Assembly: GCA_003141455.1 (NCBI GenBank)
Contig: PLMA01000042.1
Span: 1 to 64,000, forward strand
Direction: 5' to 3'
Origin: Chloroflexota bacterium
GTDB lineage: Bacteria; Chloroflexota; Limnocylindria; Limnocylindrales; CSP1-4
DNA: 64,000 nt
Within the stretch, counting starts at the first letter, position 1, and each line of letters opens with the position of its first letter. Below the pieces are notes generated by a model, which saw only the letters and a list, made by a program, of their open reading frames with translations, ran no database searches and was not told where the DNA came from. Of this stretch, positions 1-64,000 are shown one piece after another. A program made the position numbers and the translations under genes.

Positions 1-2
1 GC

Positions 3-305
3 CAGTACCTCGGCAAGGGCCAGCAGGTCGCCGTCGAAGGCCGGCTGCAGACACGGCAATGGGATGACGACCGAGGCGCGCGGCACTGGAAGACAGAGGT
101 CGTGGCCACCACAGTCGAGATGCTCTCCGGCCGCCGCAAGCGGGACTACGAGGCGGAGTCGCTGAAAGGCCAGGCCGCCGACAGCGCGGAGTCGGGACCG
201 GCCGACGGCGATCCCGCCGACGATGCCGACCCGGCAGACGAGTCCGCAGAGGACGCGGGCTCAGAGGCGGCCGGCGAGGACGAACCGGCCCTCGTCCTGG
301 CGTAG
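3..305 (+). CDS. ssb: Single-stranded DNA-binding protein, C-terminal part (5' truncated by window edge)
   Basis: Frame 3 reads QYLGKGQQVAVEGRLQTRQWDDDRGARHWKTEVVATTVEMLSGRR, a typical SSB OB-fold end, followed by an acidic tail; stop TAG at 303-305. Confidence 0.85.
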   Translation, partial: QYLGKGQQVAVEGRLQTRQWDDDRGARHWKTEVVATTVEMLSGRRKRDYEAESLKGQAADSAESGPADGDPADDADPADESAEDAGSEAAGEDEPALVLA

Positions 306-314
306 CTCACACCC

Positions 315-353
315 TGGGGCGCCGTCTGCTGCCCCCCACGGCGCGGCGCCCCA
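315..353. terminator. Candidate bidirectional terminator hairpin between convergent ssb and PNP genes
   Basis: TGGGGCGCCG (315-324) and CGGCGCCCCA (344-353) form a perfect 10-bp inverted repeat in the convergent intergenic gap; no clear T-tract. Confidence 0.45.
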
Positions 354-361
354 ACGCAATC

Positions 362-1237
362 TCAGCCGAGCCCAAGGCCCTCCACGAAGCGTGCTATCAC
401 GCTGGCCAGCCTCGGGCCTGCGGCCGTGGCTCCGGCGAGTACCTCCTCGTGACTCAAGGCGGTAGTCGAGAGTCCGGCCCCGGGGTTGGTTACCAATGAG
501 ACTCCGCAGACTCGGAGCCCGGACCATCGAGCCGCCACGGCCTCGAGAGCCGTGGACATCCCAACGGCATCGGCCCCGAGGGTCCGCAGCATCCGCACCT
601 CGGCGGGCGTCTCGTAGCTCGGACCGGTCAGGCAGGCATAGACGCCCTCGGCCAGGGCCACGTCCTGGGCCTTCCCCGCCCCGCGGAGGCGCGCGCGGAG
701 TTCCGGGTCCCAGACATCGGTCATGTCCGGAAAGCGCGGGCCTACCTCGTCGTCGTTTGGCCCTATGAGCGGGTGCCGACCGGTCAGATTGAGGTGATCG
801 GCGATGATCATCAGCGTCCCGGCTCCGAAATCCTGATTCACGCCACCCGCCGCATTGGTCAGTACGACGATCTCCGCTCCCAGGCGGCGCATCAGGAGCA
901 CGGGCTGGACCACGAGCCCGGCCGAGTAGCCCTCATACAAATGGAAGCGGCCCTGCTGCACTACCACCGCGGCTCCGGCAAGGTGCCCGAAGAGCAGCCT
1001 ACCGGCGTGCCCCGGCGCCGTGGCTGCCGGCCAACCGGGCATCTCCGCAAACGGGATCGTCGCCTCCACCTCGACTGTGTCGGCAAGGCCTCCCAGCCCG
1101 GAGCCCAGGACGATCCCGACCCGGGGTCGAAGGCCCGTTCGTAGCCGGACCGCGCGCTCGAGGGCGGACAGGAGATCCGATTGCTCGGCGGGAGAAACCT
1201 CGCGTCCGTGGACGAGCGACTCCCCAGACTCGCTCAT
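362..1237 (-). CDS. punA: Purine-nucleoside phosphorylase (trimeric NP-I family)
   Basis: Motifs GIVLGSGLGG, FHLYEGYSA, LTNAAGGVN, GVYACLTGPSYETPAEVRMLRTLGADAVGMST, SLVTNPGAG. Confidence 0.9.
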   Translation of the reverse strand: MSESGESLVHGREVSPAEQSDLLSALERAVRLRTGLRPRVGIVLGSGLGGLADTVEVEATIPFAEMPGWPAATAPGHAGRLLFGHLAGAAVVVQQGRFHLYEGYSAGLVVQPVLLMRRLGAEIVVLTNAAGGVNQDFGAGTLMIIADHLNLTGRHPLIGPNDDEVGPRFPDMTDVWDPELRARLRGAGKAQDVALAEGVYACLTGPSYETPAEVRMLRTLGADAVGMSTALEAVAARWSGLRVCGVSLVTNPGAGLSTTALSHEEVLAGATAAGPRLASVIARFVEGLGLG

Positions 1238-1692
1238 CGGGCGGCTTCGTCGAGGTTGGCGGCGCCGAACGAGAGCGGGAGCAGCGTACCCAGAGTGGCG
1301 ATATAGACCACGTCCGTGACGCTCGAGGCCGCGAAGACGATCACGTCGGGGCCGAATTCGGCAATCAGCTGGCGACATATGCCGCACGGCGTCGAGGGCT
1401 CGGGCGTCGGCGTGACCACCGCGACGGCCCGAATCGCGGTCTCGCCGGCGCTCACCGCGCCGACAATCGCGCTTCGCTCCGCGCAGATCGTGGCCCCGTA
1501 CGAGGCGGACTCCACGTTGCATCCCGGATAGATGCCGCCACTGCTCGTCAATACGGCCGCGCCGACATGGAATCCCGAGTACGGCGCCCACGCGTGAGCC
1601 TGGGCACTCAGAGCCGCATCGAGCATGACCGGAAACTCGGCCAGACGAGAGGCGGCAGCGATCCTGTCGAGCCGCTCGACCTCTCCAGACAC
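1234..1692 (-). CDS. cdd: Cytidine deaminase
   Basis: AWAPYSGFHVGAAVL...GCNVESASYGATICAERSA...PCGICRQLIAEF: zinc-binding HAE/CAE-PCxxC signature. GTG start inferred; overlaps the PNP start by 4 nt. Confidence 0.9.
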   Translation of the reverse strand: MSGEVERLDRIAAASRLAEFPVMLDAALSAQAHAWAPYSGFHVGAAVLTSSGGIYPGCNVESASYGATICAERSAIVGAVSAGETAIRAVAVVTPTPEPSTPCGICRQLIAEFGPDVIVFAASSVTDVVYIATLGTLLPLSFGAANLDEAAR

Positions 1693-1785
1693 GGTGTTTC
1701 CTCCTTGGGATATGAAGGCTGCGTCGGCGGTAGTGATAGCGTCTGCAAGAACGGTTCCACAAGCGACGGAGGAGGGAGACGACCG

Positions 1786-2658
1786 ATGGCGACTACGGGA
1801 CGGAAAACATCCCCGGGCGGCCCAGCCGAGCGTCGCGCCGATGCTCCGACCAACGAGGCGGGAGCACAGTACCACCTGCACCTCGCCCCCGGGCAGATCC
1901 CCGCGACGATCCTCATGCCGGGCGATCCCGACCGAGTTACGCGCATGGCGGCAACCTGGGAGGACGCCCGTGAGCTTGCCTATCACCGCGAGTACCGTGC
2001 CGCCCGGGGCACCTACAAGGCCGTGCCGATCGGCGCCATCTCGAGCGGCATCGGCGCGCCAAGCCTGGAGATCGCGACCCACGAGTTCGCGACGATCGGG
2101 GGCCGGACGGTCATTCGCGTCGGCACCTGCGGCGCGCTTCGCGAGGAGATTCGGCTCGGCGACCTGATCGTGCCGGCGGCCGCGGTCCGGCGGGACGGCA
2201 CGGCCGATCGGTACCTGCCGCTCGAGCACCCGGCCTTCGCGGACCCCGAGGTCTACATGGCCCTGGTCGAGGCCTGCGAGCGGCTCGGATACCGTTACCA
2301 CACCGGGATCGTCTGCAGCGTCGGCTCGTTCTACGTAGGCCAGGAGCGTCCTGTCACGGGCGGCTTCTGGCAATCATCGGTCGACAGGCTCATCGGGGAT
2401 CTCGTCAAGGCCGGCGTCGTCTGCCTGGAGATGGAGTGCTCCGCTCTCTTCGTGCTGGCGCGGCTCTTCGGCATGCGCAGCGGCGCCGTCTTGGGGGCAG
2501 TCGCCAATCGGGCCACCAACGCCTTCGGAGACAACGGTGCGGAGAAAAGGACGATTGCCGTCGCCAACGAGGCAGTGGCCATCCTGGACGAGTGGCGCCG
2601 CCGCAAAGAGGCGGCCGGAAAAGCCAACTTCTACCCGTCCCTGGTCCGCGAGGGCTGA
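1786..2658 (+). CDS. udp: Uridine phosphorylase
   Basis: YHLHLAPGQIPATILMPGDPDRV, SSGIGAPSLEIATHE, RVGTCGALRE, CLEMECSALFVLA: NP-I uridine phosphorylase motifs. Confidence 0.9.
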   Translation: MATTGRKTSPGGPAERRADAPTNEAGAQYHLHLAPGQIPATILMPGDPDRVTRMAATWEDARELAYHREYRAARGTYKAVPIGAISSGIGAPSLEIATHEFATIGGRTVIRVGTCGALREEIRLGDLIVPAAAVRRDGTADRYLPLEHPAFADPEVYMALVEACERLGYRYHTGIVCSVGSFYVGQERPVTGGFWQSSVDRLIGDLVKAGVVCLEMECSALFVLARLFGMRSGAVLGAVANRATNAFGDNGAEKRTIAVANEAVAILDEWRRRKEAAGKANFYPSLVREG

Positions 2659-2779
2659 TCCAGCCCAGACTCGCGACCGGGCGCCGGCCTCCCCGGGCGC
2701 GCCCTCGCCGTGCACAGGCTCGGCGGTTCAGGCTGCGTTTACAGTTGGGCGGTGAAGCGCGGGAATGCGGTCGCGAGTC

Positions 2780-3859
2780 CTAGGTCGCCGACTCGCGTTC
2801 GTACGGGACTCCGTCCGCGGCCGGGGCGATGCTCCGGCCGATCAACCCCGCCAGAACGACGATCGTGATGATGTAAGGCAGCGCCTCCCAGAATTCGCCC
2901 GGCACCTGGTTCGTCAGGTTGCCCAGGTCGCCCGAAGGCGGCGATATGGTAAGCGATGCGCTGAGGGCCGTCGCCGAGGCGAACAGCAGCGCCGCGCCGA
3001 AGGCCCCGAGCGGCGTCCAACGGCCGACGATCATTGCCGCAAGGCCGATGAAGCCGCGGCCCGCGGTCATGTTCGCGTCGAATCTGTTGCCGTGCTCCAT
3101 GCTCAGCCAGGCGCCCGCCAGGGCGGCCAGTGCACCTGCCATGACCACGTTGAAGTAGCGGAGTCGGATCACGTCGATGCCCACGGTCTCCGCCGCGCGA
3201 GGATGCTCGCCGGCCGCTCTCGTCCGCAACCCCCAGCGAGATCTGAAGAGCATGATTTGCAGGAAGATGACGAGGAAGATGGTGAGGATGCCGATCGGCC
3301 CCTGGGCCAGGACGGCGTTCAGCAGCCAGCCTATCAACGGGAAGTCGGCCACCTCCTTGGGCACCGCCAGCGCCTTGAAGCTCCCCGCCCCGTTGAGAGA
3401 CTGGTTGGCGACGAGACTGTAGAGATAGCCGGTGATGCCGACGGCACCGATGTTGATGATGGTCCCGCCGATGATCTGGTCGACCCGGGCCGAGATCGAG
3501 AGCCAGGCGTGCAAGAGGGATACCAGCATCCCGATGCCGATCGCCGCGGCGAGCCCGATGAGCAGTGGCGGGGTGATCCCGAAGACCGGCAGTGGGTCGC
3601 CGTGACCGAGCATCCCGACCGCGAAGACCCCGGCCAACCAGCCGACGAACGCGGCAGTGAGCATGATTCCTTCGAGGCCGATGTTGACCACGCCCGAACG
3701 CTCGCAGACTGCGCCGCACAGGGCGGCCAGTGCGACCGGCACGGCAACCGCGACCGTCGTCTGCGACATGAAGGTGACGTTGGCTGCCACGTACCCGAGG
3801 AACTGGAACAGGATGCCGATCAGCGGCAGGGCGTTGAGAGCCTCCGGGATCGCGTTCAT
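2780..3859 (-). CDS. ABC transporter permease, nucleoside/BMP-type (NupQ/YufQ-like)
   Basis: Hydrophobic protein with RSGVVNIGLEGIMLTAAFVGW and AAETVGIDVIRLRYFNVVMAGALAALAGA, typical of BPL_transp_2 permeases. Confidence 0.88.
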   Translation of the reverse strand: MNAIPEALNALPLIGILFQFLGYVAANVTFMSQTTVAVAVPVALAALCGAVCERSGVVNIGLEGIMLTAAFVGWLAGVFAVGMLGHGDPLPVFGITPPLLIGLAAAIGIGMLVSLLHAWLSISARVDQIIGGTIINIGAVGITGYLYSLVANQSLNGAGSFKALAVPKEVADFPLIGWLLNAVLAQGPIGILTIFLVIFLQIMLFRSRWGLRTRAAGEHPRAAETVGIDVIRLRYFNVVMAGALAALAGAWLSMEHGNRFDANMTAGRGFIGLAAMIVGRWTPLGAFGAALLFASATALSASLTISPPSGDLGNLTNQVPGEFWEALPYIITIVVLAGLIGRSIAPAADGVPYERESAT

Positions 3860-5025
3860 TCGATACCAACTCCTGCCACTGGCACTGCCGCGGCTGCCGC
3901 CGGCTCGCCCTTGCCCGGCCGGCGCTTACGCCTGGCCATCAGCCGCCTGAGGACGTTGACGACGAGGAACAGCAGGATGATCGCCTGCAGCGCATCGACA
4001 AGCTCTGGGGGGACGCCCGCCTGAATCTGCATCGTCTGGGCTCCGGCGCGCATGGCTCCGAGCAGCAGGGCGGCGAGGGCGACGCCGATGGGGTTGGACC
4101 GACCGAGAAGGGCCACGGTGATCGCGTCGAAGCCGATCGTCGTGTCGTAGCCGGGAGTCATCTCGTGCACGACGCCGAGCAGCGTCGTCGCCCCCGCGAG
4201 CCCGCACATGAAGCCGGCCAGCGTCATCGTCAGGACGATCAGCCGGCGGGTCTTCATGCCGCCGTAGCGGGCCGCGTCGGGATTGGCGCCGGCGGCGCGG
4301 ATCTCGAAACCGATCGTCGTTCGGAAGAGAAGGAACCACATGATCGGCACGGCCGCCAGGGCGATCAGCAAGCCGAGATGTCCGTCCCTGCCGAGGATGA
4401 TCGGCAGATCCCCGTTGCGGGTGCTCACATCGGCGGTGATCGGCTGGGGAGCACCCGGGAGCGCGAGGGGCCCGATGACCGCCCAGGCCATCACGAAGAG
4501 GAGCACGTAGTTGAGCATGATCGTGGTGACGACCTCGTGAGCCCCGGAGGTCGCCTTGAGGAAGCCCGGGATGAAGCCGGCGAAACCCCCCAGGGAGGCG
4601 CCCACAAGGAGGGCAAGCGGGATCGTGATCCAGGGGCCGGCATCCTTGCCGATCCAGGTGACCACGGCCATCGCGCCGACGGTGCCGATCAGGAACTGGC
4701 CGCGGCCGCCGATGTTGAACAACCCGCCCCGGAAACCGATGGCCACGCCCAGGCCTGCCAGGACCAGGGGCGTGGCGTACACGAGCGTCGACGTGATGCC
4801 GTTCGGGCTGGCAAAGCCGCTGATGAGGGACCCGTAGGCCGCGATAGGAAGCCCGACGTCGAAAGCGGCGTGGCCGGGCACGTATGCGCTGAAGAGAGCA
4901 ATCCCAATTCCACCCACGATCAGGGCAAAGACGAAGGCCAGGACCGGTTCGGCCACGACCTGCAGCAGTCTGAGATTGACAGCGCGAGCCAGCAGGCGGC
5001 GGGCATCCGCCGCAAGACCGCTCAC
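3856..5025 (-). CDS. ABC transporter permease, nucleoside/BMP-type (NupP/YufP-like)
   Basis: GFRGGLFNIGGRGQFLIG, LPGAPQPITADVSTRNGDLPIIL, GANPDAARYGGMKTRRLIVLTM; overlaps its neighbours by 4 nt. Confidence 0.88.
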   Translation of the reverse strand: MSGLAADARRLLARAVNLRLLQVVAEPVLAFVFALIVGGIGIALFSAYVPGHAAFDVGLPIAAYGSLISGFASPNGITSTLVYATPLVLAGLGVAIGFRGGLFNIGGRGQFLIGTVGAMAVVTWIGKDAGPWITIPLALLVGASLGGFAGFIPGFLKATSGAHEVVTTIMLNYVLLFVMAWAVIGPLALPGAPQPITADVSTRNGDLPIILGRDGHLGLLIALAAVPIMWFLLFRTTIGFEIRAAGANPDAARYGGMKTRRLIVLTMTLAGFMCGLAGATTLLGVVHEMTPGYDTTIGFDAITVALLGRSNPIGVALAALLLGAMRAGAQTMQIQAGVPPELVDALQAIILLFLVVNVLRRLMARRKRRPGKGEPAAAAAVPVAGVGIE

Positions 5026-6590
5026 GGCGTGGCCCCCTCTTCGGTCGTGGCGGGCTCACGGCCGCCGGTGGCCATGTACAGGCCAACTTCGCTCTTGTCC
5101 GCCGTCCGGCCGTCCATCTCGGCCACCATCCGGCCGCGATACATGACCGCGATCCGGTCTGACATCTCCATGACCTCGTCAAGCTCCGCCGAGACGAGCA
5201 GGACAGCCGTCCCAGCGTCCCGCTTGGCGATGATCTGGCGGTGGATGAACTCGATGCTGCCCACGTCCAGGCCCCGAGTCGGCTGATCGAGGACCAGCAG
5301 CTTGAGGGACCGGTCGAACTCGCGGGCCACGATCACCTTCTGCTGGTTGCCGCCCGACAGTGTCGAGGTGATCACGTTCACCCCCGGCGTCCGAATGTCG
5401 AAACGATCGACCTGAGCCCTCGCCGAATCCAGAATGGCCTTGTCGTCGCGCACGATCCAGTGGGCGAACGGCGGGCGATAGTAGCTGGTGAGAACCAGGT
5501 TGTCGTACAAGGGGAACGCCAGGATCAGCCCGAAGCGGTGCCTGTCGCCGGGCACATAGCCGGTCCCGGCCTCGTTCATCCGGCGCGGCGAGAAGCCCGT
5601 GACGTCCCGTCCGTCCAGAATCACGTGGCCGCCGGCCGACCGGCGCAGACCGATGATGGCTTCGATCAGCTCGTCTTGACCGTTGCCTGCCACTCCGGCC
5701 ACGCCCAGGATCTCACCGGCCCGGATCTCGAAGGTTGCTCCGGACACGGCCTCGTGGCGTCGATAGTCGGCGACTCGCAGCCCTTCAACGCGCAGCATCG
5801 GCTCGCCAGGGTGCGAAATGCCACGGTCAACCGTCAGCTCCACTTCGCGACCCACCATGAGCTCCGCGAGCTCCTTCTCGGTGGTCTCTCGCGGCCGGCG
5901 CTCTCCGATGACCTTGCCCCGCCTTATGACCGTGATCCGATCTGCGATGTCGAGGACCTCGTAGAGCTTGTGGCTGATGAAGATGATCGAGCGGCCGTCG
6001 GCTGCCAGCCGGCGCAGAAGCGTGAATATCTCCTCGGTCTCCTGCGGCGTAAGCACGGCCGTCGGCTCGTCCAGGACCAGGATCCGGGCGTCGCGGTACA
6101 GAGCCTTCAGGATCTCGACCCGCTGCTGCTGTCCGACCGAGAGCGTCGCAACCTTCGCGTCCGGATCCAGCGCAAAGCCGAAGCTCTTGGCCAGGGCGCC
6201 GATCCGCCGGCTTGCCTCCGCGCGATCGACGAAGACGCGATTGGACATCGTCTCGGAGCCGAGTATCACGTTCTCCGCGACCGACAGCACCGGGATCAGC
6301 ATGAAGTGCTGATGGACCATGCTGATGCCCCGCGCAATTGCGTCAGACGGTCCGGCGATCTCCACGGGCTCGCCGTCGAGCAGGATGCGGCCCTCGTCCG
6401 GTCGTGCGAGACCGTACAGGACGTTCATGAGGGTCGTCTTGCCGGCGCCGTTCTCGCCCAGCAGGGCGTGGATCTCGCCGCGGCGGACGTCAAGGTCGAT
6501 GTGGTCGTTCGCGACGACGCCGGGATAGCGCTTGGTGATGCCGCGCATCTCCAACGCCGGCGGCTGGGTGGCCGATGCGTCCTGCGTCAT
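5022..6590 (-). CDS. ABC transporter ATP-binding protein with two nucleotide-binding domains (NupO/YufO-like)
   Basis: GENGAGKTTLMNVLYGL, LSVGQQQRVEILKALYRDARILVLDEPTAVLTPQE, then a second domain with VAGNGQDELIEAI and LSGGNQQKVIVAREF. Confidence 0.92.
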   Translation of the reverse strand: MTQDASATQPPALEMRGITKRYPGVVANDHIDLDVRRGEIHALLGENGAGKTTLMNVLYGLARPDEGRILLDGEPVEIAGPSDAIARGISMVHQHFMLIPVLSVAENVILGSETMSNRVFVDRAEASRRIGALAKSFGFALDPDAKVATLSVGQQQRVEILKALYRDARILVLDEPTAVLTPQETEEIFTLLRRLAADGRSIIFISHKLYEVLDIADRITVIRRGKVIGERRPRETTEKELAELMVGREVELTVDRGISHPGEPMLRVEGLRVADYRRHEAVSGATFEIRAGEILGVAGVAGNGQDELIEAIIGLRRSAGGHVILDGRDVTGFSPRRMNEAGTGYVPGDRHRFGLILAFPLYDNLVLTSYYRPPFAHWIVRDDKAILDSARAQVDRFDIRTPGVNVITSTLSGGNQQKVIVAREFDRSLKLLVLDQPTRGLDVGSIEFIHRQIIAKRDAGTAVLLVSAELDEVMEMSDRIAVMYRGRMVAEMDGRTADKSEVGLYMATGGREPATTEEGATP

Positions 6591-6686
6591 GGCTACCTCG
6601 AACTCTGAGGCATGCAGGATAGCGTGAGCGGGCCGGCCGGCCGAAGCCGGTACAGCCCGCTCACTCAGGTCACGCGAGTGTGATTG

Positions 6687-7814
6687 CTACGGCGCGGTCC
6701 ATGTGCCGCACTTGTCCGGGCATGTCTTGAGCGTGCCCGCCTTCATTGCGGCGAAGGCCGTGTCCAGCTTGCCCTGCAATTCGGCCGGAAGACCGGCCGC
6801 CGTTGCGTTGTAGAGCGGAGAGCCGCCGACGCCATCATTGGCGGCGTTGAACAGCGAGACGCCGCCCTTGGCCGTGCCGGCCGCGATCGCCTTGATCGAG
6901 TCCGAGACGGCCTTGCTGAGCTTCTTCTCGGCCGAGAAGATGATGCACTTGGAAGCGTTCGGGTAGGACAGGTACTGGTCGACGTCCACGCCGATACCCC
7001 AGATGCCGGCGTCACAGGCGGCGTCGAGGGCACCGTTGCCGGTGCTACCGGCGACCTGGAAGACTACGTCGACGCCCTTCTGAGGGATGAACTGCGCGCT
7101 GAAGGTCTTGCCCCACGTGGGATCGCCGTACGCCTTCACGGGATCGCCCGTGGAGAAGAATGCGGTCTCGACCTTGATGTTGGGGTTGATCGACTGGGCG
7201 CCCAGGATGTAGCCCTGCAGGTACTTCACCACGGCCGGGTTGCTGTTGACTCCGCCGAGCTGGCCGATTACGCCCTTCTTGGAGGTGCTGGCGGCCACGA
7301 TCCCGGCCAGGTACCCGACCTGGTCCTCCTGGAACTGGATGCCCGTGAGCTTGGGCAGCAGTTTGGAGGCATCGCCCTTGCAGCTAAAGGTGCTGTCCGG
7401 GGCGCCGGTCTCGTCGACGCACGGAGCGACGTCTACGATGACGAACGAGACGTTCGGATTGGCCTTGGCAGCCTTGACGACCGCGGTGCCCAGGTTGAAG
7501 CCCACGCCGACGACGACGTTGTATCCCTGGTCTATGAAGCCCTGGATGTTCTTGTCGTAGTCGGACGCGTCCTTCGGTACGACGTAGTTCGCGGTGGCGC
7601 CCAGGGCGTCGGCCGCCTGCTTGGCGCCCTCCCACGAGAACTGGTTGAAGTTCTTGTCGTCGACGCGGCCAACGTCGAGAGCGACACCGATCTTCAGGTT
7701 GGAGCCTGTCGGCGCCGTCGAGGGCGCCGTTGTGGCACCCGAGCTCGTGCACGCCGACGCAACAAGGACGCTCGCAGCCAAGAGTGCGAGCACGTTCCGG
7801 ACCTTCCCGGTCAT
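6687..7814 (-). CDS. BMP-family nucleoside-binding lipoprotein
   Basis: Lipoprotein signal LLAASVLVASACTSS; LKIGVALDVGRVDDKNFNQFSWEGAKQAADALGA is characteristic of BMP/TmpC/PnrA. Confidence 0.9.
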   Translation of the reverse strand: MTGKVRNVLALLAASVLVASACTSSGATTAPSTAPTGSNLKIGVALDVGRVDDKNFNQFSWEGAKQAADALGATANYVVPKDASDYDKNIQGFIDQGYNVVVGVGFNLGTAVVKAAKANPNVSFVIVDVAPCVDETGAPDSTFSCKGDASKLLPKLTGIQFQEDQVGYLAGIVAASTSKKGVIGQLGGVNSNPAVVKYLQGYILGAQSINPNIKVETAFFSTGDPVKAYGDPTWGKTFSAQFIPQKGVDVVFQVAGSTGNGALDAACDAGIWGIGVDVDQYLSYPNASKCIIFSAEKKLSKAVSDSIKAIAAGTAKGGVSLFNAANDGVGGSPLYNATAAGLPAELQGKLDTAFAAMKAGTLKTCPDKCGTWTAP

Positions 7815-7841
7815 TGAACCCTCCCATCCTCCAGCAGCCCT

Positions 7842-7861
7842 GAGGTTCGTGGACGAACCTC
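7842..7861. promoter_or_regulatory. Perfect 20-bp palindrome, candidate operator upstream of the BMP lipoprotein gene
   Basis: GAGGTTCGT-GG-ACGAACCTC in the rsmI/BMP intergenic gap, 27 nt upstream of the BMP start. Confidence 0.5.
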
Positions 7862-7912
7862 TCGAATGACTTATGCAGATTGTATATGGCGCCTATCTGC
7901 CCGTCGCCTGTT

Positions 7913-8803
7913 TCAGCCCCTCCGGTATAGCTCGCGCCTGTCCAAGCCGGTCGAGGCAGCGACCTGGCGGACGGCGTCCGAGCGCTTGGCGCCGGAGGCG
8001 ACCAGGCTATCCACCTCCGTTCGAGCTTCGTCCATCGTCGGGGCGCCGGCACGCGCTCGAGCCGCCGACTCGGCGGCGGATACCGCCTCCACGACCACCG
8101 CGAACTCGCCCCGCAGCGTGAGCCCGTCGGCCGCGGCGCGCGCCGCCAGATCGCCCAGCGGCCCCCGCACGACCTCCTCGTGGAGTTTGGTCAGCTCGCG
8201 GCAGACTGCTGCGCGGCGCTCCGCTCCGGCCGCCGCGGCCAGGTCGGCGAGAGTGGCGGGAATGCGCGACGGAGCCTCGTAGATAACGCAGGCTCGTTCG
8301 TCGGCCGCGATCCGGGCCAGCCGCTCACGCCGCTCGCGGCCACTCCGCGGCAGGAACCCCTCGAACGTCCAGCGGGCAGCGGCCATTCCGCTGGCCACGA
8401 GCGCCGCCAGCACGGCAGATGGGCCGGGGATCGGCACAACGCGACCACCCTCCGCCGCCCAGGCCGACACCAGCTCGCCGCCCGGGTCGCTGACCAGCGG
8501 CGTCCCCGCGTCCGTGACGAGGGCCAGGTCCCGCCCAGAACGAAGGTGAGCGAGCAGCTCCGCCTCGCGGCCGGGGCCGCTGCGGGCGTGGTAGCTCACC
8601 AGGTGGGTCTCGATCCCGTAGCGGGCAAAGAGCCGCCTCGTGAGGCGCGTGTCCTCCGCCGCGACGAGAGGCACCGCCCGCAGCACCTCGATCGCGCGGT
8701 AAGTCACGTCGCCCAGGTTCCCGATCGGGGTCGCGACGACGTAGAGCTGCCCGCCCGCGACCCCGCCCTCGGCCGCTCCCCCAGCCACGGCCCGGCCGCT
8801 CAT
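7913..8803 (-). CDS. rsmI: 16S rRNA (cytidine-1402-2'-O)-methyltransferase RsmI
   Basis: LYVVATPIGNLGDVTYRAIEVLRAVPLVAAEDTRLTRRLFARYGI, VTDAGTPLVSDPGGELV, PIPGPSAVLAALVASGM. Confidence 0.93.
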   Translation of the reverse strand: MSGRAVAGGAAEGGVAGGQLYVVATPIGNLGDVTYRAIEVLRAVPLVAAEDTRLTRRLFARYGIETHLVSYHARSGPGREAELLAHLRSGRDLALVTDAGTPLVSDPGGELVSAWAAEGGRVVPIPGPSAVLAALVASGMAAARWTFEGFLPRSGRERRERLARIAADERACVIYEAPSRIPATLADLAAAAGAERRAAVCRELTKLHEEVVRGPLGDLAARAAADGLTLRGEFAVVVEAVSAAESAARARAGAPTMDEARTEVDSLVASGAKRSDAVRQVAASTGLDRRELYRRG

Positions 8804-9729
8804 CGCCGGGCCGAGCCTGGCCGCCGACGCGGATACAGGTAGTCCACGCCGGTGGTCCGCGGCCCCAGCTTCGCCACGGGCGGCACCTGGCGTTTGAACT
8901 CGGACGTCGCGACCAGTCGCTTGACCCGTTCCACGGTCGCCGGCGGGAAGCCCATCGCCACAAGCTCCTCGTCGGTTCGGCGCTTGTCGATCATCCAGAA
9001 GAGCAGTCGATCGAGCTCCGGGTAGGTGAAGCCGGCCTCGGCCTCGTCGGTCTGGCCGGGCCACAGGTCGGCCGAGGGCGCCTTGCGGATGATCTGCTCC
9101 GGCACGCCGACCGCTGCCGCGACCTGGCGGACCTGGCTCTTGTACAGGTCGCCGATCGGGTTGAAGGCGCAGGCGGAATCGCCGAACAGGGTCGTGTAGC
9201 CGATCAGAGCCTCCGTCTTGTTGCCCGTCCCCACGACCAACCCGCCCCACGTGACAGACCGGTCGTACAGGACGCACATCCTCTGGCGAGCCATGAAGTT
9301 GCCGCGACGCAGCTGACTGGCCTCCAGGCCGTCCATTCCGGCCGCCCCAGGATCCGGCTCGCGCCCGAAATAGCCGTCCACCATAGGGCTGATGTCGACC
9401 AGCTCGCTGGCGCAGCCCAGGCGCTCGACGACGGTCCGGGCATCATCGACGGAGCCCGCCGAGGAGGCGCGAAATGGCATCAGCACGCACAACAGGCGTT
9501 CGGGGCCGATCGCCTCGGCGGCGAGAAAGGCCACTAGGGCAGAGTCGATACCGCCCGATAGCCCCAGCAGGGCTCGCTCGAAACCGGCCTGGCGAAGCTG
9601 GTTGCGAATGAAGCCGACCGTCACCCGACGTGCGACTTCGGCGTCGATCGCAAGCTCCGGCGGCAGCTCGAATAGCCGGCTCGAGGTCTCCGCCGTCCGT
9701 GAATGATCGGCGTTCTCGTCGGGGGTCAT
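8800..9729 (-). CDS. nadE: NAD+ synthetase domain protein
   Basis: LLGLSGGIDSALVAFLA (PP-loop), NFMARQRMCVLYD, VVGTGNKTEALIGYTTLFGDSACAFNPIGDLYKSQVR. Confidence 0.93.
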   Translation of the reverse strand: MTPDENADHSRTAETSSRLFELPPELAIDAEVARRVTVGFIRNQLRQAGFERALLGLSGGIDSALVAFLAAEAIGPERLLCVLMPFRASSAGSVDDARTVVERLGCASELVDISPMVDGYFGREPDPGAAGMDGLEASQLRRGNFMARQRMCVLYDRSVTWGGLVVGTGNKTEALIGYTTLFGDSACAFNPIGDLYKSQVRQVAAAVGVPEQIIRKAPSADLWPGQTDEAEAGFTYPELDRLLFWMIDKRRTDEELVAMGFPPATVERVKRLVATSEFKRQVPPVAKLGPRTTGVDYLYPRRRPGSARR

Positions 9730-10691
9730 CTGGCCCTTGGCTTTCGGCCTTGCGCCTTCGATTTCCCGCTCCGCGCCTTTGGCTTCGACCGGTGCCCGGC
9801 GGGCGGCTCGCTGGCCACCTCGAGCGTCGTCTCGGTCCGTTCGGCCAGGATGCGACGCAACTCCCGCAAGTGGAGCTCGGGCCGCTCGTCGCGCAGCAAA
9901 GGCAGCCCTATCCGCTCGCGTCGCACGTCACCAAGCTCGACGTCCACGATGTACAGACCCTCGTCGAAGAGAGGCGCGCTGAAGATCGTCTCGCCGCTCG
10001 GAGACACGACCTCCGATCCGCCCCAGAAGCTGATCGTCTCGTCCATGCCGACGCGGTTGCAGAAGATCGTGAAGCTCGTCGTGAGCTGGGCATAGGTCCG
10101 CATCAGCGTTCGCCACGACACGGCCGTGCCAAGCCCGACCTCGTTGATGGCGGCCAGGTCTCGTCCGGGGGAGGAGGAAACGTTGATCAGCACCTGCGCG
10201 CCGTCGAGGGCCAGCGTCTCGGGGACGGCCATGTGCCAGAAGTCCTCGCAGAGGGCGATCCCGAGGCGGATGCCGAGGCGAGACTCGACCGTCCGCAACC
10301 GATCCCCGGCGGCGAAGAACCGGCGCTCGTCGAAGAGGCCGTAGGTGGGCAGAAAGAGCTTGCGGTGCACGAACCGAACTTCGCCGTCCTCCAGGAGGGC
10401 GGCGGCGATGAAGAGCCGGTGATCGTCCGCCTCCTCCACGAACGAGACGATCGCCGACAGGCCGGCCGTCTCGGCTGCCAGACCGAGGAGGCGAGGGTCG
10501 TCCCGGCGCATCGCTACTTCGGCTGCCAGGTCCTGAAGCTGGTAGCCGGTGAGGCCGAGCTCCGGGAAGACGACCAGGCCGGCGCCCGCGTCCCTCGCTT
10601 CGGTGAGCAGCGCGCTGTGGCGGGCAAGGTTCTCTTCCAGCACGCCGAGTCGCGGCGCCAGCTGAGCGAGGGCGATGCGGAGCGGCTTCAC
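9726..10691 (-). CDS. Carbon-nitrogen hydrolase (nitrilase superfamily), probable glutaminase component of NAD synthetase
   Basis: Nitrilase triad context VVFPELGLTGYQ (E), VHRKLFLPTYGLFDE (K), LGIALCEDFWH (C); overlaps nadE by 4 nt. Confidence 0.85.
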   Translation of the reverse strand: MKPLRIALAQLAPRLGVLEENLARHSALLTEARDAGAGLVVFPELGLTGYQLQDLAAEVAMRRDDPRLLGLAAETAGLSAIVSFVEEADDHRLFIAAALLEDGEVRFVHRKLFLPTYGLFDERRFFAAGDRLRTVESRLGIRLGIALCEDFWHMAVPETLALDGAQVLINVSSSPGRDLAAINEVGLGTAVSWRTLMRTYAQLTTSFTIFCNRVGMDETISFWGGSEVVSPSGETIFSAPLFDEGLYIVDVELGDVRRERIGLPLLRDERPELHLRELRRILAERTETTLEVASEPPAGHRSKPKARSGKSKAQGRKPRAR

Positions 10692-10700
10692 GAGTTGAGT

Positions 10701-11938
10701 CTAGCTTCGCTCACGCGGTCGCGGTACCGGCCGTTGGGGCGCGCTCGGGCCGGCTGGGAGCGAGCCCTGGGTCGGCGCAGGCGGCGCGGGCGGCGTGGCC
10801 GCGGTGGCCGCGGTGGCCGTCACGGACCCACCCGAGCTTTCGCCGGAGATCTGCAGAACCTGCTCGGGCGACCCCTCCACCTCCTCGGCGAAGTGGCATG
10901 CCACCGCGTGGCCGCTCGCCATCTCGCGAAGCGCCGGCTGTTCTTCCACGCACCGTTCGGGGTTTCCAAGCCGCGCGCGCAGCCAGCAGCGAGTGTGGAA
11001 GTGGCAGCCGGGCGGAGGGTTCGAAGGACTGGGGACGTCGCCGGTGAGGATGATCCTCCTGCGGCGGCCTTCGATCGTCGGATCGGGAATCGGCACCGCC
11101 GAGAGCAAGGCCACCGAGTACGGGTGAAGCGGCCGCTCGTACAACTCACGGGATGTCGCCGTCTCCACGAGGCGGCCCAGGTACATCACGGCGATACGGT
11201 CGCTGATGTGGCGGACCACCGACAGGTCGTGAGCGATGAACAGATAGGTGAGACCGAACTCACCCTGGAGCCGCTCCAGCAGGTTGATGATCTGGGCCTG
11301 GATCGAGACATCGAGCGCGCTGATCGGCTCGTCCGCGACGATGAGATCCGGGTGGAGGGCGAGCGCGCGGGCCACGCCGATGCGCTGGCGCTGGCCGCCG
11401 CTGAACTCGTGCGGGAAGCGATCGCCGTAGTCCGGATCCAGACCGACCGTCGCCAACAACTCGCGAACGCGCTGCCGTCGCTCTCGACCCGTCCCCACAC
11501 CGTGGATCTCGAGCGGCTCGGAGACTATGCCGGCGGCCGTCATGCGTGGGTTCAGGCTGGCGTACGGGTCCTGGAAGATCATCTGCATCCGTCGCCGGAC
11601 GCTTCTCAGGGTCGAGCCTTCGGCCGTGGTTATGTCCTGGCCTTGGAAGACGATGCGGCCGCCCGTCGGGCGGTAGAGGCGCAGGATGGTCCGCCCGACC
11701 GTGCTCTTGCCGCAGCCGGACTCGCCCACCAGACCGACGGTCTCGCCCTTCTGGATCGACAGCGAGACGCCGTCGACCGCCCGGACGTCACCGACGTGGC
11801 GGCTGATCAGGACTCCGCTGGTGACCGGGAAGTACATCTGCAGGTCGGTGAGCTGGAGCAGCGGCGCTGCCCCACTTGCGGCATTCGAGGTGCCGGGGAC
11901 GTCCCGGTTCGGAGAAGGCTGGGCTGCCATCGAGCCGG

Positions 11939-11942
<4 letters not shown>
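10701..11942 (-). CDS. Oligopeptide/dipeptide ABC transporter ATP-binding protein (OppF/DppF-like)
   Basis: [74 protein letters not shown]-terminal [16 protein letters not shown]. Confidence 0.9.
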
Positions 11943-13015
<1,073 letters not shown>

Positions 13016-13024
13016 CGTCGGTCG

Positions 13025-13918
13025 CTATCGCTTCAGTCGCGGATCGAGGGCCTCGCGGAGGCCGTCGCCGAGCAGGTTGAAGCCTATGGCGCTGACCACG
13101 ATCGCGAGGCCCGGGAAGAAGATCAGCCAGGGCGCGTTCTGCAGGAACCCCCTCGAGTCGGTGAGCATCTCGCCCCACTCGGCGACTCTCGGATCGCCCG
13201 GACCGAGGCCCAGGAAGCCCAACCCGGCGACGTCGATGATGGCCGTCGCCGCCGCCAGAGTGGCCTGAACGATCAAGGGCGTCAGCGCGTTCGGAAGCAT
13301 GTGGCGGATCAGGATGCGCCTCGGTGACGCTCCCATCGAGCGGGCCGCGATGACGTAGTCCGACTCCCTCAAGGCAAGGAGACTCCCCCGCAGGAGCCGG
13401 GCGAAGATCGGCGAGTACGAGATGCCGACCGCGAGCATGATCTGGATCTCGCCGTGACCGAGCCAGGCGACGATGCCGATCGCCAGCAGAATGCCGGGGA
13501 CGGCGAGCAGAACGTCGGTGATCCGCATCAGCACGCTGTCCAGGAGCCCGCCGGCACCGCCCGCTATCGCGCCGACTATCGTCCCGCCGATGAGGCCGAA
13601 CAAGACCGCGACGACGCCCACGGTGAGGCTGATCTGGGCGCCGTACAGGACGCGGCTGAATTCGTCCAGGCCTTGCTTGTCCGTGCCCATGATGTGGCTG
13701 GGGCTCGGGCCCTGGAGGAAGTTACTCAGCGAGCCGGTGTTGGGCCCGTAGGGCGCGATCACCGGTGCCAGGATGGCGCAGGACACGAAGAAGACGATGA
13801 GCCCAAGGCCGACGAGCGCCGGTCCGTTTCGCATCAAGCGCCGGAAAGCATCGCCCCACAGCCCACGACTCGCGCGCTCGGTTGCTCCCGCCTGGACGGC
13901 TACCGGGGAGGCTGTCAT
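13025..13918 (-). CDS. Oligopeptide/dipeptide ABC transporter permease (OppC/DppC-like)
   Basis: MGTDKQGLDEFSRVLYGAQISLTVGVVAVLFGLIGGTIVGAIAG, AARSMGASPRRILIRHMLPN; start chosen at MTASPV. Confidence 0.88.
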   Translation of the reverse strand: MTASPVAVQAGATERASRGLWGDAFRRLMRNGPALVGLGLIVFFVSCAILAPVIAPYGPNTGSLSNFLQGPSPSHIMGTDKQGLDEFSRVLYGAQISLTVGVVAVLFGLIGGTIVGAIAGGAGGLLDSVLMRITDVLLAVPGILLAIGIVAWLGHGEIQIMLAVGISYSPIFARLLRGSLLALRESDYVIAARSMGASPRRILIRHMLPNALTPLIVQATLAAATAIIDVAGLGFLGLGPGDPRVAEWGEMLTDSRGFLQNAPWLIFFPGLAIVVSAIGFNLLGDGLREALDPRLKR

Positions 13919-14922
13919 CAGCTGTACCTGATCCGCGGGTTGAGGAAGGCGTAGCCGACGTCGACGATCAAGTTCACCGTCAGGAAGATCACCGCGAAGA
14001 TCAGGATCAGCGACTGCACGACGACGTAGTCGTGGTTCTGAATCGAGGTAACCACCCACGAGCCGACGCCGTTCCAGGTGAAGACGGTCTCGGTCAGAAC
14101 GGCGCCCGCCAGAAGCTGGCCGGTCTGGAGACCGATGACGGTCGTGACCGGCAACCAGGCGTTGCGCATGATGTGGCGGCTATTCACGCGCCTGTCGGTG
14201 AGGCCCTTGGCTCGAGCGGTCCGGACGTAGTCCTCGTTGCTGACGTCGATGACCGACGCACGCGTGATCCTGGTGATCACGGCCAGTGGTATCGACCCGA
14301 GGGCGATTGAAGGCAGGACCAGATGTGACAGCGCATCCACGACATGCCAGTCTCCGGCGAGGATCGCGTCGACTACCGAGAAGTGGGTAACGGCCGGGAT
14401 GTCCAGTCGGGGATCGAGCTGCCCCACGTCAGGTAGCCAGTGCAGCTGCACGGAGAAGACGAAGGCCATCGTGTAGCCGAGCACGAAGACCGGGATCGAG
14501 ATGCCGAAGAGCGAGATGACCGTCACGATGCCATCGAGCCAGCTGTTCGGGTGACGAGCCGCTAGCCTGCCGAGGGGAATGCCGATTCCGACCGCGAAGA
14601 TGAGGGCTCCGATTGTCAGCTCGACGGTGCCCGGGAAGCGCACAAGGAAGCTGTCCACCACCGAACGGCCATCGATGAAGCTGGACCCGAAGTCGCCCTG
14701 CAGCAGGCGGCCGATGTAGTCGAAGTATTGGACGTACAGGGGCTGGTCGAAACCCTGCGTATGGCTGATCTGAGCGACCAGCTCAGGCGTCGCGTGCTGG
14801 CCGAGGATTGCCTCGGCCGGCCCGCCCCCGGGCAGGAGCCGGAGGAACAGGAAGAGAATCACCGACAGTCCCAGGAGCACCGGGATTGCTCCGAGCAGGC
14901 GCCGGACTATGAATCTCAGCAC
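13918..14922 (-). CDS. Oligopeptide/dipeptide ABC transporter permease (OppB/DppB-like)
   Basis: MLRFIVRRLLGAIPVLLGLSVILFL, YVRTARAKGLTDRRVNSRHIMRNAWLPVTTVIGLQTGQLLAGAVLTETVF. Confidence 0.9.
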   Translation of the reverse strand: MLRFIVRRLLGAIPVLLGLSVILFLFLRLLPGGGPAEAILGQHATPELVAQISHTQGFDQPLYVQYFDYIGRLLQGDFGSSFIDGRSVVDSFLVRFPGTVELTIGALIFAVGIGIPLGRLAARHPNSWLDGIVTVISLFGISIPVFVLGYTMAFVFSVQLHWLPDVGQLDPRLDIPAVTHFSVVDAILAGDWHVVDALSHLVLPSIALGSIPLAVITRITRASVIDVSNEDYVRTARAKGLTDRRVNSRHIMRNAWLPVTTVIGLQTGQLLAGAVLTETVFTWNGVGSWVVTSIQNHDYVVVQSLILIFAVIFLTVNLIVDVGYAFLNPRIRYS

Positions 14923-14952
14923 GGGACCAGGAGATTCCTCCGCTGGTAAAGG

Positions 14953-14982
14953 CCCCCCGGGGTCTTGATCGACCCCGGGGGG
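14953..14982. terminator. Strong hairpin between SBP and OppB-like genes (attenuator or mRNA stabiliser)
   Basis: CCCCCCGGGGTC-TTGATC-GACCCCGGGGGG: perfect 12-bp stem, 6-nt loop; only a weak TTTA on the minus-strand 3' side. Confidence 0.65.
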
Positions 14983-15076
14983 ATTGGTTGCGCCGAATGT
15001 TACAGCCCAGCCTGGTGGGACCGATAGCCGGTCCCCCCGGCTGGTGTCTTGCCGCGAGCGCGGGGCTCGAGCGCGG

Positions 15077-16726
15077 TTACTTGGTGAGGGTAACCGTGTT
15101 GAAGTACTCGATCGCGTTACCGGAGCCGACGAAGCCCTTCACTTTCGAGGTGAAGGCCCCCGGAGGCGTGGAGTTCACGATCGGCACCGTGGGCATGTCG
15201 GCCGCCAGGAGATCCTGAACCTGTCCCCAGTCCGCGTTGGCGGCGTCGACGGTGGGCTCCTGAAGGGCCTTGAGCATCAGAGCGTTGGCCTGGTCGTTAC
15301 TCCATCCGAACTGAGCGTTCGGCTTGCCGCCCTGATACCCGAACCATGCCGTGTAGAGGAAGTTGTCGGCGCCTGCCCAGTCGCAGGTCCAGCCGAAGAG
15401 GAACATCGGCAGATTGCCGGTGGTGGCGTCCTTGACGTACCCACCGTGCCAGTCCTCGGTCTTGAGGTTGACGGTGAAGCCAACGGCCTGGAGGTCACTG
15501 GCGATTGCTGTAGCGAGGGCTTTGGGATCTGGCATGTACGGCCGGACCACGTTGGACGGGTAGTACAGGTCGACCTTGAGCTGGTCGGCGGTCAGAGCCG
15601 CCGTCGTCAGGCTGGCCTTGGCTTTGGTGACGTCGTAGGCGGGCATCGCTTCGGCCTTGAAACCGGTCGTCGCGGCCGGCAGCCAGCTCTGGGGCACCTT
15701 GCCCTGGCCGGCGTAGAAGGCGTCGATGTAGCCCTGCTTGTTCACAGCCTGCGCGATAGCGAGGCGGACGTCTTTGTTGGCGTAGATCGTCGGCGTACCA
15801 CCCACGCTCTGGTTGAGACCGAGGTAGCCCAGGTTGCAGGACTGGCCGCGGTCGATGATGCTCAGCGACGAACTCTTGGCCGTGGCCACGTCAGCCGGGG
15901 AGATGGTCTGGGCGAGGTCGATGCTGCCGGACTGAAGAGCCTGGAGCTTGGCCGTTGAGTCGCCCATCGGCTTGAACGTGATCTGGTCAACCTTGGCCGC
16001 GTTGGCGGCGTCCCAGTAGTTCGGGTTCTTGACTACGGTGGCGTGATCGGCCGGAGTCCAATCCTTGAACATGAAGGGACCGGTGCCGACCATGCTCTCG
16101 CCCTGGCCCTGGGCGTACTTGTTGTCCTTGAGCGGAGTGGTGTCTGCCTTGTCCTTCTGGAGCGCAGTCGGGCTCTGGATGCCGAAGACCTGAAGGGTCT
16201 GGCTGATGAGGAAGTTCGACTGCGGCGTCTTGAAGGTGAATACGACAGTCGTGGGGTCCGGCGCGGCCACCGTCGCGACGTTGGAGTCGGTTCCGAAGCC
16301 GCCGAATACGGCGCCGTAGTAGTAGGCGTTGTCCTGGAGGTCGCCCTTCGTGTACGCCTGCCAGCGGTCGTAGTTGAACTTCACGGCAGCCGCGTTGAAG
16401 TCACTGCCGTCGTGGAACTTGACTCCCGTCCGGAGCTTGAACGTGTACGTCTTGCCGTCGGCGCTGACCGTGGGCAGATCCGTGGCAAGTACCGGGATGA
16501 TTTCACTGATCGTGCCCGGCTTCAGGCCGACGAGGCCCTGAATCACCTGGGCGGCCACGTAGAGCGAGTTGCCGTCGCTCACGAGCGAGGGATCCGCGAA
16601 GACCATGTCGCCGTCGAGCCCGACCACGAGCGTCCCACCGCTGACTGGGGCTGGCGTGGTGGAACTGCTGGTACAAGCTGAGGCCACGAGCGCGGCGATC
16701 GCCAATATCGAAGCTAAACGTTTCAT
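15077..16726 (-). CDS. ABC transporter solute-binding protein, family 5 (peptide-type), lipoprotein
   Basis: Lipobox ALVASACTSS; GGTLVVGLDGDMVFADPSLVSDGNSLYVAAQVIQGLVGL; TYTFKLRTGVKFHDGSDFNAAAVKFNYDRW. Confidence 0.9.
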   Translation of the reverse strand: MKRLASILAIAALVASACTSSSTTPAPVSGGTLVVGLDGDMVFADPSLVSDGNSLYVAAQVIQGLVGLKPGTISEIIPVLATDLPTVSADGKTYTFKLRTGVKFHDGSDFNAAAVKFNYDRWQAYTKGDLQDNAYYYGAVFGGFGTDSNVATVAAPDPTTVVFTFKTPQSNFLISQTLQVFGIQSPTALQKDKADTTPLKDNKYAQGQGESMVGTGPFMFKDWTPADHATVVKNPNYWDAANAAKVDQITFKPMGDSTAKLQALQSGSIDLAQTISPADVATAKSSSLSIIDRGQSCNLGYLGLNQSVGGTPTIYANKDVRLAIAQAVNKQGYIDAFYAGQGKVPQSWLPAATTGFKAEAMPAYDVTKAKASLTTAALTADQLKVDLYYPSNVVRPYMPDPKALATAIASDLQAVGFTVNLKTEDWHGGYVKDATTGNLPMFLFGWTCDWAGADNFLYTAWFGYQGGKPNAQFGWSNDQANALMLKALQEPTVDAANADWGQVQDLLAADMPTVPIVNSTPPGAFTSKVKGFVGSGNAIEYFNTVTLTK

Positions 16727-16975
16727 ATCCTCTTCCTTCCATGCTCCCTGCAACTGCCCGGGATCGGCGAGGACCCACCTGGGCCGCGTGAAGGACTCCT
16801 CTCGCAAAGGTCCGAACGCCCCTCCCGGGATCGTAGTGTGAGTCGAGCTTCCGACAGCGTATGTCAGTCAGGCCATGTTGTCATCGGCAAGCGCCGATGG
16901 ACCTGTCGAATGCCGGGCCTGGTGACCCGGTTCGCGCCGGCAGAAGCCTGGCCAGCCCGCCTTCCGGATTACCGC

Positions 16976-18655
16976 TTACTTGTTCAGCCAGACCGAGCTG
17001 AGGTTCTCGACGCCGCCACCGGACCCGACGAAGCCGACGACGTAGGTCTGCGCGCCGGCGGGCAGCATAGCGTCGAGGAGAGGGACCGTCGGCATATCTG
17101 CGGCTATCAGGTCCTGCGCCCTGGACCAGCCTGACCGGGCAGTGGCCGAGTCGGCGGCCGAGAGCGCCGCCGTCATAGCCGTGTTCAGGTCGTCGTTCTG
17201 GTAGTTGAACTCCGGTGACGCGCCCCCGTTGACATAGCGGAAGAGGCCCGTGCTCAGGAAGTCGTCCGGTCCGCCCCAGCGGCACGTCCGGCCGGAGACC
17301 CACATCTGAAGCTTGCCGCTCGCCTGGTCCGACTCGAAGTTGGGCGAGAGTGCCTCGGTCTTGACGTTGACTGTGAATCCGACCGTCAGGAGATCCTGGG
17401 CAATCGCCTCCGCCAGGCCCTTCGGGTCGGGCAGAGACGCCGTCGCCGGGCCGGTGGGATACCACAGGTCGAGAATCAATGCCGTCCCCGATACGCCGGA
17501 TTGAGCCACGTAGCTTCTTGCCTTGGTGACGTCGTACGAGGGCAAGTACTCCCGCTTGTAGTACTGAGCCGCCGCCGGCATCCAGCTATCCGCGACGGCT
17601 GCCTCGCCGGCGTAGAACGCGTTGACATAGGACTGCTTCTCCACGGCCGAGGCGATCGCGAAGCGGACGTTCTTGTTCGCGAGGGGGTTGGCCGCGCCGT
17701 TGATGTCACTCGCGTTGTTCATGGAGATCTGCGCGGTCGTGCAAGACGAGCCCCCGTGGAGGATCCGGAGATTGGCGTCGCCCCGAACCTTGTTCACCGC
17801 GGCGGGATCCAGCGACGCGACGAGATCGACCGCTCCGGACTCGAGCGCCCCGACTCTCGCGGCGCTGTCGGCGTAGGGCTTGAAGACGATCTGATCCAGA
17901 TAGGGCCGACCCGCCGCGTTCCAGTAGCCGGGGTTCTTGACGAGGGCGATGTGGTCGTTGGGCGTCCACTCGCTGAACATGAACGGCCCAGTGCCGACCA
18001 TGGACTTGCCCTTCCCGCCCTGTGCGAGGGCGTATGGGTTGTTGCTCAGGGTCGGGTTGTCGCCATCGTTGACCTGAATCGACGTCGGGCTCAGGATGCC
18101 GAAGGCAGGACCGGTCTGGCTGAGCAGGAAGTTGCTCTGCGGCGCGCGCAGCTTGATGACGACCGTCGTGTTGTCGGGCGCCTCCACCGAGGCCACGTTC
18201 GATGTATCGCCGAAGCCACCGAACGCGGCGGCGTAATAGGTGGCGTGGTCCTGCAGATCGCCCTTGGGGAAGGCCTGCCAGCGGTCGTAGTTGGACTTCA
18301 CCGCTCTCGCGTTGAAGTCAGTGCCGTCGTGGAACTTGATGCCGGTCCGAAGCTTGTAGGTATAAGTCAATCCATCGGGGCTGGCCGTAGGCAGGTCGGA
18401 GGCGAGAACGGGAACGACCTCGCTGACCGTGCCCGGCTTCAGGCCGACCAGGCCTTCGACTACCTGGGCCGCGATCAACATGGAGCTGTCGTCGCTGACG
18501 AGAGCGGGGTCCGCGTAGACCATGTCGCCGCCGATCGCGATCGAGAGGGTGCCACCGGACTTGGGGACTGACCCCGGAGGAGGCGAGCTCGTGCCGCTCC
18601 CACACGCCGCGGCCGCAAGGGCGGCAACGGCGAGCAACGAGGCCAGACGCTTCAT
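16976..18655 (-). CDS. ABC transporter solute-binding protein, family 5, lipoprotein (paralogue of 15077-16726)
   Basis: Lipobox LAAAACGSG; GGTLSIAIGGDMVYADPALVSDDSSMLIAAQVVEGLVGLKPGTVSEVVPVLASDLPTASPDG, clearly similar to the neighbouring SBP. Confidence 0.9.
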   Translation of the reverse strand: MKRLASLLAVAALAAAACGSGTSSPPPGSVPKSGGTLSIAIGGDMVYADPALVSDDSSMLIAAQVVEGLVGLKPGTVSEVVPVLASDLPTASPDGLTYTYKLRTGIKFHDGTDFNARAVKSNYDRWQAFPKGDLQDHATYYAAAFGGFGDTSNVASVEAPDNTTVVIKLRAPQSNFLLSQTGPAFGILSPTSIQVNDGDNPTLSNNPYALAQGGKGKSMVGTGPFMFSEWTPNDHIALVKNPGYWNAAGRPYLDQIVFKPYADSAARVGALESGAVDLVASLDPAAVNKVRGDANLRILHGGSSCTTAQISMNNASDINGAANPLANKNVRFAIASAVEKQSYVNAFYAGEAAVADSWMPAAAQYYKREYLPSYDVTKARSYVAQSGVSGTALILDLWYPTGPATASLPDPKGLAEAIAQDLLTVGFTVNVKTEALSPNFESDQASGKLQMWVSGRTCRWGGPDDFLSTGLFRYVNGGASPEFNYQNDDLNTAMTAALSAADSATARSGWSRAQDLIAADMPTVPLLDAMLPAGAQTYVVGFVGSGGGVENLSSVWLNK

Positions 18656-18799
18656 TTCTTCTCCCTTCATCCTCTTTGCGCTCTCCCGGTGCACGCGGCC
18701 GTCGAGCTGGGCGACGACATCCGGGTCCCTCGTCAGTTCGGTCCGATTCTGCCGCGTCCGGCGAGACGGATCTCTGCAAGTCCCGTCACCCTATATCAA

Positions 18800-18824
18800 G
18801 TCGGGGCACCGCTGCAGCCCCGAC
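18800..18824. terminator. Hairpin downstream of the second OppF-like gene
   Basis: GTCGGGGC-ACCGCTGCA-GCCCCGAC: 8-bp perfect stem just beyond the OppF-like stop codon; no T-tract. Confidence 0.4.
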
Positions 18825-18838
18825 CGGACGGCTTGCCC

Positions 18839-19963
18839 CTAGTCCACGTCGACGGCGGTCTCGATGACCGACTGCGTGGCGGCTGCTTCCTGCACGGCCT
18901 GGGCCGTCACCTGCTCGGCGAAATGGCAGGCTGCCAGGTGTCCGCCGGCGAGCTCCCGAAGTGGCGGCTCGGTGGTCGAGCATTCGGCCGGATTGCCCAG
19001 CCGTTCCCGCAACCAGCATCGGGTGTGGAAACGGCATCCCGACGGAGGGTTCGCGGGTGAGGGAACGTCGCCCTTCAGGACCAGCCTCTTGGTGCGAACG
19101 CGCGGATCCGGCACGGGAATGGCCGACAGAAGGGCCACCGAGTACGGGTGCTGCGGGGTCGCGTACAGAACGTCCGTGGCTGCCACCTCGACGATCTTGC
19201 CCAGGTACATGACCCCGATCCGTTCGCAGAAGTACTGGACCACGGAGAGGTTATGGGCGATGAAGAGGTAGGTCAGGTTGAACTCCGCTCGCAGGTCCGA
19301 AAGCAGGTTGAGGATCTGCGATTGGATGGAGACGTCCAGGGCCGATACCGGCTCGTCGCAGACGACGAACTCGGGACCGAGAGCCAGGGCGCGAGCGATG
19401 CCGATGCGCTGTCGCTGGCCGCCCGAGAACTCGTGCGGGTAGCGCCGTGAGTAGTCGCGGCGCAGACCCACGGCTTCGAGGTAGTCGCCGACGCGCTGGT
19501 CGCGAATCGATCGCTTCCTCCAGCCGTTGGCCTTGTCGCCCTGGGCCAGCAGACCCTCGCCGATGATGTCGCTGATCGGCATGCGCGGGTTGAGCGAGCC
19601 GTAAGGGTCCTGGAAGATGACCTGCATGCGGCGGCGCATCCTCTTCAGGGCGTCTCCGTGCAGGGCCAGGACGTCCTGGCCGTCCATCGAGACGGACCCG
19701 CCGGTCGCCTTCTCGAGACGGAGAATCGTCCGCCCGAAGGTGGTCTTGCCGCAACCTGACTCGCCTACGAGGCCGAACGTCTCGCCTTTGTAGATCTGGA
19801 GGCTGACGTCGTCCACGGCGTAGACACTGCCGACCTGGTGGCGCAGCAGCCCGCCCATGATCGGGAAGTACTTCTTGAGGTTGAGGGTCTCCAGCAGGAC
19901 CGGCCGTGCGCCGGTGGCGGCAGCGGCGGAGGTCTCCGCCAATCGACTCGAGGCGTCGGTCAC
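18839..19963 (-). CDS. Oligopeptide/dipeptide ABC transporter ATP-binding protein (OppF/DppF-like), second module
   Basis: [76 protein letters not shown] start overlapping the upstream ORF inferred. Confidence 0.9.
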
Positions 19964-19964
19964 G

Positions 19965-21050
19965 TCAGCCGCCCACGCTTTCCATTGTCGCCGCCACCGA
20001 TTTCTCGAACGCCTCTCGTCGGCCCGCACCCTCCGGCGAGTGCAGATAGCAGCGCGACTTCGCCCCGTTGGGGGCCGGCAGAAGCTCGGGCTCGCTGGCT
20101 GAGCAGGCCTCCCAGGCATACGGGCAGCGTGGTTGGAACTTGCACCCAGGCGGCAGCCGGAACGGGTTGGGAACGACGCCCTTGATCACCGAGAGGGCAC
20201 GGCCGCGCTTCTTGACGCCGGGGATGGAGTTCAGCAAACCCTGCGTGTATGGGTGCTGGGGCGCGAGCAGGACCTGGTCGACGGTCCCGGCCTCCACGAT
20301 GCGGCCCGCATACATCACCGCGATGGTCTGGACGGTCTCGGCAACGACGGCCAGATCGTGCGTGATGAGCAGGAGAGCGGTCCCGGTCCGGGCCTGCAGC
20401 GCCTTGATGAGCTCGAGGATCTGGGCCTGGATCGTGACGTCCAGGGCCGTGGTGGGCTCGTCGGCGATGACCAGCTTGGGGTTGCATGACAGGGCCATGG
20501 CGATCATGGCTCGCTGGCGCATGCCGCCCGACAGCTCATGGGGATACTGCTTCACCCGCCGCTCCGGGGCCGAGACTCCGACAGCCTTGAGGGACTCGAT
20601 GGCGCGCTCGGCGGCTTCCTTCTTGTTGACGTCGTTATGGAGAAGGATCGCTTCGCTGATCTGGTCGCCGATGGTGAACACCGGGTTCAGGCTGGTCATC
20701 GGCTCCTGGAAGACCATCGCAATCTCGCCGCCCCGGACGTGGCGCATCTCAGAGTCCGACAGCTTGAGCAGGTCGCGGCCGTCGAACCATATCTCGCCAC
20801 CGGCTATCTCACCGGGCGGGATGTCGATGAGTCGCATGATCGAGTGGGCGGTAACGCTCTTGCCACAGCCGGACTCTCCCACGAGCCCAACCGTCCCGCC
20901 CGGAGGGATGGAGAAGTCGACTCCGTCGACGGCTTTGACCGTGCCGTCCATCACGTGGAAGTAGGTCCGCAGGCCCCGGACGTCGAGGAGCGGGCGGTCC
21001 GGTACGGTGGCGCCCGGGTCGGCGCCGCCGGCAGGAGATATGGCGGTCAT
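19965..21050 (-). CDS. Oligopeptide/dipeptide ABC transporter ATP-binding protein (OppD/DppD-like), second module
   Basis: [74 protein letters not shown]. Confidence 0.9.
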
Positions 21051-22006
21051 TCGCGACTCCTGGGATCGAGGGCGTCACGAAGACCGTCGCCCATGAAGTT
21101 GATGCCAAGCACGGTCAGCACGATGGCCAGGCCGGGGAAGAGAGGCCACCACCAGTTCCCGACGAGGATGTCGTTCTGCGCGTTGCTCAAGATGTTGCCC
21201 CAGGTGGGGTTGTAGGCGGCGTTTACGCCGTAGCCGATGTAGCTCACGAACGCCTCGGTCACGATGAAAGCGGCCACCGAGAGGGTCGTCACGACGATGA
21301 TCGGGCTCATCGCGTTGGGCAGGATGTGGCGGAAGATGATGCGCAGGTCGCTCACGCCGACCGCCCTGGCCGCGTCGACGAAGACCTCTGTGCGCAGCGT
21401 CAAGAAGAGGCTGCGGACGAGCCTCGCGATCCCTGGCCAGCCGAGTAACGCGAAGACCAGCAGGATCACCCGCCAGTCGCCGTACCCAAACACCTTCGCG
21501 AACACGATGATCACGAACAGAAGCGGCATGCTCAAGAGCACGTCCACGATGCGCATCAGGATCGTGTCCACCCAGCCGCCGAAGTACCCGGAGATGCCGC
21601 CGACTATCGCACCCAACACCGACGCGAACGCCGCGGCCCCGATCCCGATCGTGAGCGAGAGTCGCGCGCCGTTCACGACCAGGGTGAGAAGGTCCTCCTG
21701 CGTTCCGCCTACCGTGCCCAGGATATGCCCGTCGTTGAAGGGCGGGCAGCCGAGATTGGCCGAGATCGTGGTGCCCGGGCAGAACTTCAGCGGGTATGGA
21801 ACGTTCGTGGCTTCGTACGGCAGGATGAACGGTCCGAAGGCGGCGATCGCGACAAAGGTCAAGAAGAGGCCGGCGCCGAACATTGCCAGCTTGTGGCGGC
21901 GGAACCGTCGCCAGGCGAGCTGCCACTGGTTCAGCGAAACGAGGGCGACTTCGAAGTCGGCCGGCGCGTCTGAGGCCGTTGGGGTCATGTCGGGAATACG
22001 ATCCAC
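21047..22006 (-). CDS. Oligopeptide/dipeptide ABC transporter permease (OppC/DppC-like), second module
   Basis: [68 protein letters not shown]. Confidence 0.88.
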
Positions 22007-22015
22007 TGCGTCGCC

Positions 22016-23083
22016 CTAGTCGTACTTGACGCGGGGATCGACCACCGCGTACAGGACGTCGGCCAGAAGGTTGGCAAAGACGATGCTGACCGCGGCGATC
22101 AACAAGATGCCCATCAGCACCGGGTAGTCCGTGTGGCCGACGGACTCGATGAACTGCCGGCCCATTCCCGGCCAGGCGAAGATCGTCTCCGTCACGATCG
22201 CGCCGCTGAAGAGGAACGGAATCTCCAGGCCGACATTCGTGATCACCGGCAGCAGGGCGTTGCGGAGCGCATGCCGGAGAACGACCCGCCGCTCAGGCAC
22301 ACCCTTCGCTCGCGCCGTCTTGACGTAGTCCTGGTTGAGCGAGTCCAGCATGCTCGATCTCACGAACCTCGAGTCGCCGGCGATGCTCACGGTGACGAGC
22401 GTCAAGACCGGCAACACGAGATGCCGGCCCAGGTCGAAGATCGCGAAGAACGGGTTCTGGCCGAAGAAGACCCAGTAGCTGTCCGTGCCGAACGCGGGAG
22501 TCGTATATGGGTCGTTCATGCCGCTGGCCGGGAACCACCGTAATGGAGGCACCGACAGGAATGTGATCAGCATCAACCCAAGCCAGAAAGTTGGCAGCGA
22601 ATAGCCGACGTAGTTGAAGATGGTCAATCCCGAGTCGAACAGGCTGTAGCGTTTGACCGCCGCATACACCCCCGCGAGGATCGCGATCGTGACCCATATG
22701 AGGTAGGCGGTCACCGTCAGGATCAGCGTCGGGAGCATCCGCTGGGCGATGACGTCCGTCACCAACCGCCCGTCGAAGACCGAGTATCCGAAATCGCCGT
22801 GCAGGATGCCGTTATCGCCGCCGCCCAGAGCGGGAGGCAGGACGTTCACCACGATTGGCTTGTCGCCGCACACGCCGAGCCACTTGCAGTACTGGAGCGG
22901 AAGCGGATCGTCCAGACCCCAGCGATGCTCAAACGCGGCGATCTGCGCCTGAGTGACCCTTGCGTTCTGGGCGAAGCGCTGAGCCGGATTGCCCTGCACG
23001 TGCATCAGAAGGAAGGTGAAGACCGTGATCAGGAACAGAACCGGTATGGCCTGGATCATGCGCCTGACGACGTACTTGATCAT
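22016..23083 (-). CDS. Oligopeptide/dipeptide ABC transporter permease (OppB/DppB-like), second module
   Basis: MIKYVVRRMIQAIPVLFLITVFTFLLMH, YVKTARAKGVPERRVVLRHALRNALLPVITNVGLEIPFLFSGAIVTETIF. Confidence 0.9.
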   Translation of the reverse strand: MIKYVVRRMIQAIPVLFLITVFTFLLMHVQGNPAQRFAQNARVTQAQIAAFEHRWGLDDPLPLQYCKWLGVCGDKPIVVNVLPPALGGGDNGILHGDFGYSVFDGRLVTDVIAQRMLPTLILTVTAYLIWVTIAILAGVYAAVKRYSLFDSGLTIFNYVGYSLPTFWLGLMLITFLSVPPLRWFPASGMNDPYTTPAFGTDSYWVFFGQNPFFAIFDLGRHLVLPVLTLVTVSIAGDSRFVRSSMLDSLNQDYVKTARAKGVPERRVVLRHALRNALLPVITNVGLEIPFLFSGAIVTETIFAWPGMGRQFIESVGHTDYPVLMGILLIAAVSIVFANLLADVLYAVVDPRVKYD

Positions 23084-23103
23084 GTGACTCGCTCGTGTGT
23101 ATG

Positions 23104-23139
23104 AGAGGGCGACGAGCCCGACGGGGCTCGTCGCCCTCT
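23104..23139. terminator. Very strong hairpin between SBP and OppB-like genes of the second module
   Basis: AGAGGGCGACGAGCCC-GACG-GGGCTCGTCGCCCTCT: perfect 16-bp stem with 4-nt loop; no T-tract on either side. Confidence 0.65.
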
Positions 23140-23175
23140 GTTATCGAGAACTAATGCTAGAGGCCGATCTTCAGA

Positions 23176-24846
23176 TCAGTCTGCAGTCCAGTCGCCGATG
23201 TTCCACTCACCGGCCGACGTGGTCGGGTTCCCGGTGAAGTTGTGGATCCTCGGCTTCACGAGCCACACGTCCTTGCGCATGTAGAGCGGCAGCTCGTAGG
23301 TGTTCTGGTCGGTGACGTAGATGTCCTGGATCGTCCCCATCGCGGCTTTGACCACCGTCGGATCGACGGAGTTCTTGACGGCGTTGTAGGCGTCGTCGAG
23401 CGCCGGAAGGTTGATTCGGGCGGTGTTCTGGCCGTTGTGCGGGGCGGCGTCCGGAATACCCTGGGAGGTGTAGACGTTGTATCCGCCGAGCGGATCCAGC
23501 GGCGACACGTACGCGAACTCAGCCACGTCGAAAGTGCCGTGGACCAGGTTGCACTTGGTGTCTGCCTTGATGGCGTCCCACCCACCGAAAACGTCGCCGG
23601 ACGGAGCTGCGGTGACATTGGCCTGGATGCCAACTGCCTTCAGCTGCGAAGCCACGAGCTTGAGGGTGTCCTGGCGCACCTGGCGGGTAGTGGTGCAGTA
23701 GTCCAGCGCGAGCGTCTTGCCCGCCTTAGCCATGTAGCCGTCGGAGCCGAGGGCCCAGCCGGCAGCGGTCAGGAGAGCGGTCGCAGCCGCCGGATCGGCA
23801 GCCGTAGAGCCACCCTCGACCTTGTAGTACCAGGTCAGAGGAGAGATGTAGTTGTTGGTGACCGAGACGTTACCTCCGAGCGGTCCGGCCGCGATGGCCT
23901 GGCGGTCGGTCGCGAGCTTGACGGCTTTGATGATCGTCTTGTAGTCAGCGCCGAACTTGTCCGATAGCGACTTGTTGTTGAACTGGTGGAGTTCGTAGGT
24001 CAGCGAGTCGTGGATGACTTGCTCGTTCAGATCGATGCCCGCGAGAGATGGGATGTCGGCGTCGTTGAGGTCCTGGGCGACGTCGTACTCGCCGGCCTTG
24101 TAGCCCTGCAGCATCGTCGCGGCGTCCGCGTAGTACTTCCAAATCACCTGATCCACAAACGGGGCATGGCCGCTGATGGTGGACCACTTGCTGTTGGCAA
24201 CCGTTGTGAGCTGCGCGTCGGCCTGGGCCTCGGTCGGGATGTACGGCCCGTCGTAGACGCCGGACTTCAGGTCGCCCATGGGATACAGCTTGGTCGGGGC
24301 ATCCTTGACCGGAATGCTCTGGATGTACTTGGCCGGGAGCAAAGGCGCGACGAGGTAGAGATAGCCCTCGTACACCTTGCCGAAATGCATCACGCAGGTG
24401 GTGCCGCTACCGCCGTCGATTGCGGTGACGTCCTCCCAACCGATGGTGCCGCCGGCCAGACCCGTGTTGTCCGGGTCCATGATCCATTTCCACGTGCCCG
24501 ATAGGTCGTCGCACGTGATGGCGCTGCCGTCGGACCACTGCATGCCGGACTTGAGCTTCCAGGTCACGTCCATACCGGCCCCCACCATCTTGACGTCACC
24601 GTTGGCCAGAGTCGGCACTTCGGTGACGAGGGTCGGGATCGTGCGCAGGTCGGGCGTCACGTCCACCAGGTTGTGGAACATGCTGCCGGCGACTTCGATG
24701 TCGGTCTCTGCCTGGGCCAGATACGGGTTGACCGTATCGGGGTACTGCCACTCGGCAACCACGATCTTCTTCGAGGGAGTGCTGGACGAGCACGCCCCGA
24801 CAATGAGCGCGCCCACGGCGAGAACGCTGAAAAGACGTCTATACAT
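23176..24846 (-). CDS. ABC transporter solute-binding protein, family 5, lipoprotein
   Basis: Lipobox ALIVGACSSS; KKIVVAEWQYPDTVNPYLAQAETDIEVAGSMFHNLVDVTPDL; DVTWKLKSGMQWSDGSAITCDDL. Confidence 0.9.
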   Translation of the reverse strand: MYRRLFSVLAVGALIVGACSSSTPSKKIVVAEWQYPDTVNPYLAQAETDIEVAGSMFHNLVDVTPDLRTIPTLVTEVPTLANGDVKMVGAGMDVTWKLKSGMQWSDGSAITCDDLSGTWKWIMDPDNTGLAGGTIGWEDVTAIDGGSGTTCVMHFGKVYEGYLYLVAPLLPAKYIQSIPVKDAPTKLYPMGDLKSGVYDGPYIPTEAQADAQLTTVANSKWSTISGHAPFVDQVIWKYYADAATMLQGYKAGEYDVAQDLNDADIPSLAGIDLNEQVIHDSLTYELHQFNNKSLSDKFGADYKTIIKAVKLATDRQAIAAGPLGGNVSVTNNYISPLTWYYKVEGGSTAADPAAATALLTAAGWALGSDGYMAKAGKTLALDYCTTTRQVRQDTLKLVASQLKAVGIQANVTAAPSGDVFGGWDAIKADTKCNLVHGTFDVAEFAYVSPLDPLGGYNVYTSQGIPDAAPHNGQNTARINLPALDDAYNAVKNSVDPTVVKAAMGTIQDIYVTDQNTYELPLYMRKDVWLVKPRIHNFTGNPTTSAGEWNIGDWTAD

Positions 24847-25551
24847 CCATCCGCCTCCAACTCACTCATGCATTGATTGAGAGAGAAACCCTAGTTCCCG
24901 CCGCGCGGCCGCTTCGCGTCTGGGTCGGCGGCGAGAAGTGGGCTCTTCTCCTGATGCTGGGCCGGCCATGAGCGCCCCTACTATGGAGAGGCACTCCGGG
25001 GGTGTCAATTGACCGCCGGCGACCGCCACCGCTCAAGTGATCCGTCGTCCTGCCGGCACCTCCTCGAACACAAAGCAATGGGGACCTGTACTCGGCAGTC
25101 CCGTCTTCCTCCCGGGCGCGCTCCCTTGGTCAGCCGCTCCCGGAACGGGTCTGTCATACGCCATCGGCCCTGGTGGCTGGACCTGCCGGGCCCCGCGAAA
25201 GCGACGGCACATGTTCCGCGCGCATCGCGAGCGTCGGATCTCCGAACTCGCTCCTGCGCCGGTCGCGAGAGCTATTGGCAGTCCTTTCCAGTGCCCGTGT
25301 GCGTACGATACACCCTGTATAACACCGCGGATGGCCCCATCTCCGAGCAGCATGGTCGCCGTTTTCGTGGATGCCGCGCCCCTGCGCTCTGGTCATCCGT
25401 TGGCCGTTCGAGAGGCCCGTCCGGAGCCCCCGCCGAACGGTCTCGTAGTAGCTCGCCGCCGGACGGCCTGCGCGTTCCGCAGAGACCTCGGCCTAAGGCC
25501 GTCCGAGCCCGGGTGAACGCGGCCGCTCACAATCACGGCGCAGCCGGGCGA

Positions 25552-27348
25552 TCAATCGACCCACCAGTCGCCGATGTTCCACTCACCACCGGCGGAGGTC
25601 GGGTTGCCGGTGAAGTTGTGAATCCGCGGGCCGACGAGCCAGACATCCTTGCGGAAGTAGAGCGGGAGTTCGTAAGTGTTCTTGTCCGAGCCGTAGATGT
25701 CCTGGATCGCGGACATCGCATCCCGAATCTGGGTGAAGTCCACGCTCGACCTGACGGTGCCGTAGGCCTTGTCGAGCGCCGGGAGGGCGATGCGAGTCAC
25801 GTTCTCACCCGTGTTGGGTGGATTGTCCGGGATCTCATCTGAACGGTAAGCGCGAGATTGAAGGAGCGGATCCACCCCGGACCAATCGTAGGAGAACTCG
25901 GCCACGTCGTAGTTGCCGTGGCGAAGATTGCACGCCGTACCGGGCTTGCTCGTGTTCCACAGGCCGAAGACATCCCCCGTCGGCTTCGTGTTCAGGTCGA
26001 CCTTGATGCCGATCGCCTTGAGCTGTAAGGCCACGAGTTTGAGCGTGTCCACTCGGACCGAGGGATTGTCCGAGCAGTAGGACAGCTCGAGGAGCTGGCC
26101 CCCCTTGGACAGGTAGCCGTCGGCGTTCTTGCTCCATCCGTCGTTCGCGAGGAGCGTGGAGGCCGAGATCGGATCGGCGGTCATGGAGCCGCCCAGATCC
26201 TTGTAGTACCACGAGAGCGGCGAGATGAAGTTGTTGCTCACCGTGACGTTGCCGCTCAGGGGCCCCATGGCAATGGCCTGGCGGTCGGTCGCAAGCTTGA
26301 TGGCCCCGATGATGATGGGGTAGTCGGTCCCGAACTTGTCCCTGAGGCTCGCGTTGTTGAAGGCGTCGAGCTCATAGTCCAGCGAGTCGTGGATGATCTG
26401 CCGGCTCGCGTCGATCCCCGTCAGCGCAGGGATGTCGTCATTGCCAAGGCCCTGGCCGACGTCGTAACCACCGGTCTTGAAGGCGGCGATCACCGAGTCC
26501 GGGCCGCCGAAGAACTTCCACGTCACCGACCCGAGCCACGGCGCGTGCCCGCTGATGGTCTGCCACTTGGGGTTCGGAACCAGGGTGATCTGGGCGCGAG
26601 CCTTGGCCGCCGTCGGGATGTACGGGCCGCTGTAGACGCCGGAGGCGGGGCTGCTCAGGGGATACAGCCTGGCCGGAGCCTCCCTGACTGGGATGGTGGC
26701 GAGGTAGTGAGCGGGCAGGACCGGCGAAAAGAGGTTGAGGTAGCCCTCGTACACCGTGGAGTAGTGAACCACGCAGGTCGTGCCGATTCCGCCGTCGATG
26801 CCGGAGATGTCCTCCCAGCCGGCGGTCCCGCCAACGAGGCCGGCGTTGGCCGGATCCATGTTCCATGTCCACGTCGCCTTGACGTCGTCGCAGTTGATCG
26901 GCTCGCCGTCCGACCACTGCATGCCGGGCTTGAGCTTCCAGGTCACGCTCATGCCGGCGTCCTTGAGAACGACGCCGCCGTTGTCGATGGTCGGGACGTC
27001 CTGCGCCAGGTCCGGGGCGTAGCGCAGGTCCGGGGTGACGGTGAGCAGGCTGTCGAACATGCTGGCCGCGACCTCGAAGTCCGTCCCGAGGCGCGCGAAG
27101 TAGGGCACCAAGGTGTCCGGGTACTGCCATTCGGCGAGAACGATCTTGCCGCCGGTGGCGGCGGCGGGCGTGGCGCGGTACGTAGAACCCGTCAACAGCG
27201 CCTTCGCCGGCGTGGGCGAGACGGCGGGAGCAACTGGACTCTGGGTCGACGTCGCCACCGTCGCGGGCGCGGGCGTCCTCGTCGGCGACGAACAGGCGCT
27301 GGCGGCCAGGACCGCAACGGCGAGTACGCCGCCTAGACGCTGACGCAT
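25552..27348 (-). CDS. ABC transporter solute-binding protein, family 5, lipoprotein (paralogue of 23176-24846)
   Basis: Lipobox VLAASACSSP, Pro/Thr/Ala linker, KIVLAEWQYPDTLVPYFARLGTDFEVAASMFDSLLTVTPDLRYAP; C-terminal RIHNFTGNPTSAGGEWNIGDWWVD matches the paralogue. Confidence 0.9.
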   Translation of the reverse strand: MRQRLGGVLAVAVLAASACSSPTRTPAPATVATSTQSPVAPAVSPTPAKALLTGSTYRATPAAATGGKIVLAEWQYPDTLVPYFARLGTDFEVAASMFDSLLTVTPDLRYAPDLAQDVPTIDNGGVVLKDAGMSVTWKLKPGMQWSDGEPINCDDVKATWTWNMDPANAGLVGGTAGWEDISGIDGGIGTTCVVHYSTVYEGYLNLFSPVLPAHYLATIPVREAPARLYPLSSPASGVYSGPYIPTAAKARAQITLVPNPKWQTISGHAPWLGSVTWKFFGGPDSVIAAFKTGGYDVGQGLGNDDIPALTGIDASRQIIHDSLDYELDAFNNASLRDKFGTDYPIIIGAIKLATDRQAIAMGPLSGNVTVSNNFISPLSWYYKDLGGSMTADPISASTLLANDGWSKNADGYLSKGGQLLELSYCSDNPSVRVDTLKLVALQLKAIGIKVDLNTKPTGDVFGLWNTSKPGTACNLRHGNYDVAEFSYDWSGVDPLLQSRAYRSDEIPDNPPNTGENVTRIALPALDKAYGTVRSSVDFTQIRDAMSAIQDIYGSDKNTYELPLYFRKDVWLVGPRIHNFTGNPTSAGGEWNIGDWWVD

Positions 27349-27477
27349 CCGCGCCTCCCTAACGAGCTCGATCCTACGACCGTGGCCGGCGCCAAGGGCT
27401 GCGCCACGCCGGCGGCTGCCGGAACAGACGTCACCGCATCTGGGCCGTGGCGGACTGCCGGGACGTTATCGGACCGC

Positions 27478-27506
27478 ACTATGCCCAGACGCTCTTGGAG
27501 TGTCAA
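27478..27506 (-). promoter_or_regulatory. Candidate sigma70-type promoter for the SBP/opp supercluster
   Basis: Minus strand: TTGACA (27501-27506 complement), 17-bp spacer, CATAGT (27478-27483 complement), about 130 nt upstream of the SBP start. Confidence 0.5.
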
Positions 27507-27626
27507 ACGATGCGCATATGTGCTCGACCAGGGGTGTTCGACGCGACCGGAGTAAGCGGAGTGGTTCACCCATGATCCCCTTCTGCCCCCGGGAAGCCCT
27601 TGTCGACCCGCGATGGACGCGTGGGT

Positions 27627-29126
27627 TCAGTCGGGGCAGGGCGTCTGGCTGCCGGTCATGGCCCGCCATCTTAGGTTGGGCTGGCGCGCGGCCGTCGTCT
27701 CGTCCAGCCGACGCACCGGTGTCTCGTGAGGAGCCGAATGCAGCAACTCCGGGTCGTCGTGAGCCTCGGCGACGATGCTCCGAAGCGCTTCCACGAACGC
27801 GTCGAGCGTCTCCAGCGCCTCGGTCTCGGTCGGCTCGATGAGGAGGGCCTCTTCCACGGTCAGAGGGAAGTAGATCGTGGGCGGGTGGAAGCCGTAGTCG
27901 ATGAGCCGCTTGGCCACGTCGAGCGTGCGAATCCCCGTCTCCGACTTGAGCGTCGCGGCCGAAGCCACGAACTCGTGCATGCAGTGCCGCTCGAACGGCA
28001 CGTCCAGAATGCCGGCCAGACGGGTCTTGAGATAGTTGGCCGCCAGGACGGCGTCATCGCTCACTTCGCGAAGCCCTTGAGCGCCGTGGGCGCGAATGTA
28101 GGCGTACGCCCTGACGAGGACGCCGGTGTTGCCGGCGAAGGCCCGCATCCGCCCGATGCTGTGCGGCCGCTCCCCGGGGCGCTCCAGACGGAACTTCCCA
28201 TCCGACTCGCGGAGAACCCGCGGCGAGGGCAGGAACGGCATCAGCTTCTCCCCCACCCCGACCGGACCCGCACCGGGCCCGCCTCCGCCGTGGGGCGTGG
28301 CGAACGTCTTGTGGACGTTGAAGTGCATCACGTCGAAGCCGGCTTCGCCGGGCTTGAAGCGGCCCATGATGGCGTTCAGATTCGCGCCATCCATGTAAGC
28401 CAGGGCGCCGACCGCATGGACGGCCTCCAGCAGCTCACGCAGCCCCGACTCGAAGAGGCCGAGCGTCGAGGGGTTGGTGATCATGACGGCGGCCGTGCGC
28501 GGCCCGAGGGCCGCAGTGAAGGCCGCGATGTCGACGCCGCCGTCGGGAGCGGAGGGGATGGTGACCGTGCTGAAGCCGGCCATCGAGGCGGTCGCGGGGT
28601 TGGTGCCGTGGGCCGAATCCGGGACGAGAACCTCCGTCCGCTCGAAGTCGCCCCGGCTGTGGTGGTAGGCCCGGACCATCAGGATTCCGGTGAGCTCGCC
28701 CTGGGCGCCGGCCGCCGGCTGAAGCGTCACGGCCTTCATTCCGCCGATCTCGGCGAGCGCCTGCTCAAGTTCCCACAGCAGCTGCAGCGTGCCCTGGGCC
28801 AGCTCATCCGGAGCCAGCGGGTGCAGGGCCGCGAAGCCCGGTAGCCGAGCCGCCCATTCGTCGATCTTGGGGTTGTACTTCATCGTGCACGAGCCCAGCG
28901 GATAGAAGCCGGTGTCGACGGAGTAGTTGAGCTGGGAGAGGCGGACGTAGTGGCGGGCGAGCTCCGGTTCCGAGACCTCCGGCAGCCGGGGCCCCTGCGC
29001 GCGCAGTCGATCGGCCGGGATGCGGGCCAGGGAGTCCTTCGGCGGGTGCGGGATCTTGCCACCGCCGCGCCCGGGCCGGGACATCTCGAAGAGGGTGGGC
29101 CCGAGGCGATCGCCGGCGCCGCTCAT
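27627..29126 (-). CDS. gcvPB: Glycine dehydrogenase (decarboxylating) subunit 2
   Basis: SVDTGFYPLGSCTMKYNPKI, GMKAVTLQPAAGAQGELTGILMVRAYH, VPDSAHGTNPATASMAGF, FNVHKTFATPHGGGGPGAGPVGV (PLP lysine). Confidence 0.93.
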   Translation of the reverse strand: MSGAGDRLGPTLFEMSRPGRGGGKIPHPPKDSLARIPADRLRAQGPRLPEVSEPELARHYVRLSQLNYSVDTGFYPLGSCTMKYNPKIDEWAARLPGFAALHPLAPDELAQGTLQLLWELEQALAEIGGMKAVTLQPAAGAQGELTGILMVRAYHHSRGDFERTEVLVPDSAHGTNPATASMAGFSTVTIPSAPDGGVDIAAFTAALGPRTAAVMITNPSTLGLFESGLRELLEAVHAVGALAYMDGANLNAIMGRFKPGEAGFDVMHFNVHKTFATPHGGGGPGAGPVGVGEKLMPFLPSPRVLRESDGKFRLERPGERPHSIGRMRAFAGNTGVLVRAYAYIRAHGAQGLREVSDDAVLAANYLKTRLAGILDVPFERHCMHEFVASAATLKSETGIRTLDVAKRLIDYGFHPPTIYFPLTVEEALLIEPTETEALETLDAFVEALRSIVAEAHDDPELLHSAPHETPVRRLDETTAARQPNLRWRAMTGSQTPCPD

Positions 29127-30568
29127 CTGGCCGCCTCCCCGGCTGAGCGACCGGTCGAGCCGGTCGGCCGGCCCCCGCCCAGACCCTCCAGGCTCAGTTG
29201 CCGTCCACGCTCTATCTCATCGCCCAGCGCCCGGCCGAAGAGAGCGATCTCGGTGGGCTTCGTGACTTCCGTCGCGCAGACGAGAAGGGCGTCTGCGAGC
29301 ATCGGGTCGGCGGGCTCTATCCGGGCCAGAGGAAGCCCGGCCAGGACGCCGCGGTCCAGGAGGCGCCGATGGACCTCGCCGGCATTGGGGACCCTGACGG
29401 CGAACTCGTTCAGGTACGGCCCGGGATGGAGCCGCGGGGCTCCCGCCTCCGCCAGCGCTCGCTCCAGCTCCGCGGCCCGGGCCGCCCCGAGAGCGGCCAC
29501 GTCTCGCAGCCCGTGAGGCCCGATCGAGGCCAGGTAGATAGCCGCGGCGAGGGCGCACAGCGCCTGGTTGGTGCAGATGTTGCTGGACGCCTTCTCGCGG
29601 CGGATGTCCTGCTCCCGCGCGCGGAGGGTCATCACGAAGGCACGCCGGCCGTCGACGTCGGAGGTCATGCCGATGAGCCGGCCCGGTATCTGCCGAACCA
29701 GGGCTTCTCGGCAGGCCAGGATCCCCAGATACGGCCCGCCGAATGCGAGCGGAATGCCGAGCGACTGCCCCTCGCCGGCTGCGATGTCGGCGCCGTACTC
29801 CCCCGGCGACGCCAGCACGGCCAGCGACACCGGCTCCACGACAGACACGAAGAGCGCGCCGGCGGCATGGGCCACGCTGCCGATCTCGGCCATCGGCTCC
29901 AGCAGGCCGAGGAAGCTCGGGTTCGCCACAACCACTCCGGCGACGGGGCGGTCCGAGTCGGCCAGCATCCGTTCCAGTGCCGCGAGATCGGTCGTTCCGG
30001 CGGCCGGGCCGTCGGCGACGAGGGGGATCTCGTCCGCTTCGAGCGATGCGCCGCCGAAGTAGGTGCACACCGTCTGGCGATAGTGCGGGTGCACGCCGCG
30101 ACTGATCAGGATCCGCTGGCGACGCGTCGCCCGGCAGGCCATCAGGGCGCCCTCGGCCGTGGCCGTCGCGCCGTCGTAGTGCGACGCCGAGACGACGTCG
30201 AGGCCGGTCAGCTCGGCCAGAAGCGACTGGTACTCGTAGATCGTCTGAAGGGTGCCCTGGCTGATCTCGGGCTGATAGGGCGTGTAGGCGGTGTAGAACT
30301 CGCCGCGGAGCAGCAGCTGGTCTACGACCGCGGGAACGAAGTGGCGGTACGCCCCGGCACCGAGGAAGCTGACCAGGTCGACGCGGTTGCGATCGGCCAG
30401 CGCGCGCAGCCGGTCCGACAGCTCGACCTCCGATTCGGGTTCCGGCAGCTCCAGGCGTGACGCCCGCAGCGAAGGCGGGATGTCGGCGAAGAGGTCGTCC
30501 ACGGAGGCGACGCCGATCGCGGCCAGCATCGACGCGCGGTCCTCGGGCGTGTGCGGTCCGTAGGCCAT
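29123..30568 (-). CDS. gcvPA: Glycine dehydrogenase (decarboxylating) subunit 1
   Basis: YGPHTPEDRASMLAAIGVASVDDLFADIP, AYTPYQPEISQGTLQTIYEYQSLLAELTGLDVVSASHYDGATATAEGALMA. Confidence 0.93.
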   Translation of the reverse strand: MAYGPHTPEDRASMLAAIGVASVDDLFADIPPSLRASRLELPEPESEVELSDRLRALADRNRVDLVSFLGAGAYRHFVPAVVDQLLLRGEFYTAYTPYQPEISQGTLQTIYEYQSLLAELTGLDVVSASHYDGATATAEGALMACRATRRQRILISRGVHPHYRQTVCTYFGGASLEADEIPLVADGPAAGTTDLAALERMLADSDRPVAGVVVANPSFLGLLEPMAEIGSVAHAAGALFVSVVEPVSLAVLASPGEYGADIAAGEGQSLGIPLAFGGPYLGILACREALVRQIPGRLIGMTSDVDGRRAFVMTLRAREQDIRREKASSNICTNQALCALAAAIYLASIGPHGLRDVAALGAARAAELERALAEAGAPRLHPGPYLNEFAVRVPNAGEVHRRLLDRGVLAGLPLARIEPADPMLADALLVCATEVTKPTEIALFGRALGDEIERGRQLSLEGLGGGRPTGSTGRSAGEAAR

Positions 30569-30635
30569 CGACTCAGCTCCCTTCGGGGTTCATCAGGTGG
30601 GGCATGCGGGGAGCAACCCTGTCTCGCACAGGACG

Positions 30636-31025
30636 TCACTCTTCTTGAGTCAGCTCCTCGTAGGCGGCCGGCCCGAGCAGCTTGCCCAGCTGACCCCTGT
30701 CGGAGAGGTGAATGCGGACGATCCAACCCGCCCCGAACGGTTCGCCGTTCAGCAACTCAGGACGAGTGCCGAGCTCGGCGTTGGTCTCCACGACTTCGCC
30801 TCCAACCGGCGCAAACAGATCGCTGACGGCCTTGACAGACTCGATCACGCCGACGGGCGCGAACTGGTCCACTTTCCGGCCGATCTCCGGGAGCTCGACG
30901 AAGACGATGTCCCCCAGCTGCTTGGCCGCGTAGTCGGTGATCCCCACTGTGGCCAGATCGCCCTCGACCCGGATCCACTCGTGCTCTTTCGTATAGCGCA
31001 GATCCTGGGGCACCATAGCCTTCAA
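30636..31025 (-). CDS. gcvH: Glycine cleavage system H protein
   Basis: DLRYTKEHEWIRVEGDLATVGITDYAAKQLGDIVFVELPEIG, lipoyl site VGVIESVKAVSDLFAPVGGEVVE. Confidence 0.95.
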   Translation of the reverse strand: MKAMVPQDLRYTKEHEWIRVEGDLATVGITDYAAKQLGDIVFVELPEIGRKVDQFAPVGVIESVKAVSDLFAPVGGEVVETNAELGTRPELLNGEPFGAGWIVRIHLSDRGQLGKLLGPAAYEELTQEE

Positions 31026-31120
31026 TTCCTCCTACGCCCGGTCGCCTACCCTGTCGTCCCTGCCCGGGGCCGCGGGTCGAGTTGCCCTTGAGCTCGCGGT
31101 CCGCGAAGCGCTGCGACGGC

Positions 31121-32233
31121 CTAGGTTGGCCGCCGGTAGAAGGGCAGTGGCACAACCTCGGCCGGGACTCGCTGGTCGCGGATGCCGACGGCCAATATCG
31201 TACCGGGCCCGGCGTCGGAGGGCGTGACGTAGGCCATCGCGATCGGCTCGCCGAGCGTAGGCGAGAGAGTGCCGCTCGTTACGACGCCGACGCGACGGTC
31301 GCCGGCGAAGACCTCGTAGCCGTGGCGGGCGATCCCCCGACCTCGGACGATCAGCCCGACGAGCTGCTTGCGCGGACCATCGGTCGCGGCCTTTTCCAGC
31401 GCCTCCCTGCCGACGAAGTCCCCGGTCTTCTCCAGATGGACCACGCGCCCGAGGCCGGCCTCGAACGGCGTCGTGTCCGGCCCAAGCTCGTTGCCGTACA
31501 AAGGCATCCCCGCCTCGAGCCGGAGGGTGTCCCGGGCGCCGAGTCCGACCGGCACTACGCCCGCGGACTCGCCCGCCTCCATGAGCACGTCCCAGATCCG
31601 GCCGGCACTCGCCACGTCCACGAAGATCTCGAACCCATCCTCGCCGGTGTACCCGGTCCGGGCCACCATTGCGGCCACGCCAGCCACCTGGCCCTCGGCT
31701 ATGCCGTAGTAATGCAGCCCGTCGGGCGCCACGTTCGTGAGCGGCGCCAGGATTCCGACGGCGCGCGGACCCTGTATCGCGACGAGCGCCGTGGCCAGGG
31801 AGCGGTCGTCCAGGACCACGCCGAAGCCGGCCAGCCGCTCGGCCAGGGCATCGCTCACGGCGCCGGCATTGGAGGCGTTGGCAACCACCATGAACCTCTC
31901 GTCGGCCAGCCGGTAGACGATCAGGTCGTCCATGATCCCGCCGTCGGGGAAACAGATCATCGAGTACTGCGCACGCCCGACCTTCAGGCTCGATGGATCC
32001 GACGTCAGGGCATAGCCGAGCGAAGCGGCGGCTTCGGGACCTTCTACGAACAGCTCACCCATGTGAGAGAGGTCGAAGAGGCCAGCTCTGGATCGCACGG
32101 CCCTGTGCTCCTCCAGGATGCCCGTGTACTGAAGAGGCATGAGCCAGCCGCCGAACTCCACGATCCGCGCCCCGAGAGCCTCATGCCGACCGGCCAGAGG
32201 CGTGGCGAGCGGAGCCTCGTGTGTCTGGGCCAT
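31121..32233 (-). CDS. gcvT: Glycine cleavage system T protein (aminomethyltransferase)
   Basis: RIVEFGGWLMPLQYTGILEEHRAVRSRAGLFDLSHMGE, ARTGYTGEDGFEIFV, GLGARDTLRLEAGMPLYGNEL. Confidence 0.94.
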   Translation of the reverse strand: MAQTHEAPLATPLAGRHEALGARIVEFGGWLMPLQYTGILEEHRAVRSRAGLFDLSHMGELFVEGPEAAASLGYALTSDPSSLKVGRAQYSMICFPDGGIMDDLIVYRLADERFMVVANASNAGAVSDALAERLAGFGVVLDDRSLATALVAIQGPRAVGILAPLTNVAPDGLHYYGIAEGQVAGVAAMVARTGYTGEDGFEIFVDVASAGRIWDVLMEAGESAGVVPVGLGARDTLRLEAGMPLYGNELGPDTTPFEAGLGRVVHLEKTGDFVGREALEKAATDGPRKQLVGLIVRGRGIARHGYEVFAGDRRVGVVTSGTLSPTLGEPIAMAYVTPSDAGPGTILAVGIRDQRVPAEVVPLPFYRRPT

Positions 32234-32310
32234 CGGAATCGACCTCCGGTCGTAGTCATCGGTGCGCCGGCCGCGAGCCGCGGCCGGATCTGTCTAGCGG
32301 GACGCGAAGA

Positions 32311-32886
32311 TCAAGTGGGTTCCTGTTGGAGCCGGCTGGCCGCCAATCCCACGAGCGAACGCTCCGTCTCGAAGGATAGGAGCCCCGGCGCTTCCTGGAA
32401 GGCGATCCATCGGACCTCCTCGAACTCGTGGTCGTGGTGTTCGAGCCCGCCTCCGGTGGCCTCCATCATGAAGTAGTGGACCGTCTTGTGGATCCTTATA
32501 CCTCGCTGGACGAAGGTGTACCTGATGGCATCCAGGGGTGACACGATGCGAACGGTCAGGCCGGTCTCCTCGCAGACTTCGCGCAGAGCGGTCTCCTCGA
32601 GGCTCTCGCCCGGGATGGGAGTGCCCTTTGGCAAAGTCCAGGTCTGGCCGTCCCTATCACGCCTGCGGCAACCAACCACGAGCTGCGGGATCGTGTCCTC
32701 GTACCGGACAACGATGCCGCCGGCGGACGTCGCGGTGGCGCTGCTCAGCCTCGCCACGGGGCCGGCGCGAGGCTCGACCGGCGGTCGGCCTGCGGCCGCC
32801 CGACGCCTGCCCAGTGGATCGTTACGGCGGCTCGAACCAGGCCGCTCCGGGACGCGGCGCGACTGGTCGCCGTGGCAGGAATCCAA
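32311..32886 (-). CDS. NUDIX hydrolase
   Basis: NUDIX box GTPIPGESLEETALREVCEETGL preceded by TWTLPK; N-terminal start uncertain. Confidence 0.85.
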   Translation of the reverse strand: MDSCHGDQSRRVPERPGSSRRNDPLGRRRAAAGRPPVEPRAGPVARLSSATATSAGGIVVRYEDTIPQLVVGCRRRDRDGQTWTLPKGTPIPGESLEETALREVCEETGLTVRIVSPLDAIRYTFVQRGIRIHKTVHYFMMEATGGGLEHHDHEFEEVRWIAFQEAPGLLSFETERSLVGLAASRLQQEPT

Positions 32887-33077
32887 CCCGTCACCTGCAA
32901 GCCACCGTGAGACGGGCGCAGGATCGTCCTGTTCGTGGCTGCGCGCTGGAAAGTGAGGCCGGAGTGTAGGCCGAGCCTCCGCTCCCCCTCTCGGCCGCCG
33001 GTACCGGCGAAGCGGGCGGCGGGCCAGGCCACGTACCTCGCCGCGATGCTGTGCTGCATAGGGCCAATCGTACCCGG

Positions 33078-33995
33078 TCAGCCCACCTTTGCAAGCGCGC
33101 GCCTGACACGCTCGAGCTGCTCCGGTGACAGAGTGCGACGCTCTTCCGCGATCTTCACTTCCCGCCGCGCCGCGGCCAGATAGAGGTCCATCACCTCCGG
33201 AGCCAGACGGCTCAGGGTTGCCAGATGGACTTCCAGCGTGCCGCTGTCGCCGCGAGTGATGGGACCGGTAAGGGAGGCGGCCACGCCCATGCTCCGGGCG
33301 TTGGCGAGCGTTTGCTCGATGAGCCGCCCATATATGGCAAGAGCACCGCGCTCGTCGATGCCGGCGGCGGCGCTAAGGGTCGAGATGGCGTCGAGCAGGG
33401 CAACCAGCCCGCCCGAGGCCAGGACCGCGGCGGCGTGGTAGGCGGCCTTGGAGCCCTTCGGCAGGCGGACCGGCAAGCCACCGATCGCCTCGGCCAGGTC
33501 GGCCAGAAGGCCCATCAGGCGGTCGTCGCCCTCCAGGGCGATCGTCGCGCCTTTGATCGCCGCGACCGATCCTTCTACGTCCGCAGTGAAAGAGACGAGC
33601 GGGTGGAAGGCCCCTATCTGGCTCCCCGCCGCGAGCGTTGGCTGGAGTACTTCGGCGCCCAGGAGACCGCTGGTGTGAACCAGCGCCTGGCCGCTGTAGA
33701 GGCGTAGCGGCTCGATGACCGAAGGAATCGCGTCGTCGGGGACGGCCAGGATTGCCAGCTCGACTTCGTCCAGGACGGCCGCGGGCTCCATGAATGCCCT
33801 GGCGTCCGGGACCAGACTCCGGAACCGGTCGCGCCTGCCCGCGTCACGGCTGGCGACCGCCCGCACCGGCCAGCCGGCGCGGCTTATGGCAACACCCAGG
33901 GCCGTTCCAACGGCTCCGGCTCCGACTATCCCGACCGTCGGGGCTCCAGCCGTTCCGCGGCCGTGCGGATGCGGCTCCAGGTGGGCGTGGATCAT
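33078..33995 (-). CDS. Rossmann-like and DUF2520 domain-containing NAD(P)-binding protein
   Basis: PTVGIVGAGAVGTALGVAISRAGWPVRAVASRD (Rossmann), QALVHTSGLLGAEVLQP, IGAFHPLVSF, AYHAAAVLASGGLVALLD. Confidence 0.85.
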   Translation of the reverse strand: MIHAHLEPHPHGRGTAGAPTVGIVGAGAVGTALGVAISRAGWPVRAVASRDAGRRDRFRSLVPDARAFMEPAAVLDEVELAILAVPDDAIPSVIEPLRLYSGQALVHTSGLLGAEVLQPTLAAGSQIGAFHPLVSFTADVEGSVAAIKGATIALEGDDRLMGLLADLAEAIGGLPVRLPKGSKAAYHAAAVLASGGLVALLDAISTLSAAAGIDERGALAIYGRLIEQTLANARSMGVAASLTGPITRGDSGTLEVHLATLSRLAPEVMDLYLAAARREVKIAEERRTLSPEQLERVRRALAKVG

Positions 33996-34313
33996 GTCGC
34001 CGTGACGGTGGCGACCATCACGTGGGGCGGGCGAATAGGCCCTCTCGTGCGCGGGGGTGGCTCCCGGGCTTCCTGGACCGCAGCGTGCATCGTCGCGCCA
34101 TGGCTTCACGCGACTTCCTCCTCGTACCGCGACTGGCGGTATTCTTCTGCCGGACCTGCACCGTGGCGGCCGGTCACAGTCAGGTCGCGTCCAGGCGCGG
34201 CGGGACGGCGACCGCCAGCCCGAGTGTAGCGCGTCCCCGGCGGCGGAAGCGCACTCCCGCCGGGATTTGGCGATCGATCGTGCGTTCGGCCTGAGACTAT
34301 TGGAGGAGCTGTC

Positions 34314-37103
34314 GTGGCGGCCAGCGATCCCTTCGGCGCCCGGGCCCCGCTGGGACCCGGCCTGCCGTCCTTCTACCGCCTCTCGGCCCTGTCACGGACC
34401 GCCGCCAGGCCCGCCATGGACCTGGACCAGTTGCCCGTGACGGTCAAGATTCTGCTCGAGAACGTTGTGCGCCACGCCGGCGGCGGCGTCGTCCGCGAGT
34501 CTGACGTCGCGGCGCTCGCCGGCTGGAAGCCCGGGGCCGCCTCCACCACCGAGGTGGAGATTCCGTTCATGCCGGCGAGGGTCATCCTCCAGGACTTCAC
34601 CGGGGTCCCGGCCGTCGTGGACCTGGCCGCGATGCGCGACGCCATGGCCGAGCTGGGCGGCGATCCGGCGCGGGTCAACCCGCTCGTGCCCGCCGATCTG
34701 GTCATCGACCATTCCGTCCAGGTGGACCGATACGGCACCGGCGATTCGTTCGCCTTCAACGTGGCCCGTGAGTACGAGCGCAACGGCGAGCGCTACCAGC
34801 TCCTGCGTTGGGCCCAGGCGGCCTTCCGCGACCTGCGCGTCGTTCCTCCGGGAACGGGCATCGTCCACCAGGTCAACCTGGAGTACCTCGCGACGGTCGT
34901 CGCGCGGCGCCGCGACGAAGACGGCTCGGGCGAAGTCGCTTTCCCGGACACGCTCGTCGGAACGGACTCCCATACGACGATGGTCAACGGCCTCGGCGTC
35001 CTGGGCTACGGCGTGGGCGGTATCGAGGCCGAGGCGGTCCTGCTGGGCCAGCCGCTCTACCAGCCGATGCCGAAGGTTATCGGCGTGCGGCTCTCCGGCG
35101 AACTGCCCGAGGGCGCGACCGCCACGGACCTGGTCCTCGTCGTGACCGAAATGCTCCGCGCCTACGGCGTCGTGGGGGCGTTCGTCGAGTTCGGCGGAGA
35201 CGGCCTGGCCGGGCTGGCGCTCGCGGACCGGGCCACCATCTCGAACATGTCGCCCGAGTTCGGTGCCACGGCGACGCTCTTCCCGATCGACGATGAGACC
35301 CTCGCCTACTTGAGGCTGACGGGCCGCAGCCCGGACCGCGTCGCCCTGGTGGAGCGATACGCCAAAGAGCAGGGCCTGTGGCGCGAGCCCGGCGTGACTC
35401 CCGAGTACGATGCGCTGCTGACGCTCGATCTGGCGTCCGTGGAAGCCTCTCTCGCGGGTCCTCGCCGGCCGCAGGATCGAGTGGCCCTGCGCAATCTGGG
35501 GTCCGGATTCCGGGCCGCCTACCCGAACGGACTCGAGGAGGCGGCAGCCGTGGTTGCCGAGGCCGGGGCGGCGGTCGCGGCAGGCCCGTCGAGCGCGATC
35601 GATTCCGCTGCCGCGGCGTCCTATCCGACGGTCACGGTGGAGGCGGCCGGTCGCTCGGTCGAAATCGGCACCGGCTCGGTCGCCATCGCGGCGATCACCA
35701 GTTGCACCAACACCTCCAACCCGACCGTGATGGTCGCGGCCGGTCTGCTGGCCCGCAACGCCGTGGCCCGCGGACTGCGAGTCCCGCCCACGGTCAAAAC
35801 GAGCCTCGCACCGGGCTCTCGCGCGGTTACCGAGTACCTGCGCGGGGCCGGTCTGATGGACCCGCTCGAGAAGCTGGGCTTCGCGCTGGCCGGCTACGGC
35901 TGCACGACCTGCATCGGCAATAGCGGACCGCTGGACGCCCCGGTCGCGGAGGCGATCGAGAAGAACGATCTCATCGTCGCGGCCGTGCTGTCCGGCAACC
36001 GCAACTTCGAGGGCCGGATCCACCCCCTCGTTCGAGCCAGCTACCTGGCCTCGCCCCCTCTGGTCGTCGCCTTTGCCCTCGCCGGGACCGTGGACATCGA
36101 CCTCACCACGCAGCCCCTCGGCCTGGGCTCCGACGGCCTGCCGGTCTTCCTGGCCGACCTCTGGCCGTCGGCCGCGGAGGTTCGAGCGACCGTGGGCTCG
36201 GCCGTCAACAGCGAGCTGTTCCGGGCCGCCTACGCATCCGTCTTCGAGGGCGGGCCGGCGTGGAAGGCTCTCGACGTGCCGACGGGCGACCGCTATCGCT
36301 GGGATCGCGCGTCAACGTACGTGGCACTGCCGCCGTTCTTCGTGGGATTGCGCGCGGCGCCCGAGCCGGTGGCAGCCATCCACGGGGCTCGCGCCCTCGC
36401 GCTCCTGGGCGACTCCGTAACGACCGACCACATCTCCCCCGCCGGTTCCATCGCGGCCTGGTCGCCCGCCGGTCAGTGGCTCCAGGCTCACGGCGTTCCA
36501 CCGGCCGAGTTCAACAGCTACGGGGCGCGGCGTGGCCACCACGAGGTGATGATGCGCGGCACCTTCGGCAACATCCGGCTCCACAACGCGCTGGCGGAGA
36601 GGGAGGGGCCGTTCACGGTCCACCTCCCCGACGGCAACCCCACCACGATCTTCGACGCGGCGATGCTCTACGCCGCGGAGGGCGTGCCGCTGATCGTGAT
36701 CGCGGGCAAGGAATACGGCTCGGGCTCGTCGCGCGACTGGGCGGCCAAGGGACCGCGGTTGCTCGGCGTGAGGGCCGTCATTGCGGAGAGCTTCGAGCGA
36801 ATCCACCGCAGCAACCTCGTGGGGATGGGGATACTGCCGCTGCAGTTCCTCCCCGGCGAGAGCGCAGCGATCCTCGGGCTGACCGGCCGCGAGGCATACA
36901 CGATCGCCGTGCCGGCCGGCGGGCCGGCGCCGCGGGCGCGTCTGTCCGTGGTGGCCCGATCCGACGACGCGTCGGCCGGGGCCGACGGCCGCGAGTGCCG
37001 CTTCGAGACAGTCGTGCGCCTGGACGGCCCCATCGAGCTCGACTACTACCGCCAGGGCGGGATTCTGCCGGCGGTCCTGCGGCGCATCGCGAAGGGAAGC
37101 TAG
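34314..37103 (+). CDS. acnA: Aconitate hydratase
   Basis: FPDTLVGTDSHTTMVNGLGVLGYGVGGIEAEAVLLGQP, AITSCTNTSNPTVMVAAGLLARNA, GYGCTTCIGNSGPL, GKEYGSGSSRDWAAKGP; GTG start. Confidence 0.95.
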   Translation: MAASDPFGARAPLGPGLPSFYRLSALSRTAARPAMDLDQLPVTVKILLENVVRHAGGGVVRESDVAALAGWKPGAASTTEVEIPFMPARVILQDFTGVPAVVDLAAMRDAMAELGGDPARVNPLVPADLVIDHSVQVDRYGTGDSFAFNVAREYERNGERYQLLRWAQAAFRDLRVVPPGTGIVHQVNLEYLATVVARRRDEDGSGEVAFPDTLVGTDSHTTMVNGLGVLGYGVGGIEAEAVLLGQPLYQPMPKVIGVRLSGELPEGATATDLVLVVTEMLRAYGVVGAFVEFGGDGLAGLALADRATISNMSPEFGATATLFPIDDETLAYLRLTGRSPDRVALVERYAKEQGLWREPGVTPEYDALLTLDLASVEASLAGPRRPQDRVALRNLGSGFRAAYPNGLEEAAAVVAEAGAAVAAGPSSAIDSAAAASYPTVTVEAAGRSVEIGTGSVAIAAITSCTNTSNPTVMVAAGLLARNAVARGLRVPPTVKTSLAPGSRAVTEYLRGAGLMDPLEKLGFALAGYGCTTCIGNSGPLDAPVAEAIEKNDLIVAAVLSGNRNFEGRIHPLVRASYLASPPLVVAFALAGTVDIDLTTQPLGLGSDGLPVFLADLWPSAAEVRATVGSAVNSELFRAAYASVFEGGPAWKALDVPTGDRYRWDRASTYVALPPFFVGLRAAPEPVAAIHGARALALLGDSVTTDHISPAGSIAAWSPAGQWLQAHGVPPAEFNSYGARRGHHEVMMRGTFGNIRLHNALAEREGPFTVHLPDGNPTTIFDAAMLYAAEGVPLIVIAGKEYGSGSSRDWAAKGPRLLGVRAVIAESFERIHRSNLVGMGILPLQFLPGESAAILGLTGREAYTIAVPAGGPAPRARLSVVARSDDASAGADGRECRFETVVRLDGPIELDYYRQGGILPAVLRRIAKGS

Positions 37104-37132
37104 ACGCCGTAGCCCGTTGGGGCGACGCTCCG

Positions 37133-38104
37133 CTACTGGCTCCAGCTCGTGGGCACGCGGTCCCAGCGGTGCTTGCGCAGCTCGGCCATCAGGTCGGGAG
37201 GCAGCGGCCCCGCGTCGCTGGCGGCCGTGTTCGCCTCCACGTTCGCCGTCTTGCGCATCCCCGGGATGACCGTGCTCACATCCGGGTTCGAGAGGATGAA
37301 GCGCAGAGCCATCTCCGGCATCGTCATGCCGGGCGGGACGACAGGCTTCAGCGCATCTGCATGGGCGACGGACGCCGCCAGGTTCTCCGGGACGAAGTAC
37401 GTGCCGCGCCAGTCGTCCGGCGGCCACTTCGACTCGAGGGTCAGGTTCCCGGTGAGACTCCCTTCGTCGAATGGAACGCGGGCGATGACCGCCACCGAAT
37501 TTTCGCGGCAGGCCGGGAACAGCTCGTCTTCGGGCGCCTGGTCGAAGATGTTGTAGATGACCTGGACGGCGTCCACGAGGCCCGACCGCACCGCCTTCAC
37601 GCCGTTCCAGGGCTCCCATCGGTTCAGGCTGATACCGAACGCCCGGATGGAACCCTCGCGCTTCAGTTCCGCAACCGTGCGCTGGAGGTCGCCGTTGGCG
37701 AGCCAGTCGTCTTCCCAGACGTGGAGCTGGAGCAGGCCGATCGTCTCTACTCCCAGGTTCGCGCAGCTGATGTCGACGAAGCGACGGACGTAGTCACGCG
37801 AGAAGACATCCGCCAGCGGCACGCCCCGTCGGCTGGGCCATTGTCGATCCCTGGGAGGCACCTTCGTGGCCGTGTAGAGACGCTTGTCGGCGTGGGAGGC
37901 CATGAGCCGGCCGAGCAACAGCTCGCTGTGGCCGTCACCGTAAGCCTGGGCCGTGTCGAAGAAGTTGACCCCTTTGGCGACGGCGGCCTCGAGCGAGGCG
38001 CGCGACTGCACGTCGTCGGATCCGGTCCATCCGCCCATGCCCCACATGCCGTAGCCGACTTCGCCTACGCGCCAGCCGGTCCGACCGAAGCTCCGATACC
38101 GCAT
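37133..38104 (-). CDS. Aldo/keto reductase
   Basis: MRYRSFGRTGWRVGEVGYGMWGMGGW, GVNFFDTAQAYGDGHSELLLGRL, IRAFGISLNRWEP, FILSNPDVSTVIPGMRKTANVEAN. Confidence 0.9.
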   Translation of the reverse strand: MRYRSFGRTGWRVGEVGYGMWGMGGWTGSDDVQSRASLEAAVAKGVNFFDTAQAYGDGHSELLLGRLMASHADKRLYTATKVPPRDRQWPSRRGVPLADVFSRDYVRRFVDISCANLGVETIGLLQLHVWEDDWLANGDLQRTVAELKREGSIRAFGISLNRWEPWNGVKAVRSGLVDAVQVIYNIFDQAPEDELFPACRENSVAVIARVPFDEGSLTGNLTLESKWPPDDWRGTYFVPENLAASVAHADALKPVVPPGMTMPEMALRFILSNPDVSTVIPGMRKTANVEANTAASDAGPLPPDLMAELRKHRWDRVPTSWSQ

Positions 38105-38375
38105 CTCCCCACCCTTCCTGCCCAAGCTCGGCATCCCGCCAAACCGCCGGACAACGGTTCCCCGCGATCCGAGATGAATCGTACCTGGCGGCGCGTCACT
38201 GTGCGTGGCCGTGCGCGTCGCGTGTCAGCGGCAGGCAGGCCCGTGGGCGGCGGGCTGCAGGCCTGGCCTCCATCGCCGACGACAACGGGCCGGGAGGCTT
38301 CGCCAAGCCCATACTCTGCGCGACCTGCAGGACGGACACGAGGACGACATGGCCGAGTGAATCTACTTCCTCCAC

Positions 38376-38651
38376 GTGCCGCGTGAGGATTTTGTAGCGA
38401 CGATGACGGCCGACGAGACGCGCGTCTGGCAGGTCCATTTCGAGCGCCTGAAGCGGCTGCTGGCTGAAGGCTCCCTGCTGATGGCCGGCCCAACGCTGGG
38501 GCGTGTCAACACCGGGCTCGTCGTCTTCAAGGCGCCGGACGAAGCCACCGCCCGCCGCACAATGGAAGAGGACCCGACGATCGCGAGCGGCTATGCCACC
38601 GGCGAGCTGCGCGGCTTCAGAGCCGCGCTCCTGCGCGGCCGGGACGGCTGA
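38376..38651 (+). CDS. YCII-related domain protein (possibly with a disrupted 5' end, see findings)
   Basis: ATMTADETRVWQVHFERLKRLLAEGSLLMAGPTLG...RRTMEEDPTIASGYATGELRGFRAALLRG is YCII-like; the frame continues upstream to an in-frame TGA at 38358. Confidence 0.65.
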   Translation: MPREDFVATMTADETRVWQVHFERLKRLLAEGSLLMAGPTLGRVNTGLVVFKAPDEATARRTMEEDPTIASGYATGELRGFRAALLRGRDG

Positions 38652-38700
38652 TCCCCGCGCCACGGGTAGCGGCCCTCGGCCGGCCGGCCATTCCGGAGGG

Positions 38701-39144
38701 TCAGGCCGTACGGTCGGACAGCAGCTCCTCGCTGCTCAGGACCCGCACGTCGCCGGCCTGGAGAACGGCGAGGGCGGCGTCGGGATCCTCGAAGCGGAAG
38801 ATGATCGCGGCCTTGCCACCTCGGGACGCGGCGCCGAAGTCGTACATGTACTCGACGCCGAGCCCAGCAGCGTCGATCGCCGCCAGAACCTTTGCCAACC
38901 CGCCCGGCTTGTTTTCGACCTCGACCGGAACGACCTCACTCACGCGAGCGACCATTCCCGCGCTCTCGAGCACCTGCTTTGCACGATCGGGGTCGCGGAC
39001 GATGAACCGCAGGATGCCGAAGCTGCTCGTGTCGGCGAGCGACATGGTGAGCAGATCGATTCCGGCCGCGGCCAGGGCTTCGCAGGGCGCGCGCAGCGAT
39101 CCGGGCTTGTTCTCTACGAAGAGCGACAGCTGCTGGAGCTTCAT
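38701..39144 (-). CDS. ACT domain protein (amino-acid-binding)
   Basis: MKLQQLSLFVENKPGSLRAPCEALAAAGIDLLTMSLADTSSFGILRFIV and a second ACT repeat VVPVEVENKPGGLAKVLAAIDAAGL. Confidence 0.88.
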   Translation of the reverse strand: MKLQQLSLFVENKPGSLRAPCEALAAAGIDLLTMSLADTSSFGILRFIVRDPDRAKQVLESAGMVARVSEVVPVEVENKPGGLAKVLAAIDAAGLGVEYMYDFGAASRGGKAAIIFRFEDPDAALAVLQAGDVRVLSSEELLSDRTA

Positions 39145-39196
39145 TCGATGGCCTCCCTCGGCGAAGGCGGACCCTCGCCGTACGACCGTGGATTCG

Positions 39197-40519
39197 TCAG
39201 ACGTTGCGGAGATCCGTAACCCGCCGGGCCTTGCCTTCGCTGCGGGCCAGCGTCCTGGGCTCGACCAGGGTCACCTTCACCCGCAGACCCAGGATGTTCT
39301 CGATCGACGCTTCGAGCCGGTGCTGCAGCGCCTCCAACTTGCGGATCTCGTCGGAGAAGACCTCCGGCGTTACCTCGACCTTGACCTCCATCTGGTCCAG
39401 GCCGACCTCACGCGTGAGGACGATCTGGTAGTGCGGCAGCGTGCCCTCCACCCGGAGCAGCGCCGTCTCCACCTGGGACGGGAAGACGTTTACGCCGCGG
39501 ATGATGAACATGTCGTCGGAACGGCGGCCGATGCGACGGATGCGGCGCAAGGTTCGGCCGCAGGCGCACGGCTCGGCGATGATCGACGTCACGTCGCGCG
39601 TCCGATACCGGATCATCGGCATCGCTTCCTTGGACAGTGTCGTCAGGACGAGCTCGCCCTCACTTCCGTCGGGCAGGACCTCCCCGGTCTCGGGATCGAT
39701 GATCTCCGGATAGAAGTGATCCTCGAAGATGTGCAGGCCGCGCTGCTCGGAGCATTCGACGCCCACGCCTGGGCCGATGATCTCGGACAGGCCGTAGATG
39801 TCGTAGGCCTTGATGCCGCTCTCCTGCTCGATACGGTCGCGCATCGAGTCGCTCCACGGCTCGGCCCCAAAGACGCCGACTCGCAATCGCGAGAAGTCGA
39901 TCTTCATCTCCTTGGCAGACTCGAGGAGATGTAGGAAGTAGCTCGGGGTGCAGCACAGGGCCGTCACGCCGAAGTCCGCCATGACCATCAGCTGGCGTTC
40001 GGTATTGCCGCCGCTGATTGGGATGACGGTCGCACCCAGCATCTCGCCGCCATAGTGCATGCCCAGGCCGCCGGTGAAGAGGCCGTAGCCGTAGGCGTTC
40101 TGAATGACGTCGCCGCGATGAATCCCGCAGGCCGCGAACGAGCGGACCATCACCTCGCTCCAGACGTCCAGATCGGCCTGGGTGTAGGCGACGACGATCG
40201 GCTTGCCCGTCGTACCGGACGAGGCATGGAGGCGAACGATCTCCTCCATCGGGCTGGCGAAGAGCCCGAAGGGGTACGTGTCACGCAGGTCTGCCTTGAC
40301 GGTGAACGGCAACCTGGCGATATCCGCGAGCGAAGCGATCGAGGCGGGCGTCAAGCGACGCTCCTCCATTCGCGACCGGAAGAGATCCACGCGGTCGTAG
40401 GCGCGGGTCACCACGGACTGCAGCCGCTGGAGCTGGACCCCAGCCAGCTGGGGGCGCGGCAGGTAGTCCGGCGCGCTAACCGAGTGGAACCCGCCCGGCG
40501 GGTCGTTCCAGGTGCTCAC
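39197..40519 (-). CDS. paaK: Phenylacetate-CoA ligase family protein
   Basis: [91 protein letters not shown]. Confidence 0.9.
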
Positions 40520-40555
40520 AAGGCCCTCCTGACGGCGGAGTGACGGTCCTCCGCC

Positions 40556-41050
40556 TCAGGAGATTGTGACGCCCTCCGCGGCCAGTTTCCGGCCGAGCGC
40601 GAAGGCCTTCTCGTTCACGGCTTGGAGCCGCTCGGGCAGGGCCGCCTTCATAGCATCGAGCCACGCCTCCGACGGCAGGTCGATGTAGTGGCTCAGGGCG
40701 CCCAGCAGGGCGACGTTGAGGCTGCGCTTGTTCGGCAGGGCCCCATCCGGCACGAGATCCGGCGACAGGAGCACGCCGCCCGTCCGGAGGAGCGGCAGTG
40801 TGACCGCCACCTCGGATGGCGCCAGCACGACCAGGAAATCGGCTTCGCCGCGCGGCACCATCGGCGACAGCACCCTGCCCCCGAAGCGGACGTCCGACGT
40901 CACCGAGCCTCCTCGCTGGCTCATGCCGTGGACCTCGGCCTTCTTGACGTCGAGGCCGGCCCGAAGCGCGGCGTCGGCCAGGATGTCCGAGGCCTTGATG
41001 ACGCCCTGTCCGCCGAGACCCGCCAGGACGACGTTGGTGATCGTCTTCAT
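40556..41050 (-). CDS. iorB: Indolepyruvate:ferredoxin oxidoreductase subunit beta
   Basis: NVVLAGLGGQGVIKASDILADAALRAGLDVKKAEVHGMSQRGGSVTSDVRFG: POR gamma-type domain. Confidence 0.88.
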   Translation of the reverse strand: MKTITNVVLAGLGGQGVIKASDILADAALRAGLDVKKAEVHGMSQRGGSVTSDVRFGGRVLSPMVPRGEADFLVVLAPSEVAVTLPLLRTGGVLLSPDLVPDGALPNKRSLNVALLGALSHYIDLPSEAWLDAMKAALPERLQAVNEKAFALGRKLAAEGVTIS

Positions 41051-42750
41051 GGCTCGTCCACGATGGCGCATACGTCCGCCTGATCGGCGAGCGCGGTATG
41101 ACCGCCGAAGTCGTGGCCGCCCAGGCGCGCCTCGTGTTCGGCGCGCAGTCGATCGGCCTGCTGGTCCCATTGGCGGATGTCGGCCGCCGCCAGAATGCAG
41201 GGCCTGCGGGCGACGATGACGGAGAGATCCGAGGCAGCCAGGCGTTCGAGCAGCAGTCGCTCGAACCCATCAGGATCGGCATAGGGGTCGATCACCGTGA
41301 CGCTGCCGATGCCGATGGCCTTTGCCAGGCCCTCTATCGAGAGCTTGCCCGTAGGAGCGTGATCGAGAGTCCGGCCCGTGCCGGGGTGTTCCTGCTGGCC
41401 GGTCATGGCAGTCGTGCCGTTGTCGAGGATCAGGACGACGTGGCCGGTCGGCGGTGGATTGTAGGCCATCTCAACGAGGCCGGAGATCCCGGAGTGGACG
41501 AAGGTGGAGTCGCCGATGACCGAGACGACGCGGCGGGCCTCATCGGGCGGCAGGACGTGGCGCAGCCCCAGGCCCACGCCGATCGAAGCACCCATGGCCA
41601 CGCACGTGTCCATCGCCTCGTACGGCGGCAGGACGCCCAGGGTGTAGCAGCCGATGTCGCCGGCCGCGATGCAGTCGTGCTTGCGGAGCGTGGCGTAGAC
41701 GGTGTGGTACGGGCAGGCCGGGCACAGCTCGGGCGGCCTGCCGCGGGCCGGCGGGTCCTCCGGCGTGGTGTCGCCGGCCAGGATGCGCCGGACGCGGGCG
41801 ACGTCCAGCTCGCCGAAGCGGTACATCTCGAGCTTCGATTCGACGGCGATGCCCGCAGCGCGGAGGGCATCGGCGATGACCGGATCGCCCTCCTCCACCA
41901 CCACGCAACGCTCGACGCCGGCCGCGAATGTGCGAGCCAGCTCGATGGGCAGCGGGTTGACCAGGCCGATCTTCAGGAAGCCCGCCCCGGGCGCCGCCTC
42001 GGCCGCGTGCAGGTAGGCGACGCCCGACGCGGCGATACCGAGCCGCCGATCGCCCGCCTCGACGCGATTGAGCGGTGACGTCTCGCCCCAGGCCGCGATC
42101 TCGGCCAGCTTGGCCCGCAGACGCCGATGCGCCGGACGGGCGTTGGCCGGGATCATTACCCGGCCCGAGATGTCGCGCTCGAAGTGCGGGACGGGGGATG
42201 AGCCGATAGCGGAGGCTGCGGCGGGCCCGTCGGACCCGGCCCCCACCACCGACTTGGAGTGGCAGACGCGGGTGGTCATCCGGAAGAGGACGGGTATCTT
42301 CCACCGTTCGGAGATTTCGACCGCCGTGAAGAAGAAGTCGTAGGCCTCCTGAGAGTCGGACGGCTCTATCATCGGCAGCCCGGCCGCGACGGCGTAGCGT
42401 CGGTTGTCCTGCTCGTTCTGGGAGGAGGCCATCCCCGGATCGTCGGCCGTGACCACGATCAGCGCCGCGGACACGCCCGTGTAGGCCGCTGTGAAGAGAG
42501 GGTCGGCGGCGACGTTGAGGCCGACGTGTTTCATCGTGACCAGGGCCCGGGCGTTGCCGAATGCGGCGCCCAGCCCCACTTCCAGGGCGACCTTCTCGTT
42601 GGGAGCCCACTGGGCCCGGCCGCCGAGGGCGGAGAAAGCCTCGAGGATCTCGGTCGAAGGGGTGCCCGGGTAGCCCGTTCCCAGGGCCACGCCCGCGTGC
42701 AGGGCGGCGAGCGCAACCGCCTCGTCGCCCGACAGGAGCTGTCGATCCAT
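41047..42750 (-). CDS. iorA: Indolepyruvate:ferredoxin oxidoreductase subunit alpha, without a recognisable C-terminal ferredoxin domain
   Basis: LLSGDEAVALAALHAGVALGTGYPGTPSTEILEAF, VGLNVAADPLFTAAYTGV, CPACPYHTVYATL, TPP-site region GDSTFVHSGISGLVEMAYN; start chosen at MDRQ. Confidence 0.88.
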   Translation of the reverse strand: MDRQLLSGDEAVALAALHAGVALGTGYPGTPSTEILEAFSALGGRAQWAPNEKVALEVGLGAAFGNARALVTMKHVGLNVAADPLFTAAYTGVSAALIVVTADDPGMASSQNEQDNRRYAVAAGLPMIEPSDSQEAYDFFFTAVEISERWKIPVLFRMTTRVCHSKSVVGAGSDGPAAASAIGSSPVPHFERDISGRVMIPANARPAHRRLRAKLAEIAAWGETSPLNRVEAGDRRLGIAASGVAYLHAAEAAPGAGFLKIGLVNPLPIELARTFAAGVERCVVVEEGDPVIADALRAAGIAVESKLEMYRFGELDVARVRRILAGDTTPEDPPARGRPPELCPACPYHTVYATLRKHDCIAAGDIGCYTLGVLPPYEAMDTCVAMGASIGVGLGLRHVLPPDEARRVVSVIGDSTFVHSGISGLVEMAYNPPPTGHVVLILDNGTTAMTGQQEHPGTGRTLDHAPTGKLSIEGLAKAIGIGSVTVIDPYADPDGFERLLLERLAASDLSVIVARRPCILAAADIRQWDQQADRLRAEHEARLGGHDFGGHTALADQADVCAIVDEP

Positions 42751-42784
42751 GGTCGCGTCCGTCCTCGATCTACCCGCTACGATC

Positions 42785-42804
42785 CCAGGCCCCGATCGGC
42801 CTGG
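42785..42804. other. Inverted repeat upstream of iorA
   Basis: CCAGGCC-CCGATC-GGCCTGG: 7-bp perfect stem about 35 nt upstream of the iorA start. Confidence 0.3.
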
Positions 42805-42934
42805 ATGATACGGGACGGACGCGCCGAGCGGCCGATGCCGAGGTTCAGCCCATGCCCCGGCAGAGAACGAACGGCCGACGCAGCCCGCCAATCGACGGCG
42901 TCGCCCTTGCGTCAAAGCCTCTGAACGGGCGCCG

Positions 42935-42940
42935 TTGACA
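42935..42940 (+). promoter_or_regulatory. Consensus -35 hexamer upstream of the lacI-family gene
   Basis: TTGACA at 42935-42940; a 17-bp spacer places the -10 region inside the CATGTAA operator cluster, with no good -10 match. Confidence 0.4.
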
Positions 42941-42953
42941 ACGCTGGTATTCT

Positions 42954-42985
42954 CATGTAAGCGGTTCCATGTAACCGGTTACATG
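42954..42985. promoter_or_regulatory. Overlapping pair of LacI-family operators (one perfect 18-bp palindrome, one imperfect)
   Basis: CATGTAACCGGTTACATG (42968-42985) is a perfect palindrome with LacI-type central CG; CATGTAAGCGGTTCCATG (42954-42971) is an imperfect copy sharing CATG. Confidence 0.8.
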
Positions 42986-42996
42986 AGGCTTCCCCG

Positions 42997-44034
42997 ATGG
43001 CCAAGACCGTCACGATCCGCGATGTCGCCCGCCGCGCGGGTGTGAGCATCGCCACCGCCTCACGGGCGCTCAATGGCAGCGAGCAGATGACTGACGCTAC
43101 CCGTAAACGGGTCCTGCAGGTCATGGCCGAGCTGCAATTCACTCCAAGCATCTCAGCCCGGCGTCTCAGCCTGGGTCGGACGATGACGATCACCGTCGTT
43201 ACTTCCTTCCTGACTCGCCCGCAGGCGGTTGAGCGAATCCGCGGGGTGGACGCCGTGCTCAGCGACAGCGAGTTCGACCTCGTCATCTACAACGTTGAGA
43301 CCATCGAGAAGCGCGATCAGTACCTGAGAAGCCTTCCGCTGGCCCAACGGACCGACGGCGTGCTGCTCATCTCGTTGCCCCCGCGACCTGAAGACGTGGC
43401 GCGGCTCGCGTCCGCAGCAGTTCCGGTCGTGGTTGTCGATGTTCACTCCCCATCGCTTGACGTCCTCCCTCGAGTTGTGGGAGACGACGTCGCCGGCGGC
43501 CAGCTTGCCGTTCGGCACCTCGTCGAGCTGGGGCACCGCGAGATTGGATACATCGGCGACGAGTTCGACAACCCGTTCGGCTTCACGTCTAGTCGCGACC
43601 GATTCGCCGGGTATGAGCAAGCCCTCGCCATCGCCGGTCTCCCGCCTCGACCGGACTTGGTAGCTCTGGGCGCTCACAGCCGATACGAAGCCCGCGAGCT
43701 GGCGGTCCGCCTTCTGTCAGGACCGAAACCTCCAACGGCCATCTTCGCGGCCAGCGATACCCAGGCGCTCGGTGTCATCTCGGCCGCGCACGAAGTCGGG
43801 CTCGACGTTCCCGGAGATCTCTCGATAGTCGGCTACGACGACATCGAAGCCGCCGATTACGTAGGCCTGACCACAGTCCGCCAGTGTCTATTCGAGTCCG
43901 GGCGCCTCGGGGCGGAGTTGCTGCTCAAGGAGATAGACCAGCGCTCGGAGGTTCCCCCCCACACCGATTTGCCACCTGACCTTGTAATCCGCGCGACATC
44001 GGCGCCACCGAGGGAGGGCCTGCCTACGGGTTGA
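42997..44034 (+). CDS. LacI-family transcriptional regulator
   Basis: TIRDVARRAGVSIATASRALNGSEQMTDATRKRVLQVMAELQFTPSISARRLS (HTH), PTAIFAASDTQALGVISAAHEVGLDVPGDLSIVGYDDIEAADYVGLTTVRQ. Confidence 0.95.
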   Translation: MAKTVTIRDVARRAGVSIATASRALNGSEQMTDATRKRVLQVMAELQFTPSISARRLSLGRTMTITVVTSFLTRPQAVERIRGVDAVLSDSEFDLVIYNVETIEKRDQYLRSLPLAQRTDGVLLISLPPRPEDVARLASAAVPVVVVDVHSPSLDVLPRVVGDDVAGGQLAVRHLVELGHREIGYIGDEFDNPFGFTSSRDRFAGYEQALAIAGLPPRPDLVALGAHSRYEARELAVRLLSGPKPPTAIFAASDTQALGVISAAHEVGLDVPGDLSIVGYDDIEAADYVGLTTVRQCLFESGRLGAELLLKEIDQRSEVPPHTDLPPDLVIRATSAPPREGLPTG

Positions 44035-44084
44035 CGGACACGGCAAATCGTCTTGGATCCAACTGCCCAAGGAGGAGACGAACA

Positions 44085-45488
44085 GTGTTGCTAGCCTTTA
44101 GCCATTCCCGGAGGGTTCTGGGGGGACTCGCGATTGTGGCGCTCGTCGCCACCGCGTGCAGCGGGTCGGGCTCGACCCCGACCCCGCCACCGGCAACCCC
44201 AACCCCCGCACCCGCCACAACCGTAGCGACCCCCACGCCAGCAGCGTCACCCACGGCCGCTCCGATCACCTGCGGCACGGCCCCCGTCGTGCTCAATGCT
44301 TACTTCGAAACCGGATTTGACATCCCATTTAAGCTCTCCGATGAGTTCACCAAGCAATTCCCGACCGTAACCTGGAAGATCAGCCAGGACCAGTTCACCA
44401 ACCTGACGAACTCGACGCCGCGGCTGCTGGCCTCGGACACCCCGCCGGATCTCATCCGCCTTCCGACGATGATTTCGCTCGTGAAGGACGGGCTCCTCAT
44501 GAACCTGGATAAGTATGTGACAGCGTTTGGCTGGGACAAGTGGCCGGCCTCCGAGCTTCTCCAGGACCGGGTCGCTGCGGACGGCACCCGTGGCTCCGGC
44601 TCCCTGTACGCGGCCGGCTTGAACTACAGCATGACCGGCGTCTTCTACAACAAGAAGCTCGCCGCCCAGATCGGCATGACCACGCCTCCGACGACGGTGG
44701 ACGAATTCGAAGCCCTGCTGGCCAAGGCCAAGGCGGCCGGGCTCCAGCCGATCATGCAGTGGAACGCTTCCGCCAGCGGCGGCGGACTTGCATTCCCGCT
44801 CCAGAACCTCATGGCGGCTTACGGCCCGACCCAGCAGATCAACGACTGGATCTTCCAGAAGAAGGGCACCACCATCGACACCGCCACCAATCTGACGGCG
44901 GCACAGCACCTCGAGACGTGGGTCAAGAACGGGTACTTCCCCAAGGACGTCAACGCCATCGAGTACACGGCCTCGAACAGCCGCTTCACCAAGGGCGAAG
45001 GGGTCTTCACGTTCAACGGCGACTGGGAAAACGCGAGCATGGATAAGAACGCCCCAGGCAACGTCGGGTTCTTTGCGTTCCCCTCTGCCACAGCGGGCGG
45101 CTCACTCGCCGCCATGTCTTCCCCGCTCACGTACGGCATCGCCGCCAAGGCGAAGAATGCCGACTGTGCGGCCTTCTTCCTCAACTGGGTGGCGACCAAC
45201 ACGACCGCCCGCCAGATCAACGTGGCTATCGGCGGCTCCAACCCGGGCGGTCCTTCCGACCTTCCGGTTCCACCGGCTGCTGCCGGCTCCGTGACCAATG
45301 ACTCGCTTGCCGTCGGCGCCCTGGTCTCCAAGGCCAACGGCGGGATGGACTTCATCGCGAACGCGACCGGCTCCATCTTCGCCCAGGGCTGGACGCCCGA
45401 GCTCCAGAAGCTGGTCGGCGGCAAGGAAACCGCTGCCGGCATGCTCAAGGCCGTCCAGGCCGAGTACCTGAAGGAACTCTCCCAGTAA
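44085..45488 (+). CDS. Sugar ABC transporter solute-binding lipoprotein (family 1)
   Basis: Lipobox LVATACSGS with Pro/Thr linker; FEALLAKAKAAGLQPIMQW, FTFNGDWENASMDKNAPGNVGFFAFPSATAGGSLAAMSSPLTYGIAAKAKN. GTG start after AAGGAGGAG. Confidence 0.9.
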   Translation: MLLAFSHSRRVLGGLAIVALVATACSGSGSTPTPPPATPTPAPATTVATPTPAASPTAAPITCGTAPVVLNAYFETGFDIPFKLSDEFTKQFPTVTWKISQDQFTNLTNSTPRLLASDTPPDLIRLPTMISLVKDGLLMNLDKYVTAFGWDKWPASELLQDRVAADGTRGSGSLYAAGLNYSMTGVFYNKKLAAQIGMTTPPTTVDEFEALLAKAKAAGLQPIMQWNASASGGGLAFPLQNLMAAYGPTQQINDWIFQKKGTTIDTATNLTAAQHLETWVKNGYFPKDVNAIEYTASNSRFTKGEGVFTFNGDWENASMDKNAPGNVGFFAFPSATAGGSLAAMSSPLTYGIAAKAKNADCAAFFLNWVATNTTARQINVAIGGSNPGGPSDLPVPPAAAGSVTNDSLAVGALVSKANGGMDFIANATGSIFAQGWTPELQKLVGGKETAAGMLKAVQAEYLKELSQ

Positions 45489-46459
45489 TGAACGCCGCTG
45501 ACGGCTCGATGCCTGAGACCATGATCGATCGACCGGATCCTCAGACCGACCGTCAGCGGCAGTCCCGGCGGGCCCTCCCAAGTCGGAAGGCCCGCCGGGA
45601 ACACCTGCTCGGCTGGCTGTTCGTGCTACCTGCACTCGCGGTATACGCCGTTTTCGTCCTGCTTCCGCTCGCCCTGACGGTGTGGTACTCGCTATTCCGG
45701 TGGGATGGCTTCAACGTCCCCGTGTGGGTCGGTCTGGCCAACTACGAGAACGTGCTCACCGATCCGGACCTGCTCAACACGATCTTCAATGCCTTCCGGC
45801 TCATCTTCTTCTTTAGCTTCATCCCGGTCACTCTCGGGCTCGTAGTAGCCTCCGTAATCCGCCGGAGCGCCACCGGCTCGCTGGGCAACGTCGCCCGGAC
45901 GGTCCTGTTCCTGCCGCAAGTCATCCCGCTCGTAGCGGCCGGCATTGTGTGGAGCGTGGTGCTCTCGCTTTCGGGGATCCTCAACCAGTCTCTGACCGCC
46001 ATTGGGCTCGAGGGCGTCACTCGGGCATGGCTGGGCGATTTCGATACGGCTCTGGCCGCGGTCGGCTTGATCGGTACCTGGGTGCTGCTCGGACTCTGCA
46101 CGGTCCTGCTTCTGACAGGCATGACGAAGATCGATCCCGCGCTGTACGAGGCCGCGAGGATCGACGGCGCCGGGGCCATCCAGGAGTTCCGGGCGATCAC
46201 TGTCCCGGGCCTCCGGCAGGAGATCGGTGTGTGCGTCACCGTCACGGTCATCGCAGCGCTGAGGAGCTTCGACATCGTCTACGTCACCACGGGCGGCGGA
46301 CCGGGGCTGGCGACGATGGTCCCGGGACTCGACATCTATGTGCTTGCTTTCCAGGCACGCGCCGTGGGCGTCGCGTCGGCGCTCGCCGTGGTGCTGATCA
46401 TCCTCATCCTGGTCCTCATCCTTCCGATCCAGTACCTGAGCCGGGAGAAAGGCGCATGA
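45488..46459 (+). CDS. Sugar ABC transporter permease (MalF-like)
   Basis: LFVLPALAVYAVFVLLPLALTVWYSLFRWDGF, WVGLANYENVLTDP, ALYEAARIDGAGAIQEFRAITVPGLRQEI (EAA loop). Confidence 0.92.
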   Translation: MNAADGSMPETMIDRPDPQTDRQRQSRRALPSRKARREHLLGWLFVLPALAVYAVFVLLPLALTVWYSLFRWDGFNVPVWVGLANYENVLTDPDLLNTIFNAFRLIFFFSFIPVTLGLVVASVIRRSATGSLGNVARTVLFLPQVIPLVAAGIVWSVVLSLSGILNQSLTAIGLEGVTRAWLGDFDTALAAVGLIGTWVLLGLCTVLLLTGMTKIDPALYEAARIDGAGAIQEFRAITVPGLRQEIGVCVTVTVIAALRSFDIVYVTTGGGPGLATMVPGLDIYVLAFQARAVGVASALAVVLIILILVLILPIQYLSREKGA

Positions 46460-47280
46460 GGGTCGACCGCCGCGAACTCTACAGCGGCAGGCTTCTGCTG
46501 ATCGTGCTTATGGCCGTCACTATCGTGCCGTTCGTCAGCATGTTCACGACCGCGCTCCACCCCTCCGGGTCCGTCCCTCAGGGGCTCTCCTGGCCTTCAG
46601 ATCCTCAGTGGGGCAACTTCATCACCGCGTTCAACACGGCGAACATGACCACGCTCATGTCCTCGAGCGTCTTCATCGTGCTGCTGACGGTGCCTATCTC
46701 ACTCGTGATCTCGACTATGGCCGGGTTCGCCATCGGGCTGCTGCGTATTCCAGGTGCTTCCTGGCTGCTCCTTCTCTTCGTCTTCGGGCTGACCCTGCCG
46801 TACGAGGGAATCGTGACGCCGCTCTACTACCTCGAGCGTCAGATGGGGATCCTGAACGGCCGCCTGGCGATCGCGCTGCCGCTGACCGCCCTGTATATGC
46901 CCTTCGCGGTGTACTGGATGCGAGCGCACTTCATCACCATGCCGCCCGAGATCAGCGAGGCGGCCCGGGTCGACGGGGCCGGAACGTGGGATCTCTTCTG
47001 GAAGATCCATGTCCCGCTGGCTCGGCCCCCGATCGTGTCGCTCGGGATCCTCATGACGGTCTGGACGTGGAACCAGTTCGTTCTCGCCCTGGTCCTCGTG
47101 GAGGACCCGAACCAGCGGACTGCGGCCGGCATCCTGGCGGCCTTCCAGGGCCACTACGCGACCGACATCCCCTTGCTATGCGCGGGCTCGCTGCTGATCC
47201 TCCTGCCCACCCTTATCGTCTTCGTCGCGTTCCAGCGCCAGGTCATCGCCGCGCTCCTACAGGGATCGGTCAAAGGATGA
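46456..47280 (+). CDS. Sugar ABC transporter permease (MalG-like)
   Basis: FVFGLTLPYEGIVTPLYYLERQMGILNGRLAIALPLTALYMPFAVYWMRAHFITMPPEISEAARVDGAGTWDLFWKIHVPLARP; ATGA overlap with the upstream gene. Confidence 0.92.
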   Translation: MRVDRRELYSGRLLLIVLMAVTIVPFVSMFTTALHPSGSVPQGLSWPSDPQWGNFITAFNTANMTTLMSSSVFIVLLTVPISLVISTMAGFAIGLLRIPGASWLLLLFVFGLTLPYEGIVTPLYYLERQMGILNGRLAIALPLTALYMPFAVYWMRAHFITMPPEISEAARVDGAGTWDLFWKIHVPLARPPIVSLGILMTVWTWNQFVLALVLVEDPNQRTAAGILAAFQGHYATDIPLLCAGSLLILLPTLIVFVAFQRQVIAALLQGSVKG

Positions 47281-47314
47281 GGAGCGCTCTCGTCGACCCC
47301 AAGGGAGCCATGCA

Positions 47315-48520
47315 GTGACAAGCCCCACCGATCGGGTGGTAGAACCTATGCCGGTGCGCGGCGAGGTCGACGATGGGTTCGGCCCCGTGATGGACGTCTT
47401 CGCCCGGAACTTCCGCGAGCGCGGTGATCTCGGCGCAGCCTGCTCCGTATACGTCGCCGGCCAGAACAGAGTGGACGTCTGGGGCGGGATCGCCGACCGG
47501 CGGACGGGGCGGCCTTGGACCGCGGATACGTCGGCTGTCGTCTTCTCGTGCAGCAAGGGCATCCTGGCCATCTGCGCGTACCTGCTGGTCCAGGAGGGTC
47601 GCCTCGATCTCGACGCGCCCGTCGCACGATACTGGCCCGAGTTCGGGCAGGCAGACAAGGAAAGCATTCCGGTCCGCTGGCTGCTCAGCCACCGCGCGGG
47701 TCTGCCGGCGCTCGATGGGGACCTGACGCGCCCCGATGTTCTCGCCTGGGACCCGGTTATACGGGCCATCGAGGTCCAGGCTCCCCGCTGGACTCCGGGA
47801 ACGGCGCACTCCTACCACTCGCTCACGTATGGTTGGCTCATCGGCGAGGTGATCCGCCGGATAACCGGCACCCTGCCCGGCGTCTTCTTCCGCGAGAAGC
47901 TCGGCGATCCATTGCGGCTGCACACCTGGATCGGCCTCCCCGCTTCGGAGCGCGAATCTGTCGCCTGGATGGAGCCGCCGCTCCCTGATGAAGACACCCC
48001 GGCTGTCCGGGCGATTGCGGAGCACCTTGCCGATCCCGTGGTAGTGCGGAGTCTCACGATGGGCGGCGCTTTTGGGTTCCCGATGGAGGGAGGTGTCGTC
48101 GCATTCAACGACCGCGAGCTCCAGGCAGGACAGATCCCGGCTGCCAATGGCATCAGCACCGCGCGTTCGCTCGCCCGCCTTTATGCTGGTTGCGTCTCGG
48201 AGATAGGCGGCCCAAGGATTCTGAGTCGCTCGTCGGTCGACGATGCCATCCGCGTCCAATCGTACGGCCGGCAGTTGTTCGGGCCGCCCGACATGGGTCA
48301 GCGTTGGGGCACAGGATTCTTGCTCAACTCGCCGCCAGCCCGGCCGATGCTGTGTGACCGCAGCTTCGGCCACGACGGCGCGGGCGGCCAGCTGGGGTTC
48401 GCCGACGACGAACACGGCGTAGGCTTCGCCTACCTAAGCAACCAGATGGGTGGGATCGCCGACCAGCGGGCCAACCTACTAACCGCCGCGGTCAGATCAT
48501 GCCTCCGCGACGAGCTGTGA
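47315..48520 (+). CDS. Serine hydrolase, class C beta-lactamase/EstB-like family
   Basis: SxxK motif VVFSCSKGILAICAYLLVQEGRLDLDAPVARYWPEF, YHSLTYGWLIGEVIRRITG, FGHDGAGGQLGFADDEHGVGFAYLSNQM. Confidence 0.88.
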   Translation: MTSPTDRVVEPMPVRGEVDDGFGPVMDVFARNFRERGDLGAACSVYVAGQNRVDVWGGIADRRTGRPWTADTSAVVFSCSKGILAICAYLLVQEGRLDLDAPVARYWPEFGQADKESIPVRWLLSHRAGLPALDGDLTRPDVLAWDPVIRAIEVQAPRWTPGTAHSYHSLTYGWLIGEVIRRITGTLPGVFFREKLGDPLRLHTWIGLPASERESVAWMEPPLPDEDTPAVRAIAEHLADPVVVRSLTMGGAFGFPMEGGVVAFNDRELQAGQIPAANGISTARSLARLYAGCVSEIGGPRILSRSSVDDAIRVQSYGRQLFGPPDMGQRWGTGFLLNSPPARPMLCDRSFGHDGAGGQLGFADDEHGVGFAYLSNQMGGIADQRANLLTAAVRSCLRDEL

Positions 48521-48631
48521 CCGAGGGACACCACACGGGGAGAAGCGCACTGCGACGGTCGACCCGGCCCAGCTCGCGATGCGGCGACCGGAGCACTGGT
48601 CGGCACCGAGGTTCAATCTTGTGGAGGAATT

Positions 48632-49285
48632 GTGAAGGGTGACGTCATCGTCATCGAGAAGCACCACCACCGGGCTGCGGCGGTGATCGTGGCGGCGATG
48701 GAGGCGAAGGCGAACGCAAAGCCGGGTCGCTTTCTTGTCACCGTCGCCGGCGAGTCCGGCTCGGGCAAGTCCGAAACCGCGGCGGCCCTGGCCGAGCGGC
48801 TCCTCGAAGTGGGGCTACGCTCAGCGATCCTTGGTCAGGACGACTACTTCGTCCTTCCGCCCAAGGACAACGACACGAGGCGCCGCCAGGATCCGGACTG
48901 GCTCGGTCCCGATGTAGAGGTGCGATTCGACCTGCTGCAGGCAAACGTGAACGTAGCTCTGGAGGGCGCAGCTTCGATCGACAAGCCCGTCATCGACTAC
49001 GCCGCCAACTCGATGTCGACCGAGTGCCTGAGTCTGGCGAGCGTCAAGGTTGTGATCGTCGAGGGGACCTACGTGTCTCTGTTGCGGCACGTTGACCTGA
49101 GGGTCTTCATCGCTCGAGATCGGCTCGAGACCATGGAGCATCGCAGAAGGCGCAACCGGGGCGGCGAGGCCCGTGACCCCTTCATCGAGGAAGTGCTGTG
49201 CATCGAGCACAAGATAATCGCGGGGCACCAGCACCTGGCGGACATCATCGTGACCCGAGACTACGACGTGATCGAGGCGGGCTGA
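48632..49285 (+). CDS. P-loop kinase, uridine kinase-like fold, substrate unknown
   Basis: Walker A VAGESGSGKSETAAAL, LGQDDYFVLPPKDNDTRRRQDPDWLGPDVEVRFDLL, KVVIVEGTYVSLL, ERRRRNRGGEA-like lid (EHRRRRNRGGEARDPF). Confidence 0.75.
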   Translation: MKGDVIVIEKHHHRAAAVIVAAMEAKANAKPGRFLVTVAGESGSGKSETAAALAERLLEVGLRSAILGQDDYFVLPPKDNDTRRRQDPDWLGPDVEVRFDLLQANVNVALEGAASIDKPVIDYAANSMSTECLSLASVKVVIVEGTYVSLLRHVDLRVFIARDRLETMEHRRRRNRGGEARDPFIEEVLCIEHKIIAGHQHLADIIVTRDYDVIEAG

Positions 49286-49299
49286 GGCGGCTAGAGGCG

Positions 49300-50769
49300 A
49301 TGCCTGTCAAGAACAAGGTCCAGCTGATCACCTACCCAGATTCGCTCGGCGGCACGCTCAAGAGCCTCGATCAGGCGCTGGCGAGCTGTTTCCCCGGCCT
49401 CTTCGAGGGCGGGATCCATATCCTCCCGCCGTTCCCGTCCTCAGGGGACCGGGGCTTCGCCCCGTTGACTTACCTGGAGATCGACCCCGCCTTCGGCTCC
49501 TGGGATGACATTCGCAGATTGGGTGCCCAGTACGACATCTTGCTGGATCTCATGATCAACCATGTTTCCGCGAGATCCCCCTTCTTCGCGGACTTCCTGG
49601 CGAAGGGCAGGGCGTCCGAGTGGGCCGACCTTTTCATTACCCTCGACAAGCTCTGGGAGGACGGCAATCCAGTCCAGCGGGACATCGACAAGATGTTTCT
49701 CAGACGGCCGCGGCCGTACTCGACGTATAGGGTGGGCTCGCCCGCCGTCGATGAGAAGGTCTGGACGACCTTCGGCAAACAGGACCCTTCCGAGCAGGTC
49801 GATCTCGACTGGAGGGCGCCCCAATTCCGGCGCCTCATCGTGGACTTCCTTGAGAGCTTCGCACGCCATGGCGTGCAGATCGTCAGGCTCGACGCGGTCG
49901 GTTACCTGGTCAAGAAACCCGGCACGAGCTGTTTCTTCGTCGAGCCGGAGATTCTTGAATTCATGCGCTGGATCGATGGAATGGCCGCACCAATGGGCAT
50001 CACGCTCCTGCCGGAGGTTCATGCGCGGCGGGCCGTTCAGGACCGCCTGTCACAGCAGGGCTACTGGACCTATGACTTCATCCTGCCGTACGCGATCCTC
50101 GAAGCCCTGGTCATCCGGTCTCCGCTACGGCTACGGCCATATCTCCTGTCACGGTCGGCCAGGCAGTTCACCATGCTCGACTGCCATGACGGGATCCCCG
50201 TGAAGCCCGACATGGATGGGTTGTACGCGCCCGAGGATGTTCGGCGCCTGGTGCGGACCTGCTTGGATCGGGGAGGGAACCTGAGCCTCGTTGTCTCACC
50301 AGAACATAAGGACCCCGATGGCTTCGACGTCCACCAGATCAGGGGCACTTACTACTCGCTTCTCGGTTGCGACGACGACGCCTACATCGCCGCCCGCGCC
50401 ATTCAGTTCTTTGTCCCCGGCGTGCCCCAGGTCTACTACGTGGGGCTTCTGGCAGGTCAGAACGACGAAGAGGCGGTCAGCCGCAGCGGCGATGGCAGGG
50501 AGATCAATCGTCACAACTTCAGCATGGAAGAGATCAGCGCCGCGGCCAACAAGGACGTTGTCCGGCGCCTCGACCGCCTTATCCGCCTGCGAAACAGGCA
50601 CCCCGCTTTTGACGGTGAGTTCCGAGTCCTCGACTCGGACGACAGCAGGCTGCGCCTGGCCTGGTCGAAGGGCGGGGAGGATTGCGTACTGGACGTCGAC
50701 TTCGTCTCGATGCATTCCGGCGTGGAGTGCGTCGACGCCCACGGTCACGTCGAGCACGTCATTCTCTAG
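49300..50769 (+). CDS. GH13_18 sucrose phosphorylase-family glycoside phosphorylase
   Basis: KNKVQLITYPDSLGGTLKSL, GGIHILPPFPSSGDRGFAPLTYLEIDPAFGSWDDI, RLDAVGYLVKKPGTSCFF (nucleophile), LPEVHARR (acid/base), DCHDGIPV, VPGVPQVYYVGLLAGQND. Confidence 0.88.
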   Translation: MPVKNKVQLITYPDSLGGTLKSLDQALASCFPGLFEGGIHILPPFPSSGDRGFAPLTYLEIDPAFGSWDDIRRLGAQYDILLDLMINHVSARSPFFADFLAKGRASEWADLFITLDKLWEDGNPVQRDIDKMFLRRPRPYSTYRVGSPAVDEKVWTTFGKQDPSEQVDLDWRAPQFRRLIVDFLESFARHGVQIVRLDAVGYLVKKPGTSCFFVEPEILEFMRWIDGMAAPMGITLLPEVHARRAVQDRLSQQGYWTYDFILPYAILEALVIRSPLRLRPYLLSRSARQFTMLDCHDGIPVKPDMDGLYAPEDVRRLVRTCLDRGGNLSLVVSPEHKDPDGFDVHQIRGTYYSLLGCDDDAYIAARAIQFFVPGVPQVYYVGLLAGQNDEEAVSRSGDGREINRHNFSMEEISAAANKDVVRRLDRLIRLRNRHPAFDGEFRVLDSDDSRLRLAWSKGGEDCVLDVDFVSMHSGVECVDAHGHVEHVIL

Positions 50770-50788
50770 ACCCGACCTTGCGAGGGAG

Positions 50789-50865
50789 TGGTGGGCGATA
50801 CTGGACTCGAACCAGTGACCTCGCGGATGTGAACCGCGCGCTCTAACCAGCTGAGCTAATCGCCC
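50789..50865 (-). tRNA. tRNA-Val (anticodon CAC), CCA encoded
   Basis: Minus strand GGGCGATTAGCTCAGCTGGTTAGAGCGCGCGGTTCACATCCGCGAGGTCACTGGTTCGAGTCCAGTATCGCCCACCA folds as a cloverleaf; 7-nt anticodon loop TTCACAT. Confidence 0.95.
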
Positions 50866-50963
50866 ACCGAACGTGGCGCCTTGCGCGCCGGAGGCCGATT
50901 ATAGCGATCCGCCGCCCGCCGCCGGGATCGGCCCGCACCACTTGACCCGCGTCCATTCGCCCC

Positions 50964-51275
50964 TCAGACCTTGACGCCGGGCCAACGCGCTTCCGCTTCC
51001 TCGGGCGAGACACCATCCACCACGATCAGCTTGCGCCGACCCGTCGCGCCCGCGACCATCTGGACCGAGGTGCGTGCCACGTCCAGCTCGTCGGCCAGGA
51101 GACGTAGCAAGGCCGCGTTGGCCGCCCCATCGACCGCCGGCGCGGCGACGCGGACCTGCAGCACGCCATCATCGGAGACGCCGTCAACGCGGTCCGCGCC
51201 TGCGCGCGGTGTCAGACGCACGGCGAACCTGACCGAGGCGGGCGAACGATCCGCGGAGCGGAAGCCTGGACGCAT
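50964..51275 (-). CDS. DUF167 (YggU-family) protein
   Basis: FAVRLTPRAGADRVDGVSDDGVLQVRVAAPAVDGAANAALLRLLADELDVARTSVQMVAGATGRRKLIVVDG. Confidence 0.88.
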   Translation of the reverse strand: MRPGFRSADRSPASVRFAVRLTPRAGADRVDGVSDDGVLQVRVAAPAVDGAANAALLRLLADELDVARTSVQMVAGATGRRKLIVVDGVSPEEAEARWPGVKV

Positions 51276-51322
51276 CGCGTGATTATCCCCTCCGGCCCGC
51301 CGCCCGCGACGATGCACGTTGC

Positions 51323-52138
51323 CTATCTCCCCTGGCGGTCCTGCGCGCCGGGACGCGCATCGGGGCCGGGCCGCGCGTCAGGGCCCTGACGCTGCCCGAA
51401 GAGCGCCCGACCTACACGAATGACCGTCGCCCCCTCCTCCACCGCGACCGAGTAATCGTCCGACATACCCATCGAGAGCCCAGGCCTGAGTGCCGGCTCC
51501 TCAGCTCGCAAGCGCACCGACAGCTCACGCAGGCGGGCGAAGGTTGGGCGCGCCTCCTCCGGGGAATCGACGAGCCGCCCAACCGTCATGAGTCCCAGCA
51601 ACGACAGGTTCGGCAAGCTCGCGAGTCCCGACAGCTCCGCCTCGAGCGCCTCAGGGAGAAGGCCCACCTTCGCCGCGTCTCGGTCGACGTTTACCTGCAG
51701 GTAGACGCCGAGAGCCGCTGAGCGCGCTTCTCCGGCCGAATCTGCTCGCGGCGCCCCGGGGGTCGTGACGATCTCGCCCGCCAGCCGATCTAGCCTGCGG
51801 GCCAGCTCGGTCGAGTCGACCGATTCGATCACCTCGAACAGCTCGACCGCTCGGCGAGCCTTGTTCGATTGAAGCGGGCCGATCAGATGCCAGTGCGCGC
51901 CCGGTACGTTGGGCGCCTTGGACTCGGCCTCTTGAACGCGGTTCTCGCCCAACAGGGTCAGGCCGGCCGCAACGGCCGCCACGAGGCGATCGGCGCCGAC
52001 GAGCTTGGATACTGCTACGAGCTGCACGCCGGCCGGGTCGCGCCCCGCCCGACCGCATGCCTCGGCCACGGCTTCCAGGACGCGCGACCGCGCCGCGCGC
52101 AATTCGGCGATCGCGCCGGGATCGGGCAGAGTGGCCAA
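51323..52138 (-). CDS. yggS: YggS-family pyridoxal-phosphate homeostasis protein
   Basis: VQLVAVSKLVGADRLVAAVAAGLTLLGENRVQEAESKAPNVPGAHWHLIGPLQSNKARRAVELFEVIESVDSTELARRLDR, LSMGMSDDYSVAVEEGATVIRVGRALFG. Confidence 0.93.
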   Translation of the reverse strand: MATLPDPGAIAELRAARSRVLEAVAEACGRAGRDPAGVQLVAVSKLVGADRLVAAVAAGLTLLGENRVQEAESKAPNVPGAHWHLIGPLQSNKARRAVELFEVIESVDSTELARRLDRLAGEIVTTPGAPRADSAGEARSAALGVYLQVNVDRDAAKVGLLPEALEAELSGLASLPNLSLLGLMTVGRLVDSPEEARPTFARLRELSVRLRAEEPALRPGLSMGMSDDYSVAVEEGATVIRVGRALFGQRQGPDARPGPDARPGAQDRQGR

Positions 52139-52150
52139 AGCGACGAGGGC

Positions 52151-53431
52151 CTAGTCCCTCTCCTCCAGCGGAGGCCGGCGGAGGAAGCTCGGGATCTCCA
52201 GGTCCCTGTCGTCGTAAGTCCGGTGTGTCGACTGCATGTCCGGCGTGGGTCGGTGAGTCGGGGTCGACTGGGCCACCTTGACCGGAACCGGAACCGGCTG
52301 GCGCTCCGGAATGCCGACCGGACCGTAAGTCTGGACGCGGGTGTGGGACGGGACCGGATCGCCCGGGTTCTGCCGTGGCCGCTCCAGCTCGTGAAGGAAG
52401 TCCACTCCGTCGTAGCGCGAGCTGTGGACCTCCACCGGAGTCCGCTGATCCGCCTCGAAGCGCGAAGACTCGCGCTTGTGGCTGGGGTCGAAGCCCGTGG
52501 CGATGACGGTGATCAAGACCTCGTCCGCCAGATGCCCGTCCAGGCTCGTGCCGAAGATGATGTTCGCCTCCTGGTCCGCCACGGAACGGATCTCGTCCGC
52601 AGCTTCCGTCACCTCGAAGAGGCTGAGGTTGGCCGATCCGGCGATGTTGAACAGGATTCCCTGGGCGCCGTTGATGTTGACCTCGAGGAGCGGGCTGGCG
52701 ATTGCCTGGCGCACGGCCTCCAGGGCCCGGTTGTCGCCGCTCGCTCGGCCGATCCCCATCAACGCCGAGCCGGCGTCCTTCATGATCGCCCGAACGTCGG
52801 CGAAGTCGAGGTTGATGATGCCCGGGACGGTGATGATGTCGCTGATCCCCTGAACGCCCTGGCGCAGCACGTCATCGACGTACCGGAACGCCTCGATGAT
52901 CGACGTGTTCTTCTGGACCACATCACGAAGGCGGTCGTTGGGGATGGTGATCAGGGTGTCGACCTTGTCCCTGAGTTCCTCGGCCGCCCTCTCGGCGACC
53001 ATCTTGCGGCGAGCGCCCTCGAAGCTGAACGGCTTGGTGACCACGCCGATCGTCAGCGCACCAAGCTCCTTGGCGATCTCGGCCACGATCGGGGCAGCGC
53101 CAGAGCCAGTGCCGCCGCCCAGTCCGGCCGTGATGAAGACCATGTCCGAATCGCGCAGCGCCTCGGTGATCTTCTCGGAGTCCTCCTCGGCCGCCCTCTG
53201 ACCGATAGAGGCGTCGCCTCCGGCGCCCAGGCCACGCGTGATCTTGTCGCCGATCCGGATCTTGTGAGGAGCATCCGACTGAAGGAGCGCCTGCGCGTCC
53301 GTGTTGAGGGCGATGAATTCCACCCCCATCATCTCGGCCTGGATCATTCGATTGACGGCGTTGCTACCGCCGCCGCCTACGCCGATCACACGGATCAGCG
53401 CAAAGTTCTCGGAATCGGACCGTAGCGGCAT
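52151..53431 (-). CDS. ftsZ: Cell division protein FtsZ
   Basis: [55 protein letters not shown]-terminal tip LEIPSFLRR. Confidence 0.97.
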
Positions 53432-53682
53432 TCCTGATCCTCCGGTGGCTCTCCGGCTGATGTTTGTCGTTCGGTCCGGCCCCCCCGAGATTGGTAGAGC
53501 GCTAGCGCGTAACGGGGCTGGCTCGGATGTCGACAGTATACGCCGGAACTGCGCAATTGGGGCCGCATATCGCACACCGAAACGCAGTCTTCATGAAGGA
53601 CGTGCGAACATGCGTTCGCCGTTTGGCGCCGGAGAGGCCTCAAATGGGCGATCTTCCGGATTCGCCCTCTCCGGGACCGTCC

Positions 53683-54087
53683 TCAGCCCGGCAGGAAGGT
53701 CAGTCTCACGGCTCGGTAGGCGTTGTCCGAGTTCGGGTCCAGAAGGGCGATCGACTGCCACGTGCCCAGGGTCAACCGGCCCGAAACGACCGGCACGGTG
53801 AGCGACGGAGGTGCCACCAGCGGCACCAGGTGATCCGCTCCGTGGCCGGGCGTCCCGTGGCGATGGACCCACCGATCGTCCCGTGGCAGGAGCCGGTCCA
53901 GGACCGCCATCAGATCCGCATCGGAGCCCGAACCCAGTTCGACGACGACGATCCCGGCGGTGGCGTGGGGCACGAAGACGACCAGAAGCCCGTCGCCCTC
54001 GCCGGCCACGAACTCCTGGCAGGCGTCGGTCAAGTCAAAGAGCCCACGGCGGCGCCCGGTCTGGATCGACAGTTCGGCGGTCTTCAT
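53683..54087 (-). CDS. YjbQ-family (UPF0047) protein
   Basis: LLVVFVPHATAGIVVVELGSGSDADLMAVLDRLLPRDDRWVHRHGTPGHGADHLVPLVAPPSLTVPVVSGRLTLGTWQSIALLDPN. Confidence 0.88.
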   Translation of the reverse strand: MKTAELSIQTGRRRGLFDLTDACQEFVAGEGDGLLVVFVPHATAGIVVVELGSGSDADLMAVLDRLLPRDDRWVHRHGTPGHGADHLVPLVAPPSLTVPVVSGRLTLGTWQSIALLDPNSDNAYRAVRLTFLPG

Positions 54088-54126
54088 CGCGTCGCGCTCT
54101 CGTGGGGCCCCGTCGGATCCGCGCTC

Positions 54127-55359
54127 TTACGGAAGGAGATGACCCAGGCCGTCTCTGACACGCCCCAGCAGGCCCGAGGCGGGAGCCGACTCGAAGCGCG
54201 TGGCCTCGCCGGACTCCAGTGCCTTGGCGCCCCAGTAGAGCAAGCCGATGGCCGTGCTGTAGGCCGGGTTGAGGATGTTGTCCGTCAGCCCGCCGATGCC
54301 GGTCGGGCCGGCCACACGGACGGGCATGTCCATGACCTCCCGACCGAGCGCGGCCGCGCCTGCCAGCTGAGCGGCACCGCCGGTCAGCACCACGCCGGCA
54401 GGGAGTATCCCGTCGCCCGCGGCACGGATCTCCGCCCGGAGCATCTCGAACATCTCACGCATTCGGGCTTCGATGATGCGGGCGATGTCGAGGCGGCTTA
54501 TCGTCCGCCCGGCCGCCTCGCCGAGAATCGAGACGCTAATCAGATCGTCGTCGGCGACGGTCGATAGATCGCAGCTGCCGTGCTGGATCTTGAGCTCCTC
54601 GGCTATCTCCAGGCTGGTCTTGAGGCCGATGGCCAGGTCGTTGGTGACGTTGTTGCCGCCGACCGGCAGGACGATCGTCTTGAACGGAGAGCCGTCGAGG
54701 AACAGGGCCAGATCTATCGTGCCGGCGCCGATGTCGGCCACGGCAACGCCCAGGTCCCGCTCCGTGTCCGACAGGACGCACTCAGCCGAAGCGAGCGAGG
54801 CCGCCACGAGCTCGTCGATCTTGACGTTGGCGGCCTGGACGCACTTGGCCAGGTTCCGGACCGCGGTCGCGCCGGCGGTCACGATGTGGGTCTCGATCTC
54901 GAGGCGGATGGCGCTCATTCCGAGCGGGTCCTTGACCCCCTCCTGGCCATCGACGATGAAACCGCGGGGCAGCACGTGCAGGACTTCCCGGTTCGAGGGG
55001 ATCGAGACGGCCCGAGCGACCTCCAGGGCGCGGTTGACGTCCTCGCGGTTGACCTCGTGCCGGTGGCCGCTGACGGCCACGGCTCCGCGCGAGTTCTGGC
55101 TCTCGACGTTCTGTCCGCCGACACCGACGAAAGCCCGATCGATCTGATATCCGGAGAGCCGCTCCGAGTGGTCTACCGCCCCGGCGATGGAGCGGACCGT
55201 CTGGTCGATGTTGACCACAACGCCCCGCCGGATCCCGATAGCGGGCACGACCCCCTTGCCGACGATGGTCAGGCTGCCATCTCGGGCCACCTCTCCAATG
55301 AGAGCGCAGACCTTGCTGGTGCCTACATCGATACCGACGAGCACTGCTTCGCGTTCCAC
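54127..55359 (-). CDS. ftsA: Cell division protein FtsA
   Basis: VLVGIDVGTSKVCALIGEV, GVVVNIDQTVRSIAGAVDHSERLSGYQIDRAFVGVGGQNVES, VADIGAGTIDLALF, GVVLTGGAAQLAGAAALGREV. Confidence 0.95.
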   Translation of the reverse strand: MEREAVLVGIDVGTSKVCALIGEVARDGSLTIVGKGVVPAIGIRRGVVVNIDQTVRSIAGAVDHSERLSGYQIDRAFVGVGGQNVESQNSRGAVAVSGHRHEVNREDVNRALEVARAVSIPSNREVLHVLPRGFIVDGQEGVKDPLGMSAIRLEIETHIVTAGATAVRNLAKCVQAANVKIDELVAASLASAECVLSDTERDLGVAVADIGAGTIDLALFLDGSPFKTIVLPVGGNNVTNDLAIGLKTSLEIAEELKIQHGSCDLSTVADDDLISVSILGEAAGRTISRLDIARIIEARMREMFEMLRAEIRAAGDGILPAGVVLTGGAAQLAGAAALGREVMDMPVRVAGPTGIGGLTDNILNPAYSTAIGLLYWGAKALESGEATRFESAPASGLLGRVRDGLGHLLP

Positions 55360-55523
55360 TCGCTCCCGTCCTCGGTTAGGGCCTCAAGATCGAGGCGTTG
55401 CTACTGTTGACCGGCCGACGGCACCTGTCGAATTCGGACTCATTGTCAAGGCTAACCGACCCGGGGGAGACCGGGCAACCCGACCGCGCAGGCCGCACTC
55501 GGCGCGGCAGCGGCAGCGGCAGC

Positions 55524-56687
55524 CTAGCGAAGCGTGACAGTGTCGATGTGGTTCTCGCTTATGTCGGAGACGAGCCGGACCCAAGCCACCTTCGCCTCGC
55601 CCCACTGATACAGGGCCGATCGCAGATCCCGCACCTGGGTTGGGATGACAGTCACTTTCCGGACGGTAGGGGCGTAGAAGCCGAACTGGGCCACCCAGCC
55701 CGACGGCCCGGAGGTGAGCGTGAAGCCGTTGTCGTCGTCGAGGACGACTGCCAGCGCAGCGGCGTTGCTGCCGACGTCGGCCGGTGTCAGGCCGCCGATG
55801 CGGTAGCCGGCGTCCAGACTGATCGGGTCGATGACGCTGCCCAAGCCCAGGCCCGCGTCGCTGGAACGGCGATCGTAGACCACGGGCAGGGCAAGGGCCT
55901 CGGGACCGCGGCTGGCGTTCGGATCGGCGGTTGGGGCAGGCGCCAGCGACGGAACCAGCGACAGGTTGGCGGTGGGGGTTGCCGGCGGCTGCGGTGACGG
56001 CGATGGCGTCGCCTTGACCGCCTTGGTGGGCGTGGCCTTGGGATTCCTCGTCGGCGTGGGCTTGGGTTTGGGGGTCGGCGTGGGTTTGGGGGTAGGCGTG
56101 GGCGTCGGACTCGGGGTCGCCTTGGGAGTCGGGCTTTCGCCGGACGGCGCTTCCCCGGAGGCGGTCTCCTCCGGGGTCGGACTCGCGGCCAGCTCGGTCG
56201 GTACCGGCAGCGGCCCGGCCGACGAGGCTATCGGATTCCCGGCCGGGTCTACGAGCCCGAAGAGGAGCCCGTCCTGATCTACGGCGTAGCGCCGATCCCC
56301 GATCGCCCAGATGATCCTGGGCTCCCGCTCAACCACCGTCACGACGATCGTGGACGGGAGAACGACCTGGACGCTGGCCGACCTGACGGCCGGCAGCCGG
56401 ACGAGCTGCTCGGCCGCTCGATCCGTCTGGATCCTGAACAGGTTGGGCGTGTCGGCCACGCCGACGATCGACCCCACGATCTCCTCGCTCGTGAACCTGG
56501 CCCCGTGGATCTCCAGAGTCCGGGCGTCGAATGCCGGGGCAGCGCTCACCGCCAACAGACCAGCGGCGCAGGCGACCATCACCAGGCCGGCGAGAACCTG
56601 AACCCATCGCAGGGGCGGCCCGGTTCGCCGGACGCGCGTGCGCCGGACCTGCGATCCGGAGCGGCGGAACGGCTGACTCCGATTCAT
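55524..56687 (-). CDS. ftsQ: Cell division protein FtsQ/DivIB with a Pro/Thr-rich insertion
   Basis: N-terminal TM, POTRA-like FDARTLEIHGARFTSEEIVGSIVGVADTPNLFRIQTDRAAEQLVRLPAVRSASVQVVLPSTIVVTVVEREPRIIWAIGDRRYAVDQDGLLF; lies between ddl and ftsA. Confidence 0.85.
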   Translation of the reverse strand: MNRSQPFRRSGSQVRRTRVRRTGPPLRWVQVLAGLVMVACAAGLLAVSAAPAFDARTLEIHGARFTSEEIVGSIVGVADTPNLFRIQTDRAAEQLVRLPAVRSASVQVVLPSTIVVTVVEREPRIIWAIGDRRYAVDQDGLLFGLVDPAGNPIASSAGPLPVPTELAASPTPEETASGEAPSGESPTPKATPSPTPTPTPKPTPTPKPKPTPTRNPKATPTKAVKATPSPSPQPPATPTANLSLVPSLAPAPTADPNASRGPEALALPVVYDRRSSDAGLGLGSVIDPISLDAGYRIGGLTPADVGSNAAALAVVLDDDNGFTLTSGPSGWVAQFGFYAPTVRKVTVIPTQVRDLRSALYQWGEAKVAWVRLVSDISENHIDTVTLR

Positions 56688-56694
56688 CGCGGGC

Positions 56695-57846
56695 TCAGCG
56701 AGGCAGATCGGCCGTGGTCAGCCGCCTCCGGACGCGTCCGGCATGGCGCTGCTCGGCCAGTTCCACGATCCGCAGGCAGACGGCCCCGAATCCGCCCAGC
56801 CCCGAGGCCGCCACCTGCGGGAAGAGGCTGATCGGCGTGAAGCCCGGGACCGTGTTGATCTCGTTCAGATACAGCTCGTCGCCGGCCAGCAGGAAGTCGA
56901 CGCGGGCGAAACCCTCGCATCCGATGGCCCGATATGCCTTCAGCGCCGTCTCCCGTATCCGTCGGCCGAGGGCCTCATCGACGTCGGCGTGGATCGTCGT
57001 CTCCGAGACGCCGTCGCTGTACTTGGCGACATAGTCGTAGAACTCACGCCCCGGGAAGACCTCGCCCGGGCCGAAGACATCGAGAGCCTGCGGGTCGTTG
57101 CCGAGGACGGCCACTTCGAGCTCTCGCGGGTGGTCGAGGTAGCGCTCGACGATGACCAGGGTGTCGAAGCGGAAAGCCTCGTCGAGGCATCGGTCTCTCT
57201 CGTCTGGGGTGTGAGCAATCGACATCCCGACCGAAGAACCCATCCGCGCCGGCTTCATCATCAGCCGGCTCTCCCCACAACTTTCGGAGAAGGCGGAGAG
57301 GCCTTCGAGAGCGCCCCGGCGGTCGACCGCCCAGCGGGCGGCGGTGACCTCCGTCCAGTCGACCACCTTGATGCCGAGGCCTCGCACGAGCCGCTTGTAG
57401 AGCGCCTTGTCCATGCCCACCGCCGAGGCCGCGACCCCGGCACCCGTATAGGGCAGGTCGTACGCCTCGAGCAGGGCCTGGATGGTCCCGTCCTCGCCGA
57501 AGGGGCCGTGGAGGGCCGGGAAGACGACCGGCAAAGGCTCGCCGCCGGCGATCCACTCGAGGGCCTGGGCCGGGGTTCTGGGGCCTTCCGCCGCGAGCGA
57601 GCGCGGGTTGTCGAAGGCTCCCGGGCGCGGCCGGCCCGATGCTGCGGCGGCCGGCATGGACCACCAGCCGTTCAGCAGGTCGATGTACACGCGCTCGACC
57701 GACAGTCCGGCATCTGCCAGCGCGTCTGCGATGGCCCAGCCCGAGACGACGGAGACGTCGTGCTCGGCTGAGGGTCCGCCCAGCACCACGACTACGCTCT
57801 TCGGGCGTGCAGTGGCTGCCCTCTCCGAACCGTTCCCGCTCGTCAT
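56695..57846 (-). CDS. ddl: D-alanine--D-alanine ligase
   Basis: VVVVLGGPSAEHDVSVVSGWAIADAL, FPALHGPFGEDGTIQALLEAYDLPYTGAGVAASAVGMDKALYKRLVRGLGI, YLNEINTVPGFTPISLFPQVAASG. Confidence 0.95.
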   Translation of the reverse strand: MTSGNGSERAATARPKSVVVVLGGPSAEHDVSVVSGWAIADALADAGLSVERVYIDLLNGWWSMPAAAASGRPRPGAFDNPRSLAAEGPRTPAQALEWIAGGEPLPVVFPALHGPFGEDGTIQALLEAYDLPYTGAGVAASAVGMDKALYKRLVRGLGIKVVDWTEVTAARWAVDRRGALEGLSAFSESCGESRLMMKPARMGSSVGMSIAHTPDERDRCLDEAFRFDTLVIVERYLDHPRELEVAVLGNDPQALDVFGPGEVFPGREFYDYVAKYSDGVSETTIHADVDEALGRRIRETALKAYRAIGCEGFARVDFLLAGDELYLNEINTVPGFTPISLFPQVAASGLGGFGAVCLRIVELAEQRHAGRVRRRLTTADLPR

Positions 57847-58955
57847 GCCACCTCCGGATGCCAGTCTGACCAATCGCCCATGAATTGGACTTCGTAGACG
57901 AGATCCACGCCGAAACGCTCCGCGACGGCGGCCCGAGCACGCTCCGCCAGGCGGCGGACGTCGGATGCGGATGCCGCGCCGGCATTGACGATGAAGTTGG
58001 CGTGCGTCTCGCTTATCGCGGCGTCGTTCACGCGCGAGCCCTTGAGGCCGCAGGCGTCGATGAGCCGGCCCGCGGAGTCGCCCGGTGGATTGCGGAAGAC
58101 GCTGCCGGCGCTTGGCAGGCCGAGCGGCTGGTGTTCGCGTCGCCAACGGCGAATCTCGTCGAGCCGAGCCCGGATCTCGGCTGGCGTGGCGGGGCTCAGG
58201 CGGAAGGTCGCGCTGAGGACCAGCTCCGGCCAGACCGCGGCGCCGGCTGCGGTTGTGGCGCCGGCCGCGGTTGTGGCGCCGGCCGTGGTCGCCCCGCCGG
58301 CCGTGGCCGCGTCCGAAGCAGCTGCGCCCCCCTCCCCTGCCCGATGCTTGAAGCGGCTGTCTCTATACGCCAGGGTAAGCGCTGCCGCCGGCTCGACAAC
58401 CTGCCGACCGTTCGCCCTCAGGACCGTGACCGACTCGAGGATTGCGGCCACGTCGGAGCCGTGTGCGCCGGCGTTGGCCCAGACCGCCCCGCCGACCGTA
58501 CCCGGGATCGCCAGGCCGAACTCCAGTCCGGACAGGCCGGCCCGTTGCGCGAGCGTCGCCGCTCTGGCGAGAGGCAGACCCGCGTCCGCGGTGAGACGGC
58601 CAGCCTCGATCCGGCAATCCTCGGCGCGACACAGAATGACCAGCCCCCGAATGCCGGCGTCGCTGACGATCAGATCGCTGCCGCGGCCGATGACGACATG
58701 GGGAATCCCTCGACCCCGGGCCAGCCGTACCAGCTTCACCAGGGCGGGGAGATCGTCGACGGTCGCAAGCAGGTCTGCGGGACCGCCGACGCGCATCGTC
58801 GTATGCCCGACCATCGGCTCGGCGAGGCGGGCGTGGACGCCGGCCATGCCGCGAATCTCGGCCGCGAGCGTGACCCAGATCGATTCGGCATCCGGACGCG
58901 CGGCGCCGGTCACGGCGACGCGTTCCCCGGCCATCGCGCCGCTCCGGCGACTCAC
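57843..58955 (-). CDS. murB: UDP-N-acetylmuramate dehydrogenase
   Basis: HTTMRVGGPADLLATV, HVVIGRGSDLIVSDAGIRGLVI, GLSGLEFGLAIPGTVGGAVWANAGAHGSDV, YRDSRFK, LGLPSAGSVFRNPPGDSAGRLIDACGLKG. Confidence 0.93.
   Translation of the reverse strand: MSRRSGAMAGERVAVTGAARPDAESIWVTLAAEIRGMAGVHARLAEPMVGHTTMRVGGPADLLATVDDLPALVKLVRLARGRGIPHVVIGRGSDLIVSDAGIRGLVILCRAEDCRIEAGRLTADAGLPLARAATLAQRAGLSGLEFGLAIPGTVGGAVWANAGAHGSDVAAILESVTVLRANGRQVVEPAAALTLAYRDSRFKHRAGEGGAAASDAATAGGATTAGATTAAGATTAAGAAVWPELVLSATFRLSPATPAEIRARLDEIRRWRREHQPLGLPSAGSVFRNPPGDSAGRLIDACGLKGSRVNDAAISETHANFIVNAGAASASDVRRLAERARAAVAERFGVDLVYEVQFMGDWSDWHPEVA
58240..58311. repeat. About four degenerate 18-bp tandem repeats within murB
   Basis: GCGCCGGCTGCGGTTGTG / GCGCCGGCCGCGGTTGTG / GCGCCGGCCGTGGTCGCC / CCGCCGGCCGTGGCCGCG, encoding ATAGGATTAGATTAAGATTAAGAA on the minus strand. 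Confidence 0.85.
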
Positions 58956-60103
58956 CCCGCCACTCCCCGTGAGATGGTCTCGATCCGCCGGGCATCCGGC
59001 AGGTCTAGCCTCTCGGCCGCTGCACGGACCAGCTCCGCCACGGCATCCGCGGCTCCGGGCCGCGCCAGCGACCTGGCCGCCGCCGCCATCGCGGCTCGCT
59101 CGTCGGGCTGATCGAGGATGGCGGCGGCGGCCAGCAGGGCCTCCGCGTCGAAGTCCCCGTCCTCGATCAGACGGGCCGCTCCCGCGCCAACCATCTCCTC
59201 GGCGTTGCGGCGCTGGTGACCGGCGGCATGCGGATAGGGCACTACCACCATCGGCAGCCCGAACGCGGCGACCTCGGCCAGCGTGGAGGAGCCCGCCCGA
59301 CCGATCACCAAGTCGGCGCCGGCCAGAACCAGGGTCATTTCCTCGTCCAGGTACTTCTCGGGCCGGTAGCGCGCCCGCAGGTTCGACGGCAGGGCATCCC
59401 GGCCGGCAACCGCCTGCTCGTAGCCCCCCTCGCCGGTGATGTGGATCACCCGCGCCAGTTCGATCAATCTCGGCAACGCCTCGGCGACCGCCGAGTTGAA
59501 GCGCCGGACCTCCTGAGACCCGCCGAAGATGAGAAGCAGCCCGTCGTCGTCCGGGATCCCGAGGGCCGCCCTCGCGTCCTGCCGGTCAACGCCACGCGCA
59601 TCGCGGATCGGCGTTCCCGTGATGTAGCACGGTCGCCTCCGGCCGAAGGTGCGGCACGTTGCCGCGAACGTCACTGCCAGACAGCCGGCCAGCCTCGCGG
59701 TGACGCGAACGCTGCGCCCCGGGACTACGTTGCCGTCCCACATGACCACCGGGATGCGCAGGGCCGAAGCGGCCAGCAGAACGGGCAGGGCAACGTATCC
59801 GCCGGTCGTGAAGACCGCGTCGGGGCGGCGCCGGGTCAGGATTGCCATCGCCTGAGGCACCGAGAGCGAGAGGCGCACCGGATCGAGGAGGACGTGCACA
59901 TCCAGCCCGACCGACCGCAGCGAGCGCAGCAGCAAGCGCCGGAGCGGGATCCCCGTCCCCGGGACGACCTGCGCTTCAAGACCGCGGTGGCCTCCGACCC
60001 AGCGCAGCTCAGGCGCGTCGGGCCTAGCCTGCAGCGACCGTGCGACGGCGAGAGCCGGGTATATATGTCCCCCCGTACCCCCGCCCACTATCAGCAGACG
60101 CAC
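58952..60103 (-). CDS. murG: UDP-N-acetylglucosamine--N-acetylmuramyl-(pentapeptide) pyrophosphoryl-undecaprenol GlcNAc transferase
   Basis: RLLIVGGGTGGHIYPALAVARSL, VMWDGNVVPGRSVR, LIFGGSQEVRRFNSAVAEALP, ADLVIGRAGSSTLAEVAAFGLPMVVVPYPHAAGHQRRNAEEM. Confidence 0.95.
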   Translation of the reverse strand: MRLLIVGGGTGGHIYPALAVARSLQARPDAPELRWVGGHRGLEAQVVPGTGIPLRRLLLRSLRSVGLDVHVLLDPVRLSLSVPQAMAILTRRRPDAVFTTGGYVALPVLLAASALRIPVVMWDGNVVPGRSVRVTARLAGCLAVTFAATCRTFGRRRPCYITGTPIRDARGVDRQDARAALGIPDDDGLLLIFGGSQEVRRFNSAVAEALPRLIELARVIHITGEGGYEQAVAGRDALPSNLRARYRPEKYLDEEMTLVLAGADLVIGRAGSSTLAEVAAFGLPMVVVPYPHAAGHQRRNAEEMVGAGAARLIEDGDFDAEALLAAAAILDQPDERAAMAAAARSLARPGAADAVAELVRAAAERLDLPDARRIETISRGVAG

Positions 60104-61340
60104 TAACCCAACCTCGTTCGACTGTTTCGCGAGAGATCGAGAGCAGGATCCCGACGGCGGCGAGACTGACGGTCAACGACGAGCCGCCCGCCGAGACGAA
60201 TGGCAGCGTGATGCCGGTAACGGGAACTACCTGGACCACGACACCGATGTTGATCAGCGCCTGGAAGCATATCCAAGCTGTGATGCCCGCTGCCATTAGC
60301 CCCCCGAACGTGTCCGGGGCGCGGATCGCGGTCCGAATGCCGGCGAAGGCGAATGCGATGAGCAGGCCGATCACTACTGCCCCACCAACAAGTCCCAGCT
60401 CTTGGGCAATGACGGAGAAGATGAAGTCGTTCACGTCGCCTGGGACGGCGATTCGCGTGTTCCCGAGCCCGCTACCGAAGAGCCCGCCCGCGCTGAGCGC
60501 CTGAAGACCCTGGACGACCTGGTAGCAGGCGCCCCGCGGATCCGCCCACGGGTCCAACAGGCACCGCACGCGGTCGACCGGGTAGTGGCCGACACTGAGC
60601 ATCAGGAAGATGCCGCCGGCGCCGCCCACGAGCGCCGTGAAGGCCGCATGCAGAAGCTTCGCGCCGGCGATGAAGTAGAGCGAGAAGGCGATGAAGACGA
60701 TGACGCTGGCAGTGCCCAGATCCGGCTCCCGCACGACCAGAAGCAGGTAGGGCACGACGATGATCGCGAACGGGACGGTCCCCTTCCAGAAACTTCGGAT
60801 TTCGGTCCCTCGTGTCGCCAGCCAATGCGAGAGGTAGACCACGACAGCCAACTTCGCAACTTCGGCAGGATGGATATCCGGCAGAAACGGGCCGAGGTAG
60901 AGCCAGCGGGCGGAGCCGTGGCTGGAGATGCTCAGAGGGCTCGGGATCATGACGATGACCAGCAGGATCAGCGCCAGGACGGCGAGCGGAACGCTGACGA
61001 TCCGGAAGAAGCGGTAGTCGAGGCGCATGAAGAAGACCATCGCTGCCAGCCCCAGCAGACCGGCGACGATCTGAGGCGCCACGAGCTGGAAGGTGTTCTG
61101 GCTCTGTGCGTACGACGGAATCGCCGAGGCCGAATAGACCATCAGGATGCCGATCGCGAACAGGGCGACCACCGCCACCAGGATGATGTAGTCCGGCTCG
61201 TGAGCCTCGCGCTTCAGGACTCCGGGATCGCCCAGGACGTTGGCCTCGCGGCTGACCGGGCTCGGGCCGGACTTGCGCCTGACTCGGTCCCGTTCGGGCG
61301 GTTGGTCGGGCAGGCTCCAGCGGTCGCGCCGGCCGCTCAT
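60024..61340 (-). CDS. ftsW: Lipid II flippase/peptidoglycan polymerase FtsW
   Basis: FNAFQLVAPQIVAGLLGL-type SEDS helices, DIHPAEVAKLAVVVYLSHWLA, PFAIIVVPYLLLVVREPDLGTASVI, VTGITLPFVSAGGSSLTVSLAAVGILLSISRE; start chosen at MSGRRDRW. Confidence 0.93.
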   Translation of the reverse strand: MSGRRDRWSLPDQPPERDRVRRKSGPSPVSREANVLGDPGVLKREAHEPDYIILVAVVALFAIGILMVYSASAIPSYAQSQNTFQLVAPQIVAGLLGLAAMVFFMRLDYRFFRIVSVPLAVLALILLVIVMIPSPLSISSHGSARWLYLGPFLPDIHPAEVAKLAVVVYLSHWLATRGTEIRSFWKGTVPFAIIVVPYLLLVVREPDLGTASVIVFIAFSLYFIAGAKLLHAAFTALVGGAGGIFLMLSVGHYPVDRVRCLLDPWADPRGACYQVVQGLQALSAGGLFGSGLGNTRIAVPGDVNDFIFSVIAQELGLVGGAVVIGLLIAFAFAGIRTAIRAPDTFGGLMAAGITAWICFQALINIGVVVQVVPVTGITLPFVSAGGSSLTVSLAAVGILLSISRETVERGWVSASADSGRGYGGTYIPGSRRRTVAAG

Positions 61341-62902
61341 CGGGACGACCTCACCGCGCGTTGCTGCTCGGCCAGCGCCGCCACGGCGGCCTTGAAGGCC
61401 CGACCCCGCGCGGCATAGTCCACGAACATGTCGAAGCTGGCGGCGGCCGGGCTGAGCAGAACTGTCGCCGGCCCTGACGAACCGGCGGCGCCGCTGGCTT
61501 CGAGCAGGTCCCGGGCGATGGCGTCCCCACGGGCAACCGCCTCCTCGAGACTCGTAGCCAGCTCCACGCGCGTCATGCCGTTGCCTCGAAACATCTCCGC
61601 CAGTACCGGCCCCGACTCTCCGATCAAGACCGCGGCATCGGCGCGTGCCGCCGCGACGGGTCCCAGCCCGGAGAGGTCCACTCCCTTGTCGCGGCCTCCG
61701 GCGATGAGTACGAGCGGACGCGGGAAGGCTCGCAGAGCTGCAATCACGGCATCGGGCTGGGTTCCCTGCGAATCGTTGATGAACTGGACGCCGTCCACCG
61801 TCGCGACTCGCTCCAGGCGATGCTCCACTCCGGCGAACCCGGCGGCTGCGCTGCGGATGGCGTCCGGCGCCACTCCGAAGAGCAGGGCCACGGCCACCGC
61901 GGCCAGGGCGTTGGAGACGTTGTGCAGTCCCGGGATTGCCAGTTCGTCGACGGGCATGATCCGACCTCGAGGGCCCGTTTCGGCCCGGCCTCCGCCGGCC
62001 GCAGCCAGGCGCTCCACGGCCGAGGCCACGATCCAGCCCTCCTCCAGGCCGAGTCCTGCGGCGGCAGGGCGGCCCAGGCGGTAGCTCACCACCGGCGCAC
62101 GTCCGAGGGAGGCATACGTCGCCACGACCGGGTCGTCGGCGTTGATCACCAGCGCGCCGTTGCCGTCGACGAGCTCGGCCAGGCGTCGCTTGGCCCGCCG
62201 ATACGCCTCCAGGCTGCCGTGGCGGTCGAGATGATCGGATGTGACGTTGGTGTAGACGGCAACCGTGGTCCCTCGGGAGAGGGTGGGCAGCTGCAGCTCC
62301 GAGAGTTCGATGACGACGCGATGCTCGGGCGTCAACTCGGTCATGCACTCCACCAGCGGGACGCCGATGTTGCCGCCCAGGATCGTCGGGTGGACCGGAT
62401 CCCCCGCCAGCAGCGCCGCGATGAGAGATGAGGTCGTGGTCTTGCCCTTCGTGCCCGTGACTCCGATGGTCGGACAGGGGCACATCCGGAGCACGAGGTC
62501 CGCTTCGCTGACCAGTGCCGGAGAACCGGTCGGGTTCGCCAGATGGGCATCCACCACGACCCGGAGCGCGGCTCGCAGCCGGGGCTCAGTGGTCGGGAAG
62601 TCCGGGTTGATGCTCGGCGATGTGGCGATCAGGTCGGCCCCCGCCCACGTCCCGGCCGGCTCGACGTCGGGTCCGAGCGCAAGCTCGATGGGGCGCCGCC
62701 CGAGGGCTTCGGTCGCGGGAGCGAGCTCGGCGGCCGGCCGGACGTCGTAGACCGTGACCCGACAGCCGGCGTCGGCGAAGAAGCGGGCCAGGGCGATGCC
62801 GCTGCGGGCCAGACCCAGGACGGTGACCGAGCGCCCTGCCAGGGAGCCATCGCGGACGCCGGCCGCCGTGAGGCGGTCCAGATCCACGACAGAACGGGTC
62901 AT
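61337..62902 (-). CDS. murD: UDP-N-acetylmuramoylalanine--D-glutamate ligase
   Basis: VTVLGLARSGIALARFFADAGCRVTVYD, TIGVTGTKGKTTTSSLIAALL, LGGNIGVPLVE, VIELSELQL, FINDSQGTQPDAVIAALRAFPRPLVLIAGGRDKG. Confidence 0.94.
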   Translation of the reverse strand: MTRSVVDLDRLTAAGVRDGSLAGRSVTVLGLARSGIALARFFADAGCRVTVYDVRPAAELAPATEALGRRPIELALGPDVEPAGTWAGADLIATSPSINPDFPTTEPRLRAALRVVVDAHLANPTGSPALVSEADLVLRMCPCPTIGVTGTKGKTTTSSLIAALLAGDPVHPTILGGNIGVPLVECMTELTPEHRVVIELSELQLPTLSRGTTVAVYTNVTSDHLDRHGSLEAYRRAKRRLAELVDGNGALVINADDPVVATYASLGRAPVVSYRLGRPAAAGLGLEEGWIVASAVERLAAAGGGRAETGPRGRIMPVDELAIPGLHNVSNALAAVAVALLFGVAPDAIRSAAAGFAGVEHRLERVATVDGVQFINDSQGTQPDAVIAALRAFPRPLVLIAGGRDKGVDLSGLGPVAAARADAAVLIGESGPVLAEMFRGNGMTRVELATSLEEAVARGDAIARDLLEASGAAGSSGPATVLLSPAAASFDMFVDYAARGRAFKAAVAALAEQQRAVRSSR

Positions 62903-62909
62903 CGTCCGC

Positions 62910-63932
62910 CTACTTCGGTATCGAGGCGACGAAGAGCGTCACCCCGAGCATGCCGGCCAGGGCACCGACGATCCAGAAGCGCATCGTGATCTTCTCTTCG
63001 TCCCAGCCGCCCAGCTCGAAGTGGTGATGAAGCGGGGCCATCCGGAAGACACGCTTGCCACGGAGCTTGTAGCTGGCCACCTGGATGATGTCGGACGCGA
63101 CTTCGAGAACGAAGATGATCCCGATGAGGGGCAGGATCAGGACCTGGCCGGTGATGAGGGCCACCACGGCAAGCATCCCGCCGAGCGATAGCGCCCCGGA
63201 ATCGCCCATGAAGACCTGGGCCGGATGGACGTTGAACCACAGGAAGCCCAGGATCGCGCCGATCACGATCGCGTTGACCACGGCCAGGTTCTCCTGGGGA
63301 GGGTCGTTGAGCAGGGCGATGATCAAGAACGTGATGAACGCGAAGACGAGCGTCCCGCCGGCCAGCCCGTCCAGGCCGTCCGTCAAGTTCACTCCGTTGC
63401 TGGCCCCGACGATGGCGAAGATGGCGACCAGGATGAACAGGATCGCCCCCAACTCGATCTTGCGGTCGATCAGCGGGAGCAGGATCGTGTTGGTGATCTC
63501 GAAGTTGCCGACGAAGGGGACGCGGACGCCGTTGAAGCCGAAGTGGTTCTGGACGTAGACCGCTACTACGATCGCCACGACCAGCTGCCAGATGATCTTG
63601 TGGCGGCCGCGGATGCCGATCCCGGTGCGGGCGTTCAGATAGTCGTCGATCGCGCCGAGCGCTCCGACGATGGCGAGCACGAAGAGGGGCGAGTACGTGG
63701 AGGCGTCCAGGGCGTCAAAGACGAATGCCAGACCCAGGATCACAGCGACGATCAGGACGCCCCCCATCGTGGGCGTTCCCTCCTTGACCAGGTGACTCCC
63801 GGGCCCGTCCATCCGGATCTGCTTGCCCAGGCCCAACCAGTGCAGCAGCCGGAGGTAGGGCGGCATGAGGATGACCATGCAGGCGAAGGCGAGAAGCAGC
63901 CCCTGGATGAACTCGACTCCGTGCTCTTTCAC
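62910..63932 (-). CDS. mraY: Phospho-N-acetylmuramoyl-pentapeptide transferase
   Basis: GPGSHLVKEGTPTMGGVLIV, GAIDDYLNARTGIGIRGRHKIIWQLVVA, NLTDGLDGLAGGT, VFMGDSGALSLGG, APLHHHFELGGWDEEKITMRFWIV; GTG start. Confidence 0.96.
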   Translation of the reverse strand: MKEHGVEFIQGLLLAFACMVILMPPYLRLLHWLGLGKQIRMDGPGSHLVKEGTPTMGGVLIVAVILGLAFVFDALDASTYSPLFVLAIVGALGAIDDYLNARTGIGIRGRHKIIWQLVVAIVVAVYVQNHFGFNGVRVPFVGNFEITNTILLPLIDRKIELGAILFILVAIFAIVGASNGVNLTDGLDGLAGGTLVFAFITFLIIALLNDPPQENLAVVNAIVIGAILGFLWFNVHPAQVFMGDSGALSLGGMLAVVALITGQVLILPLIGIIFVLEVASDIIQVASYKLRGKRVFRMAPLHHHFELGGWDEEKITMRFWIVGALAGMLGVTLFVASIPK

Positions 63933-64000
63933 CTGACCTCCTCATCGGTCGGGTGCGCTCCTCCCTGCGCCTCCGTGTCGGCGATCCAGCTCGCGAAGCC
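63929..64000 (-). CDS. murF: C-terminal fragment of a gene ending at mraY, probably murF
   Basis: Minus-strand frame reads GFASWIADTEAQGGAHPTDEEVR*, GTGA overlap with mraY; identity inferred from dcw gene order only. Confidence 0.4.
   Translation of the reverse strand, partial: GFASWIADTEAQGGAHPTDEEVR

Follow-up and report, generated by a model that had tools for sequence, protein, structure and literature searches.

A predicted LacI-controlled, PTS-independent sucrose operon in a Chloroflexota bacterium

Which sugar is served by a gene cluster that joins an ABC importer, a serine hydrolase, a P-loop kinase and a GH13_18 phosphorylase, and in what order would its enzymes act? The question arises from a 64,000-nucleotide stretch of a Chloroflexota genome (hereafter the window), in which a first-pass annotation had described seven co-directional genes as one operon for a glucoside whose identity it left open. 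All seven were recovered as closely packed open reading frames on the same strand (42997-50769). Profile searches with Pfam and NCBIfam confirmed their families, and the idea of a single operon in which a glucoside is cleaved by GH13_18 phosphorolysis is supported. We propose that the locus is probably a LacI-controlled, PTS-independent sucrose operon, whose products would import the sugar, phosphorylate it with ATP and split it by phosphorolysis into glucose 1-phosphate and fructose 6-phosphate.

Gene layout, regulation and import

The first gene encodes a LacI-family regulator (42997..44034, + strand, like all that follow; assigned by Pfam and NCBIfam) and is directly preceded by two tandem LacI-type operators (42954..42985, no strand), predicted as CATGTAAGCGGTTCCATG at 42954-42971 and as the perfect palindrome CATGTAACCGGTTACATG at 42968-42985, together with a TTGACA-like -35 box at 42935-42940. 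The operator pattern was matched four times in the window, with both strands counted, against 0.04 expected, and no exact match was found elsewhere in the genome, leaving the sites upstream of lacI as the sole ones. Because the tandem operators stand before lacI and the exact pattern is confined to that spot, the operon looks locally self-regulated through LacI. A near-copy, ATGTAACCGGTTTCAT, lies at the equivalent place before the lacI gene of G195, a genome from another genus of the same family. At the other end, a tRNA-Val lies directly 3' of the operon, where a search for a terminator-like site found none.

The regulator is followed by a CUT1-type sugar ABC importer, comprising a substrate-binding lipoprotein (SBP, 44031..45488) and two permeases, A (45488..46459) and B (46453..47280), both identified by BPD_transp_1. 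The SBP has no Pfam match and was assigned from weak NCBIfam matches to sugar-binding proteins; its orthologues in G248, Pelolinea, G195 and fen_1053 share 64-76% identity with it. The remaining part of the importer, a MalK-type (OB_MalK) ATPase, is encoded on contig C42 of the same genome, in line with the earlier expectation of a shared ATPase elsewhere; a genome search for a second MalK-type ATPase found none, and we infer that the one on contig C42 powers the importer of the operon.

Three enzymes complete the operon: a serine hydrolase with the family VIII esterase / class C beta-lactamase fold (47315..48520; Beta-lactamase, PF00144), a putative sucrose kinase with the PRK/uridine-kinase fold (48632..49285; PF00485 and homology), and a GH13_18 phosphorylase (49300..50769; TIGR03852 and structural match). 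The start of the last was set at the ATG at 49300, where its homologues begin, rather than at 49198 as the longest open reading frame would give. These genes did not come together by accident: the order SBP-PermA-PermB-(hydrolase)-kinase-GH13_18 recurs in other Chloroflexota lineages at 52-81% identity.

The phosphorylase and its kinase partner

The GH13_18 enzyme scores 437 bits against the TIGR03852 sucrose phosphorylase model (NCBIfam cut-off 334). Although this passes the cut-off for the generic name gtfA, the model ignores the acceptor-site loop, and a plain sucrose phosphorylase was rejected on that ground: loop A reads GFDVHQ (residues 341-346), the motif that marks sucrose 6F-phosphate phosphorylases (SPPs) of the TtSPP type, and the N(L/V)D(I/L/V)YQ of sucrose phosphorylases is absent (PMC7178133). 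Its best match among solved structures is TtSPP itself, from Thermoanaerobacterium thermosaccharolyticum (PDB 6S9V, EC 2.4.1.329), at 643 bits, with the next enzyme at 410; the Ilumatobacter coccineus enzyme IcSPP (PDB 6S9U), which catalyses the same reaction but carries a KxxYYQ loop, reaches only 239 bits. In the alignment, the 12 TtSPP residues checked, which carry out catalysis, hold the glucosyl unit at subsite -1 or bind fructose 6-phosphate, are all identical in the window enzyme (12 of 12), including the catalytic Asp197, Glu238 and Asp296 and the fructose 6-phosphate site formed by Arg134, Tyr201, His344, Gln345 and Arg399 (PMC6720575). The other acceptors considered at the outset, glycerate and glycerol, are not favoured: glucosylglycerate phosphorylases carry a Glu at the loop A position where the window enzyme has Gln346, and the VGA motif of glucosylglycerol phosphorylases is missing (PMC6720575). 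The substrate, which the first-pass annotation had left unassigned, is thus likely sucrose 6F-phosphate, with glucose 1-phosphate and fructose 6-phosphate as products, an assignment that denotes preference and not proof because TtSPP also has a side activity on sucrose (PMC7178133).

The kinase has a Walker A motif (GESGSGKS, at residue 40), is distantly similar in sequence to uridine kinase, and is predicted to adopt the fold of the pantothenate kinase / uridine kinase / phosphoribulokinase group (pLDDT 92). To compare it with AgaSK, in which a sucrose kinase is joined to a GH36 domain, we located orthologues of AgaSK through a search for RgSPP-type enzymes within the relevant family. One of these orthologues has a GH36 part that matches AgaSK (PDB 2yfn) over 717 of 720 residues, and its kinase domain is 32% identical to the window kinase over 199 amino acids (E 8e-21). 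A profile-profile comparison of the two kinase groups (hhalign) gave E 4e-33 over 216 columns and took in an N-terminal MxGDxxxI...H, present in some members, that lies outside the uridine-kinase match. The homology to RgSK, which phosphorylates sucrose (PMC7688924), thus extends over the full length and past the P-loop, and the window protein is most likely a sucrose kinase of the RgSK/AgaSK family. It is very improbable that it is instead the cell's uridine kinase and adjoins the phosphorylase by chance. Such a role would fit the fold and the failure to find any other PF00485 protein in the genome, which is 92% complete; yet the kinase scores 47.4 bits against the udk equivalog model (NCBIfam cut-off 220), is missing from most relatives, genomes of the same genus among them, and is separated by a long branch from the udk-like proteins of our sample, and its pairing with SPPs is conserved in eight phyla.

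This pairing emerged from a neighbourhood comparison of the kind that the first-pass annotation had itself suggested, and the arrangement proved conserved. Relatives of the kinase occur in Chloroflexota, Actinomycetota, Spirochaetota, Bacteroidota, Ignavibacteriota, Chlorobiota, KSB1 and Bacillota, and in about 47 genomes from these eight phyla the gene immediately precedes an SPP-type GH13_18 or is fused with it, a count that is biased since many of the loci were found through the kinase itself. Both kinds of SPP acceptor site are represented, GFDxHQ (18 genomes, one with GFNVHQ) and KxxYYQ. In the fairer sample, chosen by the SPP and not by the kinase, 22 of 22 genomes had the kinase. By contrast, it lay beside none of eight NLDxYQ sucrose phosphorylases and beside none of three YE-type enzymes (pooled phosphorylase-led searches, Fisher p ~6e-7, a descriptive value because related genomes, and the window too, are in the count). 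Operons of sucrose phosphorylases (EC 2.4.1.7) share with the window an ABC importer, a LacI regulator and a GH13_18 gene, but differ in their loop and in the absence of an RgSK/AgaSK-family kinase from all eight loci. In four gut genomes (G1305, G1304, G1237 and G1277, the last with its open reading frame cut by a contig end) kinase and SPP form a single open reading frame.

There are exceptions. Two loci, L011 and L074, have the kinase nearby but out of line with the SPP, and related kinases of Acidimicrobiia and Myxococcota have other partners (that of the Acidimicrobiia, of about 700 amino acids, gave a poor predicted model, pLDDT 59). Two Thermoanaerobacterium-like loci with a TtSPP-type gene differ from the window in carrying two PfkB-type kinases in the kinase's place, together with a GH32. 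The literature traces the substrate of SPPs either to a PTS or to a 'currently unknown' source (PMC7178133), and for TtSPP the PTS encoded beside it has been invoked as supplier. In one of these two loci the neighbouring PTS is a mannitol PTS (mtlA, mtlD), and the gene order of the other is the same, so that a PTS supply of sucrose 6F-phosphate near TtSPP was rejected for both. Beside the kinase-SPP pairs examined we recognised no PTS at all; the adjoining transporters vary, and are of the CUT1 ABC, AglE-type ABC, TonB plus SSS or TonB plus MFS kinds.

The G195 operon offers a natural comparison. It retains the LacI regulator, the SBP, both permeases, the hydrolase (64%) and the GH13_18 (51%), but no kinase was found in the operon or anywhere else in the genome, and loop A of its phosphorylase reads AVDIHQ, two residues shorter than the GFDVHQ form. 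Kinase and SPP loop are missing together, although this is suggestive only, as the loop keeps the phosphate-binding His and the change is not a clean switch.

Order of the steps and the published kinase product

Sucrose phosphorylases release fructose, and would thus need a fructokinase. An SPP releases fructose 6-phosphate, so that no kinase is needed for the freed acceptor. Since the kinase goes with SPPs but lay beside no sucrose phosphorylase in our sample, and since RgSK takes sucrose, we place it before the phosphorylase, where it most likely makes the substrate of the SPP. Under the proposed route, the SBP and the two permeases, driven by the MalK-type ATPase, would bring in sucrose, either plain or acylated; any acyl groups would be stripped by the serine hydrolase, which is the weakest step; the kinase would spend ATP to put a phosphate on the fructosyl C6 of sucrose; and the GH13_18 enzyme would use inorganic phosphate to split sucrose 6F-phosphate into glucose 1-phosphate and fructose 6-phosphate, which would enter glycolysis. 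The sequences themselves show the order of the genes, an active site of the SPP type, the homology of the kinase to a tested sucrose kinase, and the linkage and fusion of kinase and SPP, whereas the order of the steps, the 6F position, the substrate transported and the part played by the hydrolase are inferred.

The first-pass annotation had favoured the reverse order, with GH13_18 first cleaving a glucoside that bears no phosphate and leaving the freed fructose, glycerol or glycerate to the kinase. Adjacency of the two genes would fit that sequence of events, TtSPP can act on sucrose to some extent, and glycerate kinases are indeed encoded beside glucosylglycerate phosphorylases (PMC7178133). 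We nevertheless consider it improbable, given that the acceptor-site residues of an SPP are conserved in the window enzyme, that a family member, RgSK, acts on sucrose itself, and that the presence of the kinase beside SPPs and its absence from all eight sucrose phosphorylase loci is the reverse of the pattern expected for a fructokinase. For the same reasons, fructokinase and glycerate kinase were both rejected as functions of the kinase.

A difficulty comes from the Rgaga1 locus of Ruminococcus gnavus (AgaSK and RgSPP), which has in common with the window an ABC importer, a homologous sucrose kinase and an SPP downstream. The window differs in having no GH36, in carrying its kinase as a separate gene and in having an SPP of the GFDVHQ type, unlike RgSPP; the kinases are only ~30% identical, a distance at which both the position phosphorylated and the substrate could differ. 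According to PMC7688924, which cites Bruel 2011, the AgaSK kinase places its phosphate on C6 of the glucose of sucrose. RgSPP, however, selectively takes the 6-fructose phosphate, and Tauzin et al. for that reason keep kinase and SPP apart in their model (PMC6521584). The published Rgaga1 model thus leaves uncoupled two enzymes that our reading of the window couples. In the 2020 paper the kinase product was identified by mass spectrometry (PMC7688924), which by itself does not fix the position of a phosphate.

Taken at face value, these reports (PMC6521584, PMC7688924) would describe parallel branches, in which the kinase makes sucrose 6-glucose-phosphate and the phosphorylase draws on another pool, either imported sucrose 6F-phosphate or sucrose. 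We regard this arrangement as unlikely: kinase and SPP are fused in four genomes, the kinase is almost constantly adjacent to two different SPP types, and the window operon has no GH32 sucrose-6-phosphate hydrolase that could use the other isomer. On the basis of the fusions and the linkage we argue instead that either one of the published product or substrate assignments is in error or both isomers are made by the kinase.

The hydrolase and the case for acylated sucrose

The hydrolase has an S78-x-x-K81 motif, Y167 and H353-x-G, which we take to be the elements of family VIII esterases, and no obvious signal peptide. Its best NCBIfam match is the LipL esterase (205 bits, below the 650-bit cut-off of that model), and a class C beta-lactamase was rejected at 38 bits against the 415-bit cut-off of bla_class_C. 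From these features, the protein is presumed to be a cytosolic deacylase.

Whether it belongs to the pathway is finely balanced. A 64% identical orthologue occupies the equivalent place in the G195 operon, and esterases that are not homologous to it recur in other kinase-SPP operons: AXE1 in G248 (in the slot of the hydrolase) and in Pelolinea (downstream of the SPP), and an esterase together with a GDSL protein in two Clostridia (L024 and L136). This recurrence suggests an acyl-sucrose and lends some support to the 'perhaps acylated' substrate of the first-pass annotation; we would put an acyl-sucrose as the substrate of such operons at about an even chance. On the other hand, the hydrolase is absent from fen_1053 (L145), the closest full operon, which has the same importer. 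That it is an unrelated passenger and that the importer carries plain sucrose falls just short of an even chance, and would be compatible with the rest of the explanation preferred here, in which a sucrose kinase feeds an SPP. Accessory glycosidases also occur, with a GH32 in the RBG_16_72_14 operon and a GH1 in two Anaerolineales-type loci (named from sequence only).

The individual parts of this system were already known; what is new is that the predicted route stands alone and needs no PTS, that it is so broadly distributed, that kinase and SPP can be fused, and that all this conflicts with the product reported for the kinase. Tentatively, and with rather more doubt than belief, the account may be extended further: a widespread PTS-free route in which a sucrose 6F-kinase feeds an SPP, sometimes within one bifunctional protein; an AgaSK product that has been assigned as the wrong isomer; and several operons, that of the window included, dedicated to acylated sucrose with a swappable esterase. 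The proposed pathway would provide a PTS-free source of sucrose 6F-phosphate for a class of enzymes whose supply has been attributed to a PTS or left 'currently unknown' (PMC7178133), and it would turn the contradiction of a 6-glucose kinase beside a 6-fructose-strict phosphorylase into a short question for NMR or a coupled assay. The natural kinase-phosphorylase fusions may be of use in biocatalysis, and the recurring esterases hint at a bacterial route for acyl-sucrose.

Downstream edge of the operon

The operon, with a G+C content (0.64-0.66) slightly lower than that of its surroundings, is immediately followed by a gene for tRNA-Val (cac; window 50789-50865, minus strand). The same-genus genome G398 also carries the pair of sucrose kinase and sucrose 6F-phosphate phosphorylase (SPP), in a different context. 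It is possible that the operon constitutes an island at a tRNA.

Partners of the kinase in other genomes

In Acidimicrobiia and one spirochaete, a conserved protein of ~700 amino acids (L150:4333-6468, L151:3859-5991, L152:4554-6653, L153:4564-6642, L154:4094-6244, L157:1555-3822 on the minus strand, and L030:452-2485) is encoded directly downstream of related kinases (49-59%). This partner matched nothing in Pfam or NCBIfam, and its predicted structure was of too poor a quality for placement; its alpha-amylase-like signatures (GFDFMRGDMSH, FAETF and DKDDPRFD) suggest that it perhaps represents an undescribed glycosidase or phosphorylase family.

Further kinase copies adjoin a GT4 enzyme resembling sucrose-phosphate synthase (L035:6500-10654, from Pelolinea submarina, where GH32-like and GalT-like proteins are also present, and L101:1652-3609). 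Sucrose phosphate would possibly be run in reverse at these loci, generating UDP-glucose.

At two other loci, an additional, less closely related kinase from this superfamily (about 30%; L012:8276-8989 and L016:717-1352) is encoded in the vicinity of the sucrose kinase and SPP, accompanied by a ROK kinase and, in L012, by a GH65-HAD fusion. In two Clostridia kinase-SPP loci, the esterases are recurrently accompanied by NIF3/DUF34 proteins (L024:7511-8353; L136:4616-5440, minus strand).

The PTS beside TtSPP-type phosphorylases

According to the published view, a PTS supplies sucrose 6F-phosphate to the TtSPP-type phosphorylase. The PTS adjoining this enzyme (L098:12009-17257; L099) is specific for mannitol (mtlA, mtlD) rather than for sucrose, and the case for the proposed source of the enzyme's substrate is correspondingly weaker at these two loci.
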